Below are positions 1 to 56,301 of a DNA stretch of 56,301 nucleotides, piece after piece. Source of the DNA: an uncultured Bacilli bacterium (GTDB lineage: Bacteria > Bacillota_I > Bacilli_A > RF39 > UBA660). The stretch lies in contig CANRJW010000005.1 of the NCBI GenBank assembly GCA_947631035.1, positions 1-56,301 of the forward strand, read 5' to 3'. The notes under the pieces are model-generated. The model searched no databases and was not told where the DNA came from. It saw only the letters and a program-made list of their open reading frames with translations. Made by a program: the position numbers and the translations under genes. Numbering within the stretch: position 1 is the first letter of the stretch; each line of letters begins with the position of its first letter.

Positions 1-50
1 CATATTGTATCGTATATTTAAGGTTATTTTAACTATTTGTTAAATTTTTA

Positions 51-80
51 TTGACATTTTTTATGCGGATGCCCTATAAT
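51..80 (+). promoter_or_regulatory. Promoter 1 of the type III antitoxin RNA
   Basis: TTGACA at 51-56 and TATAAT at 75-80, separated by 18 bases, form a near-consensus vegetative promoter. It reads into the repeat RNA and toxin gene downstream. Confidence 0.7.
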
Positions 81-94
81 TTATTCAAATGACC

Positions 95-123
95 TTGACA
101 TTCATGATAAATTATATTATAGT
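95..123 (+). promoter_or_regulatory. Promoter 2 of the type III antitoxin RNA
   Basis: TTGACA at 95-100 and TATAGT at 118-123 with a 17-base spacer. Transcription would start near 130, just before the first RNA repeat. It sits in tandem with the promoter at 51-80. Confidence 0.6.
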
Positions 124-129
124 AAAGTT

Positions 130-281
130 ACATTTTTAGAAAATGTTAACCGCTCTTGGATGGTGCGGAATATAAATTATTCCAGACGTGAAATGTTAAC
201 CGCTCTCGGATGGTGCGGAATATAAGTTATTCCGACTGAAAATGCTTGAAAACCCTATTTAAAAATAGAGTTTTCTTTTTG
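130..281 (+). ncRNA. Tandem-repeat antitoxin RNA (CptI-like, type III TA)
   Basis: Two 50-base direct repeats lie at 141-190 and 191-240, differing at only a few positions. Each carries a short hairpin of GGAATA with TATTCC (167-183 and 217-233) and a CCGC/GCGG pair just before it. A few bases of a third unit follow (AAATG near 240). The array lies between a strong promoter and a terminator hairpin, directly upstream of a small protein gene. That is the layout of type III toxin-antitoxin loci, where the repeat RNA is cut by the toxin and the units bind and inhibit it. CptI antitoxins are known for about two repeats of similar length. The assignment rests on this architecture and on the downstream protein. 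Confidence 0.75.
248..281 (+). terminator. Attenuating hairpin between antitoxin RNA and toxin gene
   Basis: GAAAAC-C-CTATTT (248-260) pairs with AAATAG-A-GTTTTC (263-275), followed by TTTTT. In type III systems such a leaky terminator sets a high antitoxin to toxin ratio. A TATAAT-like sequence at 289-294 lacks a convincing -35. Confidence 0.7.
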
Positions 282-316
282 TATATGTTATAATTTTAAG
301 AGAAGGGGATTGTTGT

Positions 317-796
317 ATGAAAGTTGAAACAGGTTATATCTATCATATTAAAGATACTTTTTTTAATAAAATTAACGATAATGGTTTAATGATAAATCAT
401 GAAAATGGTCATGCCAGGCCAACATATTTTACAATCAAAGATAGAGATATATTATGGTTTATTCCATTGAGTAGCAAAATAGATAAGTACAAGCCAATTA
501 TTAAACAAAAAGAAAAAAAGTATGGTAGTTGTAAATCGATTATGATTAGAGAGATTGCAGGTAGGGCATCTGTTATTTTGATTCAAAATGCTTTCCCAAC
601 TTTAGAAAAATATATTGACCATCCTCACGTTGTAGATGGAAAACCATTAAAAGTAATTGACTCATTAAAAGAAGAAATTTTAAGAAATTTTAAAGAACTA
701 ATGAGTTTAAAAAAGAAAGGAATAAATTTATTTTTTCCTGATATAGATAAAATTCAGAAAATAATGTTAAAGGAACTGCTAGAACAAAATAAATGA
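317..796 (+). CDS. cptN: CptN-like type III toxin (endoribonuclease)
   Basis: The 159-residue product resembles the CptN branch of the ToxN/AbiQ toxin superfamily. Features are an N-terminal strand region, a conserved stretch with HARPTYF (about 32-38) and LWFIPLSSKIDKY (about 46-58), and QNAFP (about 91-95). Toxins of this family are sequence-specific endoribonucleases held inactive by their own repeat RNA; some abort phage infection. The ATG follows a good ribosome site (AGAAGGGG, 300-307). The gene is preceded by two RNA repeats and a terminator, and mnmA starts 18 bases after it. The family call is from recalled sequence similarity; whether the pair is active is unknown. Confidence 0.78.
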   Translation: MKVETGYIYHIKDTFFNKINDNGLMINHENGHARPTYFTIKDRDILWFIPLSSKIDKYKPIIKQKEKKYGSCKSIMIREIAGRASVILIQNAFPTLEKYIDHPHVVDGKPLKVIDSLKEEILRNFKELMSLKKKGINLFFPDIDKIQKIMLKELLEQNK

Positions 797-814
797 AAGT
801 AAGGTGAATATTTT

Positions 815-1918
815 ATGACAAAAGTAATCGTTGGTATTTCTGGTGGAGTAGATTCAGCTGTTGCAGCTTATTTATTAAAACAACAAGGATACGAAGTTGA
901 AGGACTTTTCATGCGTAACTGGGATTCTTTAATCAATAATGATATTGAAGGTAATCCTAACTTAAACAAGAATATCTGCCCTCAAGAAAGTGATTATAAT
1001 GATGCTTTGGAAACCTGTAAAATTTTAGATATTCCTCTTCACAGAGTCGATTTTATAAAAGAATATTGGGATTCCGTGTTTACTTATTTTTTAGAAGAAT
1101 TAAAAAAGGGAAGAACTCCTAATCCGGATCTTTTATGTAATAAGTATATTAAATTTGATTTATTTAAAAAAGAAGCCATAAAATTAGGGGCTGATTATAT
1201 GGCAACAGGTCACTATGCTCGCAATATCGACAATAAACTTTATCGAGCTATCGATCGAAATAAGGATCAATCCTATTTTCTTGCCAAAATTAGTAAAGAG
1301 CAACTCAATCATGTATTATTTCCGGTAGGAAAGTTAACCAAACCAGAAGTACGCCAAATAGCAGAAGATATTCATTTAAATGTAGCAAAGAAAAAAGATT
1401 CAACGGGAATTTGCTTTATTGGAGAAAGAAACTATCAAGAATTCATTAAAAACTATTTAAAACCCAATCCTGGACCAATTGTAAATGTTGCAACAAAAGA
1501 AGTAATTGGAACGCATACAGGACTTATGAATTATACCATTGGTCAAAGAAGAAATGTCGGAATTAGTGGAGATTTAGAACGCCATTATGTTTGTGGAAAA
1601 GACGTTAAAAACAATATTTTGTATGTTGCGTTTGGAGATAGTGAATACTTATATAGTGATGCTTGCTTACTGGAAGACATTAATTTCATTAGTGATGCAA
1701 GACCAACCAATTGTACAGCGAAATTCCGTTATCGAGGTGAAGATTATCCGATTTCTTTAGAATATTTAGACAATGGCGAAATGATGGTTCGATATCCTGA
1801 AAAAGTAAAAGCCGTGACACCTGGACAAGCTTGCGTCTTTTATCGAGGGGAAGAATGCTTAGGAAGCGGTATTATCAAAGAAGTCTATAAAAATGGCGAA
1901 AAACTCTTTTATTTATAA
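815..1918 (+). CDS. mnmA: tRNA-specific 2-thiouridylase MnmA
   Basis: This enzyme activates U34 of Glu, Gln and Lys tRNAs by adenylation and transfers sulfur to make 2-thiouridine in the cytoplasm. The 367 residues match the usual length. Visible are the PP-loop GISGGVDSA (about 7-15), FMRNWDS (about 32-38), the catalytic cysteine Cys108 in LLCNKYIKF, ATGHYAR (about 130-136), and the second catalytic cysteine Cys200 in DSTGICFIG. The start follows GTAAGGTGA. It may be co-transcribed by read-through from the toxin gene. Confidence 0.96.
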   Translation: MTKVIVGISGGVDSAVAAYLLKQQGYEVEGLFMRNWDSLINNDIEGNPNLNKNICPQESDYNDALETCKILDIPLHRVDFIKEYWDSVFTYFLEELKKGRTPNPDLLCNKYIKFDLFKKEAIKLGADYMATGHYARNIDNKLYRAIDRNKDQSYFLAKISKEQLNHVLFPVGKLTKPEVRQIAEDIHLNVAKKKDSTGICFIGERNYQEFIKNYLKPNPGPIVNVATKEVIGTHTGLMNYTIGQRRNVGISGDLERHYVCGKDVKNNILYVAFGDSEYLYSDACLLEDINFISDARPTNCTAKFRYRGEDYPISLEYLDNGEMMVRYPEKVKAVTPGQACVFYRGEECLGSGIIKEVYKNGEKLFYL

Positions 1919-1936
1919 CTTTACAGATATTTACAC

Positions 1937-1964
1937 TTGACAAAAAAGTGTTAAGTGATATAAT
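1937..1964 (+). promoter_or_regulatory. Promoter of the HTH regulator gene
   Basis: TTGACA (1937-1942) and TATAAT (1959-1964) with a 16-base spacer lie upstream of the gene at 1993. AGGAGGT at 1980-1986 is its ribosome site. Confidence 0.75.
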
Positions 1965-1992
1965 TTAGATGTAAAATCTAGGAGGTTAGTAA

Positions 1993-2769
1993 ATGAATCG
2001 ATTAAACGAATTATTACAAGAATTAGGAATTTCTAAAGTAAGACTTGCAAAGTATTTAGGGGTATCTCGCCAAATGGTCTATAATTATTTAGAACTAGAC
2101 GATATTAATAAATGGCCTAAAGAAAAGAAAATTTTGCTTTTTAAATTATTAGATATTGAAGACGGAGAAGATGGCACCATTAAAGCAATTAAAGTGACAA
2201 CCGATTATTTAATGAGTGTTGAATCTCGTTTAAATCAAGGGGTTAAGTCCACAAGTGATATGGATAATTATTTAGACATGAAAGGTTTAAATAAAGAAGA
2301 ACAAACGTTACTTACGGATATTACTTATTTAATAAAAGAAAAACTATTAGACGAAAGTAATAAAGAAGAAAATTACTATGCGATTGAATATTTGTATCAT
2401 ATATTACAATCTATCGATAATGTTCCAGAAATTAAATATATTTTTGGTTATATGTCTAAAACAACTGGATTTACAAATCCTGAAGATTATAAATTTAATG
2501 AAGATAAGCAATTTATATTTGAAGGAATCTTATACTCTGCTTTAACTTTATATAATAATGGAGGAGCGAGTCGTAGTAAATTAGCTGAAAGTCATAAACG
2601 TTTTGTTCAAGAAATCGAACAAAAAAATGAAGAAAAACTTAGCCGTACGCAACAATTAAATACGATTAAAATTCAAGCTTTAAAAGAACTTGGTTATACA
2701 GAAATAAATGAATCAAATGCTCAAGAAGTGATTGAAAAGATTGCTGAAATTGAGTCAAGAAAAGTTTAA
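1993..2769 (+). CDS. Helix-turn-helix (XRE-like) regulator, unknown target
   Basis: The 258-residue product has an N-terminal helix-turn-helix (about 3-45) with LGISKVRLAKYLGVSRQMV, as in XRE/phage-repressor-type DNA-binding proteins. The rest is mostly helical and charged, without a recognised sensor or catalytic motif. It has its own consensus promoter, a strong AGGAGGT ribosome site and a terminator, so it is a single-gene unit. A regulatory role is inferred from the HTH only; target and ligand cannot be read from sequence. Confidence 0.75.
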   Translation: MNRLNELLQELGISKVRLAKYLGVSRQMVYNYLELDDINKWPKEKKILLFKLLDIEDGEDGTIKAIKVTTDYLMSVESRLNQGVKSTSDMDNYLDMKGLNKEEQTLLTDITYLIKEKLLDESNKEENYYAIEYLYHILQSIDNVPEIKYIFGYMSKTTGFTNPEDYKFNEDKQFIFEGILYSALTLYNNGGASRSKLAESHKRFVQEIEQKNEEKLSRTQQLNTIKIQALKELGYTEINESNAQEVIEKIAEIESRKV

Positions 2770-2775
2770 GGTAAT

Positions 2776-2809
2776 AGAGGAGGGGAGATGTACTCTTCTC
2801 TTTTATTTT
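2776..2809 (+). terminator. Terminator after the HTH gene
   Basis: A GAGGAGGGGAGA arm pairs, with G-U wobbles, with TCTTCTCTT, followed by TTTTATTTT. It begins a few bases after the stop codon. Confidence 0.6.
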
Positions 2810-3331
2810 CTAGAAAATAGGGGGATTTGCTTATCATAATTTGCTTTCTAAAGATTAAAATTAAATACTAGCAATCCTTCCATATTTAATGCTATTTTAA
2901 TAAGGTATCGATAATACATAAATTTTACGAGAATATGAAATAAACATTTCAACTAAATAAAGCGTAAAAAAATGAAAAACTCCCCTCTTTTCCACTTCAC
3001 GAAAGAGAAGAGGGTAAAACATCTCTTGAGACGCATCGAAATATTTTTAGATGGAGAATGATTCATTTCGAGTGCAAATAAAAGCAATTAAATGTACTAG
3101 AAAAAGATATGAAAAAGTAAATTTTAAAATAAATTTAATAATGAATCTAGAAAATTTATTTCAGCTAAAAACTATATTTATCGTTGGATTTGTTATTCAT
3201 AGAAGATCATTTATAAATAATGCATTCTCAATATCAATTATCGTAATATTTACTATTTTAAATAAAGAATATTTAATTTCATATAATATATATTATGTTA
3301 ACTTTAAGATTTTGAAATAAAAAGGAATATC
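2810..3331. other. Gene-poor AT-rich gap
   Basis: No convincing gene is seen. An 89-codon frame (3051-3320, plus) lacks a ribosome site and has AT-driven composition with many Ile, Phe, Asn and Lys codons, so I do not call it. The one clear structure is a hairpin at 2983-3014 oriented as a minus-strand terminator. The last bases hold the ribosome site of the gene at 3332. Confidence 0.5.
2966..3014 (-). terminator. Orphan minus-strand terminator-like hairpin
   Basis: CCCTCTTTTC (2983-2992) pairs with GAAAGAGAAGAGGG (3001-3014). On the minus strand the hairpin is followed by TTTTTCATTTTTTT. No minus-strand gene is visible upstream of it, so what it terminates is unknown. Confidence 0.5.
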
Positions 3332-3808
3332 GTGTATAATAATGGCAATATCTTGTTAGCGGTTCTAGGAGAAAAAAAGTTTTATAAGAAGTTATCTTTA
3401 TTAAATAATGAATATATTGTGATTCCCCAAGTAAATCTCGCTTCTATCATTGAAAAGCGCTCAAATGTGCGTTTCCATAATGAATTATTTAGAAATATTG
3501 ATTTTGGCATTTTTGATAAGGAAACAATGGAAGTTTTACTCTTAATTGAAGTAAATGATAGAACACATGCCTATTCTTCAAGAAAAAAGCGTGATCGAAG
3601 TGTTCGAGAAATTTGCTTAAATGCTGACATTCCTTTAATTACTTTTTATACGACTTATCCAAATGAAACGGACTATGTTCTAAATCGAATTCGAAAAGAA
3701 ATTCATTCTAGACAAGAGAATCAAGAAACGCATCAAACAACCGTTTTGAATATATATCCCCTTCCAAGCTTTCTGGATGCCATTCGACGCCAAGAAAAAA
3801 CTTTTTAG
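3332..3808 (+). CDS. DUF2726-family protein with an overrun C-terminus
   Basis: The core (about 20-125) matches DUF2726: an EKRSNVRFHNELF segment, IDFGIFDKETMEVLLLIEVND, then RKKRDRSV and a strand with IPLITF. The family is thought to have a restriction-endonuclease-like fold; no activity is established here. GTG is the best start, six bases after AAAAGGA (3320-3326). The last 33 codons overlap the 3' end of the convergent amidohydrolase gene by 101 bases, and that overlap is clearly coding on the other strand. The original stop and tail were therefore probably lost by a deletion. Confidence 0.7.
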   Translation: MYNNGNILLAVLGEKKFYKKLSLLNNEYIVIPQVNLASIIEKRSNVRFHNELFRNIDFGIFDKETMEVLLLIEVNDRTHAYSSRKKRDRSVREICLNADIPLITFYTTYPNETDYVLNRIRKEIHSRQENQETHQTTVLNIYPLPSFLDAIRRQEKTF

Positions 3809-4337
3809 TTGAATCTTCTACAGCTTCGATAATTTTGTCATTTGAAGCAGCAACAACATCCAACTCTGTTTTGGTGATTTTTTCTTTATGACGACTATTG
3901 ACGAGAATCTTTTTTTCTTTTAGTATCTCTGCTAGCCTACTCTTCTCTTTTATAGCAATTTCATGAACATAACCGGTCTTTTTATCGTGAGAATCATTTC
4001 CAATGGGTTCTATTTTTCCGTTAAAGGCAACAGAAAGTATTTGCATACCTAAACAGAGTCCTAATGTTGGAATATCTTGTTCATATAAATATTTAGCTAT
4101 TTTTAGGTCAATTTCGTGGTATTCATCGCCACCTGGAAAAATGATACCATCACACGCATTAATGAGTCCTAAAACCCTTTTAAATTCGTCTTGAACATCA
4201 TTTGAAAATAAAATAGGAATACAAATCACTTGAATATCATAATTTCTTAAAAATTTAAGTAAATCAGTTCGTATCGATAAAATAGATACATTGCTAATAC
4301 TTTGATTGTCCCTTAAAATGACTCCAACTCTTTTCAA
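3708..4337 (-). CDS. PuuD-like gamma-glutamyl hydrolase (peptidase C26)
   Basis: A class I glutamine amidotransferase-like hydrolase of the peptidase C26/PuuD type, predicted to cleave gamma-glutamyl amides. It carries IIFPGGDEY, the nucleophile elbow GLCLGMQ (Cys about 96 from the chosen start) and the catalytic His-Glu in GVEWHPE near the C-terminus. TTG at 4337 is preferred because AGGAGGGAT (4350-4342) sits just upstream and the protein then begins LKRVGVILRDN, as the family does. A longer frame to 4388 would overlap the transporter gene. The 209-residue length is slightly below the usual 230-250. It follows the ZIP gene by 10 bases, so the two are likely co-transcribed. Substrate unknown. 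Confidence 0.8.
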   Translation of the reverse strand: MKRVGVILRDNQSISNVSILSIRTDLLKFLRNYDIQVICIPILFSNDVQDEFKRVLGLINACDGIIFPGGDEYHEIDLKIAKYLYEQDIPTLGLCLGMQILSVAFNGKIEPIGNDSHDKKTGYVHEIAIKEKSRLAEILKEKKILVNSRHKEKITKTELDVVAASNDKIIEAVEDSTKKFFLGVEWHPESLEGDIYSKRLFDAFLDSLV

Positions 4338-4347
4338 AAAATCCCTC

Positions 4348-5100
4348 CTAAAAACAAAAATGATTGATAAGTAATAGTAGAATACCAAGACCTAAACCGA
4401 AATAAAAGAGCTTAGCTTCACGGTATTTTTTAATCTCTGGGTAAATTTCTTCAATGGAAATGGTAATCATAATCCCCGCCACTAATAAAAGAATAATGCT
4501 TATAAAAGTATCGGTGATAAAATTTTTAAATAGAAGAAAAGCTAATATAGCACCTAGGGGTTCTGCAAGCCCCGATATAAAAGATTTTAGAATGGCTTCT
4601 TTTTTATTATGGGTTGCATAATAGATTGGTACGGCAATACTGATTCCCTCGGGAATATTATGTAGCATTATGGCAATCCCTAATTTAAGACCTAAATCCA
4701 TATCTTGATAAGCACTTAAAAATGTTGCAATCCCTTCAGGAAAGTTATGAAGCATTAAAGCTATCATGCTTAAGATTCCTAATTTATATAAACTGGTTGT
4801 CTTCTTTTTTTGTTTATCAATCAAAACAATGACAATTTTAATAAGAAAAATACCAAGAATTAAAGAAACAAGGCTAATAAAAATCCCTTTCCCTACTCCA
4901 CCATGAATGAGTTGAAAAAAAGATTCGGGAATTAATTCGGAGATACTAATACCAATCATAATGGCAATAGAAAAACTTAAACAGAACGTAATAAATTTTG
5001 TAATATGTTGTTCTTTAATTTTTAAAAAGATTACGAATGCCCCTAAAACCGTCGATAATCCTGCAATGGTAGAAATTAATAATGGTCCAAATATTTCCAT
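4348..5100 (-). CDS. ZIP-family metal transporter (ZupT-like)
   Basis: An integral membrane divalent-cation importer, probably for zinc, iron or manganese. The 250 residues give about eight membrane segments. The two ZIP signature helices are clear: HNFPEGIATF and HNIPEGISIA, plus a later GLAEPLGA; these His, Pro and Glu residues form the metal path. ATG at 5100 is chosen because AGGGTGAT lies immediately upstream; the frame is open seven codons further without a better site. Its first 36 bases have a near-identical copy at 5825-5860. Confidence 0.9.
   Translation of the reverse strand: MEIFGPLLISTIAGLSTVLGAFVIFLKIKEQHITKFITFCLSFSIAIMIGISISELIPESFFQLIHGGVGKGIFISLVSLILGIFLIKIVIVLIDKQKKKTTSLYKLGILSMIALMLHNFPEGIATFLSAYQDMDLGLKLGIAIMLHNIPEGISIAVPIYYATHNKKEAILKSFISGLAEPLGAILAFLLFKNFITDTFISIILLLVAGIMITISIEEIYPEIKKYREAKLFYFGLGLGILLLLINHFCF
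5065..5100. repeat. Direct repeat copy 1 (5' end of ZIP gene)
   Basis: This 36-base segment, the first codons of the ZIP gene, recurs at 5825-5860 with a single mismatch in the same orientation. The intervening 724 bases hold one hypothetical gene. Confidence 0.85.
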
Positions 5101-5163
5101 ATGATCACCCTTATAACACAATATGAAGAAAAATCTTTTAATATGTTAAGGGTTAAAGCTTAG

Positions 5164-5211
5164 AATAAAAAAATTTTATTGATATACTATGTTTTATTCA
5201 ATAAAATTTTT
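5164..5211 (-). terminator. Terminator (possibly bidirectional) after the 5243-5734 gene
   Basis: CAATAAAATTTT (5199-5210) pairs with AAAATTTTATTG (5170-5181). On the minus strand a T-run follows. It closes the hypothetical gene upstream. Confidence 0.65.
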
Positions 5212-5242
5212 GATAGCTATATTTCATATTCCTAAATATTTG

Positions 5243-5734
5243 TTATATTTTTAAGCTTCCATTTGATTCAAAAATAGTAGTATTCCTATTTTCTATGAAT
5301 GCATTATATTTTGCTTGATAATTTTCTATTAACTTCATAAATTCTGTTCCACTAGAATTAAAATTTATTGCAATCCTGCTTCCTAATGTATTTATGGCAT
5401 CTATTCCTGTAAAGTTTGAATGCATTGTTTTCATAGAATAGTATTTTGTAATTCCCATAGTTTCATGGGGTAAAAAGGTCTTTAATAGGTCATCCAATAA
5501 TTGGGCAAATAATATATTTTCATGGTCACTGGTAATTTCTAAATTTAGACTTCGTTTAAAATTCCTTTGCGGAACATTTATATTTAAAATTATCCTATTT
5601 TGATTTTCAATCTTGTCATCAAAAAAATCCATGGTAGCATTAACCTTCTCTGAATCAGAAAGTATTTGTAATATATACTCTATAATTAGTTTTGACCTAT
5701 CAATAGCCAATTGTTGTGCTTCAATTTTTTTCAT
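5243..5734 (-). CDS. Hypothetical protein, 163 residues
   Basis: I do not recognise this family. The product is soluble, begins MKKIEAQQLAIDRSK and has a helical start, then alternating strands (RIILNINVP, SLNLEIT) and a helical C-terminal part. No catalytic motif or membrane segment is seen. ATG at 5734 follows AAAGGAG; the frame is open further upstream without a better start. A minus-strand promoter TTGACA (5816-5811) and TAGTAT (5793-5788) with a 17-base spacer drives it, and a hairpin follows. It lies between two copies of the ZIP gene 5' end, as if inserted there. Confidence 0.65.
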   Translation of the reverse strand: MKKIEAQQLAIDRSKLIIEYILQILSDSEKVNATMDFFDDKIENQNRIILNINVPQRNFKRSLNLEITSDHENILFAQLLDDLLKTFLPHETMGITKYYSMKTMHSNFTGIDAINTLGSRIAINFNSSGTEFMKLIENYQAKYNAFIENRNTTIFESNGSLKI

Positions 5735-5787
5735 AACAAATTCTCCTTTAAAAGGCTGAATATAAAGTGATTTTTTTATTGATTCTA

Positions 5788-5816
5788 ATACTAACATATT
5801 GGATAATTATTGTCAA
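5788..5816 (-). promoter_or_regulatory. Promoter of the 5243-5734 gene
   Basis: On the minus strand TTGACA (5816-5811) is followed after 17 bases by TAGTAT (5793-5788). Confidence 0.6.
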
Positions 5817-5824
5817 ATTTTGAA

Positions 5825-5860
5825 AATGGTAGAAATTAACAATGGTCCAAATATTTCCAT
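5825..5860 (-). pseudogene. Truncated second copy of the ZIP gene start
   Basis: Read on the minus strand this begins ATG and encodes MEIFGPLLISTI, identical in protein to the start of the ZIP transporter (one base differs from 5065-5100), then runs into FKI and a TGA stop. A GGTGAAG ribosome-site remnant precedes it. It is a 5' stub left by a duplication or insertion. Confidence 0.8.
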
Positions 5861-5931
5861 AACTTCACCAATACAATTTATGAATTATCTTTTTAAATAA
5901 GTACATAATACTAATGGGAGGTATAGAAATT

Positions 5932-6078
5932 ATGGAAAGAAATAGTAATTCTCGTAATAGTAGAAATTCTAATAATAATTCTAGAAATAATAACAAACAA
6001 AATAATAGTAAAAACAACCAAAGACAAGAAAATTCTAGAAATAGTAGAAGTTCTAGTAGAAACGAACAAAGCCGTTAA
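5932..6078 (+). CDS. Small Asn/Ser/Arg-rich protein, 48 residues
   Basis: The frame encodes a 48-residue low-complexity peptide beginning MERNSNSRNSRN and ending SSSRNEQSR. Almost every residue is Asn, Ser, Arg, Gln, Lys or Glu, with no hydrophobic core, so it is predicted to be disordered and basic. GGGAGG (5916-5921) lies ten bases before the ATG, and a hairpin directly follows the stop, which supports real expression. The composition resembles small nucleic-acid-binding or spore-coat-like basic proteins, but no family is recognised. Confidence 0.6.
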   Translation: MERNSNSRNSRNSNNNSRNNNKQNNSKNNQRQENSRNSRSSSRNEQSR

Positions 6079-6104
6079 GAATTTTAACTTTTGTTAAAAA
6101 TTCT
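6079..6104 (+). terminator. Hairpin after the small basic protein gene
   Basis: AGAATTTTAAC pairs with GTTAAAAATTCT around a TTTT loop, immediately after the TAA at 6076-6078. The following tract is only weakly T-rich (AATTTCTG). Confidence 0.45.
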
Positions 6105-6131
6105 AATTTCTGTACAATTGAAGTGCAGTTA

Positions 6132-6158
6132 AAGTCTAGCCTTAGGGTTAGACTTTTT
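6132..6158 (+). terminator. Rho-independent terminator
   Basis: AAGTCTAGCC (6132-6141) pairs with GGTTAGACTT (6146-6155) with one G-U pair, followed by TTT. It lies between the small protein gene and the next promoter. Confidence 0.75.
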
Positions 6159-6159
6159 G

Positions 6160-6188
6160 TTGCCAAAGGTTTATTTATCTTTTATAAT
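6160..6188 (+). promoter_or_regulatory. Promoter of the 6213 gene
   Basis: TTGCCA (6160-6165) and TATAAT (6183-6188), spacer 17. It begins directly after the upstream terminator and excludes a translation start at 6123. Confidence 0.7.
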
Positions 6189-6212
6189 AAGTATGGAAAG
6201 AAGGATTTTTTT

Positions 6213-6818
6213 ATGGAAGAAAAAACATTTGACCGATATAGTATCTGGTTTGGAAACGTTATTTGTTTTGATAAAAGAAATTATCATGTAAAAGCAAGTA
6301 GAAATGTATTATTTCAAATGAATGGAGACAATTTTATTGACATTTTTTATGATTCACCCAATTATGTTCTCCTTTATGCCAATCCAGAAAATCCAAAAGA
6401 TTTAAAAACAAATTTTTATGAAAGATTATGCAAAGAAGAACAAATGCGTATTACAAAGATGAAAAATATATGTGTGTCTAATTATCGAGCTATTGGTCAC
6501 TTACTAGATTATTTTGGATTTCCAAAAACAATGAATTATCAAGATTGTATGGATATGTTAAATCATTTATTTAATGGAAAATTTGCGTATGAAAATTGTG
6601 AGATTTTTGGTTATCAAAAGAAACCTGACTTAACATGGAAAAATGGTTTATTGGTTTCAATGAATTTAGATCCCTATGATATAGATAGTTATTTAAAAGT
6701 CAATCAAACCGATGTAACCTCTTATTTTGAAATGCTAAATCAAATTCATTATCAAGACCCACTTGCTAGTTTTGAACCACTGAAAGAAGAAGGCTTAGTA
6801 CGTAAAAGAAGTTTATAA
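6213..6818 (+). CDS. Hypothetical protein, 201 residues
   Basis: No family is recognised. The product begins MEEKTFDRYSIWFGN and is soluble, rich in Tyr, Asn and Asp, with a mixed strand and helix pattern; YYD-type aromatic residues recur. No catalytic motif or membrane segment is seen. ATG at 6213 follows AAGGA by seven bases; an earlier frame start at 6123 is rejected because a terminator and promoter lie inside that extension. It has its own promoter and terminator, so it is monocistronic. Confidence 0.7.
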   Translation: MEEKTFDRYSIWFGNVICFDKRNYHVKASRNVLFQMNGDNFIDIFYDSPNYVLLYANPENPKDLKTNFYERLCKEEQMRITKMKNICVSNYRAIGHLLDYFGFPKTMNYQDCMDMLNHLFNGKFAYENCEIFGYQKKPDLTWKNGLLVSMNLDPYDIDSYLKVNQTDVTSYFEMLNQIHYQDPLASFEPLKEEGLVRKRSL

Positions 6819-6842
6819 AATGGATTAGTTTCCATTTTTTTT
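6817..6842 (+). terminator. Terminator after the 6213 gene
   Basis: AATGGA pairs with TCCATT around TTAGTT, followed by a run of T. It overlaps the xerD stop codon on the other strand. Confidence 0.7.
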
Positions 6843-7718
6843 GGCTCTTGGATGTCTTTCATAATCGCTTTTTAATTTGTCATTGACAAGATGGGTATAA
6901 ATTTCAGTAGTCGAGATATCACTATGGCCAAGTAGTTCTTGAATGCTTCGTAAATCTGCGCCATGGGATAGTAAATGGGTGGCATAAGAGTGTCTTAAGG
7001 TATGAGGACTAATTTCCTTTGAAATGCCTTGGACTTTGGCTATTTTCTTTAAGTTTTTAAAGAACCCCTGTCTTGTAATAGGATTACCAAAAGTATTAAT
7101 GAAAACATACTCACTATTTTTGTGTTGTAGCAAAGTATTACGATATTCTTCCAAATAAAGACGCAAATATTTCTCACAAATATCACTTATTGGACTTAAA
7201 CGTTCTTTCGAACCTTTTCCAAAGACACGAATATAATCTTCTTCTAAATTGATATTGCTTATCTTTAAATTCACTAACTCACTTACCCGTATTCCAGTAG
7301 CATATAAAACTTCTAGCATCGCTTTATTGCGATAGTCATTCGGCGTATTTAAAGGAAAATCTAGTAATTGTTTGATTTCTTCTTCGGTTAAGTATTTGGG
7401 AAGAGTTTTACTAATTTTAGGCATCAGAATGGTTTCGCAAGGATTTTGGTTAATAAGATCTTCATAGACTAAAAAATTATAGAAGTTTCTAATCACAGTT
7501 AAATAGTGGGCTCTACTCTTCTCTGCCATTTCTTCATTAAATTTTAAATAACCCTCTATATCACTCTTGGTGACATTCTGAATGCTTTTGCCCTTTAAAA
7601 ATGTTTCAAAACGCTCCAAATTTTCTTGATAAGAAAGTAGCGTATTGGAAGATAATTTTCTTTCAAATTGCAAATAATCTAAATATTTTTGATAATACTC
7701 TTGATTTGTCATATCCAT
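6825..7718 (-). CDS. xerD: Tyrosine recombinase XerD
   Basis: A site-specific recombinase that resolves chromosome dimers at dif with XerC. The 297 residues match XerC/D length. It has an N-terminal SAM-like domain (about 8-85) and a C-terminal catalytic domain with Arg in TGIRVSEL, Lys in the following beta-hairpin, HTLRHSYATH (His and Arg), LGHSDISTT (His) and the nucleophile Tyr in EIYTH. Start is ATG at 7718 or 7712. TTGACA (7760-7755) and TATACT (7737-7732) form its promoter, so the leader is very short. The XerC or XerD choice rests on general resemblance. Confidence 0.88.
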   Translation of the reverse strand: MDMTNQEYYQKYLDYLQFERKLSSNTLLSYQENLERFETFLKGKSIQNVTKSDIEGYLKFNEEMAEKSRAHYLTVIRNFYNFLVYEDLINQNPCETILMPKISKTLPKYLTEEEIKQLLDFPLNTPNDYRNKAMLEVLYATGIRVSELVNLKISNINLEEDYIRVFGKGSKERLSPISDICEKYLRLYLEEYRNTLLQHKNSEYVFINTFGNPITRQGFFKNLKKIAKVQGISKEISPHTLRHSYATHLLSHGADLRSIQELLGHSDISTTEIYTHLVNDKLKSDYERHPRAKKNGN

Positions 7719-7731
7719 CTACCCTATTTTT

Positions 7732-7760
7732 AGTATAAATACTTTTTTATTTTCTGTCAA
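7732..7760 (-). promoter_or_regulatory. Promoter of xerD
   Basis: Minus-strand TTGACA (7760-7755), 17-base spacer, TATACT (7737-7732). It is divergent from the rarA promoter. Confidence 0.7.
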
Positions 7761-7776
7761 TTTAAGAGGTTATCTA

Positions 7777-7806
7777 TTGTTTCCCTAGTTTTATCGGTGC
7801 TATAAT
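7777..7806 (+). promoter_or_regulatory. Promoter of rarA-gpsA
   Basis: TTGTTT (7777-7782), 18 bases, TATAAT (7801-7806). The start codon is at 7822 after GGTGG, so the leader is very short. Confidence 0.6.
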
Positions 7807-7821
7807 AACTTTGGTGGTAAT

Positions 7822-9024
7822 ATGGAGTTATTATCGAATCTTTTAAGACCCGAAAAGTTAAGTGAAATTATTGGGCAAACGCATTTAATTGGAGAAGGAA
7901 AAATTCTATCCAATATGGTCAAGAATAAAAAGATTTTTTCTTTTATTTTATATGGAAAACCTGGAACCGGAAAAACCAGTATCGCGAGTGCTATCGTAAA
8001 GGAACTCGGTGTACAACATCGCTTTTTAAATGCAACCATCAATAATAAAAAGGATTTTGATATTGCCATTGAAGAAGCCAAAATGAATGGAGAAATGATT
8101 TTAATCGTCGATGAAATCCATCGTATGAATAAAGATAAGCAAGACTTACTCCTTCCTTATATCGAAAGTGGTTTAATTCTATTAATTGGGCTTACCACGT
8201 CTAATCCTTATCATACAATTAATCCCGCAATCCGCAGTCGTGTCCAAATTTTTGAGTTACACGAACTTACCATGGAAGATATTGTTGTGGGTTTAAAACG
8301 TGGTTGCACTCGTTTAGAAGGAATAGAAATTGACGAAGAAACTTTAGAATATATTGCTCGTCTTTCTTCCGGAGATTTTAGAAGTGCCTTAAATTTACTT
8401 GAAGTTTCCTACTACTCGACTAAGGAAGATAAGAAAGTCACCATTGAACTGGTAAAAGAAATTAATAGCAAACCCGTCTTTTTCCACGATAAGAATGAAG
8501 ATGGGCATTACGATGTTTTAAGTGCTTTTCAAAAATCGATTCGTGGTAGTGATGTGGATGCATCCCTTCATTATCTAGCCCGTTTAATTGAGGCAGGAGA
8601 CTTAGACAGTATCTATAGAAGAATGAGTGTCATTGCCTACGAAGATATTGGCCTTGCCAATCCCGGAATGGGCCCTAAAGTCATGGCTGCAATTCATGCA
8701 AGTGAACTGGTAGGTTTACCAGAAGCTAGAATTCCTCTAGGGGTTGTAGTAACCGAAATGGCATTATCTCCGAAAAGTAATAGTGCTTACCTAGCAATTG
8801 ATGCAGCTCTAAGTGATATTCATGCGGGAAATATGGGAAATGTTCCAAACCACATAAAAACGACCAGTACAACTTATAAATACCCTCATGATTACAAAAA
8901 CGATTGGGTTGCACAAGAATATTTACCAGAAAATTTAAAAGGAAAAAAATATTATCACAAAAAGAATAATAAATATGAAGAAAATATTAATAAATTATTT
9001 AATGAAATGAAAGGCGGAAAATAA
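7822..9024 (+). CDS. rarA: Replication-associated recombination protein RarA (MgsA)
   Basis: An AAA+ ATPase of the clamp-loader type that acts at stalled replication forks. The 400 residues hold Walker A GKPGTGKT (45-52), Walker B LIVDEIHRM (about 93-101), a sensor 1 region LTTSNPYH and SGDFRSALNLLE, plus the C-terminal MgsA tetramerisation domain with AYEDIGLANP and AIHASELVGLPEARIPL. It directly abuts gpsA. In Bacillus rarA lies beside tcdA and 6S RNA, and it does so here within 3 kb. Confidence 0.95.
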   Translation: MELLSNLLRPEKLSEIIGQTHLIGEGKILSNMVKNKKIFSFILYGKPGTGKTSIASAIVKELGVQHRFLNATINNKKDFDIAIEEAKMNGEMILIVDEIHRMNKDKQDLLLPYIESGLILLIGLTTSNPYHTINPAIRSRVQIFELHELTMEDIVVGLKRGCTRLEGIEIDEETLEYIARLSSGDFRSALNLLEVSYYSTKEDKKVTIELVKEINSKPVFFHDKNEDGHYDVLSAFQKSIRGSDVDASLHYLARLIEAGDLDSIYRRMSVIAYEDIGLANPGMGPKVMAAIHASELVGLPEARIPLGVVVTEMALSPKSNSAYLAIDAALSDIHAGNMGNVPNHIKTTSTTYKYPHDYKNDWVAQEYLPENLKGKKYYHKKNNKYEENINKLFNEMKGGK

Positions 9025-10014
9025 ATGAAAATTGGTATGATTGGCACAGGTGTTTTTAGTGTTGCAATAGCTTATAATCTAGCTCAAAACCCGGAAAACG
9101 AAATTATTTTATGGAGTGAGAATCAAGATTTAGTTACAAATTATCAAAAAACAAATCAATTTACTACTATCTTTAAAGAAAAAGTATTCCCAAAAAATAT
9201 AAAACTAACGACTTCTTATGAGGAAGCCTTAAAAGAGGCAAAAATCGTATTTCTTATGACCTCTATTCCTTATCTTGAAACCGTTTGTAAAGAAATAAAA
9301 GGAAAACTAGACAAAAAGATTCCTATTTGTATTGGAACAAAAGGTATTTATGGTGCAAAACCAAAGTTTGTTCATGAAATTGCCTCTACTTATTTAAAAA
9401 ATCCGATTGGATTACTTGGTGGACCTACTTTTGCTAAAGATGTTTTAACTCTTGACCCCCTTGCTTTTACCATAGCAACCAAGAGTAAAAAAGTAAAGAA
9501 AGCTCTACAAGAAGCTTTTAAAACTTCAAAAGTAAAACTTGCCTTTACTAAAGAATTAACTGGAGAAGCCATTTGTAGTGGTTTTAAAAATGCTTATGCA
9601 ATTGGTTCTGGGATTCTAGAAGGTTTAGGCTACAAAGAAAGTACCCTATCTTATTACGTAACCCTCGTCTTTAACGAACTAAATAGTATTTTATATGATT
9701 TTCATTTAAGCAATCCATCTATTCTTTATAGTTTTGCAGGATTAGGAGATTTACTTGCGACTTGTACTACTAAAGAAAGTCGAAACTATACTTTTGGAAC
9801 TTTACTTGGTAAAAAAGAAAGTCAAGAAAATCAAGAACACTATAAAAAAGAAAATACAATAGAAGGACTTGAAACTTTAGAAAATGCGCAAAAACTTTTA
9901 ACAAAGAAAAAAATAAAAGCACCACTTTTTATGGTGTTGTATCAAATTGTTTTTGAAGGAAAAAATCCAGAAAACTTAATCGAAGAAATGGAAAAAATTC
10001 GCATTAAATTTTAG
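9025..10014 (+). CDS. gpsA: Glycerol-3-phosphate dehydrogenase [NAD(P)+]
   Basis: Reduces dihydroxyacetone phosphate to sn-glycerol 3-phosphate for membrane phospholipid synthesis. The 329 residues match the family. It shows a Rossmann start GMIGTGVFSVAIA, LMTSIPYLE, GTKGI, GGPTFAKDV, the catalytic Lys region in GFKNAYAIGSGI and GLGDLLATC with RNYTFG. The ATG directly follows the rarA TAA, indicating translational coupling. Its last 11 bases overlap the convergent tcdA gene. Confidence 0.95.
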   Translation: MKIGMIGTGVFSVAIAYNLAQNPENEIILWSENQDLVTNYQKTNQFTTIFKEKVFPKNIKLTTSYEEALKEAKIVFLMTSIPYLETVCKEIKGKLDKKIPICIGTKGIYGAKPKFVHEIASTYLKNPIGLLGGPTFAKDVLTLDPLAFTIATKSKKVKKALQEAFKTSKVKLAFTKELTGEAICSGFKNAYAIGSGILEGLGYKESTLSYYVTLVFNELNSILYDFHLSNPSILYSFAGLGDLLATCTTKESRNYTFGTLLGKKESQENQEHYKKENTIEGLETLENAQKLLTKKKIKAPLFMVLYQIVFEGKNPENLIEEMEKIRIKF

Positions 10015-10684
10015 TTTCTAAATCTTTTAGAATAAAGAAAACCATTTGTAATCCAGCAGCAGCAGGGACAAGTACAATAGAACCGGGTGTTGCTTCTTTT
10101 ATTTTTACCGGAAGTTCGCTACTCCAAACAACAGGTACTTTAAAAGAAAGATTCTCTTTTCTTAAAATTGTCCGCATTGCTTTCGCAAGGGGGTCATTAT
10201 GGGTTTTATCTAAACTCGTTATAGTAACTTTACTAGGTTCAAAACGATTTCCCGTTCCCATGCAAGAAATGATTTTAATACCCCTTTCATGGGCTTTTTT
10301 AATTAATAAGACTTTCGTTGTAATAGTATCACAAGCATCTAAGATATAATCATAAGATTCTTTAAATACTTCTTCTAAATTTTCTTCCGTTAAAAAGATA
10401 GGATGAGTCGTAATACGAGCACTAGGATTTATTTCTAGAGCTCTTTGTTTTGCTACTTCTGTTTTCGATTTTCCAATCGTTTTTCTTGTACATAAAATCT
10501 GACGATTTAAATTGCTTTCTTCAAAACAATCGGAATCGACAATGGTAATATTTGAAAAACCCATTCGTAGTAAGGCTTCTAAAGCAAATCCACCTACTCC
10601 CCCTACTCCCACTAATAAAATCTTTTGCTCTTTTATTTTGTCTAAAGACTCTTGGGTCATTATTTTTAATGTTCGATCAAACAT
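10004..10684 (-). CDS. tcdA: tRNA threonylcarbamoyladenosine dehydratase TcdA
   Basis: An E1-like ThiF/MoeB-fold ATPase that cyclises t6A37 to ct6A in ANN-decoding tRNAs. The 226 residues show the nucleotide-binding VGVGGVGGFALEALLRMG (about 25-42), VDSDCFEESNLNRQ, and an adenylation region with DACDTITTK. GAGGTG lies seven bases before the ATG. It follows the 6S RNA gene in the same orientation, as yrvM follows bsrA in Bacillus subtilis. There is no CxxC zinc pair as in MoeB, in keeping with TcdA. Confidence 0.9.
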   Translation of the reverse strand: MFDRTLKIMTQESLDKIKEQKILLVGVGGVGGFALEALLRMGFSNITIVDSDCFEESNLNRQILCTRKTIGKSKTEVAKQRALEINPSARITTHPIFLTEENLEEVFKESYDYILDACDTITTKVLLIKKAHERGIKIISCMGTGNRFEPSKVTITSLDKTHNDPLAKAMRTILRKENLSFKVPVVWSSELPVKIKEATPGSIVLVPAAAGLQMVFFILKDLETKI

Positions 10685-10699
10685 GTTTTCACCTCAAAT

Positions 10700-10878
10700 A
10701 AAAAACCCAAAGGATAGTCTGTTTGGATAAAAAGCCCGCTCACGCGAGGTGGGCATCACATGATATGCTTTAGGATCCTAGCATCACTTAATGGGCTAGT
10801 CTTCTACACCACACTCAATTAGATTCCCAATAATATCCAATAGTCGGTTTTTATGTAAAACAAACTATTCCCTCAGGT
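10700..10878 (-). ncRNA. ssrS: 6S RNA
   Basis: A minus-strand transcript of about 180 bases that would bind and inhibit the housekeeping RNA polymerase holoenzyme. The 5' segment CCUGAGGGAAUAGUUUG pairs with 3' CAAAC-AG-ACUAUCCUUUGGG, giving the long closing stem, which is followed by TTTTTT. The middle holds an unpaired region and an inner hairpin GCCCACCUC-GCGUG-AGCGGGC. A consensus promoter precedes it. The location directly upstream of tcdA matches B. subtilis bsrA (between aspS and yrvM). The identity comes from structure and synteny, not a covariance search. Confidence 0.85.
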
Positions 10879-10884
10879 ACTTTC

Positions 10885-10913
10885 ATTGTATCATAGAATA
10901 TTTTAAATAGCAA
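10885..10913 (-). promoter_or_regulatory. Promoter of 6S RNA
   Basis: Minus-strand TTGCTA (10913-10908), 17 bases, TACAAT (10890-10885). Transcription starts near 10878. Confidence 0.75.
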
Positions 10914-10916
10914 TTC

Positions 10917-12734
10917 TTATTGTGCAACTTGACCACTAATTGTACTTGCTGTACTTTGCGTACCTGCCGTAGTATTTTGCACTTTAACGTTCCAACGATT
11001 GGCAACATCACAGTTAGAACTGTATGGAAGTGGATTTGGTAGTTCTAGACGCATAATCATTGGTATTTTAAAGGCTGAACCGAAGCCTACACAACTTCCT
11101 GGTTGTAATGTTTTTTGCTTTTCAATAACATCTGCAGAGATATTTGGAAGCATCTCTTCAATATATTTAATATCTTTTGGATGGGTCATTTTAAAAATTA
11201 AGAAGTTTGAAACTTGGGAAATAACCGTATCCGATAATTCAACAGGTCTTTGACTAATAATTCCAAGTAACACCCCATATTTTCTTCCTTCTTTAGCAAT
11301 ACGTTCAAAGATATTATATCCAAGTAAATAAGTATCATTATCACTTTGAATATAGCGGTGAGCTTCTTCTAGGAAAATATGGAATGGAATCGTTGCTCTT
11401 TGTTTTAAGTTCTTCGAAAATTCAAAGAATAAACGAGACATAATTTTAACAATTACTTTTGCATAGGTATCGTCGACATCTTCAAGATTGATATTTATAA
11501 TTTGCGCTTTACGATTGTTTTTGACAACCAAATTACTTACGAATTTATCAATAGAAGTATAACCATTATTACTGAAATACTTACCTACTTTCGTATTTAA
11601 AATCGTATTTAAACGAACCTTTAGAATAACAGCATCGTCATATAGATTGGAATTATTTTGAAATCCTTCACTAATCATGGTAAATTCCAAGGCTTTCGCA
11701 AAATCAGCTAAGGAATAACTATATTCTTTTGGTTCTTCCATTTCTTCATAAGAGTCTTCAATATGTTTTAAGATATATTCCGTAATTAAAACACTTTCAC
11801 CAAAATAACCATTCGAATCGATTTCAAAGCATTCACTAAACGTTCTGGTATATCCTAGTCCATTAATGGTACTATCAAAGTTAAACTCTGGTGTATGACA
11901 CACTTCAATGATTTGGAAAACTTCATTTTTCTTTCGTGCCGTTGTTTGATTACTAAATAAAATCGCTAGTAAAGCTTTGGCAATTAAATGGTTTTTTAAG
12001 CGATTGGATTCTTCCGTTTCTTGACTAAAGATTTTGGCAAGACGAATGGTTCTTTCGATAATAGGAAGTTGGCTATGATTCGATGCTTGTAATAATAAAG
12101 CAAAATCGTCGAGATTTAGTAAATTTACCGGAATTTGTAATAAAAAGTCGTCGGCATCGGTTGGATTGGTTGTAATAAATTTATAACTATAATTGGGATT
12201 GATTTTATTGATACTCCCAAACGCATTTTTATATTCGCCATAAGCATCAAAAACAAAGATATTGGCATTATATGAAAGCATATTAGGATTGGAAAATAAG
12301 TTTTGGACGATTCTGGCAACACCACAAGATTTACCACTACCCGTGTTACCAAATATTCCTAAATGGTTAGATAGTAAATCATTAATAGATGGACAAACTT
12401 TATAATTTTTATAAATCGCACTGTTCCCCAAAACAAAGGACTTGTCACTTTCTTTTCCCACCAGTTCAATTAATTCTTCGTTATTAATCACGCGAATCGC
12501 ACTTGATAAAAGGGGTTTACGAATAACACCATTGACATAACGTCCATTTAAATATTCTCCTAAAAAACGAATTTTAATTTCATCTTTATTAAACTCTGTA
12601 ACCTCTCCTAGAATTCTTTGGTCAGGTGCCTCAAAAATAACATTAATATTCATTAAATCGGTTGTTCCAGCATCTCCACCTAGATTTTCTACTGTAGCAA
12701 TACTTTCTCCAATATATTTTATTTTTCCAAACAT
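10917..12734 (-). CDS. HerA-like ATPase/helicase (DUF87)
   Basis: A 605-residue hexameric FtsK/HerA-type ATPase. The N-terminal 90 residues are a beta-rich HAS-barrel-like domain. Walker A GNTGSGKS is at 129-136, Walker B FHIFLEEAHRY near 455-465, and a sensor stretch GIISQRPVEL follows. The last 25 residues are a Gln/Thr/Ser/Asn-rich tail. HerA proteins move DNA and usually work with NurA or, in defence systems, with Sir2 or other nucleases. No nuclease gene is next to it; the neighbour downstream in transcription is 6S RNA, and a membrane-anchored protein lies just upstream. AGGTGT precedes the start. Confidence 0.85.
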   Translation of the reverse strand: MFGKIKYIGESIATVENLGGDAGTTDLMNINVIFEAPDQRILGEVTEFNKDEIKIRFLGEYLNGRYVNGVIRKPLLSSAIRVINNEELIELVGKESDKSFVLGNSAIYKNYKVCPSINDLLSNHLGIFGNTGSGKSCGVARIVQNLFSNPNMLSYNANIFVFDAYGEYKNAFGSINKINPNYSYKFITTNPTDADDFLLQIPVNLLNLDDFALLLQASNHSQLPIIERTIRLAKIFSQETEESNRLKNHLIAKALLAILFSNQTTARKKNEVFQIIEVCHTPEFNFDSTINGLGYTRTFSECFEIDSNGYFGESVLITEYILKHIEDSYEEMEEPKEYSYSLADFAKALEFTMISEGFQNNSNLYDDAVILKVRLNTILNTKVGKYFSNNGYTSIDKFVSNLVVKNNRKAQIININLEDVDDTYAKVIVKIMSRLFFEFSKNLKQRATIPFHIFLEEAHRYIQSDNDTYLLGYNIFERIAKEGRKYGVLLGIISQRPVELSDTVISQVSNFLIFKMTHPKDIKYIEEMLPNISADVIEKQKTLQPGSCVGFGSAFKIPMIMRLELPNPLPYSSNCDVANRWNVKVQNTTAGTQSTASTISGQVAQ

Positions 12735-12776
12735 ATGCCTACACCTCTTTATTATTCTCTTTAACTATATCATAAA

Positions 12777-13694
12777 TTAACTTGTTTTTCCACTAAAAAT
12801 CTCATACCATTCTTTTAAATTTTCAAGACCACTACTTGCCAAATCTTTGATTAAATTCCAGGTAATGGAAAAGGACTTTTTCATATCTTGAAAATCGCTT
12901 TTGGCTTGGTCACACGTATCTTGATCATAATTACAAATTTTTGTCGTAATCTTTAAATAACTTTCCACGATTTTAGATTTAATACCCGTATAAATTTTAC
13001 CTGTTGTTGAAGAAATCGTTTCTTTATATCCAGGAAAATATTGTTCAATTTTACTATCAATCGATAAGGCAATCTTTAAAATTTGTAATTTTGCTTTACC
13101 CGATAAATCATCCAAAGTATAACCTTTAATGGTTCCATCATAAAACAAGAAATCTACAATGGTAATAAATCCTTCTTTGGCCTTGTCTTTTAAACTGGCA
13201 TTGGATATGGCTTCATCCGTTTCTTCGAAATACGAAATGACTTCCGCATCGGCATTTTTATTTTCCGTTTTCTCGTTTGTAACAGTAACATTATTACTTG
13301 TCACGGTTTTTGGTACCTCTTCTCCTTTTTCTTCAGGTTCCTCAGGTGTTGTTTCTTCTTTTTGGGGCGTCGTTACATTAGGAACTGGTTCTTCTACTTT
13401 AGCATTTACATCACTTCCAATAGGAATGTCTTGATTATTTTCACTTGGAATATAATATTCATTTTGATTTTCATCTTCAACAATGATGTAGTCTTCTCCT
13501 TTATTTGTAACTTTGCCATTAATGTAAGTACCATTTGAGGTATTTGTCATTTCCTTTTGACTTTTCCAAGTGGTATAAACCCAAAATAGAATGGCAAATA
13601 ATAAAGCAATCCCTACTAATTTATAAATTGTACTTACACGTATTCCTTTAAAAAAATCAACCATCTTTTTAAACATTCTTTTTATTTTATTCAT
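12777..13694 (-). CDS. Membrane-anchored hypothetical protein
   Basis: The 305-residue product has one membrane segment at about 22-44 after a basic start, so it is a type II anchor with most of the chain outside. A small beta-rich unit follows (about 55-90: GKVTNKGEDYIIVED and IPIGSDVNAKVE), then a Pro/Glu/Thr/Asn linker (about 92-145), then a helical domain of about 150 residues with a Cys pair in NYDQDTCDQ. No family is recognised. It is transcribed in the same direction as the HerA-like gene and 42 bases ahead of it, so the two may form an operon. Confidence 0.7.
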   Translation of the reverse strand: MNKIKRMFKKMVDFFKGIRVSTIYKLVGIALLFAILFWVYTTWKSQKEMTNTSNGTYINGKVTNKGEDYIIVEDENQNEYYIPSENNQDIPIGSDVNAKVEEPVPNVTTPQKEETTPEEPEEKGEEVPKTVTSNNVTVTNEKTENKNADAEVISYFEETDEAISNASLKDKAKEGFITIVDFLFYDGTIKGYTLDDLSGKAKLQILKIALSIDSKIEQYFPGYKETISSTTGKIYTGIKSKIVESYLKITTKICNYDQDTCDQAKSDFQDMKKSFSITWNLIKDLASSGLENLKEWYEIFSGKTS

Positions 13695-13753
13695 ATTATC
13701 ACTACTCCCTTATAGTATAGCATAAATTGAAAAAAGATAAACCATTTCTAAAG

Positions 13754-13783
13754 AAAAAAACAAGTTTTACTGACTCAACTTGT
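13754..13783 (-). terminator. Terminator of the hisS-gatB operon
   Basis: ACAAGTT pairs with AACTTGT across the gatB stop codon, followed by a T-run on the minus strand (A-run at 13754-13760). Confidence 0.75.
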
Positions 13784-15197
13784 CTTTTAAAATTTCTTTG
13801 GTAACGACTGGATTGGCTTTTCCACGTGTGTTTTTCATAACTTGTCCCACAAAGTAATCAAATAAATTATCTTTTCCTTTTTTGTATTCTTCGACTTGAG
13901 AAGCATTTTCTTCTAAGATTTGGCTAATAATTTTGTTTAATTCTTCTTTATCGGAGATTTGAGCCATATCGCTACTAATAAAAGTTTTTGGTTCTTTCTT
14001 TTCTTCTAACGCTTTATAAAAAATTTCTTTGGCTTGTTTAGAAGAAATAGTTCCTTTTTGGATTTCGTCGGTGATTTGTTTTAATCGTGTTGGTGTTATA
14101 TAAAAGTCTTGTAAATTTTCTTCGGTACGATTGATTTCACCTAGGATTTGAGTGGTTAGCCAGTTACTAGCTGTTTTTGCTTCAATTCCTAAAGATAGAC
14201 ATTCTTCAAAGTAATCGGCATATTCTTTTTCTTTTACGATAACACTAGCATCATACTCACTTAAACCAAGTTCACTCTTATATTTTTCTTTTCTTTCTAA
14301 AGCAAGTAGTGGAATTTCCTTTTTGATTTCTTCTAGCCATTCCTTTGTAATTTTAAATTTAGGTAGATTTGGTTCCACAAAGTATTTATAGTCAATCGCA
14401 TCGACTTTAGAGCGCATACGAATGGTTGTCCCAGATTCCTCATCAAAACGTCTTGTTTCTTGTTCTACTTCTTCATATCTTCCGGCATCTTTTAACTCAC
14501 TTTGACGTTTAATTTCGTAATTAATCGCATCAAAGACGTTTCCGAATGAATTGATGTTTTTAACCTCAACTCTTGTTCCAAATTCCGTGGCACCTTCATC
14601 CATAATAGAGACATTGACATCACACCTAATTTGCCCTTTTTTTGTATCGGCTTCGGATACGCCACAATACTTATAGCAACTGCGCATATGTTCAAGGAAT
14701 GCTACAGCTTCTTCGGCACTAGATAGACATGGTTCTGTGACAAGTTCAAGAAGAGGTACTCCGGCACGATTGTAATCAATACATGAGGTAGCATAGTAAT
14801 GGTCTAGGCTTGCCGCATCTTCTTCTAGATGGATATCATGAATCTTAACCGTTTTCTTAACTCCATTTACTTCAATATCAATAGAACCATCGACTCCAAC
14901 AGGAGATTCCATTTGGGTAATTTGATATCCTTTTGGTAAATCCGGATAGTAATAGTTTTTACGGTCAAAATACATATATTCTGGTTGCTTACAATTTAAA
15001 ACCATACTCATCATTAAAGCATCATGGACACATTTTTTATTGACAACCGGAAGTGTTCCAGGGAAAGCCATATCAACGGGGGCAATATTGTCATTAGGTA
15101 TTTCGTTATAAGAATTTCTAGCACTTGAAAATACTTTGGAATTACTTTTAAGTTCGCAGTGCATTTCAAGGCCAATAACCGCTTTATATTTTCCCAT
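13767..15197 (-). CDS. gatB: Asp-tRNA(Asn)/Glu-tRNA(Gln) amidotransferase subunit B
   Basis: GatB binds the misacylated tRNA and phosphorylates the Asp or Glu carboxylate, using ammonia tunnelled from GatA. The 476 residues match the family. Signatures are IGLEMHCELKS, CNKCQ-region equivalents FSSARNSY, YYPDLPKGYQITQ, DYNRAGVPLLELVTEP, CDVNVSI and EVKNINSF, with the YqeY-like tail at the C-terminus. Its start overlaps the gatA stop by one base. It is the last gene of the hisS operon. Confidence 0.96.
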   Translation of the reverse strand: MGKYKAVIGLEMHCELKSNSKVFSSARNSYNEIPNDNIAPVDMAFPGTLPVVNKKCVHDALMMSMVLNCKQPEYMYFDRKNYYYPDLPKGYQITQMESPVGVDGSIDIEVNGVKKTVKIHDIHLEEDAASLDHYYATSCIDYNRAGVPLLELVTEPCLSSAEEAVAFLEHMRSCYKYCGVSEADTKKGQIRCDVNVSIMDEGATEFGTRVEVKNINSFGNVFDAINYEIKRQSELKDAGRYEEVEQETRRFDEESGTTIRMRSKVDAIDYKYFVEPNLPKFKITKEWLEEIKKEIPLLALERKEKYKSELGLSEYDASVIVKEKEYADYFEECLSLGIEAKTASNWLTTQILGEINRTEENLQDFYITPTRLKQITDEIQKGTISSKQAKEIFYKALEEKKEPKTFISSDMAQISDKEELNKIISQILEENASQVEEYKKGKDNLFDYFVGQVMKNTRGKANPVVTKEILKDKLSQ

Positions 15198-16645
15198 TAT
15201 TTTACCTCCTTGGCAATTTGATTTTTATAATCCATTGCACTTTCTAGAGCATACGCAATATTTAAAACTTTACTATCGTTATAGCAGTTTCCAGTGATAT
15301 TTAATGCAACTGGTAAGTCACTTACAAAGCCATCGGGAATAGTAATCGAAGGAAATCCTCCAAAGTTTCCGATTTGTAAGTGTTCTTCTAATACGGCGGT
15401 GTCTTTCGTAAGCATATCTTTGTCGCTATCTAAGTGTTTTGCAGGTCCACTACTAACCGGTAAAATCACAGCATCATACGTTTCATATAACTTTTTCCAA
15501 GCATCGACAAGCATTCTTCTAACCCTTCCCGCATTCTTAAAGTAACGTTCTTGATTTTCTTTTTGTAAGATATAAGAACCAATTACAAAACGACGTTTAA
15601 TTAAGGGAGAAAAACCTTTGGTACGATGGTCCATCATCATTTCTTCATAGTTTTTTCCGTTTCCGCGAGGTCCAAAAATAATTCCCGTTAAATTGGACAT
15701 ATTGCTTGTTGCTTCAGCACAAGAAATCGCAACATAGACACTTGGTAAGGCATTTAAAAGTTTTTCGTCAATAGATACTTCATCGACTGTCATACCTAGA
15801 CTTTTACAAAGTTCTATTTTCTCCATAAAGTTTTTTAAGTGACTCTTTAATTCTTCACTCGCATTCGGATAGTTTTTACTATCACACAATTCTTTGATGT
15901 AACATAACTTCATTCCTTTGACATTCCCATCGATACTTTCATATAAATGAATGTCTCTAGAATCCCATGAAGTCATATCATGTTCATCGATTCCTTTCAT
16001 GGCGTCGACGACGATGGCAGCATCTTTAACACTACGACATAACACACCGCAATGGTCAAGACTGGATGCAAAAGGAAATAATCCATATCTTGAAATCATA
16101 CCATAAGTTGGTTTATACCCAACAATTCCACAATAAGCCGCCGGTTTTCTTATAGAATCCCCCGTATCGCTACCTAAAGCATAAGGATAAACGCCTGCCG
16201 CAACAGCACAAGCACTTCCGGCACTGGATCCGGCTGTCATACGAGTAGAATCCCAAGGATTTTTAACAATTCCGGTATGACAGGTAGTTCCTGTTCCACC
16301 CATGCCAAATTCGTCCATCGCTGTTTTATTGACGGGTATTGCTCCAGCATCTAACAATTTTTGAACAGCAGTCGCATTAAAAAAGGGAACATAATCTTTT
16401 AACGTATTAGAAGAACCGGTAGATAAAATATCCTTGGTTGAATAGTTATCTTTGATACCAAATGGAATTCCAGATAATAAGTTATCGGTAACTTCGGTTT
16501 CTTTTGCATCATCCAAAATCGTGACAAAAGCATTGTATTTTTCTTCAACTTCATGTGATTTTTTTAGGGCTTCTTCCACTAATTCTTTACTCGTTATTTT
16601 TTTATTAATTAAAAGTTCATGTAATTCTTCAATTGTTTTGTCCAT
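15197..16645 (-). CDS. gatA: Asp-tRNA(Asn)/Glu-tRNA(Gln) amidotransferase subunit A
   Basis: The amidase subunit that releases ammonia from glutamine for GatB. The 482-residue amidase-signature protein shows the Ser-cisSer-Lys catalytic set: Lys in PFGIKDNYSTKD, and MTAGSSAGSACAVAAG with GSDTGDSIRKPA. It overlaps gatC and gatB by one base each, typical of translational coupling within gatCAB. Confidence 0.96.
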   Translation of the reverse strand: MDKTIEELHELLINKKITSKELVEEALKKSHEVEEKYNAFVTILDDAKETEVTDNLLSGIPFGIKDNYSTKDILSTGSSNTLKDYVPFFNATAVQKLLDAGAIPVNKTAMDEFGMGGTGTTCHTGIVKNPWDSTRMTAGSSAGSACAVAAGVYPYALGSDTGDSIRKPAAYCGIVGYKPTYGMISRYGLFPFASSLDHCGVLCRSVKDAAIVVDAMKGIDEHDMTSWDSRDIHLYESIDGNVKGMKLCYIKELCDSKNYPNASEELKSHLKNFMEKIELCKSLGMTVDEVSIDEKLLNALPSVYVAISCAEATSNMSNLTGIIFGPRGNGKNYEEMMMDHRTKGFSPLIKRRFVIGSYILQKENQERYFKNAGRVRRMLVDAWKKLYETYDAVILPVSSGPAKHLDSDKDMLTKDTAVLEEHLQIGNFGGFPSITIPDGFVSDLPVALNITGNCYNDSKVLNIAYALESAMDYKNQIAKEVK

Positions 16646-16950
16646 TAATTTTCCCCTCCTACCACTTTTGGTACTTCAACTTCTCTTCCCTCTTTGCTAT
16701 CACAATTTCTTAAAGCATCTTCAATAGGAATGGAAGGCGTTGCAACATCTTCTCTTAAGGTAAAAGAAAAATCATCTAAAGCATGTGTCATCGGCGTAAC
16801 TTCTTTAATATTGGGAAAATCCTCTACTTTTCTTAAATTCTCATCGATAATGGCAAACTCATCTAAAACCATTTGATTTTCTTCTTCAGATAAACCAATT
16901 AAGAGTTTCTTTGCTAAATCATCGACAAGTTCTTTGGTAAATTTAGGCAT
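16645..16950 (-). CDS. gatC: Asp-tRNA(Asn)/Glu-tRNA(Gln) amidotransferase subunit C
   Basis: The small GatC subunit wraps around GatA and stabilises the GatCAB complex. The 101 residues match the family: an N-terminal LAKKLLIGLSEEE helix, LRKVEDFPNIKEVTPMTHA, and LREDVATPSI. Its start overlaps the end of aspS by eight bases. Confidence 0.95.
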   Translation of the reverse strand: MPKFTKELVDDLAKKLLIGLSEEENQMVLDEFAIIDENLRKVEDFPNIKEVTPMTHALDDFSFTLREDVATPSIPIEDALRNCDSKEGREVEVPKVVGGEN

Positions 16951-18709
16951 CGTTTTCCTCCTCTTCTACTAAAGAAATTCCTAGTTCTTCTAATTGTTCA
17001 GCACTTACTCTGTTTGGTGCTTCACTCATGATATCACTAGCACTTTGGGTTTTCGGAAAAGCAATGACATCTTTAATATTTTCTGTACCACTTAAAAGCA
17101 TGGTAAATCTTTCAAGTCCAATCGCAAGTCCAGCATGAGGAGGAGCTCCAAACTTAAAGGCATCAATGAAGAAACCAAATTTATTTTTAATATCTTCTTC
17201 GGTGAGTTCTAGAGCATCAAAAACGACCTTTTGAATTCTTGGATCATGAATACGAACAGAACCTCCACCCAATTCATAGCCATTTAAAACGATATCGTAG
17301 GCAATGGATAAAACATTTTCTTTATCGGTTTTAAGCATTTCTAAATCACTTGGCATGGTGAAAGGATGATGCATGGCTTTGTATCTTCCTTCAGTTTCAG
17401 AATACTCAAACATTGGAAAATCAACAACCCATAAGAAGTTCATTTTTTCTTTATCAATTAAATTTAAGTCGTTCGCAATTTTTAAACGTAGAGCTCCTAA
17501 AGCATCGTATACAACCTTTTTCTTATCCGCAACAATTAAGATTAAGTCGTTATTTTCGACATTGTAGGTCTTACGAATCTCTTCTAGTTTTTCTTCTTCT
17601 AAGTTTTTGGCAATAACACCATTAAATTTATCTTCGTCGTATTTTAACCAAGCAAGTCCTTTGGCCCCATAAATTTTTACAAAATCCGTTAGGTGTTCCA
17701 CATCGCTTCGTGAATACTTATCGCCATTATTTTTGACAATCAAGCATTTAACGATACCACCATTTTCAATAACATTACGAAATACATTCATATTGGTATC
17801 TTTTAAAATTTCCGTTAAGTCTAAAAGTTCCATCGCAAATCTCGTATCTGGTTTATCAGAACCAAATCGGTCCATGGCTTCTTTATAAGGCATTTTAGGA
17901 AAATCGGGTAAATCGATTCCCTTAACCTTTTTAACGACATGTTTTATCATACCTTCAACTAAAGACATGATATCTTCTTGGTTTGCAAAACTCATTTCCA
18001 AGTCAATTTGCGTAAATTCTGGTTGGCGATCCGCTCTTAAGTCTTCATCACGAAAACATCTAGCAATTTGATAATACCTTTCAAATCCTCCCACCATTAA
18101 AAGTTGTTTAAATATTTGCGGACTTTGTGGTAAAGCGTAGAAAGAACCCTTATTGACACGTGAAGGTACAATATAATCTCTTGCTCCTTCTGGTGTTGAT
18201 TTACATAGAATTGGCGTTTCAATTTCTAAAAATTCATGCTCATTTAAGTATTCTCTTGCCGCAGAAGTAATTAAATGACGGGTTTTAATAGTTCTTTGTA
18301 ACTTTTCTCTTCGAAGATCTAGATAACGATATTTAAGACCAATATTTTCACCAATTTCCTTATCTTCATATACATTAAAGGGAAGTGGTTCTGCTTCACT
18401 TAGGATTTCTAAATTTTCAACCATTAACTCAACTTCACCAGTTGGAATTTTTGGATTAATCATATCGTCTGTTCGAGCAATTAACTTACCACTTACCTTA
18501 ATACAATATTCATTTTTAAGACTTTCGGCTAGAGCAAAATCATCTTTTAAGAAGCGACGATTAAAAACAACTTGTAAAAAACCAGAACGGTCTCTTAAAT
18601 CGACGAAGATAACTCCACCCATATCACGTCTTTTATTGACCCAACCATAAACGGTATATTCTTTATCAATATCTTTTTTTCTAAATTCTCCATTATTATA
18701 TAGTTTCAT
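16943..18709 (-). CDS. aspS: Aspartyl-tRNA synthetase
   Basis: A class II synthetase of bacterial type with 588 residues: N-terminal OB-fold anticodon domain (about 1-110), catalytic domain, and the bacterial GAD insert (about 285-410). Motif 2 is FRDEDLRADRQPEFTQ and motif 3 is GLAIGLERFTMLL. With AsnRS in the same operon the cell does not need indirect Asn-tRNA synthesis, so whether this AspRS is discriminating cannot be read by eye. It lies 21 bases after asnS. Confidence 0.96.
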   Translation of the reverse strand: MKLYNNGEFRKKDIDKEYTVYGWVNKRRDMGGVIFVDLRDRSGFLQVVFNRRFLKDDFALAESLKNEYCIKVSGKLIARTDDMINPKIPTGEVELMVENLEILSEAEPLPFNVYEDKEIGENIGLKYRYLDLRREKLQRTIKTRHLITSAAREYLNEHEFLEIETPILCKSTPEGARDYIVPSRVNKGSFYALPQSPQIFKQLLMVGGFERYYQIARCFRDEDLRADRQPEFTQIDLEMSFANQEDIMSLVEGMIKHVVKKVKGIDLPDFPKMPYKEAMDRFGSDKPDTRFAMELLDLTEILKDTNMNVFRNVIENGGIVKCLIVKNNGDKYSRSDVEHLTDFVKIYGAKGLAWLKYDEDKFNGVIAKNLEEEKLEEIRKTYNVENNDLILIVADKKKVVYDALGALRLKIANDLNLIDKEKMNFLWVVDFPMFEYSETEGRYKAMHHPFTMPSDLEMLKTDKENVLSIAYDIVLNGYELGGGSVRIHDPRIQKVVFDALELTEEDIKNKFGFFIDAFKFGAPPHAGLAIGLERFTMLLSGTENIKDVIAFPKTQSASDIMSEAPNRVSAEQLEELGISLVEEEENDA

Positions 18710-18730
18710 TTTCTTCTATCCTTTCTTTTT

Positions 18731-20095
18731 CTAGTATTCGCAGTTTCCTGGTGTTCTTGGATAAGGAATGACATCACGAATATTTTCAACCCCTGTTAGA
18801 TAGATTAATAATCGCTCAAATCCCATTCCAAAACCAGAATGAACACAAGTACCATATTTTCTTAAATTTAAGTACCAATCTAAACTCTTGGTATCCATTT
18901 TTAATTCATTCATACGAGAAAGTAGTTTTTCGTAATCTTCTTCTCTTTGACTACCCCCCATTAATTCTCCTGCTCCTGGGACTTCTAAATCAACAGCCGC
19001 AACGGTTTTACCATCACTATTTTGTTTCATGTAGAAGGCTTTAATTTCCTTTGGCCAGTTCTTAATAAAGACGGGACCATTAAAGTATTCCGTGATGTAT
19101 TTTTCATGTTCTTTTGCTATATCTCCACCATAAGTAGGGGCAAAATCCCATTTGACATCCGCTTTTTGGAGTAATTCTATGACATCTTTATAATCAATTC
19201 GAGTAAATTTAGCTGTTACAAGTTTATTTAGTTTTTCAAGTAAACCTTCCTCAACAAATTGATTAAAGAATTCCATTTCTTCTTTACAGTGTTCTAAACA
19301 GTAAGAAACGACATATTTAAGCATATCTTCCATAACGTCCATATCGCCCTCCAAATCACAGAAACACATTTCAGGTTCAATCATCCAAAATTCTGCCGCA
19401 TGAGTTTTGGTATTGGAGTTTTCTGCACGGAAAGTTGGACCAAACGTATAAGTCTTTTTATAAGCCGTAGCAAATGTTTCCGCTTCTAATTGGCCACTTA
19501 CCGTTAAATTGGTCATTTTACCAAAGAAATCTTTTGAGTAGTCGGGTTCATTTACAATTTTATCAATAGGAAGAGTGGTCACTTGAAACATTTCTCCAGC
19601 CCCTTCACAATCACTTGCGGTAATGAGTGGCGCATGAAAATAGACAAATCCCCTTTCTTGAAAATAGTTATGAATAGCATAAGCAGCAACACTTCTAACA
19701 CGAAAAACGGCTTGAAAAAGATTGGTACGAGGTCGAAGATAAGCTACTTCTCTTAAAAATTCTCTCGTATGTCTTTTAGGTTGAATCGGATAATCTTCTG
19801 GACAAACTCCAAGAATAGTTACTTCTTCTGCTTTTACTTCATACTCTTGTTTTCCACTAGAAGAAACAAGCGTTCCTTTAACATGAATAGCACTTCCAAC
19901 TAAGATTTTACTAACCTCTTCAAAATTAGTTAAAGATGTATCATAAACGATTTGTAGATGTTCGAAACAAGTCCCATCACTAAAATCGATAAAACCAAAA
20001 TCCTTTTGACGACGATGGTTACGAATCCAACCATCCAATACCACTTCTTTATTTTCTAATTCTTTTGCTTTTACAAACAATTCTTTTAAGTCCAT
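18731..20095 (-). CDS. asnS: Asparaginyl-tRNA synthetase
   Basis: A class IIb synthetase, 454 residues, with an OB-fold anticodon domain (about 15-100) and a catalytic core. Motif 2 is TFGPTFRAENSNT and motif 3 is HSGFGMGFERLL. The AENSNT sequence and length match AsnRS rather than AspRS. It lies ten bases after hisS and 21 bases before aspS. Direct charging of tRNA(Asn) implies that GatCAB in this operon mainly serves Glu-tRNA(Gln), if no GlnRS exists elsewhere. Confidence 0.94.
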   Translation of the reverse strand: MDLKELFVKAKELENKEVVLDGWIRNHRRQKDFGFIDFSDGTCFEHLQIVYDTSLTNFEEVSKILVGSAIHVKGTLVSSSGKQEYEVKAEEVTILGVCPEDYPIQPKRHTREFLREVAYLRPRTNLFQAVFRVRSVAAYAIHNYFQERGFVYFHAPLITASDCEGAGEMFQVTTLPIDKIVNEPDYSKDFFGKMTNLTVSGQLEAETFATAYKKTYTFGPTFRAENSNTKTHAAEFWMIEPEMCFCDLEGDMDVMEDMLKYVVSYCLEHCKEEMEFFNQFVEEGLLEKLNKLVTAKFTRIDYKDVIELLQKADVKWDFAPTYGGDIAKEHEKYITEYFNGPVFIKNWPKEIKAFYMKQNSDGKTVAAVDLEVPGAGELMGGSQREEDYEKLLSRMNELKMDTKSLDWYLNLRKYGTCVHSGFGMGFERLLIYLTGVENIRDVIPYPRTPGNCEY

Positions 20096-20104
20096 AGTAT
20101 CCTC

Positions 20105-21358
20105 CTATCTTGATACAATATAGTCAATGATTTCATTTTCATCGACTTTCTCTTCTTCTTTAGTTAAATTATCTTTTACCGTAATTAAGCCTTTCTTTAA
20201 ATCTTCGCTATTTAAAAGAATCAAAAGTTGCGCGTTATTGCGGTCAGCTTCTTTAAACTGACTCTTTAAACTTCTTCCGGTCGTGTCATAATCAACACTT
20301 ACCCCACTTAAACGAAGGTCTTGCGCAAGCATCAAAGCTTTTATTTTTTCTTCTTCGTTTACATATAAGATATAGCAATCCAGTGGTCTTTTTTCTGTTT
20401 CTTCGAAAGCATCCATTGCAAGCATGACTCTTTCTAGTCCACATGCAAATCCAATACATGGAGTGGATGGTCCACCTAAAGTTTCTACTAAATTGTTGTA
20501 ACGTCCTCCAGCCGCAATCGTACTAGCTCCACCTAAAACTTCCGCATCACTTTCAATTTCAAATACTGTATAATCGTAGTAATCTAAACCACGAACTAAA
20601 TGGCTATCCACTTCATAGTCAACATCTAAAAATTCTAAGTATTCAAGAACTTTTTGAAAACGATTTTTAGATTCTTCACTTTGGTATTCTAAAATATTAG
20701 GAACATTTTTTAAAATCTCGGAATCACAATCAACCTTACAATCTAAGATACGTAAAGGATTTGTTTCAAATCTCTTTTTACAATCGTCGCACAAATCGTT
20801 TAAATGTGGTTTTAAATACTCTTTTAAAGCCGTTTTGTACTTTTCTCTATCTTCTTTAGCACCTAGGTTATTAATGCGTACATTTAAATCTTTAAATCCA
20901 AGTTCTAAAAACATGTGATAAGGCATCGAAATGACTTCGGCATCAATAGCTGGATCGTTACTTCCTAACACCTCTACTCCAAATTGCGTAAATTCTCTGT
21001 TTCGTCCATTTCCTGGTCTTTCATAGCGATACATTGTTCCATTATAGTAAAGTTTTCTAGGCATATTACTACCATACATTTTGTTTTCAATAAAACTTCT
21101 AACCACTCCTGCTGTTCCTTCAGGACGAAGCGTTAATTCTCTTTCACTTCTATCTTGAAAATCATACGTTTCCTTGGTGACAATATCGGTATCTTCTCCA
21201 ACCGTTCGATGGAATAACTCACGAGCTTCAAAGATAGGTGTACGAATATAATCGTAATTGTAAAATTCGCAAGTATATTCAATTAAACGATTAATCTTTT
21301 GTAATTTTAAGGCCTCCTTATCTAATACATCATAAGTTCCTTTAGGTTTTGTTATCAT
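20105..21358 (-). CDS. hisS: Histidyl-tRNA synthetase
   Basis: A class II synthetase of 417 residues. Signatures are KGTYDVL at the start, LRPEGTAGVVR, motif 2 MYRYERPGNGRNREFTQFGVE, LVRGLDYYDYTVFE (histidine binding) and the CIGFACGLERVM motif 3, with a C-terminal anticodon domain. AAGGAGGA precedes the ATG. It is the first gene of the operon and follows a T-box leader. hisS followed by aspS is standard in Bacilli; the asnS and gatCAB additions are less usual. Confidence 0.96.
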   Translation of the reverse strand: MITKPKGTYDVLDKEALKLQKINRLIEYTCEFYNYDYIRTPIFEARELFHRTVGEDTDIVTKETYDFQDRSERELTLRPEGTAGVVRSFIENKMYGSNMPRKLYYNGTMYRYERPGNGRNREFTQFGVEVLGSNDPAIDAEVISMPYHMFLELGFKDLNVRINNLGAKEDREKYKTALKEYLKPHLNDLCDDCKKRFETNPLRILDCKVDCDSEILKNVPNILEYQSEESKNRFQKVLEYLEFLDVDYEVDSHLVRGLDYYDYTVFEIESDAEVLGGASTIAAGGRYNNLVETLGGPSTPCIGFACGLERVMLAMDAFEETEKRPLDCYILYVNEEEKIKALMLAQDLRLSGVSVDYDTTGRSLKSQFKEADRNNAQLLILLNSEDLKKGLITVKDNLTKEEEKVDENEIIDYIVSR

Positions 21359-21379
21359 ATTTTCTCCTCCTTAACATAA

Positions 21380-21592
21380 AAAAACCGAGTATCGTAAGGA
21401 CGAGATTTCCCGCGGTGCCACCTTACTTTACTAGGTACTCTTCATTGATTTATCACGAAATTTATCGCGTTCTACGTCGTATGAAAGGTGTCTTTTCTAA
21501 AAAGTTTCTTTAGGCTTTTTTCAGCAATCAAGCCCTCTCTTCTAAAAGAAATTCTTTTTATACTTTTTCTTTCCCGTAGAAATATAATATAG
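21380..21592 (-). promoter_or_regulatory. T-box leader with overlapping Asp/His specifier
   Basis: A tRNA-sensing riboswitch for hisS-asnS-aspS-gatCAB. The T-box AAGGTGGCACCGCG lies at 21424-21411. The terminator pairs GTAAGG with CCTTAC and GAGTA with TACTC, ending in GG plus seven T (to 21380). Stem I includes AGAGAGGGC (21540-21532), an apical loop and the lower helix GGAAAG/CTTTC. Just 5' of that 3' helix strand is GACAC (21492-21488): GAC (Asp) and CAC (His) overlap by one base, in frames two apart. Uncharged tRNA pairing with the specifier and the T-box would favour the antiterminator. Which register is used is not certain by eye. Confidence 0.9.
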
Positions 21593-21596
21593 TCTT

Positions 21597-21625
21597 ATTT
21601 TAGTACGAAATAAGTTGGAAGTCAA
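21597..21625 (-). promoter_or_regulatory. Promoter of the hisS operon
   Basis: Minus-strand TTGACT (21625-21620), 17 bases, TAAAAT (21602-21597), just upstream of the T-box leader. Confidence 0.7.
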
Positions 21626-21644
21626 TTAAATATTCTTCGTTATT

Positions 21645-22397
21645 TCATTCATTTTCATCATCAAATAATTTATGTTGCATACTCTCATAATTATTTAAGT
21701 ACATTTTATATAAGTTATAGATTTCTGTATCTTGATAGTTTGTTTCTTTAAAATTATTATTTAAATCAAGAATAATCCCATCTCGATAACTAATCAATAT
21801 GGGTGAATGGGTGGCAATGATAAATTGACTACCTTCTTTTACAAGCTGATCAATTAAACATAGCAAAGCAAATTGTCCTTCCGGGGACAAAGCTGCTTCT
21901 GGTTCATCTAAAATATAAAAACCATGATCTGTAAAACGATTTTTTACTAATTGAATAAAAGATTCGCCATGTGAACAATGATGTAAATTTCCACCATACG
22001 AATTATACAAAGCCCCGTAACCATCTTCTTCTACAAGTCTTTGTACTTCCGTTGAAAAATTATAAAAACTTTCGGCACGTAAGAAGAACTTGGTTTTGGC
22101 TTTCTTGAAAGTTTCTACTTTTAAATAATCTGCTAAATTGGAGGTAGTATTTTTTGTACTATAAAGAAAGTTTTGGGTTCCTCCTTCGTTAGGAAGTCCC
22201 AAAGCAACTGCAATAGCTTCAATAAATGTGGATTTTCCAATACCATTCTCACCAATAAAAAAAGTTACTTGTGATTTAAAGTTTAATTCTTTAAAATTTT
22301 TAACAATATTAATGTTAAATGGGTATTTCTGATAATCTTCTACTTCTTCCCTTTTTAAAGCTATTTTTTTTACAATTAAATTACTTTCAAAATTCAT
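21645..22397 (-). CDS. AAA/ABC-type ATPase, predicted
   Basis: A single-domain, 250-residue ABC-like ATPase of the predicted AAA (DUF2813/AAA_21-type) group. Walker A is FFIGENGIGKST (about 46-57), a signature-like HGESF occurs near 143, Walker B is FYILDEPEAALSPEG (about 160-174), and a switch His lies in IIATHSPIL. It lacks membrane partners and a long coiled coil, so it is not an importer component. Such stand-alone ATPases are often of unknown role. It follows murE by 28 bases in the same direction, and AAGGAAG precedes the start. Confidence 0.85.
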   Translation of the reverse strand: MNFESNLIVKKIALKREEVEDYQKYPFNINIVKNFKELNFKSQVTFFIGENGIGKSTFIEAIAVALGLPNEGGTQNFLYSTKNTTSNLADYLKVETFKKAKTKFFLRAESFYNFSTEVQRLVEEDGYGALYNSYGGNLHHCSHGESFIQLVKNRFTDHGFYILDEPEAALSPEGQFALLCLIDQLVKEGSQFIIATHSPILISYRDGIILDLNNNFKETNYQDTEIYNLYKMYLNNYESMQHKLFDDENE

Positions 22398-22425
22398 AGA
22401 ATACTTCCTTTATTTATAGGTTTTC

Positions 22426-23796
22426 TTACCTCTTCTCATTCTCAATACTTTCTAAAACGACTTCTTTATCACTAAAGTGGTGTTTTTCTGTTCCTATAAT
22501 TTGGTAATCCTCATGTCCTTTTCCTAAAACCATTAAGATATCGTTTTCTTTTAATAAAGAAACTCCTTTTTGAATGGCATCTTTACGATTTAAAATGATT
22601 TCGTGATTCTCTTTTTTTACCCCATTTAAAATATCATTCATAATTTGCTTTTCATTTTCGGTTCTTGGATTATCATCGGTAAAAATAACGTAATCAGAAT
22701 TTTCTTCAGCAATATGCCCCATAATAGGTCTTTTGGTTCTGTCTCTATCTCCCCCACAACCAATAATGGTAATGACCTTGCCTTTTTTATATTCTAAAGC
22801 ACTTTTTAAAACATTTTCGACAGCATCAGGCGTATGGGCATAATCAATAAAAATACTATTGGTTCGATATTCGATTCTTTCCATACGTCCGTTTGGAGCG
22901 ATTAAACTTTCAGAAAGCGCAAGAACATCCTCTAAGATAAATCCCATTTTATAAACCAAGAATACCGCCATCAAATAGTTATAGACGTTATATCTTCCAA
23001 CCATATTGATAGTCGTTTCATATGCTTTTTCTTGAAAAGTAAAATGAATCAGCGTATTATTTGCCTTAAATTCTAAATTTTGAATTTGGATTGTCGCATC
23101 AGACTTACTTCCTAAAATAAAATTTTGATTTTCAGGAAGCAAGAATTCTTTAAAATAAGGATCATCTCCATTTAATATGGCAATTCTTTCATTTCTCGTT
23201 TTGGTAAATAGTTTTTTCTTAGCCTCACAATAATTTTCCATTGTTTTATGATAATCTAAATGATCTTGTGTTAAATTCGTGAAAGCAACTTCATCAAAAG
23301 AAAGACCATAAATACGTTCTTTATCAAGAGCATGGCTACTTACTTCCATCACAACACAGTCACAGCCGGCTTCTTTAGCTTCTAGAAGCATCTCATAAAG
23401 TAAATCGACATCCGGTGTGGTATTATTTAAAACTTTTTTAACCTCTTTATAATAAAAACCTATCGTTCCAATATAAGCAGGTGTCTTTCCTAATTTTTGA
23501 AGCATTTGATAAACTAGAAAACAAGTCGTTGTTTTCCCATTCGTTCCCGTAACACCAATCAAAGTCATATCTTGAATTTTCGGATAGACATTTTGATATA
23601 AGTATTCGTCTAAATAAGCTCTTGTATCAGGAACAATGACTGTTTCAACAGGAAAACTTCCCTCTTCACAAATAATTTTCGTCGCCCCATTTTCGATGGC
23701 ACTTAAAATATAATCATGCCCATCTCGATTGACATTTCGTATGGCAATAAATGTATCCCCCAGAACGACTTTTCTTGAATCTGTCTTTATATTCAT
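22426..23796 (-). CDS. murE: UDP-MurNAc-L-Ala-D-Glu:meso-diaminopimelate ligase MurE
   Basis: Adds the third amino acid to the peptidoglycan stem peptide in the cytoplasm. The 456 residues follow the Mur ligase layout: N-terminal UDP-binding domain, ATP motif GVTGTNGKTTT, VMEVSSHALDK, LTQDHLDYH, and IDYAHTPD. FTDDNPRTEN carries the DNPR motif associated with meso-diaminopimelate rather than lysine. ATG at 23796 is chosen because AAAGGAG lies before it; an upstream TTG in the same frame includes that site. It shows that the organism makes a wall, excluding a true mycoplasma. Confidence 0.94.
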   Translation of the reverse strand: MNIKTDSRKVVLGDTFIAIRNVNRDGHDYILSAIENGATKIICEEGSFPVETVIVPDTRAYLDEYLYQNVYPKIQDMTLIGVTGTNGKTTTCFLVYQMLQKLGKTPAYIGTIGFYYKEVKKVLNNTTPDVDLLYEMLLEAKEAGCDCVVMEVSSHALDKERIYGLSFDEVAFTNLTQDHLDYHKTMENYCEAKKKLFTKTRNERIAILNGDDPYFKEFLLPENQNFILGSKSDATIQIQNLEFKANNTLIHFTFQEKAYETTINMVGRYNVYNYLMAVFLVYKMGFILEDVLALSESLIAPNGRMERIEYRTNSIFIDYAHTPDAVENVLKSALEYKKGKVITIIGCGGDRDRTKRPIMGHIAEENSDYVIFTDDNPRTENEKQIMNDILNGVKKENHEIILNRKDAIQKGVSLLKENDILMVLGKGHEDYQIIGTEKHHFSDKEVVLESIENEKR

Positions 23797-23822
23797 ATCC
23801 AATTCTCCTTTCAAAGACTATT

Positions 23823-24659
23823 TTATTCTCTATGATATCTTTTATTAAATTTTTCAATCTGCGAAAGACGTTTAGTTTGACTTAAAACGGGACTTTCCAT
23901 CTCTATTTTTTTATTTAAGTCCGTATAGCCAATACACTCGGTATAAGAACAAGGAAACATGGTAATCGCTTCTTTCGTATGATTAATCAAAACAACGCGA
24001 AAGTAATCAAGATTTTCTCCTAATTGATTTTTACCACAACAATCATATTTAAACTGAGCATAGCAACAAGGAATGGATTGATAAAAACGATGCTCGGTTG
24101 GTAAAGAAAGTTTCATTTCTTCCCAAACCTCTTGAAGAGGAAAATCTTCATTAAACTTAGAAATACAATAAATAGAAGAAGTATTCAAATGTTTCTTTAC
24201 ATGTTCTAAAAATCTTTCTTCTTTATAATCCATTATTTGTTGAAAGGTATAACTATCTTCTAAATCTTTTAGAGGATATTCTTTATTATTTTGTTTTAAA
24301 ATATAAGCAAGAGCAACATTGTTAAATTGAGATATATCGACATGATTTAATAGTTGAAAAGCTGTAGCAAAATCTTTTTTTAAGCATTTTAATTTAATCA
24401 AAAGCGTGTAATAAAAATAAATACCGACTCGATTAAAATTATCAAAAGCTTTCATTCTTTCCATAAGTTCTTCGGCTTCTTCAAACTTGCCTATTTTCAT
24501 TAATAAGTCGACATAGTAAAGATGCGCAATGGCATCACTAGGATAATTTTGAAAATAAAGTTCAAATGCTTTCAATGCTCGCTCGTATTTTTCCTCTTGT
24601 AAATACTTCTTAATTTTTTCTAAATGTTCTACACTATAATATTCTTTCTTCTGTTTCAC
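23823..24659 (-). CDS. TPR-like hypothetical protein
   Basis: The 278-residue product has an N-terminal helical-repeat region (about 12-95) with TPR-like pairs, for example LQEEKYERALKAFELYFQN and IGKFEEAEELMERM. The C-terminal half is different and carries several cysteines (CCYAQFKYDCCGKN near 200-213, then CSYTEC), which might bind a metal. No family is recognised. It sits between dtd and murE in the same orientation, with short gaps, so it is probably part of one operon with rel and dtd. Confidence 0.65.
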   Translation of the reverse strand: MKQKKEYYSVEHLEKIKKYLQEEKYERALKAFELYFQNYPSDAIAHLYYVDLLMKIGKFEEAEELMERMKAFDNFNRVGIYFYYTLLIKLKCLKKDFATAFQLLNHVDISQFNNVALAYILKQNNKEYPLKDLEDSYTFQQIMDYKEERFLEHVKKHLNTSSIYCISKFNEDFPLQEVWEEMKLSLPTEHRFYQSIPCCYAQFKYDCCGKNQLGENLDYFRVVLINHTKEAITMFPCSYTECIGYTDLNKKIEMESPVLSQTKRLSQIEKFNKRYHRE

Positions 24660-24682
24660 AAAAAATCCTTTCTACTTCTTTA

Positions 24683-25123
24683 TCATTCTTTCGAATCTAT
24701 CCAAATGGAAACAGGTCCATCGTTCGTAATTTTAACTTCCATATCTGCTCCAAAAATACCGGTTTTAACAAGGATAAATTGACTTAATTCTTCGTTAAAA
24801 GCATCATAGAGTCTAATAGCTTTTTCTCCATTCATGGCTCGAATATAAGAAGGACGATTACCTTTTTTAGTATCCGCATAAAGGGTAAATTGACTAATCG
24901 ATAATATTTCACCACCAACTTCTAAGATACTTTTATTCATAATTCCCTTTTCATCATTAAAAATGCGCAGATTTAAAATTTTTCTAACCATATAGAGAAT
25001 ATCTTTTTGAGTATCATCGTGGGTAAAAGATACAAGTAAAACAAGACCTTTTGGTATAGAACCAACAATCTGTTCTTGCACCACTACTTGACTTTCTTTA
25101 CTTCTTTGTAAAAAGACACGCAT
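24683..25123 (-). CDS. dtd: D-aminoacyl-tRNA deacylase
   Basis: Removes D-amino acids and glycine from mischarged tRNAs. The 146 residues match the family. It shows MRVFLQRSKESQV at the start, SQFTLYADTKKGNRPS (the catalytic SQxxLxG-like motif) and the cross-subunit NDGPVSIWIDS (Gly-cisPro region). ATG at 25123 is chosen because the protein then starts as other Dtd proteins do; an upstream TTG gives eight extra residues. It overlaps the rel 3' end by 26 bases; rel-dtd is a conserved Firmicutes pair. Confidence 0.93.
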   Translation of the reverse strand: MRVFLQRSKESQVVVQEQIVGSIPKGLVLLVSFTHDDTQKDILYMVRKILNLRIFNDEKGIMNKSILEVGGEILSISQFTLYADTKKGNRPSYIRAMNGEKAIRLYDAFNEELSQFILVKTGIFGADMEVKITNDGPVSIWIDSKE

Positions 25124-27269
25124 TATTTTTCCCTGCTTTCTTAACAAACGATAAACTATATAGACTATCTAAAAAATCATGAAGTTCGTTACTGTTTCTA
25201 ACTTTAATGGTTAAATTATAAAGGGTTGTATCATTATTATCACTCGTATTTAAAGATACAACACTAATATTTTTAGTCGAAGCTTTATTAATAATCTCAC
25301 TTAAGTAATTCTTATCATTTAAAGTTTCAATAAAAATATCACTAAAATATTCATTTTCTTCATTATCACTCCAAGAAACTGAAATCAAACGTTCCTCTTT
25401 ATCTAAAATATTGACACAATCTTTGCGGTGAACACTAATCCCTTCTCCTTTGGTAATATAGCCAATAATAGGGTCTCCTTTCACCGGTTTACAACATTTC
25501 GCCAGTGTCACTAAAATATCATTATATTCCCCGACGACAATAGCATTTTTGTTATTGTTTTTGGGAATCAATTTATTTTTATTGCTTACTTTTTCAATTA
25601 AAGCATCTGTAACATTCTGTTTTTCTTCTGTCGAAAGTTTTATAATATACAAAGCCGTATAACGTAAAGAACCAATAGCTAAATAAATATCATCCATTTC
25701 TTGCATTTTTAAATCTTTTAAGATTTTGGTTAATTTTTCTTCACTAAAGACATCATTAAAACTTAAATGTTGTTTTCTTAGTTCACGCTCTAAAATATTT
25801 TTACCATTGCTAATATAATCGATACGATCTTGTTTACTAAAATAAGATTTGATTTTATTCTTCGCCGCCGTTGTTTTGACAAAATCAAGCCATTCTTTAC
25901 TTGGCGTCGAATTTTTATTGGTATTGATTTTAATAACATCATTTTCTTTTAGTTCGTAAGAAAGTGGTACAATCTCATCATTTACAATAGCCCCAACCGT
26001 GGTATCCCCTACTCTTGAGTGAATTCGGTAAGCAAAATCAATAGGTGTAGAACCTTTCGGAAGTTCTACGACATCTCCACGTGGCGTAAACACATAAATT
26101 AAATCCCCCAACATATCGGTATTGACATTGGTGGCAAAATCAAGAGCACTTGTAGTTTCTTTATAGGAGTCAATCATATTACGAAACATTTCAAGTTTTT
26201 GTTCCATCATGTTTTGAATCTTTTTTGTTCCTTGCTCTTTGTAAGACCAGTGAGAAGCAATTCCTTTTTCAGCGATTTCATCCATTTCATGCGTTCTTAC
26301 TTGAATTTCAAAGATTTTTCCATCAATCCCAAAGACTCCGGTATGTAAACTTTGGTACATATTTTCTTTGGGCATCGCGATATAATCTTTAAAACGCTTG
26401 GGAAGAGGATGGAACTTCGAATGGATTAAACCAATCGTTAAATAACAATCACTTTCTTTTTCCACAATAATTCGTAAAGCCAAAATATCATAAATTTCAT
26501 TCCATTTTTTTCCTTTACTTAGCTTTTTATAAATACTATAGACACTTTTAACACGGCTTTTAATTTTAAATTTGATGCCTTGTTCCATGAGCATTTCTGA
26601 AATACTATCTTGCATAGCTTCCAAAACTTCTTCAAGTTCTGGAATGGTCGCATCCAACTGTTTTAAAATATCTTCATATACTTCTGGTTTTAAATACTTT
26701 AAACATAAATCTTCGAGTTCACTTTTAATAGAATAGATTCCTAGACGATGGGCAATTGGAATTAAAACATTCATTGTTTCATTTGCCTTTTTCTTTTGCT
26801 TTTCCGGATTAACCGCCCAAATAGTACGCATGTTGTGCAAGCGGTCGGCAAGTTTAATAAATAAAACACGAACATCTTCAGCAAGACCAACAAGGACTTT
26901 TCTTAAATAAATAGCACTTGATTCTTTATCGTCAGGCAATTCTAAACGATTAATGGTACTAATATTTTTGACAATAGCTGTAATTTCAGAACCAAACTGT
27001 TCTTCTAATTCTTCATAAGTCGTATCAGAATTATTAATCACTTCATGAAGTAATGCTGCCATAATAGTGACTTTATCGACATGTAAATCACTTAAAATGA
27101 GAGCAACATTTAAAGGATGGGTAATGTAAGGCTCTTTAGTCAAACGATAATTTCCCTTATGTTTTTCATAAGCAAATTCATAAGCCCGTTTAATTTCTTG
27201 TAAATCTTCTTCAGAAAGGTTATTTTTTAATTTCTCCAGTAAATCTTCTAGTTTTGGTTCCTTTTTCAT
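25098..27269 (-). CDS. rel: Rel (p)ppGpp synthetase with degenerate hydrolase site
   Basis: A long RelA/SpoT homologue of 723 residues. Domains: HD hydrolase (about 25-160), synthetase (about 215-345) with RFKDYIAMPKENMYQSLHT and EIQVRTHEMDEIAEKG, TGS (about 385-445), zinc-finger/CC region with TLAKCCKPVKGD and HRKDC, and ACT at the C-terminus. The synthetase has the RFKD signature of bifunctional enzymes. In the HD domain His51, His75, Asp142 and Asn146 remain, but the HDxxED motif reads HEVINN: Asp to Glu76, Glu to Asn79 and Asp to Asn80. Hydrolysis is therefore probably lost or weak. Its start overlaps the comN stop by four bases. Confidence 0.95.
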   Translation of the reverse strand: MKKEPKLEDLLEKLKNNLSEEDLQEIKRAYEFAYEKHKGNYRLTKEPYITHPLNVALILSDLHVDKVTIMAALLHEVINNSDTTYEELEEQFGSEITAIVKNISTINRLELPDDKESSAIYLRKVLVGLAEDVRVLFIKLADRLHNMRTIWAVNPEKQKKKANETMNVLIPIAHRLGIYSIKSELEDLCLKYLKPEVYEDILKQLDATIPELEEVLEAMQDSISEMLMEQGIKFKIKSRVKSVYSIYKKLSKGKKWNEIYDILALRIIVEKESDCYLTIGLIHSKFHPLPKRFKDYIAMPKENMYQSLHTGVFGIDGKIFEIQVRTHEMDEIAEKGIASHWSYKEQGTKKIQNMMEQKLEMFRNMIDSYKETTSALDFATNVNTDMLGDLIYVFTPRGDVVELPKGSTPIDFAYRIHSRVGDTTVGAIVNDEIVPLSYELKENDVIKINTNKNSTPSKEWLDFVKTTAAKNKIKSYFSKQDRIDYISNGKNILERELRKQHLSFNDVFSEEKLTKILKDLKMQEMDDIYLAIGSLRYTALYIIKLSTEEKQNVTDALIEKVSNKNKLIPKNNNKNAIVVGEYNDILVTLAKCCKPVKGDPIIGYITKGEGISVHRKDCVNILDKEERLISVSWSDNEENEYFSDIFIETLNDKNYLSEIINKASTKNISVVSLNTSDNNDTTLYNLTIKVRNSNELHDFLDSLYSLSFVKKAGKNNACLFTKK

Positions 27270-27574
27270 AAAATCGTATCCTCTTTTGCTATTGGAAGAA
27301 TCGTATCTTCTTCAAATAGCACTTCTTCTTTTTCTTTGGTTTGGTTTAAATAACGCAATAAATCTTTTTCTTCTAAATAAAAAATATCATTTACAATATC
27401 ATATAAAGTTAAATCGGATTCATTACACCATTTCGTATTTTTTAAATAATCCCATAAATCTCTATCAGTTAAAAAGCTGTAGCCTTTTTGATTTAATTCT
27501 CTACGTTTTGATTTAAGAGCTGGTGTAATACGAACGTACAAATCTTTTAAGCTTTTAAAATTTTCTGATACCAT
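27266..27574 (-). CDS. comN: ComN-family post-transcriptional regulator
   Basis: The first 75 of 102 residues match the small Post_transc_reg family (B. subtilis ComN/YrzD): LYVRITPALKSKRRE, YSFLTDRDLWDYLKNTKW and LTLYDIVNDIFYL. ComN controls localisation of comE mRNA in Bacillus; here it is a family-level call. The last 25 residues are Glu-rich and divergent. In B. subtilis comN lies next to spoVB, as it does here (divergent, 64 bases apart). Its last four bases overlap rel. Confidence 0.8.
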   Translation of the reverse strand: MVSENFKSLKDLYVRITPALKSKRRELNQKGYSFLTDRDLWDYLKNTKWCNESDLTLYDIVNDIFYLEEKDLLRYLNQTKEKEEVLFEEDTILPIAKEDTIL

Positions 27575-27638
27575 AATTTGCCTCCGAAATCATATATTTA
27601 TTATAAAGCATTTTATTGTATTTTTAAAGGGGCATATC

Positions 27639-28952
27639 ATGAAAAATAAATTTTTATCTTCGACTCTCTTGCTTATTTTAGGAGGATTTGTCACACGTAT
27701 TTTAGGTTTTCTTATTAAAATTATTTATACCCGTATGATTTTAGAAACAGGGATTAGTTTACATTCTTTGGTAATGCCAACGTATTCCCTGCTCACCACC
27801 ATTGCAACACTTGCTATGCCACTCGCCATTTCAAAATTGGTGGCAGAAGAAAAAATTAGAAGTATTAAAATTATGGCTTCTAGTGCCTTTATTCTTTTTA
27901 TTGTGAATTCTGTTTTACTTTTGGTTATGTTTTTCAGTAGTAAATTTATTGCTTACCACTTATTAAAAAATGAAGATGTCTATATATTACTTCTTTGTTG
28001 TACCCTAACGCTTCCCTTTATCAGCATGTCAAGTATTGTAAAAGGATATTTTTTTGGAAAACAAAGAATGGTTCCTTTTATTCTTTCCAATGCCTTTGAG
28101 CAAATCGTTCGCCTTATTCTCATTATCTGTTTTTTACCTTTTTTTGTAAAAAAGGGAATTCTTTATGGTGTTTGTGCTTTAATTTTATTTAATATTGTTT
28201 CAGAGATTTCTTCCATTATTATTTTTCTATTTTTTATTCCGAAAAAAGCAGTAATTACCAAAAAAGATTTAAAACCCAACAAATACACGATTAAAAATGT
28301 TTTAGATGTGAGTTTGCCTACCGTTTCTTCTCGTTTTATTGGAAATATTGGTTTTTTCTTTGAACCCATCTTGCTTACCAATATTTTGCTTAGGATTGGT
28401 TATTCTAGTGAGTTTGTTTTAATGGAATATGGTGCTTATAATGCTTATACGATTCCCTTACTTACCATGCCAAGTTTTTTTGTGGGAGCCATTTCCAGTG
28501 CTTTAATCCCCGAAATCAGTAAATTTCATGAGCAAAAAAAGTTTAAAATGGTCAAACGCCGTTTTTATCAAGCCTTAGGCATTTCTTTTGTATTGGGTCT
28601 ATTCTTTAGTCTTTTTATTTTCGTTTTTAAAGAAAAACTTCTATGGATTTTGTACCACACCAAAAGTGGGGCAAACTATATAACTGTCCTTGCTCCACTC
28701 TTCGTCCTCTTTTACTTAGAAAGTCCTCTTATTAGCACCTTACAAGGTTTAGGACTTGCCAAATACACCATGAAAATCACTTTAATTGGTGTTTTCCTTA
28801 AAAATATTGTTTTGGTTATCTTTTCTTTTTGTCATATTGGCATTTATGGCCTGATTCTTTCCGAAATTTTTAATATTCTCTTTGTCGTAGGGGCAAACTT
28901 TCTTAAAATTTGGCAGGTATTTAAAAAAGATTCTTACGAAAGATTACAGTAA
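27639..28952 (+). CDS. SpoVB/MOP-superfamily flippase
   Basis: A polytopic membrane protein of 437 residues with 12-14 predicted helices, of the MVF/polysaccharide-transporter group. The start LILGGFVTRILGFLIKIIYTRMI is typical of SpoVB. Members flip lipid-linked wall or polysaccharide precursors. Gene order with comN on one side and DUF421, yrzE and tgt on the other equals that around B. subtilis spoVB. Without other sporulation genes in view a spore role is not supported. AAAGGGG precedes the ATG. Its 3' end overlaps the next gene by 19 bases. Confidence 0.85.
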   Translation: MKNKFLSSTLLLILGGFVTRILGFLIKIIYTRMILETGISLHSLVMPTYSLLTTIATLAMPLAISKLVAEEKIRSIKIMASSAFILFIVNSVLLLVMFFSSKFIAYHLLKNEDVYILLLCCTLTLPFISMSSIVKGYFFGKQRMVPFILSNAFEQIVRLILIICFLPFFVKKGILYGVCALILFNIVSEISSIIIFLFFIPKKAVITKKDLKPNKYTIKNVLDVSLPTVSSRFIGNIGFFFEPILLTNILLRIGYSSEFVLMEYGAYNAYTIPLLTMPSFFVGAISSALIPEISKFHEQKKFKMVKRRFYQALGISFVLGLFFSLFIFVFKEKLLWILYHTKSGANYITVLAPLFVLFYLESPLISTLQGLGLAKYTMKITLIGVFLKNIVLVIFSFCHIGIYGLILSEIFNILFVVGANFLKIWQVFKKDSYERLQ

Positions 28953-29515
28953 GAAAGAATATCTTCCGATAAACCAAAATAGTAGTTTTCATTTTTATAA
29001 CGAACTGTATCCGTAGCATCTAGTTTTTGACACTTTACTAAGTAAAAAGTATCCTTTGTTAATATGTTAGTATTACTTTTATAAAGGATGGTTCCTCCAT
29101 CATTTAAAATACGTGCTTCGTCCATAAAACCCCAAATTGTTTCCATTGAAATTTTTTTCTTTTCTAAAGCCTCTTTTAAAGATATTTTCTTCATTTTATA
29201 GCGATATTCGATATCCATTTCCGCAAATACCTTGGTGTTTTCATTTACCGTATAAAGGTCCGTTACATCTTGTTTAGTGGAGCCAACAATTAATTCTGGA
29301 CTAAAATGCTTATAAATAGTTTTATCAAATAATTTAATAATCACACCATTTTCATAGCCAAAATCCACCGGATTCAATTTATGAAGTTTAGTAATTTCAT
29401 AGAAAAGTCCCCTAAAAATCATGGTTCCTCCATCATTTAGGGCATTTAAATGATAAGGCACAATTAAAATTAAAAAAAGAACAATACTCCCAACAATCAA
29501 AAGTTTTTTCTTCAT
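28934..29515 (-). CDS. Anchored or secreted hypothetical protein with two LNDGGT motifs
   Basis: The 193-residue protein starts with a basic tip and one hydrophobic segment (about 3-20), a signal peptide or anchor. LNDGGT occurs twice, at about 26-31 and 137-142, each before a hydrophobic strand, so it may hold two related units: GGTMIFRGLFYEITKLHKL and GGTILYKSNTN. Similar short secreted proteins are common in Firmicutes, without known function. It converges on the flippase gene with a 19-base overlap. Confidence 0.65.
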   Translation of the reverse strand: MKKKLLIVGSIVLFLILIVPYHLNALNDGGTMIFRGLFYEITKLHKLNPVDFGYENGVIIKLFDKTIYKHFSPELIVGSTKQDVTDLYTVNENTKVFAEMDIEYRYKMKKISLKEALEKKKISMETIWGFMDEARILNDGGTILYKSNTNILTKDTFYLVKCQKLDATDTVRYKNENYYFGLSEDILSYCNLS

Positions 29516-29564
29516 ACGACCACTACCTTTTCTTCATTATAAAAGAAAGAGGATGCAAACACAA

Positions 29565-30209
29565 CTATAAGTTTTCTTTTTTAATTAAGAAAATCTTATT
29601 CTTCTTTTTAAAGGCATAGAATACATCTTCTATTTTCAATCCTTTCTTTTCCAAAGCTTGTTCTAACCATTTCTTATCTTTTTTAATAAAATTAAGCGCT
29701 TTTTCTTGCAAACTCCCATCTACAATAATAGGCATTGGATAATTGCTTTTGGTTTTAAAGACATTATATTTAAAAATGGAAAGTTTCCCATTAGGTTCTA
29801 AAAAAGCATATTCAATTTCATCAATACTTTTAATTCCATTTTGTCTCATGCTCAATAACAAATCGTCCATACTATATCTTTGACGAACCATTTCTTTATA
29901 GTTTACATTCCCATTGGCAATAATTAAAGAAGGTTTTCCCCCAAAAAGAGTTCGAAACGTTCTTGATTTAATGCTAATAAAAGCAAGTCCCAATTCCAGA
30001 AGAACTAAAAGAGCAATCGGAATAATCGTAAAGTAAATGGTATCTTCTCTATTTTCAATACTAATCGCTACTAATTCCGCAATTAAGATAGAGACAATTA
30101 AATCGATGATACCCAACTGACCAATTTCTCTTTTTCCCATAATTCGATAAGCAAGAACAATAAAGAAGTAAAAAAAGATGGTTCGAAATACAATTGTTAA
30201 AAGTTCCAT
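29565..30209 (-). CDS. DUF421/YetF-family membrane protein
   Basis: The 214-residue protein has three N-terminal membrane helices (about 5-85) and a cytoplasmic DUF421 domain with FGGKPSLIIANGNVNYKEM, RYSMDDLLLSMRQNGI and EYAFLEPNGKLSIFK. B. subtilis YrbG is the syntenic counterpart, between yrzE and tgt. ATG at 30209 is chosen because AGGTGAT lies just upstream; an upstream frame extension of 11 codons lacks a site. Function is unsettled in the family; several members are spore or stress proteins. Confidence 0.88.
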   Translation of the reverse strand: MELLTIVFRTIFFYFFIVLAYRIMGKREIGQLGIIDLIVSILIAELVAISIENREDTIYFTIIPIALLVLLELGLAFISIKSRTFRTLFGGKPSLIIANGNVNYKEMVRQRYSMDDLLLSMRQNGIKSIDEIEYAFLEPNGKLSIFKYNVFKTKSNYPMPIIVDGSLQEKALNFIKKDKKWLEQALEKKGLKIEDVFYAFKKKNKIFLIKKENL

Positions 30210-30284
30210 AAGATCACCTATCTTTATTATGAAGCATTTCATAAGTTTTTAATCATTATCATATAGATTATTAAGGTGATTGGT

Positions 30285-30647
30285 ATGAAATACGTAAAAG
30301 AATATGGAATTTCTTTACTTAAATTTTTAGGATTTTTACTCGGCGGAAGTTTTATCATGAGTTTGCTTTACTATTTTTTGTTGCCCACAAAAGTAATTCA
30401 AATGTTTCTCTTTCTTTATATGGTACTTCTTTTCTTTTTCTTTGGCTTTGGTGCAGGCAAGAAAAGTAAAAGTAAAGGTTTGCTAGCCGGATTAAAAATA
30501 GGCATTCTTTTTCTACTTGTTTTGTTTTTCTTTAACTTAGTTTTCTTTAGAAGTCCTCTAAAACTAGCTCGTCTTTGGTATTCCCTTATTCTACTACTAT
30601 TTAGTTCGGTTGGAGCTACAATTGGTATCAATAGAAAAAAAGAATAA
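30285..30647 (+). CDS. YrzE/TIGR04086-family membrane protein
   Basis: A small integral membrane protein of 120 residues with four hydrophobic segments and a conserved FGFGAGKKSKSKGLLAGLKIG loop between helices two and three. It matches the TIGR04086 family in size, topology and gene context (next to tgt and DUF421). ATG at 30285 follows AAGGTGAT; GTG at 30276 lies inside that site. Function unknown. Confidence 0.75.
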   Translation: MKYVKEYGISLLKFLGFLLGGSFIMSLLYYFLLPTKVIQMFLFLYMVLLFFFFGFGAGKKSKSKGLLAGLKIGILFLLVLFFFNLVFFRSPLKLARLWYSLILLLFSSVGATIGINRKKE

Positions 30648-30652
30648 TTTTC

Positions 30653-32093
<1,441 letters not shown>

Positions 32094-33119
32094 TTATTTT
32101 AGAAACATCGCATCCCCGAAGGAGAAGAAACGATATTGTTTTTTTACAGCTTCTTCATAAGCCTTTAAAATATATTCCTTTTTGGAAAAAGCACTGACCA
32201 GCATAATTAAGGTACTTTTGGGCAAATGGAAATTCGTAATTAAACCATCAATCGCCTTAAAGACAAATCCGGGATAAATAAAAATATCGGTATTGCCATG
32301 GCATGCTTTAAACGTTCCATATTTTTGCATAATGGCTTCTAAAGTTCTCGTAGAAGTTGTACCAACCGCAATAATGCGTTGTCCGTTTTTCTTAGCCTTA
32401 TTTAAAATTTCAGCAACTTCTTCGGTCATTTCGTAATACTCACTATGCATTTTATGTTTTGCAACATCACTTACTTCCACAGGGCGAAAGGTTCCCAGTC
32501 CCACATGTAAAGTGACTTCCACAATTTGAATCCCTTTTTTCTTAATTTCTTCTAATAATTCTTTGGTAAAATGAAGCCCCGCTGTTGGAGCAGCAGCACT
32601 ACCAACATTTTTTGCATAGACGGTTTGATAGCGATTCTTTTCTGCTAATTTTTCATGAATATAAGGAGGAAGTGGCATTTCTCCTAATTGATCTAAGATT
32701 TCTAAAAAAATGCCTTGGTAAGAAAATTGAACCACTACGATTCCTTCCTCTTTCTTTTCAGTGACTTCTGCAATTAATAAATGATTTCCAAAAGCAATTT
32801 TTGTTCCCACATGTAAACGTTTAAAAGGACGAGACAAGCATTCCCAAGTATCGTTTCCTAAATCTTTTAAAAGAAGTAATTCAATTGTAGCATTCGTCTC
32901 CTCTTTTAAACCAATTAGTCTTGCTGGAATTACTTTGGTATTGTTAAGAACCAAAACATCCGTTGGCTCTAAATAATCCAAAAGATCTGTAAAGTGTTTA
33001 TGTTCCAATTCCCCAGTTTTTCGGTCCATAACTAAAAGTCGAGAAGAAGTACGGTCCTTTAGAGGCGTTTGAGCAATTAACTCTTCCGGTAAATCATAAT
33101 TAAATTCGTCTGTACTCAT
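32094..33119 (-). CDS. queA: S-adenosylmethionine:tRNA ribosyltransferase-isomerase
   Basis: Converts preQ1 in tRNA to epoxyqueuosine using the ribosyl part of SAM. The 341 residues match the family: [15 protein letters not shown] at the start, [54 protein letters not shown] and the C-terminal [17 protein letters not shown]. It is ten bases after ruvB in the conserved ruvAB-queA-tgt order. Confidence 0.96.
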
Positions 33120-33128
33120 GTTTTCCTC

Positions 33129-34133
33129 CTAAAATAATGAATGATTATGACCGATTTTTAAATGGTCGTACGCCTTTTCCGTTGCCATACGTCCTCTAGG
33201 TGTTCTTTTAATAAAACCTTCTTGTAATAAAAATGGTTCAACGACATCCTCAACCGTCGATACTTCTTCTCCAATCGAAGTGGCAATAGTCTCTACCCCA
33301 ACAGGTCCACCATTAAATTTGGTAATTAAACTCGTTAAATATTCAATATCAATCGCATCTAAACCATATTTATCTACTTTTAATCGGTCAAGAGATTTTA
33401 TCGTCAATTCTTTGGTAATGATACTATCGCCCTCCACCAAAGCAAAATCTCTTACTCGCTTAAACAAACGATTTGCAATACGAGGTGTCTTACGACATCT
33501 TTTACTTAATTCTTCCGCGGCATCTTCTTCGATTGGCATATCAAGAACCCGACTAGTTCTTTTAATAATTCTTTGCAACTCTTCAGATTTATAATATTCG
33601 AGCTTAGAAATAATTCCAAAACGGTCTCTTAAAGGAGAAGAAATATCCCCCGCACGAGTCGTAGCACCTACTAGCGTAAAGGGAGGCAAATCAATTTTAA
33701 TATTTTTGCTTTTCCCGTCCGTTCCAATCACTAAATCAATTTCAAAGTCTTCCATAGCTGGATATAAAACTTCTTCAATAAATTTAGGCATACGGTGAAT
33801 TTCGTCGATAAATAAAACATCTCCAGGTTCAAGGGTTGATAAAACCGCCGCTAAATCACCCGTTTTTTCAATTGAAGGACCACTTGCTGTTTTAATATTA
33901 CTTCCAAGTTCATTAGCAATAATATGCGCAAGAGTTGTTTTACCAAGTCCCGGAGGACCATAGAGTAAAACGTGATCTAGTGGTTCTTCACGCATTAACG
34001 CCGCCTTTATAAAAACCCGCAAATTTTCTTTAATTTCCGCTTGTCCTACGTATTCATCTAAACTTTGCGGACGAATATTTTTTTCAAATACATCTTCTTC
34101 TTTTTCTAAAGCATCCACGATTCTATCTTGCAT
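33129..34133 (-). CDS. ruvB: Holliday junction helicase RuvB
   Basis: The AAA+ motor that drives branch migration with RuvA. The 334 residues show [11 protein letters not shown], Walker [11 protein letters not shown], Walker [10 protein letters not shown], the [18 protein letters not shown] sensor and arginine-finger region, and a C-terminal winged helix with [14 protein letters not shown] and RTPRGR. It is 13 bases after ruvA. Confidence 0.97.
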
Positions 34134-34146
34134 AAAATATTCCTTT

Positions 34147-34698
34147 CTATTTTAATAATAATTTTAAGGCTTCTTTAATTTGCTCTTCCATTTTTAAAGA
34201 AGCATCAAGTTTGGGAAGAACTTTTTTAATATCAGCCGTTTTGTACCCAAGACTTTCCAATGCTTCTACCACTTCTTCAAAACCAGTCGTTGGAGCACTA
34301 TCGTCTTTGACAAGTTTTCCTTTTAAATCCAAGATAATTTGACGTGCCACTTTCTCTCCTACTTTAGGAAATTTCGTCAAATATAAAATATTTTCTCGAT
34401 CAATCGCATCAATAATTCCTGTAACGCTTCCTAAAGCAAACATAGGAAGAGCAAGCTTAGGACCTACCCCTTTGACGCTAATCAGTCTTAAAAATAAATT
34501 TTTTTCTTCTAATGTATTAAAACCATATAAAGAAAATTCATCCTCTTTAATATAAGGATAAATAAAGACTTGTTTTTCTTCTTCTAACGGATAACTAAAT
34601 GGATTTGCAACAAAAATTTGATAACCAATACCATTATTTTCTAATGTAATATAATTTTTTTCTGTTTCTTTGACAATTCCTTTAATAAAACTAAACAT
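34147..34698 (-). CDS. ruvA: Holliday junction protein RuvA
   Basis: Binds the four-way junction and loads RuvB. The 183 residues contain the N-terminal OB domain (about 1-62), HhH motifs with [13 protein letters not shown] and [20 protein letters not shown], and the C-terminal RuvB-binding helices (about 140-183). ATG at 34698 follows AGGTGAT; three upstream codons are open but include that site. Confidence 0.95.
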
Positions 34699-34746
34699 GC
34701 TTATCACCTAAAAACATTGTAGCATACAATTGTACTCTCATACAAG

Positions 34747-34767
34747 AAAAAAGCCTACTAAGTAGAC
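34747..34767 (-). terminator. Terminator after rpoD
   Basis: On the minus strand GTCTAC pairs with GTAGGC around TTA, followed by TTTTTT. Confidence 0.8.
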
Positions 34768-34772
34768 AATTT

Positions 34773-36173
34773 TTAATTTTTCTTTTTCTTACTATCTTGT
34801 TGTTCTTTTTTCGTTTTTTCTAAAATCATTTGATTATTGACATAATCTTCATGAATATAATCTTCTATTAGATAACTTCTTGATGGAACACGTAATTTTC
34901 GAAGCGCTTTTACTTCAATCTGGCGAACTCTTTCCCTTGTGATTCTATAACGTTTTCCCACTTCTTCAAGAGTTTTTGGATTGCCATCAATTAAACCATA
35001 ACGAAGCATGATAATTTCTTTTTCTCTTGCCGTTAAAGTATCTAAAAGTTTCATTATATTGCTGTTTAAAGAATTATTGATTGCCATATCTTCTGGAGAA
35101 ATCGTATTTTCATCAGCTACAAAATCTTCTAAAGCCGTATCTTCGTCCTCTCCTACCATGATTTCTAAAGAAACGGTATTTTCATTTAAGCGAAAGGCAC
35201 TTTCAATTTTATCTTTCGGAACACCCAAATAGACTGCCAACTCTTCATTGGTTGGTTCTCTTGTTAATTCATGCGTTAGATTCTTTTTCGCTTTATTAAG
35301 TTTATTAATAAATTCATTTAAGTGCACTGGAATACGTATCGTTCTTCCTTTATCCGCAATCGCACGAGTAATCGATTGACGAATCCACCAAGTCGCATAG
35401 GTAGAGAATCGATACCCTTTTCGATAATCAAAACGTTCAACAGCTCTTAATAATCCTTCATTTCCTTCTTGAATCAAGTCTTGAAAAGATAAACCTCTTC
35501 CTAAATAATGTTTGGCAATACTTACCACTAAGCGTAAATTATGCTCAGCAAGTTTTGTTTTTGCTTCTTTATCTCCAAAATCTTTTCTTTTGGAAAGTTC
35601 CACTTCCTCTTCTTTGGTTAATAAAGAATATTTTCCAATATCAAGTAAATACAATTTTAAAGAATCCTCGATTTGGACATTATCTCCATACTTTTGTTCA
35701 ATCGTTTCAAAGTCTTTTAAAAGTTCTTCTTCACTCACCGAAGTATGAAGACTTATGTACGCTTCATTGATGGCTTTAAAATTAGGATCTTCCGTATAAA
35801 AAAACTGTCCTTTTTTTCCTTCTTTTTGCCAATAAGCAAGAACTTGATTAAATAAAGGCATATTTAATAAAACATCAATTTCTTCTTCCTTTAAAGAATA
35901 CTCAGCCATTTTAAGTAACGCAAAGAAACCACCTAATTTCTCCATCTTTTTATCTGTAGGGGTTTCTTCTTTGATTCTTAAGGTTTTGATATAACTTAAA
36001 ATCGTATCGAAATCCAAATTCTTTTTCACATAATTCATCATATAAGCATGAAGTGTATCTGCTGTATTATCTCCTTTTTTTGCTTCACTAAATATTTTTT
36101 TAAAAACAGCATCAGGCATTTTAACATAGTGATATTTTCTTCGATACATAATTTCTTCTTCCGTTAACGCCAT
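34773..36173 (-). CDS. rpoD: Primary RNA polymerase sigma factor
   Basis: The vegetative sigma-70 factor, 466 residues. After an N-terminal non-conserved part come regions 1.2 to 2.4 (about 190-290) with [36 protein letters not shown] and RTIRIPVH; region 3; and region 4 with [35 protein letters not shown] and KALRKLR. ATG at 36173 follows AGGAGGGAG; a 30-codon upstream extension is rejected. The dnaG partner usual in Firmicutes is absent; the Tad cluster lies upstream instead. Confidence 0.95.
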
Positions 36174-36243
36174 AATCTCCCTCCTTTTTTTTGAAATATT
36201 ATACCTATTTTTTAAAAAAATGCAAGAAAAAAGCACCATTTTC

Positions 36244-36942
36244 TTAGGGAAGGAAGAAATCAAGTAAGACAGGCGCTAAAATAATGAGTAACATGATAGG
36301 AACAAAGAATAAAACCGAAATGACACTAATTTTTGTGGGAAGTTTAGAAATCTCTGCTTTGATTTCGAGCATTTTCTTTTCTCTTAAATAATCAATTTGA
36401 TTGTTTAAACTTTCTTGAATGTTATTGCCATAAATACTAGATTCAGTAAGGGTTAAAAGAATGTTATTAATAGCTTCACTTGGTATTCTTTCTTTCATGA
36501 GAATTAAACTTTCTGAAAAACTTTTTCCCATTTTCACATCCGATAAAGTCTTTTGAAATTCTAAAGAAAGTTCACTATCGATATTTTTGGTAGTCAATTC
36601 CAAAGCTCCTTTTAAATAGGGATTGGTTTCTAACGTTAAACTTAAAATTTCAAAGAAAAATAAAGCTTCGTTCTCTAGTTTTTTCGTTCTTTTTTTAATC
36701 TTTTCATCAAGTAGCAAGCGTTCACTTAACACATAGAAAAGAAAGGAAATTATAAACGCTAAAACAACACCATACTTTGTAAAAAACAAAATAACAATAA
36801 AAAGGAGAAAACAAGTAAGAAAACGAAAATTTAAAAAGGTAAAACAATCCATTTTTTTAGTAAACCCTAAGTAATTGACTTTTTTTTCGATTCTTTCGAT
36901 GGTTTTTTTCGGATAAATATGATAAAAGGCTCTATTTTTCAT
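36244..36942 (-). CDS. Tad pilus inner-membrane protein TadC-like
   Basis: A type II secretion F-domain protein of 232 residues with membrane helices at about 40-75 and 208-230. The central T2SSF domain includes [14 protein letters not shown] and [13 protein letters not shown]. It would form, with TadB, the platform of the Tad/Flp pilus machine. It is the last gene of the Tad cluster and overlaps tadB by one base (ATGA type). Confidence 0.85.
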
Positions 36943-37946
36943 TACATTTTCACCTCTAAAACTTTCTTAATAATCCAAATATAAGCAAAATAGAATAAAA
37001 GTAATATCCCAAAAAGACACCATCCAGCAAAAGAAGAAAATAACGGATTAAAATACGTTGGATTTAATAAAAGAATGAAACCGGTAAAAACAAGAGGTAA
37101 CACCACCAACAAGCGAAAAACAAATAAACTAGATGCAGTGATACTTTTTAACTCGTCACGCATTTTTTTCTTATTGTAAAAAGATTTTTCAATAGAAGAA
37201 AACACATTAGTAATATTTCCTCCAGTTTTATTAAGAAGCGTTAAAGAAGAAGCAATATATTTGGCATCTTCTAGTTTTACTCGTTCATAAAAACGTTGAA
37301 ATACCACTTCTAAACTAAGACCATACGTCATATCTAAATAAATTTTTTTAAATTCATCAGAGATTGGTCCATCGAGTTCATTTTTTACGGTTACAATCGC
37401 TTGCATAATATTCTTACCTGATTTAAAACTATTATTTAAAATCATAACGGCTTTCATTAAATCTTGTTCAATTTGCTTCTTTTTCTTTTGAAATTCTAAA
37501 AAGAACAGGATATCGGGTAAGAAAAAGAAAAGAAGAAAAGCCAAAACTGATGAAAGAAGTAAGACATGTTTGGTTCTTAAAAAAGAAGCAATAACACTTA
37601 AGAACATCGCTAAGAATCCTAAAAAGAATTTTAATGCCACATAATAAATTGGTTCTCTTTCTTCTTGATTTTCATAAACACTATACTTTTCATATTTTAA
37701 AGCATATCGACTTAAAAGACGGGATTTTTTTAACACACGCCCCCATCTCTTTAAAAAGGAGTTGATACAAGCAAAAAATTGATCAAAAATGGATTGTACT
37801 TGTTCTTCACTGGTATGCAAGCTATACGCATCAAAACGTCTACTTAACTTTGCTTCTTGCATTTCATTTACAATGACAAAAACAAGTAATAGAATGCCAA
37901 AGAGCATGGCAAGCATTAAAAGAAATATTGGAACCATTTTTGGCAT
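36942..37946 (-). CDS. Tad pilus inner-membrane protein TadB-like
   Basis: A T2SSF-domain membrane protein of 334 residues: N-terminal helix (about 5-25), two helices near 100-150, T2SSF domain (about 165-290) with MILNNSFKSGKNIMQAI and LNKTGGNITNVFSSIE, then two C-terminal helices. ATG at 37946 lies eight bases after AAAGGAG; GTG nine bases upstream falls next to that site. Platform component for the Tad pilus. Confidence 0.87.
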   Translation of the reverse strand: MPKMVPIFLLMLAMLFGILLLVFVIVNEMQEAKLSRRFDAYSLHTSEEQVQSIFDQFFACINSFLKRWGRVLKKSRLLSRYALKYEKYSVYENQEEREPIYYVALKFFLGFLAMFLSVIASFLRTKHVLLLSSVLAFLLFFFLPDILFFLEFQKKKKQIEQDLMKAVMILNNSFKSGKNIMQAIVTVKNELDGPISDEFKKIYLDMTYGLSLEVVFQRFYERVKLEDAKYIASSLTLLNKTGGNITNVFSSIEKSFYNKKKMRDELKSITASSLFVFRLLVVLPLVFTGFILLLNPTYFNPLFSSFAGWCLFGILLLFYFAYIWIIKKVLEVKM

Positions 37947-37963
37947 TTTAAGCACTCCTTTCT

Positions 37964-39313
37964 TTATTCTTTACTTTTGGTTTTCTTTTCTTTAAAGATA
38001 TCCTCTAAATCATAAATACCACGGGAAGTAATTTTTTTATAAACTTTCGGTATAAAGTCATGTAAAACAAATTCTCCATCTACTTCCCCGTTTTCCGTTA
38101 AACCAATTTGATTAAAACTAAAAATTTCTTTTAGCTTGATTTGATCTTCATAAAAGCCATCGATTTCTGAGATGGAAGTAATTTTCCTTTTACCATCGTT
38201 CATTCTTTCAATATTGACAACTAAATCAATAGCACTCGTAATGTATTCACGAATCGCTTTAATAGGAATATCAAGACCACTCATTAATACCATAGTTTCA
38301 AGTCGATTTAAAGCATCATGAGCACCATTCGCATGCATCGTAGTTAAAGACCCATCATGACCAGTATTCATGGCTTGTAACATATCAAAAGCTTCTTTTC
38401 CACGTACTTCTCCAACAATAATGCGATCTGGTCTCATACGAAGAGAATTTCTTACCAAGTCTCGAATCGTAATTTCTCCATCACTATCGTAATTGGTTAC
38501 TCTTGTTTCTAAAGAAATTACATGTTTTTGATGCAATCTTAACTCGGCGGCATCTTCAATCGTAATAATTCTTTCCAAAGGATTAATAAAACCACTCAAA
38601 ATATTCAAAAGCGTTGTTTTTCCACTACCCGTTCCTCCACAAACAATAATATTGAGTTTTCCCTTTACAGCAGCTTCTAGAAATCTTGCCATATAAGGAG
38701 TTAAAGAGCCAATACGAATTAAATCTTCAACACTTTGCATCGTTTCTTTAAACTTACGAATGGTAATGACTGGTCCTTTTGTAGAAAGGGGTGGAATCAC
38801 TGCATTAATACGCGAACCATCTAAAAGTCTAGAATCAACCATAGGATTTGCTGTATCAATGGTTCTTCCTAAAGGTTCAATTAATCTTTCAATCGTCCTA
38901 ACAATATGTTCGTCATTAATAAAAGAAATACTCTCATCTTTAATTAAACGTCCATCGATTTCAATATAAATTTCATTGGGACTATTGACCATAATTTCCG
39001 TAACATTCTTATCCTCTAAAAGTTCAGTTAAAGGCCCATATCCATTAATTTCATTATCAATTAAATTAAACAAATGACTTCTTTCCAAGTTGGTTAAATC
39101 ATGTCCTTCAATGGCTGTTTCAATTTCTTCATTAATGAATTCATTCAATACTTTATCTTCAGGTATTTCTTTATCAATTAAATTTTCCACAATCGTCGTT
39201 CTTAAATCATCTAACAACTTTTTATCGGGAAATATTTCATAATCAGAGATATTTTCTATTTTGGGTACTTTTCTTTCAATATTAAAAGCATCCATTAAAC
39301 TTGTTTTACTCAT
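37964..39313 (-). CDS. tadA: Tad pilus assembly ATPase (TadA/CpaF)
   Basis: The cytoplasmic hexameric ATPase that powers Tad pilus assembly, 449 residues. It has an N-terminal helical part, [33 protein letters not shown], Walker [12 protein letters not shown] (about 230-240), the Asp box [10 protein letters not shown], and Walker [15 protein letters not shown] with [18 protein letters not shown] at 39313 follows AGAGGGGG and overlaps the cpaE stop by eight bases. Confidence 0.94.
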
Positions 39314-40097
39314 GTATTTCCCCCTCTTTCTTTTCTTCCTTGCCAATCTCTAATAAATCAAGAGCCATGGTCATAAACGTTTCATAATCTTTATTAAACG
39401 TAATCGCCATCTTATTTTGAAGGGTGATAATCTCTCCATTCATAATATAACTATCCATATTCTTAATATAAAAATTATTGGACAACGTATAATCAATATT
39501 GGCTTTTATAATATTTTTAATATCAAAGATAGAGAAATAATCTTTATAAGGATCACGACTATTATTTAAAAGAATCTTGTAATTGGTTGTATTCGAATCT
39601 TTAAAAATACTCATCAAAGATTTCATATTTTTTAAATCCAAAGGATCATTGGATAACACAAATAAAATACGATCTACTTTATCCAAAGTCGTTACATTGA
39701 TTTCATTTAAAATATGACTCGTATCAATAAGAACAATATCGTAATTAGACTCCGCTTTATCAATTAAAATATCCATGTATTTAGCATCAATCTTATTACA
39801 TTGCCTAGGATCTTTTGGACAAGGTAAAATATCAATATATTCATCATATTTGGTTACATAATTTTTAAATTCTTCATAACGATTGTTATTGTAGTCATCG
39901 ACAAAATTAAAAATAGTTTTCTCAAAAGGACGATTTAAAGCCATACTAATGCCACCACTCGATAAATCTAAGTCAAGTAGCAATACTTTCTTTTCTAAAT
40001 GTTCAAAGACTCCTGCTAAGTTAATCGCGGTAATGGTTTTTCCAACTCCACCTTTTGAAGAGAAAATACACATCGATTTTCCTTTTGTTTTTGACAT
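39306..40097 (-). CDS. Tad pilus localisation ATPase (TadZ/CpaE-like)
   Basis: A ParA/MinD-type ATPase of 263 residues with the deviant Walker A SSKGGVGKTITAINLA (about 13-28), DLDLSSGGISMALNRP and IVLIDTSHIL. CpaE proteins place the pilus apparatus at the cell envelope. It lacks the N-terminal receiver-like domain of proteobacterial CpaE. It stands between the minor-pilin genes and tadA. Confidence 0.88.
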   Translation of the reverse strand: MSKTKGKSMCIFSSKGGVGKTITAINLAGVFEHLEKKVLLLDLDLSSGGISMALNRPFEKTIFNFVDDYNNNRYEEFKNYVTKYDEYIDILPCPKDPRQCNKIDAKYMDILIDKAESNYDIVLIDTSHILNEINVTTLDKVDRILFVLSNDPLDLKNMKSLMSIFKDSNTTNYKILLNNSRDPYKDYFSIFDIKNIIKANIDYTLSNNFYIKNMDSYIMNGEIITLQNKMAITFNKDYETFMTMALDLLEIGKEEKKEGEIHE

Positions 40098-40107
40098 ACT
40101 AATCCCT

Positions 40108-40482
40108 CTATTCTTTTATAACTTTTAATTCGTTATTGATGCGATATGTACTTTTTATTGGGTAAGCATCAATACCAATAACTTTACCAAATATACTTTC
40201 TTTTTCATAATGAATGGTAATACGAACGTAATTTTCTTTTACTTCGATTTGCATTGCATCAGTTGGTATTTTATTTTCTTTTAATAACGTTATAACTTTT
40301 TCATTATAATCTGCTTCTTCTTTTTCTTTATACGTTGTTTTTAAAACCGTTCTAAGTGTACTATCCAACTTTGTTTTTTCTAATAATATTGTTCCTACAT
40401 CCACAACAAATGCCAGTAATAAAAGTAAGAGTGGAAGAAGTAAAACAAATAAGATTAATGTTTGCCCATGCTTATTCATCAT
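40108..40482 (-). CDS. TadF/TadE-like pseudopilin
   Basis: A 124-residue membrane protein starting MMNKHGQTLILFVLLLP: a short basic leader ending in Gly followed by a 25-residue hydrophobic helix, as in TadE/TadF minor pilins. The expected Glu at mature position 5 is replaced (QTLILF), so processing may be different. The C-terminal part is soluble and beta-rich. It overlaps the previous gene by 11 bases. Confidence 0.75.
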   Translation of the reverse strand: MMNKHGQTLILFVLLLPLLLLLLAFVVDVGTILLEKTKLDSTLRTVLKTTYKEKEEADYNEKVITLLKENKIPTDAMQIEVKENYVRITIHYEKESIFGKVIGIDAYPIKSTYRINNELKVIKE

Positions 40483-40825
40483 AAATCACTCTTTTAGCAC
40501 TCGCTTCATAAGGATTTTTCAAAATAAAATTCAATCCTGGTGTTAAAATCGGCACTTCTTTATTTAAAGAAAAAATTCTTTTTTGGTCTTCTTTTTCTAT
40601 AGTAAGAATTACTTTTTCTTTGGTTAAATTCATTTTCTCTGTGATTTCTTCTTCAGAATGTCCATTTTGATATAACGTAATAGCATCATCCATTTTGCTT
40701 TCTAAATTATTTTTTACATACAATATTTTGCCAAAATCAATAATGCTAAACAACATAAAAATAAAAATGGGTAAAAGAATGACAAATTCAACTAATGCTT
40801 GTCCGTTATGTTTTTTTACTAACAT
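40472..40825 (-). CDS. TadE-like minor pilin
   Basis: The 117-residue product begins MLVKKHNGQALVEFVILLP: cleavage after Gly would leave QALVEF with the conserved Glu5 and a long hydrophobic helix. This is the TadE signature. It starts the downstream part of the Tad operon. An extended -10 (TGGTATAAT, 40860-40852) lies upstream, at the edge of the TnpB-derived element. Confidence 0.82.
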   Translation of the reverse strand: MLVKKHNGQALVEFVILLPIFIFMLFSIIDFGKILYVKNNLESKMDDAITLYQNGHSEEEITEKMNLTKEKVILTIEKEDQKRIFSLNKEVPILTPGLNFILKNPYEASAKRVIYDE

Positions 40826-40851
40826 ATCACTACCCCTTCTAGTTTGAACAC

Positions 40852-40860
40852 ATTATACCA
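40852..40860 (-). promoter_or_regulatory. Extended -10 upstream of tadE-tadC
   Basis: Minus-strand TGGTATAAT (TG-N-TATAAT) 27 bases before the ATG at 40825, with no good -35. It abuts the mobile-element remnant at 40862-41061. Confidence 0.55.
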
Positions 40861-40861
40861 G

Positions 40862-41061
40862 ACTTCCGATGGTCGCCACCGTACTTTCTTTTTTTCACTT
40901 TTGCTTTTCTTTTAATTAACCTTCTGCCCTAATATTTATACTGGCATTGATATCCCTATTGATAAGCAATCACTATTTTTTTGCTTTACAAAATAATTAT
41001 ATAACGACCAACAATTGTTTTCAAGACATTTTTCAGGTGTTTTAAGAACTTTCCGATAAGA
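40862..41061 (-). mobile_element. TnpB-derived non-autonomous element, copy A
   Basis: About 200 bases are homologous to 55731-55950 in the same orientation, from ACTTCCGATGGTCGCCA to CTTTCC-ATAAG. On the minus strand it encodes the tail of an IS605-type TnpB, INRDINASINIRAEG, then a stop. Relative to copy B it lacks about 20 bases inside. It is not a working transposase. It splits the Tad cluster between the pilin and tadE. Confidence 0.8.
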
Positions 41062-41064
41062 TTT

Positions 41065-41091
41065 AAAAAAACGTAATGGAAAGTCCTTACG
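41065..41091 (-). terminator. Terminator of the Flp pilin gene
   Basis: On the minus strand CGTAA-GGA pairs with TCC-TTACG around a short loop, overlapping the pilin stop codon, followed by TTTTTTT. It separates pilin mRNA from the rest of the Tad genes. Confidence 0.75.
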
Positions 41092-41290
41092 CATCTTTTT
41101 CTTGGCAAGTTCCTTCTCCTGGTTTTGCTCCTGAAACGTATTCTTGATCGACTAAAGAACAAGACGTTTTGGTAATAGAATCTTTTAAATACCCACCAAA
41201 GTAACTTACTAGTGAAACGACAATAACACTAATAAGAGCAATAATTAAAACATATTCTACTAATGCTTGTCCTCGATTGTTTCGTAGCAT
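41087..41290 (-). CDS. Flp/Tad-type major pilin
   Basis: A 67-residue prepilin: MLRNNRG leader, cleavage after Gly7 giving QALVEYVLIIALISVI with Glu5 and Tyr6 of the Flp motif, then a 20-residue hydrophobic helix and a short soluble tail with two cysteines (TSCSL and GTCQ). It would polymerise into the Tad pilus fibre. It has its own promoter (TTGACT 41341-41336, TATATT 41318-41313) and terminator. No prepilin peptidase gene is in the window. Confidence 0.85.
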   Translation of the reverse strand: MLRNNRGQALVEYVLIIALISVIVVSLVSYFGGYLKDSITKTSCSLVDQEYVSGAKPGEGTCQEKDA

Positions 41291-41312
41291 TTAACCACCT
41301 ACTCTTACCATT

Positions 41313-41341
41313 AATATAAATGAAATAAAAAGGAAAGTCAA
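41313..41341 (-). promoter_or_regulatory. Promoter of the Flp pilin gene
   Basis: Minus-strand TTGACT (41341-41336), 17 bases, TATATT (41318-41313). Confidence 0.65.
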
Positions 41342-41485
41342 ATGAATTTAACATTATTTATTTGCTTCTGCTTCTTTATTTAAAAAATAGTGTATTGCTA
41401 CACTAATCAAAACTAACACCTTTCCATGAGGAATGAGTATTTTCGTCTGGCCTGTTTAAACCCGGGCTATTATTAAACATTGCCG

Positions 41486-41584
41486 TTACATCTCTTTCGT
41501 TAGTCCAGTTTTACTTGCTAAAGCATCAATTATTTCAGACTTTTTCACTTGTATTAACTTCTTTAAAGCACTATGATTCTTCAT
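41486..41584 (-). pseudogene. HU-like DNA-binding protein, N-terminal remnant
   Basis: Minus-strand codons read VKKSEIIDALASKTGLTKEM then stop. This matches the N-terminus of HU (pattern KxELIDAxAxKTGLxK). Only about 20 of 90 residues survive and the sequence upstream is unrelated (MKNHSALKKLIQ). It is a relic in the gap between the pilin and the MMPL gene (41342-41633), which holds nothing else recognisable. Confidence 0.65.
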
Positions 41585-41633
41585 AATTATAAAAATTTCT
41601 CTTAAATGATTTCATACTTTTTCTAATTTATAC

Positions 41634-44600
41634 CTAATTATGTTCTTTATAATATCCTTTTTTACAAATTATTTTATCTGTAGTAGCAAGTACACCAGGT
41701 AATACAAATAGAATTAATATTACTGATGCAAATGTACCTTGAGAAATAGTTTCACATATCTTAGCAGCAATAGCTGAAGCAAATCCTGCTACTACTAGTG
41801 TAACAATTATTAATATTGATGAAGAACTAATTATGGTATGAATTGATTTATTATAAGCATTAATTACCGAATCTTTAATTCCCATTGTTAATCTTGATTC
41901 ACGATAATAAGAAGTATAAACAATGGCATAATCTATTGTCGCTCCCATTAATATTGCTTGAACTATCAATAAAGATATGAAATATACTGATCCTCCTGTA
42001 ATGGAAATTGCACTCATAGTTAAATACACAGCAGTTTGAATAATAAGCACCAAAACAAACGGAATAATTAAGTCCTTAAATGTTATTGCGACAACAATAA
42101 ATATAAATATCATGGTTAGAATTGTAATCTTATTTAATTCATTATTAAAAGTTTTATTCATTTCTACTGCCATAGGAGAATTTCCCACAATGTATATACC
42201 ATCATTATTACCTATTTCATCTTGAATAGAATTAATAAACTTATAAGTATCTTCATCTTCAGCAGCATATTTTGTATTTAATACAACTCTTGAATATTTA
42301 TCCGATACTATTAAATCTTTTGATTTATCAATTGTTTTTTTAGAATCAGTAATTGTTGTTCTTTTTTCAGAATTTATAAAATCATCAAATCTTGAATCAG
42401 TTAAAATATCAGAATTTAAATAATTGATAAATTCTTCAATTGTCATTTTCCATGAATCATCATATTCTTTATTGCTTCCATAGTACATATATATTAAATC
42501 CACAAGATTTTTATCTAAATTATCACTTAATGTATCCAATGATGTAAATGCTTCCGTAGATGTATATTTTATACTATTTAAAGATTTATTCATTATATCA
42601 TGAATCGTTGTTAATTTTTCTTTTTTTACATCATCAAATTTTGCTGAATAATCTTTGTTATTCATTACATCTTTAACAATAAATTGAACATAATTATATA
42701 ATGAAATATCTTGATTTGATTGTATATATTTAGAATTATATAAACTAAACAATAAACTCATAGTATTATTATCTATATTAAGTAATGAACTTAAACTAGA
42801 AGATGTGTATTTGGTATTATTGAGTGTTGATGTCATTACTTCTTTAACTAAAGATAGTTCACTAATCTCTTTATTAGATATTTTACCCTTTAATAACTCG
42901 TTATCTTTATTATTTAATATTAGATTTGTAAGTTCTAAAGGTGTCATTGCTGTTGTTTCATTATTATAATCATATACTCCATAAATCATGGATATTTGTT
43001 TTGGGTCAGTATTCGTTATTTGACTCATCGTTTTAGAATCGTATTTATCTAGCGCATTCACAATTGTATAGGCTAATTTTAAAGTTGTTTCGTTACCTTT
43101 TAAGCTTGGAGCAACGAAAGAATCTTCTTTATAATCATATAAGAAATTGATTAAATTCTTAATAGACATTGATTTTATATTTCCTTGATTTTTATCATAA
43201 CTACCATAAATCATATTGATGAATGTTTTATATTCTGCTGGAAAAATTTTAGATAATTGTTCTAAAGTATATTCATTATCCTCTAAGTTTGTCATTATCA
43301 TTTGTAAAGTTTCTTTTGTTTCACTATGTTCACTATCTAATTCCATAGCATTTATGATACCCCATAACTGAGTTTTATTTAAACTAGTATTACTTGTAGA
43401 ACCAGTATACATAATATATATATTTGATAAAGTATTATTATCTATTTTAAAATTCAATTTTTGTAATGTTACAAGCATATTTTCTTCATCTAATGTGGTA
43501 TTGATAATCTGTTCATTACTTAAACTTTGCAATAGTGTTAATAACTCAATTGTATTTTCATCAAACATATCTTTATAAGCATCATTACTAGACATATGTA
43601 AAGCAAAATTAGCAAATTCATTTAAAGTCATTTTGGTATTGCTATCTATAGTTGTTCTATAAAATAAGAATAATTGGAAGATTAATTCTTTATCTATTCC
43701 AAAAATACTAGAAAGTTCACTTGCATCCATCTTCTTATTTATATTATTTACATCAGCGAATTTTTGCAATTGTTTTAATTTTGAAATAGTTGCTCCATCT
43801 AAACTTGCTGAATACTCTTTGTCATTTGCAACATCATTAAGCATAAAATTAACAAATTCTTTAATAGTCATTTTAGCATCAACATTTTTACTATTATAAT
43901 AAATCAAGATTTTTTTGGCATCATCTTCATTCATTCCTAAAATATCAGCAATTTCTTTTGTGCTTCTCTTTTTGTTAATTAAAGAGGATGATGTAAAATT
44001 TTCGAGTATTTCTAAATTATCCTTCGTATCTTGATTTATCGAATCACTAAAATTATCATTCGTATAAATGTCTCTTTTAATAAAGGAAATAAATTCATTT
44101 AATGTCATTTTATTATTAGCGTCTTTATTATAATAATTGTAATAAATCAGTTTTATTAGATACTCTTCTATTTGGGTATCTTGTCCTAAATCTTCAAACT
44201 TTCTATTTAATTCATTGTAAGCTAGTTTTTCATTAATAGTATTGGAATAACATAATGTTTGGTCTATGTTTTTATCTTGCTCTAGTTTTTTACAATAATC
44301 TGTTATTAATTCTTCATATTTATTGTTATATACTATAGCAATTTGATTTGTTGTTGGAAAAACTTTTCCAACTTTATCTTGCTCTGAACCTGTATAAAGT
44401 ATCCCAATATTTCCTTTTAGAAAATAAGCCCCAACAAACAATATAACTATTAAAACCATTTGGACATACCTAGTCTTGTATATAAATTTTCCTAATCCTG
44501 TTAAATTAAATTTAGGGCTTTTCTTTTTTGTTTTAGCAATCAAATTATCAAAGATTAAAAGTAATGCTGGTAAACAAAAGAAAATACTAACTAAACTTAA

Positions 44601-45467
44601 TAATACCCCTTTGGCTAAAACAAATCCTAAATCTTTACCAATGGTAAAACTCATAAATACAAGAGCAACTAAACCTACAATTGTTGTAACTGAACTACTG
44701 GATATGGCTTTAAAAGAATGATATAGTGCTTCTTTCATAGCATCTATTTTATTACTATGAGTTAATTTTTCTTGCTTATATCGATTAGATAACATAATTG
44801 AATAGTCCATAGATAAAGCAAGTTGTAATATAGCAACAATTGAATTTGTAATAGAGGATACACTATCAAACATAATATTCGTGCCTTTATTAATAAATAC
44901 AGCGATTCCTATAGAAATTAAGTATAGCCATGGTTCAACATAAGAATCACTTAATAGGATTAAAATAATCATTGCACAAGCTATTGCCAAAATTACAATC
45001 CATAATTGTAATATTGGTTTATTTTCATCATATATAGAACCACTCATTCCTGAAACTCTAAAATTATCTTTAACATAATTATAAACACTCGTGGCAGTTT
45101 CCGAATGGTCGTAATCATCTACATTTAAAACATATAAAGTGTATTTGCCTTTATTATATTCTTCTGTATTTTCATAAAGAACAGAACTTACACCCTCAAT
45201 ACTTTGCAATTTTTTTAAAGTATCTTCCTTTTCACTATCTCGTAAACCTTTAAACATAACATTAAGTACTGAAGAATCTTGTTCAGCAAATTCTTCATCC
45301 ATAATATCTTTACCGATTTTCGTTTCGCTTGTTTTAGGAAGATATTTCATAATATCATCATTTATGTTTACCTTCTTAGATAAATATAAACTAAAGAATG
45401 CTGCTAATATAAAAATTGCTAAAAAGACATATCGTCCTTTTACAATAAAATCAGTTATTTTTCTCAT
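41634..45467 (-). CDS. MMPL/RND-type membrane transporter with internal repeats
   Basis: A 1277-residue MMPL-superfamily exporter. Membrane helix 1 is at about 12-30, five helices lie between about 150 and 340, and a second block between about 1105 and 1265. The two halves have unequal outer loops: the second (about 360-1090) is very long and built of about seven repeats of 85-100 residues. Each contains a motif like KMTLNEFxxFxxxD followed by an NDxxYS region and a helix with LxxLFxxY. Cargo is unknown; MMPL proteins export lipids or peptides. The promoter shows the TTAATAA pair; AGGAGGT precedes the ATG. Confidence 0.88.
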   Translation of the reverse strand: MRKITDFIVKGRYVFLAIFILAAFFSLYLSKKVNINDDIMKYLPKTSETKIGKDIMDEEFAEQDSSVLNVMFKGLRDSEKEDTLKKLQSIEGVSSVLYENTEEYNKGKYTLYVLNVDDYDHSETATSVYNYVKDNFRVSGMSGSIYDENKPILQLWIVILAIACAMIILILLSDSYVEPWLYLISIGIAVFINKGTNIMFDSVSSITNSIVAILQLALSMDYSIMLSNRYKQEKLTHSNKIDAMKEALYHSFKAISSSSVTTIVGLVALVFMSFTIGKDLGFVLAKGVLLSLVSIFFCLPALLLIFDNLIAKTKKKSPKFNLTGLGKFIYKTRYVQMVLIVILFVGAYFLKGNIGILYTGSEQDKVGKVFPTTNQIAIVYNNKYEELITDYCKKLEQDKNIDQTLCYSNTINEKLAYNELNRKFEDLGQDTQIEEYLIKLIYYNYYNKDANNKMTLNEFISFIKRDIYTNDNFSDSINQDTKDNLEILENFTSSSLINKKRSTKEIADILGMNEDDAKKILIYYNSKNVDAKMTIKEFVNFMLNDVANDKEYSASLDGATISKLKQLQKFADVNNINKKMDASELSSIFGIDKELIFQLFLFYRTTIDSNTKMTLNEFANFALHMSSNDAYKDMFDENTIELLTLLQSLSNEQIINTTLDEENMLVTLQKLNFKIDNNTLSNIYIMYTGSTSNTSLNKTQLWGIINAMELDSEHSETKETLQMIMTNLEDNEYTLEQLSKIFPAEYKTFINMIYGSYDKNQGNIKSMSIKNLINFLYDYKEDSFVAPSLKGNETTLKLAYTIVNALDKYDSKTMSQITNTDPKQISMIYGVYDYNNETTAMTPLELTNLILNNKDNELLKGKISNKEISELSLVKEVMTSTLNNTKYTSSSLSSLLNIDNNTMSLLFSLYNSKYIQSNQDISLYNYVQFIVKDVMNNKDYSAKFDDVKKEKLTTIHDIMNKSLNSIKYTSTEAFTSLDTLSDNLDKNLVDLIYMYYGSNKEYDDSWKMTIEEFINYLNSDILTDSRFDDFINSEKRTTITDSKKTIDKSKDLIVSDKYSRVVLNTKYAAEDEDTYKFINSIQDEIGNNDGIYIVGNSPMAVEMNKTFNNELNKITILTMIFIFIVVAITFKDLIIPFVLVLIIQTAVYLTMSAISITGGSVYFISLLIVQAILMGATIDYAIVYTSYYRESRLTMGIKDSVINAYNKSIHTIISSSSILIIVTLVVAGFASAIAAKICETISQGTFASVILILFVLPGVLATTDKIICKKGYYKEHN

Positions 45468-45488
45468 ATTTTTACCTCCTGAAATAAT

Positions 45489-45541
45489 AATATAGCACTA
45501 TTTTATTAGAAAAGTATTATAAATTTATTAAAAATTATTAA
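45489..45541 (-). promoter_or_regulatory. TTAATAA direct-repeat promoter of the MMPL gene (site 1)
   Basis: On the minus strand TTAATAA-TTT-TTAATAA (45541-45525) is followed after exactly 30 bases by TATATT (45494-45489), itself preceded by TG (extended -10). The -35 position holds ATACTT, not a consensus. Start codon is at 45467. Confidence 0.7.
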
Positions 45542-45612
45542 ATGATATAATTAGGGAATTTCATTATATTATATTATATTATTTAATAAAATCTATGGAA
45601 CTTTATAATTTC

Positions 45613-46184
45613 TTATTTTTTTTGTAATAATTTTCCCTTTTCTTTTAAACCAATTAATTTAGGTATAGTCTTAATATTAATAGTTTTAACAGTTATCATT
45701 TTATCTGCGAGTGATACTATCCATCCCTCTATATATAATGGTGGTACAATTGTTAAAGGAAACATGTGATTTTTAATCGCATTCGTAATCCTTTTATCAA
45801 TCATATTAGAATAATAAATTTGATAATTTTCTGATGCTTCTTTTGCATGAACAAAACCATGCATTCTAAAAATGCTTTTTTTTAGTTCTTAAACACTCAG
45901 GATACTTTTTATATAATTCTTCATTATATTGCCATGCTTTAGGATAAAAATCATGTAATAATCCAGTTATTGCACATAGTTTTTCATTAGCATTTATTTT
46001 TTTTGCTATCAAAAAGCTTTTGAAAGAAACAAGTATACAATGATGATATACCGAATCATCATGAATGTATATATAGTTTTCTTTTTTCAAATTCTTCACT
46101 TTTTAGTATATCTTTAACATAAGAATACCATTCGTTAAACAATTTATTATTTTTTAGAAATATTAATTCCTCATCATTTATCAT
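45613..46184 (-). pseudogene. HD-domain phosphohydrolase gene, frameshifted
   Basis: Three reading frames together spell one HD protein. The first (ATG 46184) gives DEELIFLKNNKLFNEWYSYV to EEFEKRK. The second gives HDDSVYHHC, then CAITGLLHDFYPKAWQYNEE to CLRTKK. The third gives MHGFVHAKEASENYQ to KNHMFPLTIVPP and EGWIVSLADKM. HHC, LLHDF and HMFP are the HD metal residues. One shift lies near 46085-46100 and one in an eight-A tract (45876-45883): with seven A the reading continues as RTKKSIFRMHGF. Nonfunctional, or subject to tract-length switching. Confidence 0.8.
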
Positions 46185-46505
46185 TGTCATCTCCTCGAAT
46201 CTTTATTTATGGAAAATTCATTATAATTATATTGAATAGAATAAATTATATTATGCTTATTTTTTTATTATCATATGTTTATACATCAATTATCTCTTGA
46301 AAAAAGCAAACTTTATATAGAGTCTGCTCATATAAAAATGTTAACTTATTATTTGTTTTATTAATCTTGTCATTTATATTTTTACCTTTTTATTGTTTTT
46401 GATTTTTGAAATAATTTCATATATGTTATCTGTTTCCAATTGTTTTCGAGCGGTTTCATAATATAATACATTTTTTCAAATTCTTTTACCTGATTTTTCA
46501 TTTTA
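46185..46505. other. Gene-poor gap
   Basis: Contains a minus-strand terminator (46299-46328) and a 39-codon minus frame (46382-46501) that lacks a ribosome site and family resemblance, so it is not called. GAGGAG near 46192-46197 is the ribosome site of the decayed HD gene. Confidence 0.5.
46299..46328 (-). terminator. Terminator downstream of the zinc protease operon
   Basis: On the minus strand AGCAGACT pairs with AGTTTGCT (one mismatch) and TTTTTTC follows. Confidence 0.65.
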
Positions 46506-47189
46506 TTAGTCATCTCTTCTCCCAAACAATAAAATTAATCTTAAAATTTCAAGCAATGTTGATGCTATACTAGCAACATAAGTAAGTGCTGCTGCAACAA
46601 GTACATTTTTACCGTGTTTTAATTCTGAACTTTTAAAAAAGTGAGAATAATCCAACTCTTTTAAAGCTCTTTTACTAGCATCAATTTCTACTGGTAATGT
46701 AATAATTTGAAATAATAAGATAATAAGTTCTAATCCAATACCTATCCAAATTAAATTAAGAGAACTAAATAGTATTCCTAGAACAATTGCTATATATCCT
46801 GCATAAGAAGAAAAATGAACAAAAGGAATAAGTGAGGCTCTTATTCGCATAAACACATAGCCAACTTTATCTTGTATAGCATGGCCACATTCATGGCAAG
46901 CAACACTAACACTAGAAATAGAAGTTCCTCGATAATTATTCGTTGATAATCGCACTTCTTTTTTTCTTGGATCATAATGATCGGTTAAATATCCCCCTAT
47001 TTCAACTACTTTTACATCATTTAAAGAATTTTTATTTAATATCTCTCTTGCTGCTTCAGCTCCAGTTATATTTCTTTCATTTTTATAGCCATTGTATTTT
47101 TTATATGTAGTTGTAACATATATTTGAGCTATTGTTGACAAGATAAACGCAAGTAATGTTAAACCATAAGATATAAAATAATAATCCAT
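46506..47189 (-). CDS. YugP-type membrane zinc metallopeptidase
   Basis: A neutral zinc metallopeptidase of the COG2738/YugP family, 227 residues, with an N-terminal helix (about 4-26), the zinc motif HECGH (about 105-109) in VACHECGHAIQD, and two or three C-terminal helices. DHYDPRKKEVRLS before the active site is also typical. Substrate is unknown. It follows the thioredoxin-like gene by 12 bases and shares its promoter (site 2). Confidence 0.9.
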   Translation of the reverse strand: MDYYFISYGLTLLAFILSTIAQIYVTTTYKKYNGYKNERNITGAEAAREILNKNSLNDVKVVEIGGYLTDHYDPRKKEVRLSTNNYRGTSISSVSVACHECGHAIQDKVGYVFMRIRASLIPFVHFSSYAGYIAIVLGILFSSLNLIWIGIGLELIILLFQIITLPVEIDASKRALKELDYSHFFKSSELKHGKNVLVAAALTYVASIASTLLEILRLILLFGRRDD

Positions 47190-47201
47190 GTTATCTCCTT
47201 C

Positions 47202-47441
47202 CTAACTAAGTAATTTAATATAATTCTTTATTTCTTTTTCATTTAGAACCTTTCCTTGACTTACAGCCTTTTCAGCTATAACTAATGCCGGAGAATTAGT
47301 AATATTATATTTAGTTAAAGATTTTTCATCTTCTAATAATGTTATATCTATTTTTTCTTCAATATTAGATGATGCCCTTTCTATATTTTTCATTAATTTC
47401 ATTCTATTACTAGAATTTTTTCCAATAATTTTTATTTCCAT
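47202..47441 (-). CDS. Thioredoxin-like protein lacking the active-site cysteines
   Basis: The 79 residues follow the small redox-active disulfide protein (TIGR00412-like) fold: a strand MEIKIIG, a helix, DITLLEDE, and a NSPALVI strand with the cis-Pro, then GKVLNEKEIKNYI. The usual CxxC after the first strand reads SSNR (residues 10-13) and the protein has no cysteine at all, so it cannot do thiol chemistry. ATG at 47441; there is no good ribosome site and the inferred leader is only about 12 bases. It is first in an operon with the zinc protease. Confidence 0.7.
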   Translation of the reverse strand: MEIKIIGKNSSNRMKLMKNIERASSNIEEKIDITLLEDEKSLTKYNITNSPALVIAEKAVSQGKVLNEKEIKNYIKLLS

Positions 47442-47459
47442 TATATTCACGTCATAATG

Positions 47460-47512
47460 ATTGTATTAAATCATATTTATTATTTTCTTATGAATTTATT
47501 AAGAATTATTAA
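47460..47512 (-). promoter_or_regulatory. TTAATAA direct-repeat promoter of trx-like/yugP operon (site 2)
   Basis: Minus-strand TTAATAA-TTC-TTAATAA (47512-47496), 30 bases, TACAAT (47465-47460). The -35 position holds AGAAAA, far from consensus. Confidence 0.7.
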
Positions 47513-47564
47513 AATATATCTTTTTTATAAAAAACAACTGGTAAACCAGTCATTTCTATTATCA

Positions 47565-48842
47565 TCATTTTTCTGTATTATTTTTTTCATTTTTATATTT
47601 AGGTATTAAAAATTCTAATGTCAATCCATGGTCGTTATATGCTTTTAATGTTCCACCGTGCATTTCAATAAATTCTTTGCAAATAGATAACCCTAATCCA
47701 GATATTTTTCTTGAATTGTCAGTAGTGAATAATGGATCAAATATTTTATCTATTATTTTTTCATTAACTCCTGGTCCATTATCTTTAACAGTAAATTTTA
47801 TATATTCTTTATAGGAAGAAATATCAATTAATATTTTCCCACCATTTTTTAAATACCTTGCACTATTAGAAATCATATTAGAAAAAATTCTTTTTATTTT
47901 TAATGTATCAACATTAAGATATTCTTCTGGTATATTAGTAGTAACTGTAAATGTAATGTTATTGTTATCTAATTCGATTTTATAATCATTATTTAATTCA
48001 CTTACTATATCCTTAACTTGCACTAAAGTAGGTTTTAGCTCAATTTTTTCCTGATTTAATAAGTAATCATCAAAAGTTGCTAATATATCTTTAATATTTA
48101 TCGCTTTTTCATTTATCTTTTCATTATATTTTTTAGATTCTTCACTTAATTTTTGGTCTTTTAATAAATTAGAATAGCCAATAATAGAAGTAAGAGGAGT
48201 TTTAATATCATGAGAAATACTAGCAATGATTCTAGTTTGTTCAGTTTTTTCTTCCTCCAATCTATCAGTCAAATCAGCAAATTCATTTGCAATCAAATCA
48301 AATTCCGTATTCAAAGGTCTTTTTTTCGGCTTTTTACCAAACTTATAGTTTCTAATATCACCTATTAAAGTGTTAATTGGTTTTAAAACGATTTGCCTTG
48401 TATATATAAATGTTATAAAAAGAATGATAATGACTATTATTATTTGTATAGAAACTAATTCTAGTATTGCCCTTGATACATTGCTATGGTTATCAAAATA
48501 TATTTTTATCAAATAAGTATCATCCGTTGTTTCTATCATTTTTGTTATTAAAGGAACATCAATTTTTATTTTATTATCTGTTAAAGTTTTTCCCGATGTA
48601 TCCTCAATATTTATAATTAAATCATGTTTCTCTGCTGTTTCATTTATATCTGTTAACATATCTTCATAAGAAACATACTTTTCTTCTATTTCATTATTAA
48701 ATATTTCCGATTTTAAAGTTTCAACTTTAGGAATTATAGGGTAGATTCTAAATGTAAGCCACAATACTAATGTTATAATATTAGCAACACTTCCAATAAT
48801 AACAGCAAATATAAATCTTGTTTCCAGTCGCCTATTCTTCAT
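47565..48842 (-). CDS. Sensor histidine kinase
   Basis: A 425-residue membrane kinase: helices at about 10-30 and 130-150 flank an extracytoplasmic sensor of about 100 residues. HAMP follows (about 150-205), then the HisKA box ASISHDIKTPLTS with the phospho-His, the N box MISNSARYL, the G1 box DNGPGV and the G2 box GLGLSICKEFIE. It would sense an envelope signal and phosphorylate the adjacent regulator. Its start overlaps the regulator gene by 11 bases. Confidence 0.95.
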   Translation of the reverse strand: MKNRRLETRFIFAVIIGSVANIITLVLWLTFRIYPIIPKVETLKSEIFNNEIEEKYVSYEDMLTDINETAEKHDLIINIEDTSGKTLTDNKIKIDVPLITKMIETTDDTYLIKIYFDNHSNVSRAILELVSIQIIIVIIILFITFIYTRQIVLKPINTLIGDIRNYKFGKKPKKRPLNTEFDLIANEFADLTDRLEEEKTEQTRIIASISHDIKTPLTSIIGYSNLLKDQKLSEESKKYNEKINEKAINIKDILATFDDYLLNQEKIELKPTLVQVKDIVSELNNDYKIELDNNNITFTVTTNIPEEYLNVDTLKIKRIFSNMISNSARYLKNGGKILIDISSYKEYIKFTVKDNGPGVNEKIIDKIFDPLFTTDNSRKISGLGLSICKEFIEMHGGTLKAYNDHGLTLEFLIPKYKNEKNNTEK

Positions 48843-49518
48843 TGCTTTTCCTCAAAAATTTATAACCATATCCCCAAACCGTTATAATATACTTATCATT
48901 ATCTTTTAGTTTATCTCGCAAACTTTTAATATTAACTGCTACCGTACCGATATCACCATATTCATTTCCCCATACTGCTTCGAAAATTTGTTCTTTAGAA
49001 AGTGCTATTCCAGCGTTTTCCATAAAATATTTTAATAATTCAAACTCTCTTGTGGTAAGATCTAATTTGACACCATTTTGTTTAACTTCAAAACTTTCTT
49101 TATCTAAAACCAAATCACCAATAACAATTGTTTTTTCGTTATTACTTTGTCTTGAACGATCTTTAAGTCGTAAATGTGATTTAATTTTTAACACTAGTTC
49201 GGTATTATCAAATGGCTTAGTAATATAATCATCTCCACCTATTTCATATCCTAGCATTTTATCTAAAAGTTCAGTTTTTGCTGTTAAAAATATAATAGGA
49301 ATATTTACATCATTTCTAATTTTAGCACATAACTCTGTTCCAGACATTTCAGGCATCATTATATCTAACAAAATCAAATCAAAATGTTCAGTTTTAATTA
49401 GTTCTGGAACTAGAAGAGGATTATTAACTATTTTGGAATCAATCTCTTCTTTTTTTAATATTAAAGCTATAAGTTCTGATATATCCGTATTATCATCAAC
49501 TATTAAAACTTTTTTCAA
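48832..49518 (-). CDS. OmpR/PhoB-family response regulator
   Basis: The 228-residue protein has a receiver domain (about 1-118) with acidic DDN pocket, phospho-Asp in LILLDIMMPEMSG and Lys in FLTAK, and a winged-helix domain (about 130-226) with LTTREFELLKYF and VWGYGYKFL. TTG at 49518 follows AAGGTGAT and gives LKKVLIVDD, the normal start; GTG at 49527 lies in the site. Such proteins bind direct repeats spaced by about one DNA turn. The nearby TTAATAA pairs fit (inference). An extended -10 TGGTATAAT lies upstream. Confidence 0.95.
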   Translation of the reverse strand: MKKVLIVDDNTDISELIALILKKEEIDSKIVNNPLLVPELIKTEHFDLILLDIMMPEMSGTELCAKIRNDVNIPIIFLTAKTELLDKMLGYEIGGDDYITKPFDNTELVLKIKSHLRLKDRSRQSNNEKTIVIGDLVLDKESFEVKQNGVKLDLTTREFELLKYFMENAGIALSKEQIFEAVWGNEYGDIGTVAVNIKSLRDKLKDNDKYIITVWGYGYKFLRKSNEE

Positions 49519-49572
49519 AATTATCACCTTCTTTAATATAATTATTATACCACTTATTTGCTATCTAAATAT

Positions 49573-49587
49573 TACTGTTTTTCATTT
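49573..49587. repeat. Target-site duplication of the IS30 element, left
   Basis: TACTGTTTTTCATTT (15 bases) recurs at 51176-51190, flanking the element. Confidence 0.65.
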
Positions 49588-49715
49588 GTAACTTAAAATA
49601 ATGAAATCCCGAATAAGTATAAATTTAAATTAGGATATCCCGAAATAAAAATAACCCATATATAACCTTGTGTTACAATAATTTTTGTTCCGAAAATTAT
49701 GAATGGAGGTAATAT

Positions 49716-51047
49716 ATGGGTCGTAATTATTCTAACAAAAATTTATCTATTTTGGAAATAGGAAATATTGAATTCTATTTAAATGAGGGAAAGTCTCCTG
49801 CTGAAATAGCTAGATTATTAAGTAAAGATCCTTCTGGAATTAGGAAAGAAATTAAAAAATATTCTTCCTATTTCGGTGAAGCAAGAAAATGTTTCAATTG
49901 TTTAAACAAAGAGAATTGTCATCAAAAATATCTTTGCGAAAATATTAGAGATAAAGTTAAATGTTCTCAATGCAAATATTGCTCTTATGCAGTTAAAGTA
50001 TGTCCAAATTATAAAGTAGCTATTGATTGTGAATTATTAAAGAAGAATCATAATATTTGCAATGGTTGTGATTTGTATTTTAAATGTAAAAAAGTTAAGC
50101 TTAAATATCACGCTGAAACTGCTATTAAAATGCATAATGCTGTCCAAAGAGTTTCTCGTATTGGTACTAAAGTTGATTCTTTTCCAGAAGAGTTTAAGGA
50201 TTATCTGTCCATTCTAATCAAAAATGGTATCTCTCCTGAGGTAATTATAAATACTCTTCCCAATAAATTTTCAATGTTCAAAGTTTCTACTCCTACTGTA
50301 TATTCTTGGATTGATAAAGGATTATTAGATTGTTGTAATTTGGATCTAAGAAATAAAGTTTCTAGAGTTAGATATGGAACTAATACTGAAAAAAGAAATG
50401 CAATTAAAGGGCATCAATTAAATGGTAGAAGTATTGAAGATTTATCAAAAGAAGAAAGAGAAAATAGACCTCTTGGTATTGTTGAATTAGATACTGTAGA
50501 AGGCATTAAAGGTGGTGAATTATTATTTACTATTATGTTTCCTTGTTTCTCTTTAATGCTTGGTTTTAAAATTAAAAGTAAAACACAGGAAGAAATTGGT
50601 AAAATTTTAGATATGTTAGAAGATAAACTGGATTGTTATTTTTATGTTCTTTTTAGAAAAGCGATTCCTGATAATGGTTGTGAATTCCTTGATTTTGATT
50701 TATTAGAAAAATCTATTCATGAAGATTTAAATAAAAGAATGGAAATTCATTATACACATACTTATGCTTCCTATGAAAAACCCCATATTGAAAATAATCA
50801 TATTCTTTTAAGATGGTTAATAAAAAAAGGTTTTGATATTACTCTATTGTCTAGTGATGACATTTTAGATATTATTAATCGTTTAAATAATTATCCTAGA
50901 CCAAAAAAGAATTTTAAAACTCCCTTACAACTTTTAGAAGAAGATCTTGGAGATTACATTTTAGATTTATTGGATTTACATCATATTCCCATTGTTCAAT
51001 TGAATATGAAAGATATGATAATAAAAAATCAAGAGCGAACTAAGTGA
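49716..51047 (+). CDS. IS30-family transposase
   Basis: The 443-residue protein has an N-terminal helix-turn-helix (LNEGKSPAEIARLLSKDPSG), a Cys-rich stretch (about 60-130, several CxxC pairs) and a DDE catalytic domain: Asp in GIVELDTVEG, Asp in IPDNGCEF and Glu in KPHIENNHILLRW. IS30 members usually show NENTNGLLR at this last motif; here it is diverged. AATGGAGG precedes the ATG. The frame is intact, so the element may be active. Confidence 0.92.
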   Translation: MGRNYSNKNLSILEIGNIEFYLNEGKSPAEIARLLSKDPSGIRKEIKKYSSYFGEARKCFNCLNKENCHQKYLCENIRDKVKCSQCKYCSYAVKVCPNYKVAIDCELLKKNHNICNGCDLYFKCKKVKLKYHAETAIKMHNAVQRVSRIGTKVDSFPEEFKDYLSILIKNGISPEVIINTLPNKFSMFKVSTPTVYSWIDKGLLDCCNLDLRNKVSRVRYGTNTEKRNAIKGHQLNGRSIEDLSKEERENRPLGIVELDTVEGIKGGELLFTIMFPCFSLMLGFKIKSKTQEEIGKILDMLEDKLDCYFYVLFRKAIPDNGCEFLDFDLLEKSIHEDLNKRMEIHYTHTYASYEKPHIENNHILLRWLIKKGFDITLLSSDDILDIINRLNNYPRPKKNFKTPLQLLEEDLGDYILDLLDLHHIPIVQLNMKDMIIKNQERTK

Positions 51048-51071
51048 GTTTATCTTGACTCTTGATTTTTT
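51023..51071 (+). terminator. Terminator at the transposase 3' end
   Basis: AAAAAATCAAGAG (51023-51035) pairs with CTCTTGATTTTTT (51059-51071), overlapping the end of the transposase gene. A further perfect hairpin CAATAAAG/CTTTATTG lies at 51099-51119. Confidence 0.75.
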
Positions 51072-51175
51072 ATTTCATATTTTTTAACATTATTTGCCCA
51101 ATAAAGTTTATCTTTATTGATTATCAATTAGTAAAAACGGGATTTCCATTCGGGATTTCCTAACTTAAATTAACC

Positions 51176-51190
51176 TACTGTTTTTCATTT
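51176..51190. repeat. Target-site duplication of the IS30 element, right
   Basis: Second copy of TACTGTTTTTCATTT, in direct orientation to 49573-49587. Confidence 0.65.
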
Positions 51191-51292
51191 TAAATTTTAA
51201 ATTCCATATTCTATTCGTTTTATAATTATAAATAAAAGAACTATGAATAAATTTTTTATTGTTATAATAATCGTTTTACTTTTTTTCATTTT

Positions 51293-52120
51293 CTATCTTT
51301 TTATACTAACTCTTTTGTTCTGATTATGTAAGGTCAAAAGAAGTGCTGAGGGAATTTCTTCTCTTTTCGATTCTCCACTTTCTTCTTGCTTAGCAATTTC
51401 TAATAGTGAATCTAAATCTTCCTTTTTGACATCAGATACTATTTTATTTGCAAATATTTTTTCTCCTATTTCTTTATCATAAACACATCCATAAACTACA
51501 TCAATGTAGAATCCATTTTTATCACGAATTAGTGTATGATAATAATTTCCATCAAAATATGATGGTAATAAACAAGTAACTAAATTTGCATCATCAAGAT
51601 ATTTTATGAGTTCCCAAGAAGCATGATGGCAATAACTTTGAACCCTATAATTTTTTAAAATATCCATTGCAGTTTCATTACTTTTTAAATAATGATAGAT
51701 TGAATAAAAAGAATATTCTCCAAATTTATTACTATAAATATTAAATTTACCATTCGAAATTGTTATATTATCAATATATGGTGATAAAAGAAAATAATCT
51801 TTAATATTTTTATCAATTGTTGAATCTGATAAGCTACCAATAGTTCTCATAGCTAAAAATATATCATCATCCATTGAAAATCCAGCTTGATTTAACATTT
51901 CATAAAATAACGAAGTATACTCTGGATATTTTGTTAATACAAAATCTCTTAAATTATAGTACAATTCCACATACGGGTAATCATGTTGATAATTTTTTAT
52001 CACATCTAATTTAATGATTCCCGTTTTTATCCCAAATAGTTCAATAATTTTTTTGAATTTTTGGTTATTGACATTTACATACTTTCCTTCATTTTCTACA
52101 TACATTTTGTAATAGTCCAT
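51293..52120 (-). CDS. Putative Cys-His-Asp (transglutaminase-like) enzyme
   Basis: The 275-residue soluble protein is not a family I can name. Residues 155-210 contain QSYCHHASWELIKYL (Cys164), GNYYHTLI (His195) and GFYIDVVYG (Asp207). The order, spacing and local pattern (Cys at a helix start, His and Asp on adjacent strands) match the transglutaminase/papain-like triad, as in arylamine acetyltransferases and protein-glutaminases. The first 150 residues are helical. The C-terminus is Glu/Lys-rich. No signal peptide, so a cytoplasmic enzyme. Function is inference. Confidence 0.6.
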   Translation of the reverse strand: MDYYKMYVENEGKYVNVNNQKFKKIIELFGIKTGIIKLDVIKNYQHDYPYVELYYNLRDFVLTKYPEYTSLFYEMLNQAGFSMDDDIFLAMRTIGSLSDSTIDKNIKDYFLLSPYIDNITISNGKFNIYSNKFGEYSFYSIYHYLKSNETAMDILKNYRVQSYCHHASWELIKYLDDANLVTCLLPSYFDGNYYHTLIRDKNGFYIDVVYGCVYDKEIGEKIFANKIVSDVKKEDLDSLLEIAKQEESGESKREEIPSALLLTLHNQNKRVSIKR

Positions 52121-52174
52121 AAATCAATCACCTCGTATGGTTATATGATTTTCCCATTATATTCTTTCCTCTAA

Positions 52175-52358
52175 CTACTTTCTTACATTTAATGCTTTTA
52201 TAGCATCTTTATCAAAATCTACTAATTCTTCTCTACTTAGCATTTTATATCCTTTTTGCCTAATAGCCAAATAATGAACAGATATCTTTTTCACATTCTT
52301 TTGCTTTTATAAAACCATATCCTAATTTATTGCTAAACTTTACTACTTTACGTCTCAT
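52175..52358 (-). pseudogene. Cold-shock-domain protein gene, frameshifted
   Basis: Minus-strand translation begins MRRKVVKFSNKLGYGFIKA (RNP1-like GYGFI motif of CspA proteins), continues to about residue 25, then loses frame near 52277-52284. After restoring two bases it reads HYLAIRQKGYKMLSREELVDFD and ends in DKDAIKALNVRK, the normal C-terminal pattern. GGAGGT precedes the ATG, and site 3 provides a promoter, so transcription may persist although the protein is broken. Confidence 0.78.
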
Positions 52359-52382
52359 TTGTAAAAACCTCCATATGTCTAA

Positions 52383-52435
52383 ATTATAGAAAGAAAAAAT
52401 TAAATAATGATTATTAAATTATTAAGAATTATTAA
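52383..52435 (-). promoter_or_regulatory. TTAATAA direct-repeat promoter of the cold-shock gene (site 3)
   Basis: Minus-strand TTAATAA-TTC-TTAATAA (52435-52419), 30 bases, TATAAT (52388-52383). A third TTAATAA lies at 52417-52411. On the plus strand the same array ends seven bases before a TGGTATATA element. Confidence 0.72.
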
Positions 52436-52439
52436 AATA

Positions 52440-52601
52440 TGGTATATAAACTATTTTTTATATTGTTTTAGTGGTAAAATTAATTTGCAAAGAAGTTTTG
52501 ATGTCTTTGCAAGTTGTATTTATGCAATTTGGACAAAATATACATACTTACAACTCCTTTCTAAAAAAGCTATTGGAAAATTTCTTTCAATAGCTTTTTA
52601 A
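52440..52601 (+). ncRNA. Possible small RNA
   Basis: An extended -10-like TGGTATATA (52440-52448) is followed by a perfect nine-pair hairpin TTGCAAAGA/TCTTTGCAA (52485-52512), then GTTGTA/TACAAC pairing, an exposed CTCCTTTC (52554-52561) complementary to ribosome sites, and a strong terminator. A 64-codon frame here lacks a ribosome site. This is a structural prediction only. Confidence 0.4.
52563..52601 (+). terminator. Strong hairpin terminator
   Basis: AAAAAAGCTATTG (52563-52575) pairs with CAATAGCTTTTT (52588-52599). Symmetric enough to act in both directions. From here to 52772 only AT-rich sequence without a gene is seen. Confidence 0.75.
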
Positions 52602-52772
52602 TTAAAAAATAGTAGTTCATACTATTTTAATATTTTATTTATATCTATTCCTTACTTTTATAATCTATTGATTAGATTTTGCTCTTATTTTTTTTTTAAT
52701 TTTTTCTTATATTTTTCTTCAACTTTTTCTATTTTGCTTCGGTTTTTTTGATTATTTTCGTTTGTTCATCTT

Positions 52773-53468
52773 CTATTTTTCTTTTTTATGTTTAAATTTT
52801 AACTTTGCATGGCCAATTACAATATTAATATGGTGAAAGTTGGGGAAAGCAAATAAAAGTCTTTTTGCTAAAATACCACTATTTTTAATTTTTTCAATCA
52901 CTTTTTTAGACATCTCTTCTGTATTATCTTTTTCAAGTAATTTATTATCTTTTCTAATCAAGGATAAAACATTAAATGAAACAATATTATCAATTAGAAA
53001 AATTAAGAAAAGTATTAATGTTATAACATTTATCGTAATATTATTAAAACTACTATATAAATTGAACAAAATAGGATTAATATAGTGAACAATTAATACG
53101 CCACCTATTCCAAACGGAATCATGGTATTTAAACATATTCGACCATTAATGTTAAATTTTTTATCACTATAATCCCACCATCTGGCTTTAAAAATCTTTT
53201 CTAATACATAACTAGTAAAATATTCAAGTATTGAACAAATAATCATTCCTAATACCAATAACACTACAGGATTATTATTATTATATCTTTGCAAGAGTAT
53301 AGTCATTAACAATGCTCCCCATCCGTATATAGGACAATATGGTCCAATCAAAAATCCTCGATTGATAAATCTTTTGTATTGAATAAATTTTAATATTACT
53401 TCAATACACCATCCTAAAAAGGAATAAGTTATAAATACTAAGAAAAAAATTTGTAATACTCGAATCAT
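52773..53468 (-). CDS. Putative ABC-transporter permease, CmpB family
   Basis: A polytopic protein of 231 residues of the ABC_trans_CmpB (COG4905) type: YSFLGWCIEVILKF, RGFLIGPYCPIYGWGA, LEYFTSYVLEKIF, ARWWDYSDKKFNINGRICL and PFGIGG. About six membrane helices, then a charged C-terminal part. Despite the name no ATPase partner is present and the function of the family is not established. A terminator hairpin lies just upstream. Confidence 0.85.
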   Translation of the reverse strand: MIRVLQIFFLVFITYSFLGWCIEVILKFIQYKRFINRGFLIGPYCPIYGWGALLMTILLQRYNNNNPVVLLVLGMIICSILEYFTSYVLEKIFKARWWDYSDKKFNINGRICLNTMIPFGIGGVLIVHYINPILFNLYSSFNNITINVITLILFLIFLIDNIVSFNVLSLIRKDNKLLEKDNTEEMSKKVIEKIKNSGILAKRLLFAFPNFHHINIVIGHAKLKFKHKKEK

Positions 53469-53483
53469 AAAATACCTACTTTC

Positions 53484-53521
53484 AAAAAAGAAAGGTACAT
53501 ATCCTTATTTGAATATGCACC
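53484..53521 (-). terminator. Terminator after the YtxH-like gene
   Basis: On the minus strand GGTGCATAT pairs with ATATGTACC and TTTCTTTTTT follows. It lies between the YtxG/YtxH pair and the permease gene. Confidence 0.65.
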
Positions 53522-53594
53522 ACAATAATTGTTATTTAATTATATTTTTTGAATTATTTTGCTTGGAGCATAATTTTCATAGTCGTTTTTGATG

Positions 53595-54002
53595 TTATAC
53601 TTTTTCACTACTTTCTAGTTTTTCAAGGACATCCTTAGTAACATCAATAGCCTTTTTGCGTACTTCATCTGTACTCTTTTCTAATTTTTCAATTCCTTTT
53701 TCATGAGCTAACCTAACAAGTTCATCTGCTTTAGCTATTATTTCTTTTGATTTCTTTTTCGCATTTTCTAAAACAGTTTCCTTATCCAGTTCATTTAAAT
53801 CTTCTTTTAGGGCTTTTACTTTAAAATTAATTTCTTTTTTTACTTCATTAGGTTCGATATTTTTTATTTTATCCAATAAAGATTGTATCTTATCATTTAG
53901 CTCTTTTCTTGTATCCTTTCCACTTTTTGGAGCAAGTAATATTCCTAATCCTGTACCAACTGCTACTCCTGCTACAATCATTCCAACATCTCTTTTTTTC
54001 AT
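53595..54002 (-). CDS. YtxH-like stress protein
   Basis: The 135-residue protein begins with the YtxH pattern: a short membrane helix GMIVAGVAVGTGLGILLAPKSG (about 7-28) then RKEL and a long amphipathic, Lys/Glu-rich coiled region. YtxH proteins are induced by envelope and general stress. GGAGGT precedes the ATG. It follows a YtxG-like gene by 13 bases. Confidence 0.85.
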   Translation of the reverse strand: MKKRDVGMIVAGVAVGTGLGILLAPKSGKDTRKELNDKIQSLLDKIKNIEPNEVKKEINFKVKALKEDLNELDKETVLENAKKKSKEIIAKADELVRLAHEKGIEKLEKSTDEVRKKAIDVTKDVLEKLESSEKV

Positions 54003-54015
54003 AATTTTTTACCTC

Positions 54016-54213
54016 CTATTTATTTTTGAAAAAATTAATGAATTTTTGAATAAATGATACAAAATAATCATAGACCTTAATTATAGGTGATAATTTATTT
54101 TTATAATTTTCAATATCACTCTGGATATCTTTAGTAATTAAATTTATATTATCTAATAAAAGAATCAGTTTAATACCAACAATAATAAATACTATTATTA
54201 GAACAATACCCAC
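54016..54213 (-). CDS. YtxG/DUF948-like membrane protein
   Basis: The 65-residue protein has an N-terminal hydrophobic helix (about 3-20) and a helical tail (NINLITKDIQSDIENYKNK), resembling DUF948/YtxG proteins, which pair with YtxH. GTG at 54213 is the only start in this frame after an upstream stop; there is no clear ribosome site. Site 4 is 124 bases upstream and an intervening ATG (MNGKELLQNN, 11 codons with stop) is probably insignificant. Confidence 0.6.
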   Translation of the reverse strand: MGIVLIIVFIIVGIKLILLLDNINLITKDIQSDIENYKNKLSPIIKVYDYFVSFIQKFINFFKNK

Positions 54214-54300
54214 ACAGTTTTAATAAAATTGACAATACATCCATAAATCATTACCATCTTACTTAATTATTTTGTAATAATTCTTTCCCATTCATTTAAA

Positions 54301-54353
54301 ATGATACACAATAATTATTATTATTTTTTATATAATTTATTAAAAATTATTAA
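54301..54353 (-). promoter_or_regulatory. TTAATAA direct-repeat promoter of the YtxG/YtxH pair (site 4)
   Basis: Minus-strand TTAATAA-TTT-TTAATAA (54353-54337), 30 bases, TATCAT (54306-54301). Confidence 0.6.
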
Positions 54354-54378
54354 GAACACCAATACAACTGTTTAACAT

Positions 54379-55362
54379 TCATTTATAACTCTTTGACTTT
54401 TTAAAATATTCATTTAGTTTTTCCAGTTCAATAATTCCAACCTTACTAGATAAAAGTTCTTCTGGATAAACTCGCCAATCACCATATTTTTCTACTATTA
54501 ATTTACACATTTTATCAACTAAATTTTGTTTTGTGTTTTCATCTATATTCCAAGAAAAAATTTCTGTTACCCTATACATTGAATATGTTGACTGAATATA
54601 TCTTACATAATACTCATACTGTTCATATTTATTTGCTTCTTTTAGTTCTTTTTCCAAATAATCACAAACTTCAAAAATATCAAATAAATGAGCATTAAAT
54701 TGATTATTTTGGGAAGAAACTCCTTCATTTGCTCTACGACGATAAAAATAATCAGCATCATTAAATTTTAATATTCTTTTTGCTTTAAACATTTTAGCAT
54801 AAGTAAAAGCAACATCTTCCCACATTTTTCCTTCAATAAATGGAGCATTTTTAATCGTATCACTCCTAAATAATTTATTACATACAGATGGAGATTCATC
54901 TAATATTACATTAAGATTATCAGCTATATTAAGAACACTACCATTTGTTTGAAATATGCCCTTAAAATTATTAGTTAAATAATCATTATTTTTGGTAAAA
55001 ACTAATCCTGTTGTTATAATCTCAGGATTATTATTTTTTTTAGCCATTTCATACATTTTGGCATACATATTAAAATTCACATAATCATCACTATCTAAAA
55101 AGCCAATATATTCTCCTGTTGCAAGTTTAATTCCTTTATTTCTAGTAGCCCCTTGCCCTAAATTTTTAGTATTAGCATAAACTCTAATTTTGTTTGGATA
55201 TTTCTTTTCATACTCTTTTAATATTTCTAAACTTTTATCACTAGATGCATCATCAATAGCGATTATTTCAATTTCCTCTAATGTTTGGTTAACTAAAGAA
55301 TCCAAACAATCCTTTAAATACTTTTCTGAATTATATACTGGAACAATTATACTTACCTTCAT
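54379..55362 (-). CDS. Family 2 glycosyltransferase
   Basis: A GT-A fold enzyme of 327 residues that would transfer a sugar from a nucleotide donor, probably to an envelope glycan. The start MKVSIIVPVYNSEKYLKDCL, IIAIDDASSDKS, NLGQGATRNKGIKLATG and the DxD-type GFLDSDDYV (about 90-98) are clear. MWEDVAFTYAKMF is the later acidic motif. No membrane helix. It is monocistronic, under site 5. Confidence 0.93.
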   Translation of the reverse strand: MKVSIIVPVYNSEKYLKDCLDSLVNQTLEEIEIIAIDDASSDKSLEILKEYEKKYPNKIRVYANTKNLGQGATRNKGIKLATGEYIGFLDSDDYVNFNMYAKMYEMAKKNNNPEIITTGLVFTKNNDYLTNNFKGIFQTNGSVLNIADNLNVILDESPSVCNKLFRSDTIKNAPFIEGKMWEDVAFTYAKMFKAKRILKFNDADYFYRRRANEGVSSQNNQFNAHLFDIFEVCDYLEKELKEANKYEQYEYYVRYIQSTYSMYRVTEIFSWNIDENTKQNLVDKMCKLIVEKYGDWRVYPEELLSSKVGIIELEKLNEYFKKSKSYK

Positions 55363-55419
55363 ATTTATTAAATTTTTTCTCCTCTCTAAAAAATAAATAA
55401 TTTTTAATGATAATAATTA

Positions 55420-55472
55420 AGTATAAGAATAAAATATTATAATTTGATAATTAAATTATTAAAAATTATTAA
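55420..55472 (-). promoter_or_regulatory. TTAATAA direct-repeat promoter of the glycosyltransferase (site 5)
   Basis: Minus-strand TTAATAA-TTT-TTAATAA (55472-55456), 30 bases, TATACT (55425-55420). The rest of the gap (55363-55681) shows only AT-rich sequence and a GTAAAACAA/TTGTTTTAC hairpin near 55638-55675. Confidence 0.68.
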
Positions 55473-55681
55473 AGAATAATAAATATAATAGTTTTCTTTT
55501 TGATTCAATTGCAGATTATCATATATCAAATAGTTTCTATAGAATTTGATTTTGCTAAAATTTAAAAAATTACCAAATTTTTGATAATTATTCACTCATA
55601 TATTTAATTTTTTACATATTAAAACATTAGAACCAAAGTAAAACAACCAATTAAAATTTTTTTGTTTTACCTTAAGGAACC

Positions 55682-55864
55682 TCACGATTCCTTTTTCTTG
55701 TTCCATTGGAGTTTCCTCCACCGCAAGCCTAACTTCCGATGGTCGCCATCGTACTTTCTTTTTTTCGCTTTTTCTTTATTTTTAATTAACCCTTCTGCCC
55801 TTATATTTATACTGGCATTGATATCCCTATTGATACAACCTATAACTTTATAACAAGCAATCAC
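55682..55864 (-). pseudogene. C-terminal stub of an IS605-type TnpB
   Basis: The 60-residue frame reads VIGCINRDINASINIRAEGL, the last conserved block of TnpB/OrfB (RuvC-III Asp in DRDINA-type motif), then a basic tail. The upstream zinc-finger and RuvC domains are missing, so it is inactive. Such tails overlap the omega-RNA region of intact elements, which may be why this piece persists. Confidence 0.8.
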
Positions 55865-55950
55865 TATTTTTTGCTTTACAAATAATTATAATGTCAAGCG
55901 ATTGTTTGTTAGACGTTTTTTTTAAGTGTTCGAAGAACTTTCCTATAAGA
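55731..55950 (-). mobile_element. TnpB-derived non-autonomous element, copy B
   Basis: Homologous to 40862-41061 in the same orientation. The copies lie 14.7 kb apart. The homology covers the TnpB tail and about 90 bases upstream, where a degenerate frame with repeated stops (SYRKVLRTLKKNV, then stop) is shared by both. Confidence 0.8.
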
Positions 55951-55975
55951 TAAAAAAGAAGAAATATTTTATATT

Positions 55976-56301
55976 TTAAATTTCTTCCTTTAATTTTTCA
56001 ATTTGTTCAATAGATAAGCCGGTATATTTTGAAATTATGTCGATATCCATGTTATCTTTCAACATCTTCTTAGCAGTAGAAAGGTTTGCTTCAGTCTTGC
56101 CTTGAATAATTCCTTGTGCAAGACCTTGCTCAATACCTTGTTCAAGACCTTCGTCCACACCGGTTTCCTTGGCATCTTCTAGTTGTTGACGATGCTTCTC
56201 TTCAATATCATAATACCCCGCAAGCTCTGGATCTTTACTTAACTCTTCTACTGTTCTTATGACTGACATATATTCCTCATCCCCCTCATACTTTTCCTCT
56301 A
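55976..56301 (-). CDS. Rpn/PD-(D/E)XK transposase-like nuclease, C-terminal part
   Basis: The frame stays open to the window edge, so the N-terminus is missing. The visible part contains SVIRTVEELSKDPELAGYYD, then EKHRQQLEDA, an EGLEQGIEQGLAQGIIQGK repeat of four-residue units, and a helical tail KKMLKDNMDIDIISKYTGL with LSIEQIEKLKEE. This tail is characteristic of Rpn-family recombination-promoting nucleases. The catalytic domain lies outside the window. Confidence 0.85.
   Translation of the reverse strand, partial: EEKYEGDEEYMSVIRTVEELSKDPELAGYYDIEEKHRQQLEDAKETGVDEGLEQGIEQGLAQGIIQGKTEANLSTAKKMLKDNMDIDIISKYTGLSIEQIEKLKEEI

Follow-up and report, generated by a model that had tools for sequence, protein, structure and literature searches.

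A T-box before a hisS-asnS-aspS-gatCAB operon of uncultured Bacilli: predicted reading of tRNA-Asp and a terminator arm that pairs with Stem III

The window, a stretch of 56,301 nucleotides from an uncultured Bacilli bacterium, carries an operon for three aminoacyl-tRNA synthetases and an amidotransferase behind a leader that displays the bases GACAC at the place of a T-box specifier. The locus raises the question of which uncharged tRNA admits RNA polymerase into the operon, tRNA-Asp through GAC, tRNA-His through the CAC that overlaps it two bases on, or both, and of how binding of that tRNA would be converted into a transcriptional decision.

Operon and leader architecture

The initial annotation had placed a T-box upstream of the operon, and the minus-strand leader at 21393-21579 indeed matches RF00230 over the full length of the model (90.0 bits, E 1.8e-20, Rfam E-value scan); its absence from the gathering-threshold scan is explained by a score 3 bits below the curated cut-off of 93. 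The interval given for the element, 21380-21625, is correct and spans promoter to terminator. The promoter, read from the sequence at 21597-21625 on the same strand, consists of a -35 box TTGACT (21620-21625), a 17-nt spacer and a -10 box TAAAAT (21597-21602), and the same arrangement is visible upstream of the relatives' leaders. The Rfam alignment and the coordinates place Stem I at 21470-21581, with a base helix UUCUACG (21575-21581) : CGUAGAA (21470-21476), a lower helix GAAAG (21569-21573) : CUUUC (21483-21487) and an S-turn AGUA at 21561-21564. The Stem III region AAGAG-UACCUAGUA-AA (21427-21442) comprises purine flanks, a Stem III of 3 bp and its loop. The antiterminator (21394-21426), located by the alignment and by folding, is made of helix A1 (GUAAGG:CCUUAC), the bulge UGGCACC (21414-21420) and helix A2 (GCGGG:CUCGU), and the terminator 3' arm GAUACUCGGU and the U-run occupy 21378-21393. 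The RF00230 match, a specifier that fits the operon and a bulge complementary to the discriminator base together confirm the leader as a T-box, predicted to act as a riboswitch.

A Shine-Dalgarno-like AAGGAGGAGA (21363-21372) precedes the first gene, and the annotated hisS-asnS-aspS-gatCAB operon was likewise borne out by NCBIfam matches on the minus strand. The models assign hisS, histidine--tRNA ligase (20105-21358; TIGR00442, 454.6 bits), asnS, asparagine--tRNA ligase (18731-20095; TIGR00457, 571.7 bits), aspS, aspartate--tRNA ligase of the bacterial type (16943-18709; TIGR00459, 789 bits) and gatB (13767-15197; TIGR00133, 540.4 bits), all above their cut-offs. The best matches of gatA (15197-16645; TIGR00132, 436.9 bits) and gatC (16645-16950; TIGR00135, 38.5 bits) stay below the cut-offs of 481.1 and 47.1 bits, and gatC is also assigned by its position in the operon. 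The six genes lie on one strand, no more than 21 nt apart, and aspS, gatC, gatA and gatB overlap. Since no model for GlnRS exceeds its cut-off in the genome, GatCAB probably produces Gln-tRNA. Many relatives (L057-L081) carry operons with a divergent aspS (30-42% identity) and another gene order, such as hisS-aspS-asnS-gatCAB. Elsewhere in the window, a full-length 6S RNA (RF00013, 48.2 bits; 10700-10882, minus strand) adjoins a HerA/FtsK-like ATPase gene.

Specifier and tRNA identity

The specifier loop of the RNA reads GAAAA-GAC-A-C-CUUUC, and GACAC at 21488-21492 adjoins the lower Stem I helix, as had been annotated. When the specifier was placed with the T-box model through the Rfam alignment, GAC (21490-21492) took up the specifier columns with the conserved A, at 21489, directly behind it, and the overlapping CAC (21488-21490), proposed as a His specifier, was not placed in these columns. 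The placement of GAC is supported by three further T-boxes of this genome, those of tyrS, metG and pheS, which by eye show UAC, AUG and UUC at the corresponding position, and GAC fits the downstream genes, aspS being within the operon. Rfam has A-C-C as the consensus behind the specifier, so that GACAC is the default for a GAC specifier in a standard T-box and carries little weight as evidence for a second codon.

Conservation of the second codon was judged from 80 hisS loci taken from related genomes, in which the specifiers of 57 leaders were tabulated by hand reading with a position check (one leader, L094, lies outside the check and reads GACAU). The specifier is GAC or AAC in all 57. Among the 40 leaders of the same type, window included, 28 have GAC and 12 have AAC, and the base directly after it is A in 39. 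The base after GACA or AACA is A in 16, G in 16, C in seven and U in one, and the complete second codon CAC is present in 6 of the 40, short of the evolutionary retention by which a two-codon T-box would be recognised. Among hisS orthologues sharing 93-95% identity with that of the window, some are preceded by GACAA (L039, L040) and others by GACAC (L041, L042). In the hisS-aspS outgroup (16 leaders, one misparsed) the same base is U in 11 leaders, each time opposite A, and C in four, each time opposite G; hence, being U when its 5' partner is A and C when the partner is G, the base that completes CAC acts there as a helix base. These closing-pair counts come from the outgroup only, the parse of the enclosing group having contained misparses. 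No sign of selection for CAC was seen among the 40 leaders, the close hisS orthologues or the outgroup and, as judged from these comparisons, the CAC overlap is probably incidental.

The bulge provides a further view of tRNA identity. Every one of the 56 hisS leaders belonging to the two main types has C at the variable position of UGGN. The genome's own tRNA-Asp and tRNA-Asn terminate in GCCA (G73), whereas tRNA-His ends in CCCA with C73 facing G-1, so UGGC is complementary to the discriminator of tRNA-Asp and fits Asp and Asn, not His. The mismatch of UGGC with C73 supports the exclusion of tRNA-His and does not prove it, since TBDB does not apply discriminator matching for His (PMC7778990). 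Other tRNA genes of the genome include a second tRNA-Asp (GTC) on a short contig (L247:3362-3440, contig C74), with discriminator A in place of G, which would mismatch the UGGC bulge, and an array of many tRNA genes (L246, L241; G000:C2:19325-23695), some with poor acceptor stems, that contains a second tRNA-His with A73 and resembles a mobile-element or phage tRNA array.

On the hisS tree (57 rows) the GAC/AAC label needs six changes, at least five of them forced by well-supported branches. The T-box of this operon has therefore switched several times between reading of Asp and reading of Asn, each time by a single base, while the discriminator match stays valid across these changes. A leader that reads His was not found in the hisS set, although hisS is the first gene. 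A repeated one-base change of specifier in one operon amounts to a natural experiment on ligand change in T-boxes. Six of the 12 AAC leaders upstream of hisS (L047, L062, L067, L069, L091, L112) read GAAC, a Glu/Asn overlap as in the gatCAB T-box of C. acetobutylicum, and the G is unconserved in the other six.

Two dual readings of the specifier have to be weighed against reading of tRNA-Asp by GAC. The one put forward in the initial annotation, that tRNA-Asp and tRNA-His are both read on GACAC and the operon answers a shortage of either, draws on the contiguity of GACAC with the lower helix, on the C at 21488 being free of that helix because it faces a mismatched A, on the first place of hisS and on the precedent of a two-codon T-box with a shift of one base. 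Here the shift would be of two bases, and the CAC register is followed by C and not by the conserved A; with CAC unconserved in close relatives that have the same operon, GAC alone in the Rfam specifier columns and UGGC mismatched to C73, the claim did not withstand the comparison, and we regard it as quite improbable. Alternatively, GAC might also accept tRNA-Asn through a first-position mismatch, given that both tRNAs share G73 and the GCCA end, that both synthetases are encoded in the operon, that the relatives alternate between GAC and AAC and that a lysyl T-box has been reported to be partly induced by uncharged tRNA-Asn (PMC2916919). Yet the specifier position of the window has no AAC triplet, and the repeated exchange of GAC and AAC suggests that one tRNA is read at a time, which makes this reading highly improbable. 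Most likely, then, the switch senses uncharged tRNA-Asp alone, as predicted from specifier and bulge.

Precedents invoked in the initial annotation, both for overlapping His/Asp specifiers and for two-codon T-boxes, do exist, and the dual Asp/His proposal itself is not new. According to PMC5313534, hisS-aspS operons under T-box control carry GACAC, and Gutierrez-Preciado 2009 is cited there for the suggestion that they respond mainly to tRNA-Asp; the hisS-aspS T-box of MRSA has been termed a histidine T-box (PMC7927825). Such leaders resemble that of the window in having hisS first and GAC followed by A within GACAC, and differ in that the operon of the window adds asnS and gatCAB, its terminator is predicted to capture Stem III and the specifier of its relatives alternates with AAC. 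The two-codon Asn/Glu T-box of a transamidation operon of C. acetobutylicum (Saad 2013, as cited in PMC4052509) likewise precedes gatCAB-type genes and has overlapping codons in the specifier loop. There, the Asn/Glu overlap involves a shift of one base and was tested in vitro and in vivo, whereas the putative Asp/His reading of the window involves a shift of two bases and is unconserved.

Predicted pairing between terminator arm and Stem III

In canonical T-boxes the 3' strands of A1 and A2 turn into the 5' strand of the terminator (PMC7583486). Such a terminator is impossible in the window because GAUACUCGG is all that separates A1 from the U-run. In the predicted fold UACUCGGU pairs instead with ACCUAGUA, that is, with Stem III and its loop, and the antiterminator is folded inside the resulting hairpin, the Stem III region thus doubling as the terminator 5' arm. 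This enclosing fold reaches -19.9 kcal/mol, versus -8.9 kcal/mol for Stem III, A1 and A2 alone, and Stem III, with its 3 bp, is unstable by itself (+1.6 kcal/mol). The pairing in the window has one mismatch and is weaker than most, its energy being reached by 14% of shuffles. AAGAG-Stem III-AA fits the motif RRRxG...AA and is near-invariant in the 40 leaders; because Stem III is invariant it offers no covariation of its own, and its loop varies and tracks the terminator 3' arm. With respect to a canonical T-box (RF00230; PMC7583486), the window shares Stem I, specifier, Stem III with purine flanks, the A1/bulge/A2 element and the U-run; it differs in that the terminator takes Stem III and can leave A1 and A2 paired, where canonically the 3' strands of A1 and A2 enter the terminator.

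The enclosing fold was obtained for 40 of the 57 hisS leaders. In 16 others the terminator pairs with the 5' strand of the T-box (GGUGGCAC:GUGUUACC in L083), and a single leader has a canonical terminator. For other genes a strict rule was applied, which asks for six or more pairs joining the Stem III region to the segment that precedes the U-run, and for A1 to be retained; it removed three false enclosing assignments that an earlier terminator classifier had made in other orders. By this rule the enclosing design is present in three of the six T-boxes of this genome (metG, the hisS-operon leader and glyS) and in 17 of the 46 that come from six further genomes of the family, while other orders of the class yielded none among 44. 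The genes behind the non-hisS cases include metG-, glyS-, pheS-, tyrS- and asnS-like reading frames, recognised by eye from their N-termini; in one relative an asnS-like gene (L187) has a Stem III-capturing T-box of its own.

Maintenance of the pairing was assessed by arm-swap energies and not by per-column pair counts, because MAFFT left the terminator 3' arms out of register. Each 5' arm was combined with a 3' arm taken from a different leader, and the duplex energies were compared over 5000 permutations, whose counts are not probabilities since the leaders are related by descent. The cognate sum over nine distinct 5' arms of hisS leaders was -83.5 kcal/mol, where permutations averaged -53.3, and for 19 non-hisS leaders the cognate mean was -9.4 against -2.6 when swapped, with 0 of 5000 permutations as low in either set. 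The 51 control leaders from other orders gave no signal (cognate -3.15, swapped -3.04; 1623 of 5000 as low). The enclosing sets were picked by folding and are therefore biased towards paired arms, which affects comparison with shuffled arms more than that of cognate with swapped arms. Arm pairing is kept within this family and the controls lack it, and for the terminator arm and Stem III the leader comparison shows a pairing maintained at the level of sequence.

These results bear on whether the leader switches in the canonical manner, the enclosing helix being a by-product of AU-rich sequence and the real terminator, or sequestration of the Shine-Dalgarno, lying elsewhere. The arms are indeed AU-rich, so outer-pair counts do not discriminate them from shuffles (shuffled arms give at least six pairs in 68% of trials), and MFE folds, blind to tertiary contacts and co-transcriptional order, can mislead. 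Nevertheless, nothing after A1 in the window is able to pair with the 3' strands of A1 and A2, the arm ends at the U-run, and the swap energies indicate kept pairing before hisS and before other genes; canonical switching is thus unlikely. We place a probability of about 0.7 on the reading preferred here, a transcriptional T-box that would read tRNA-Asp through GAC, with CAC incidental and an OFF state that captures Stem III.

A proposed switch based on capture of Stem III

Under tRNA-Asp reading with capture of Stem III, the terminator 3' arm would pair in the OFF state with the loop and strands of Stem III and form a long hairpin around the antiterminator, in which A1 and A2 could remain paired. 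Once uncharged tRNA-Asp is bound at the UGGC bulge, Stem III would be held with its purine flanks against the duplex of tRNA and bulge, out of reach of the terminator, and RNA polymerase would be admitted into the hisS-asnS-aspS-gatCAB operon. When tRNA is lacking, the newly made 3' arm would invade the Stem III loop and complete the terminator; we infer termination at the U-run, with competition for Stem III as the switching step. Stem III with its RRRxG...AA flanks is required to sense the tRNA 3' end, and only lately has it been recognised as essential to the aminoacylation sensor (PMC7583486).

No description of a Stem III-capturing terminator was found in the open-access literature. It seems somewhat more probable than not that these leaders follow a distinct T-box logic, in which the antiterminator persists in both states and the tRNA holds the Stem III that the terminator would otherwise capture; leaders of this design precede many genes in one family of uncultured Bacilli and stand beside canonical T-boxes in the same genomes. 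A lineage whose terminator competes for Stem III would offer an independent test of Stem III as part of the sensor, and a Stem III-capturing leader could serve as a construct in which docking of Stem III is separable from capture of the tRNA by the bulge. The terminator design matters more than the dual Asp/His claim, which would add one more multi-tRNA T-box.

Other T-boxes of the genome depart from the standard form in their own ways. The core is altered in two of them (L003, G000:C69:3488-3682; L007, G000:C21:20186-20366), reading AGGAUGGUACCGC and not AGGGUGGUACCGCG. Another, before an HD-domain-like gene (L001, G000:C7:33862-34074, minus strand), has an OFF fold in which CUCGUCCUU pairs with the Shine-Dalgarno AAGGAGGAG, and on the basis of this fold it may act on translation rather than on termination.
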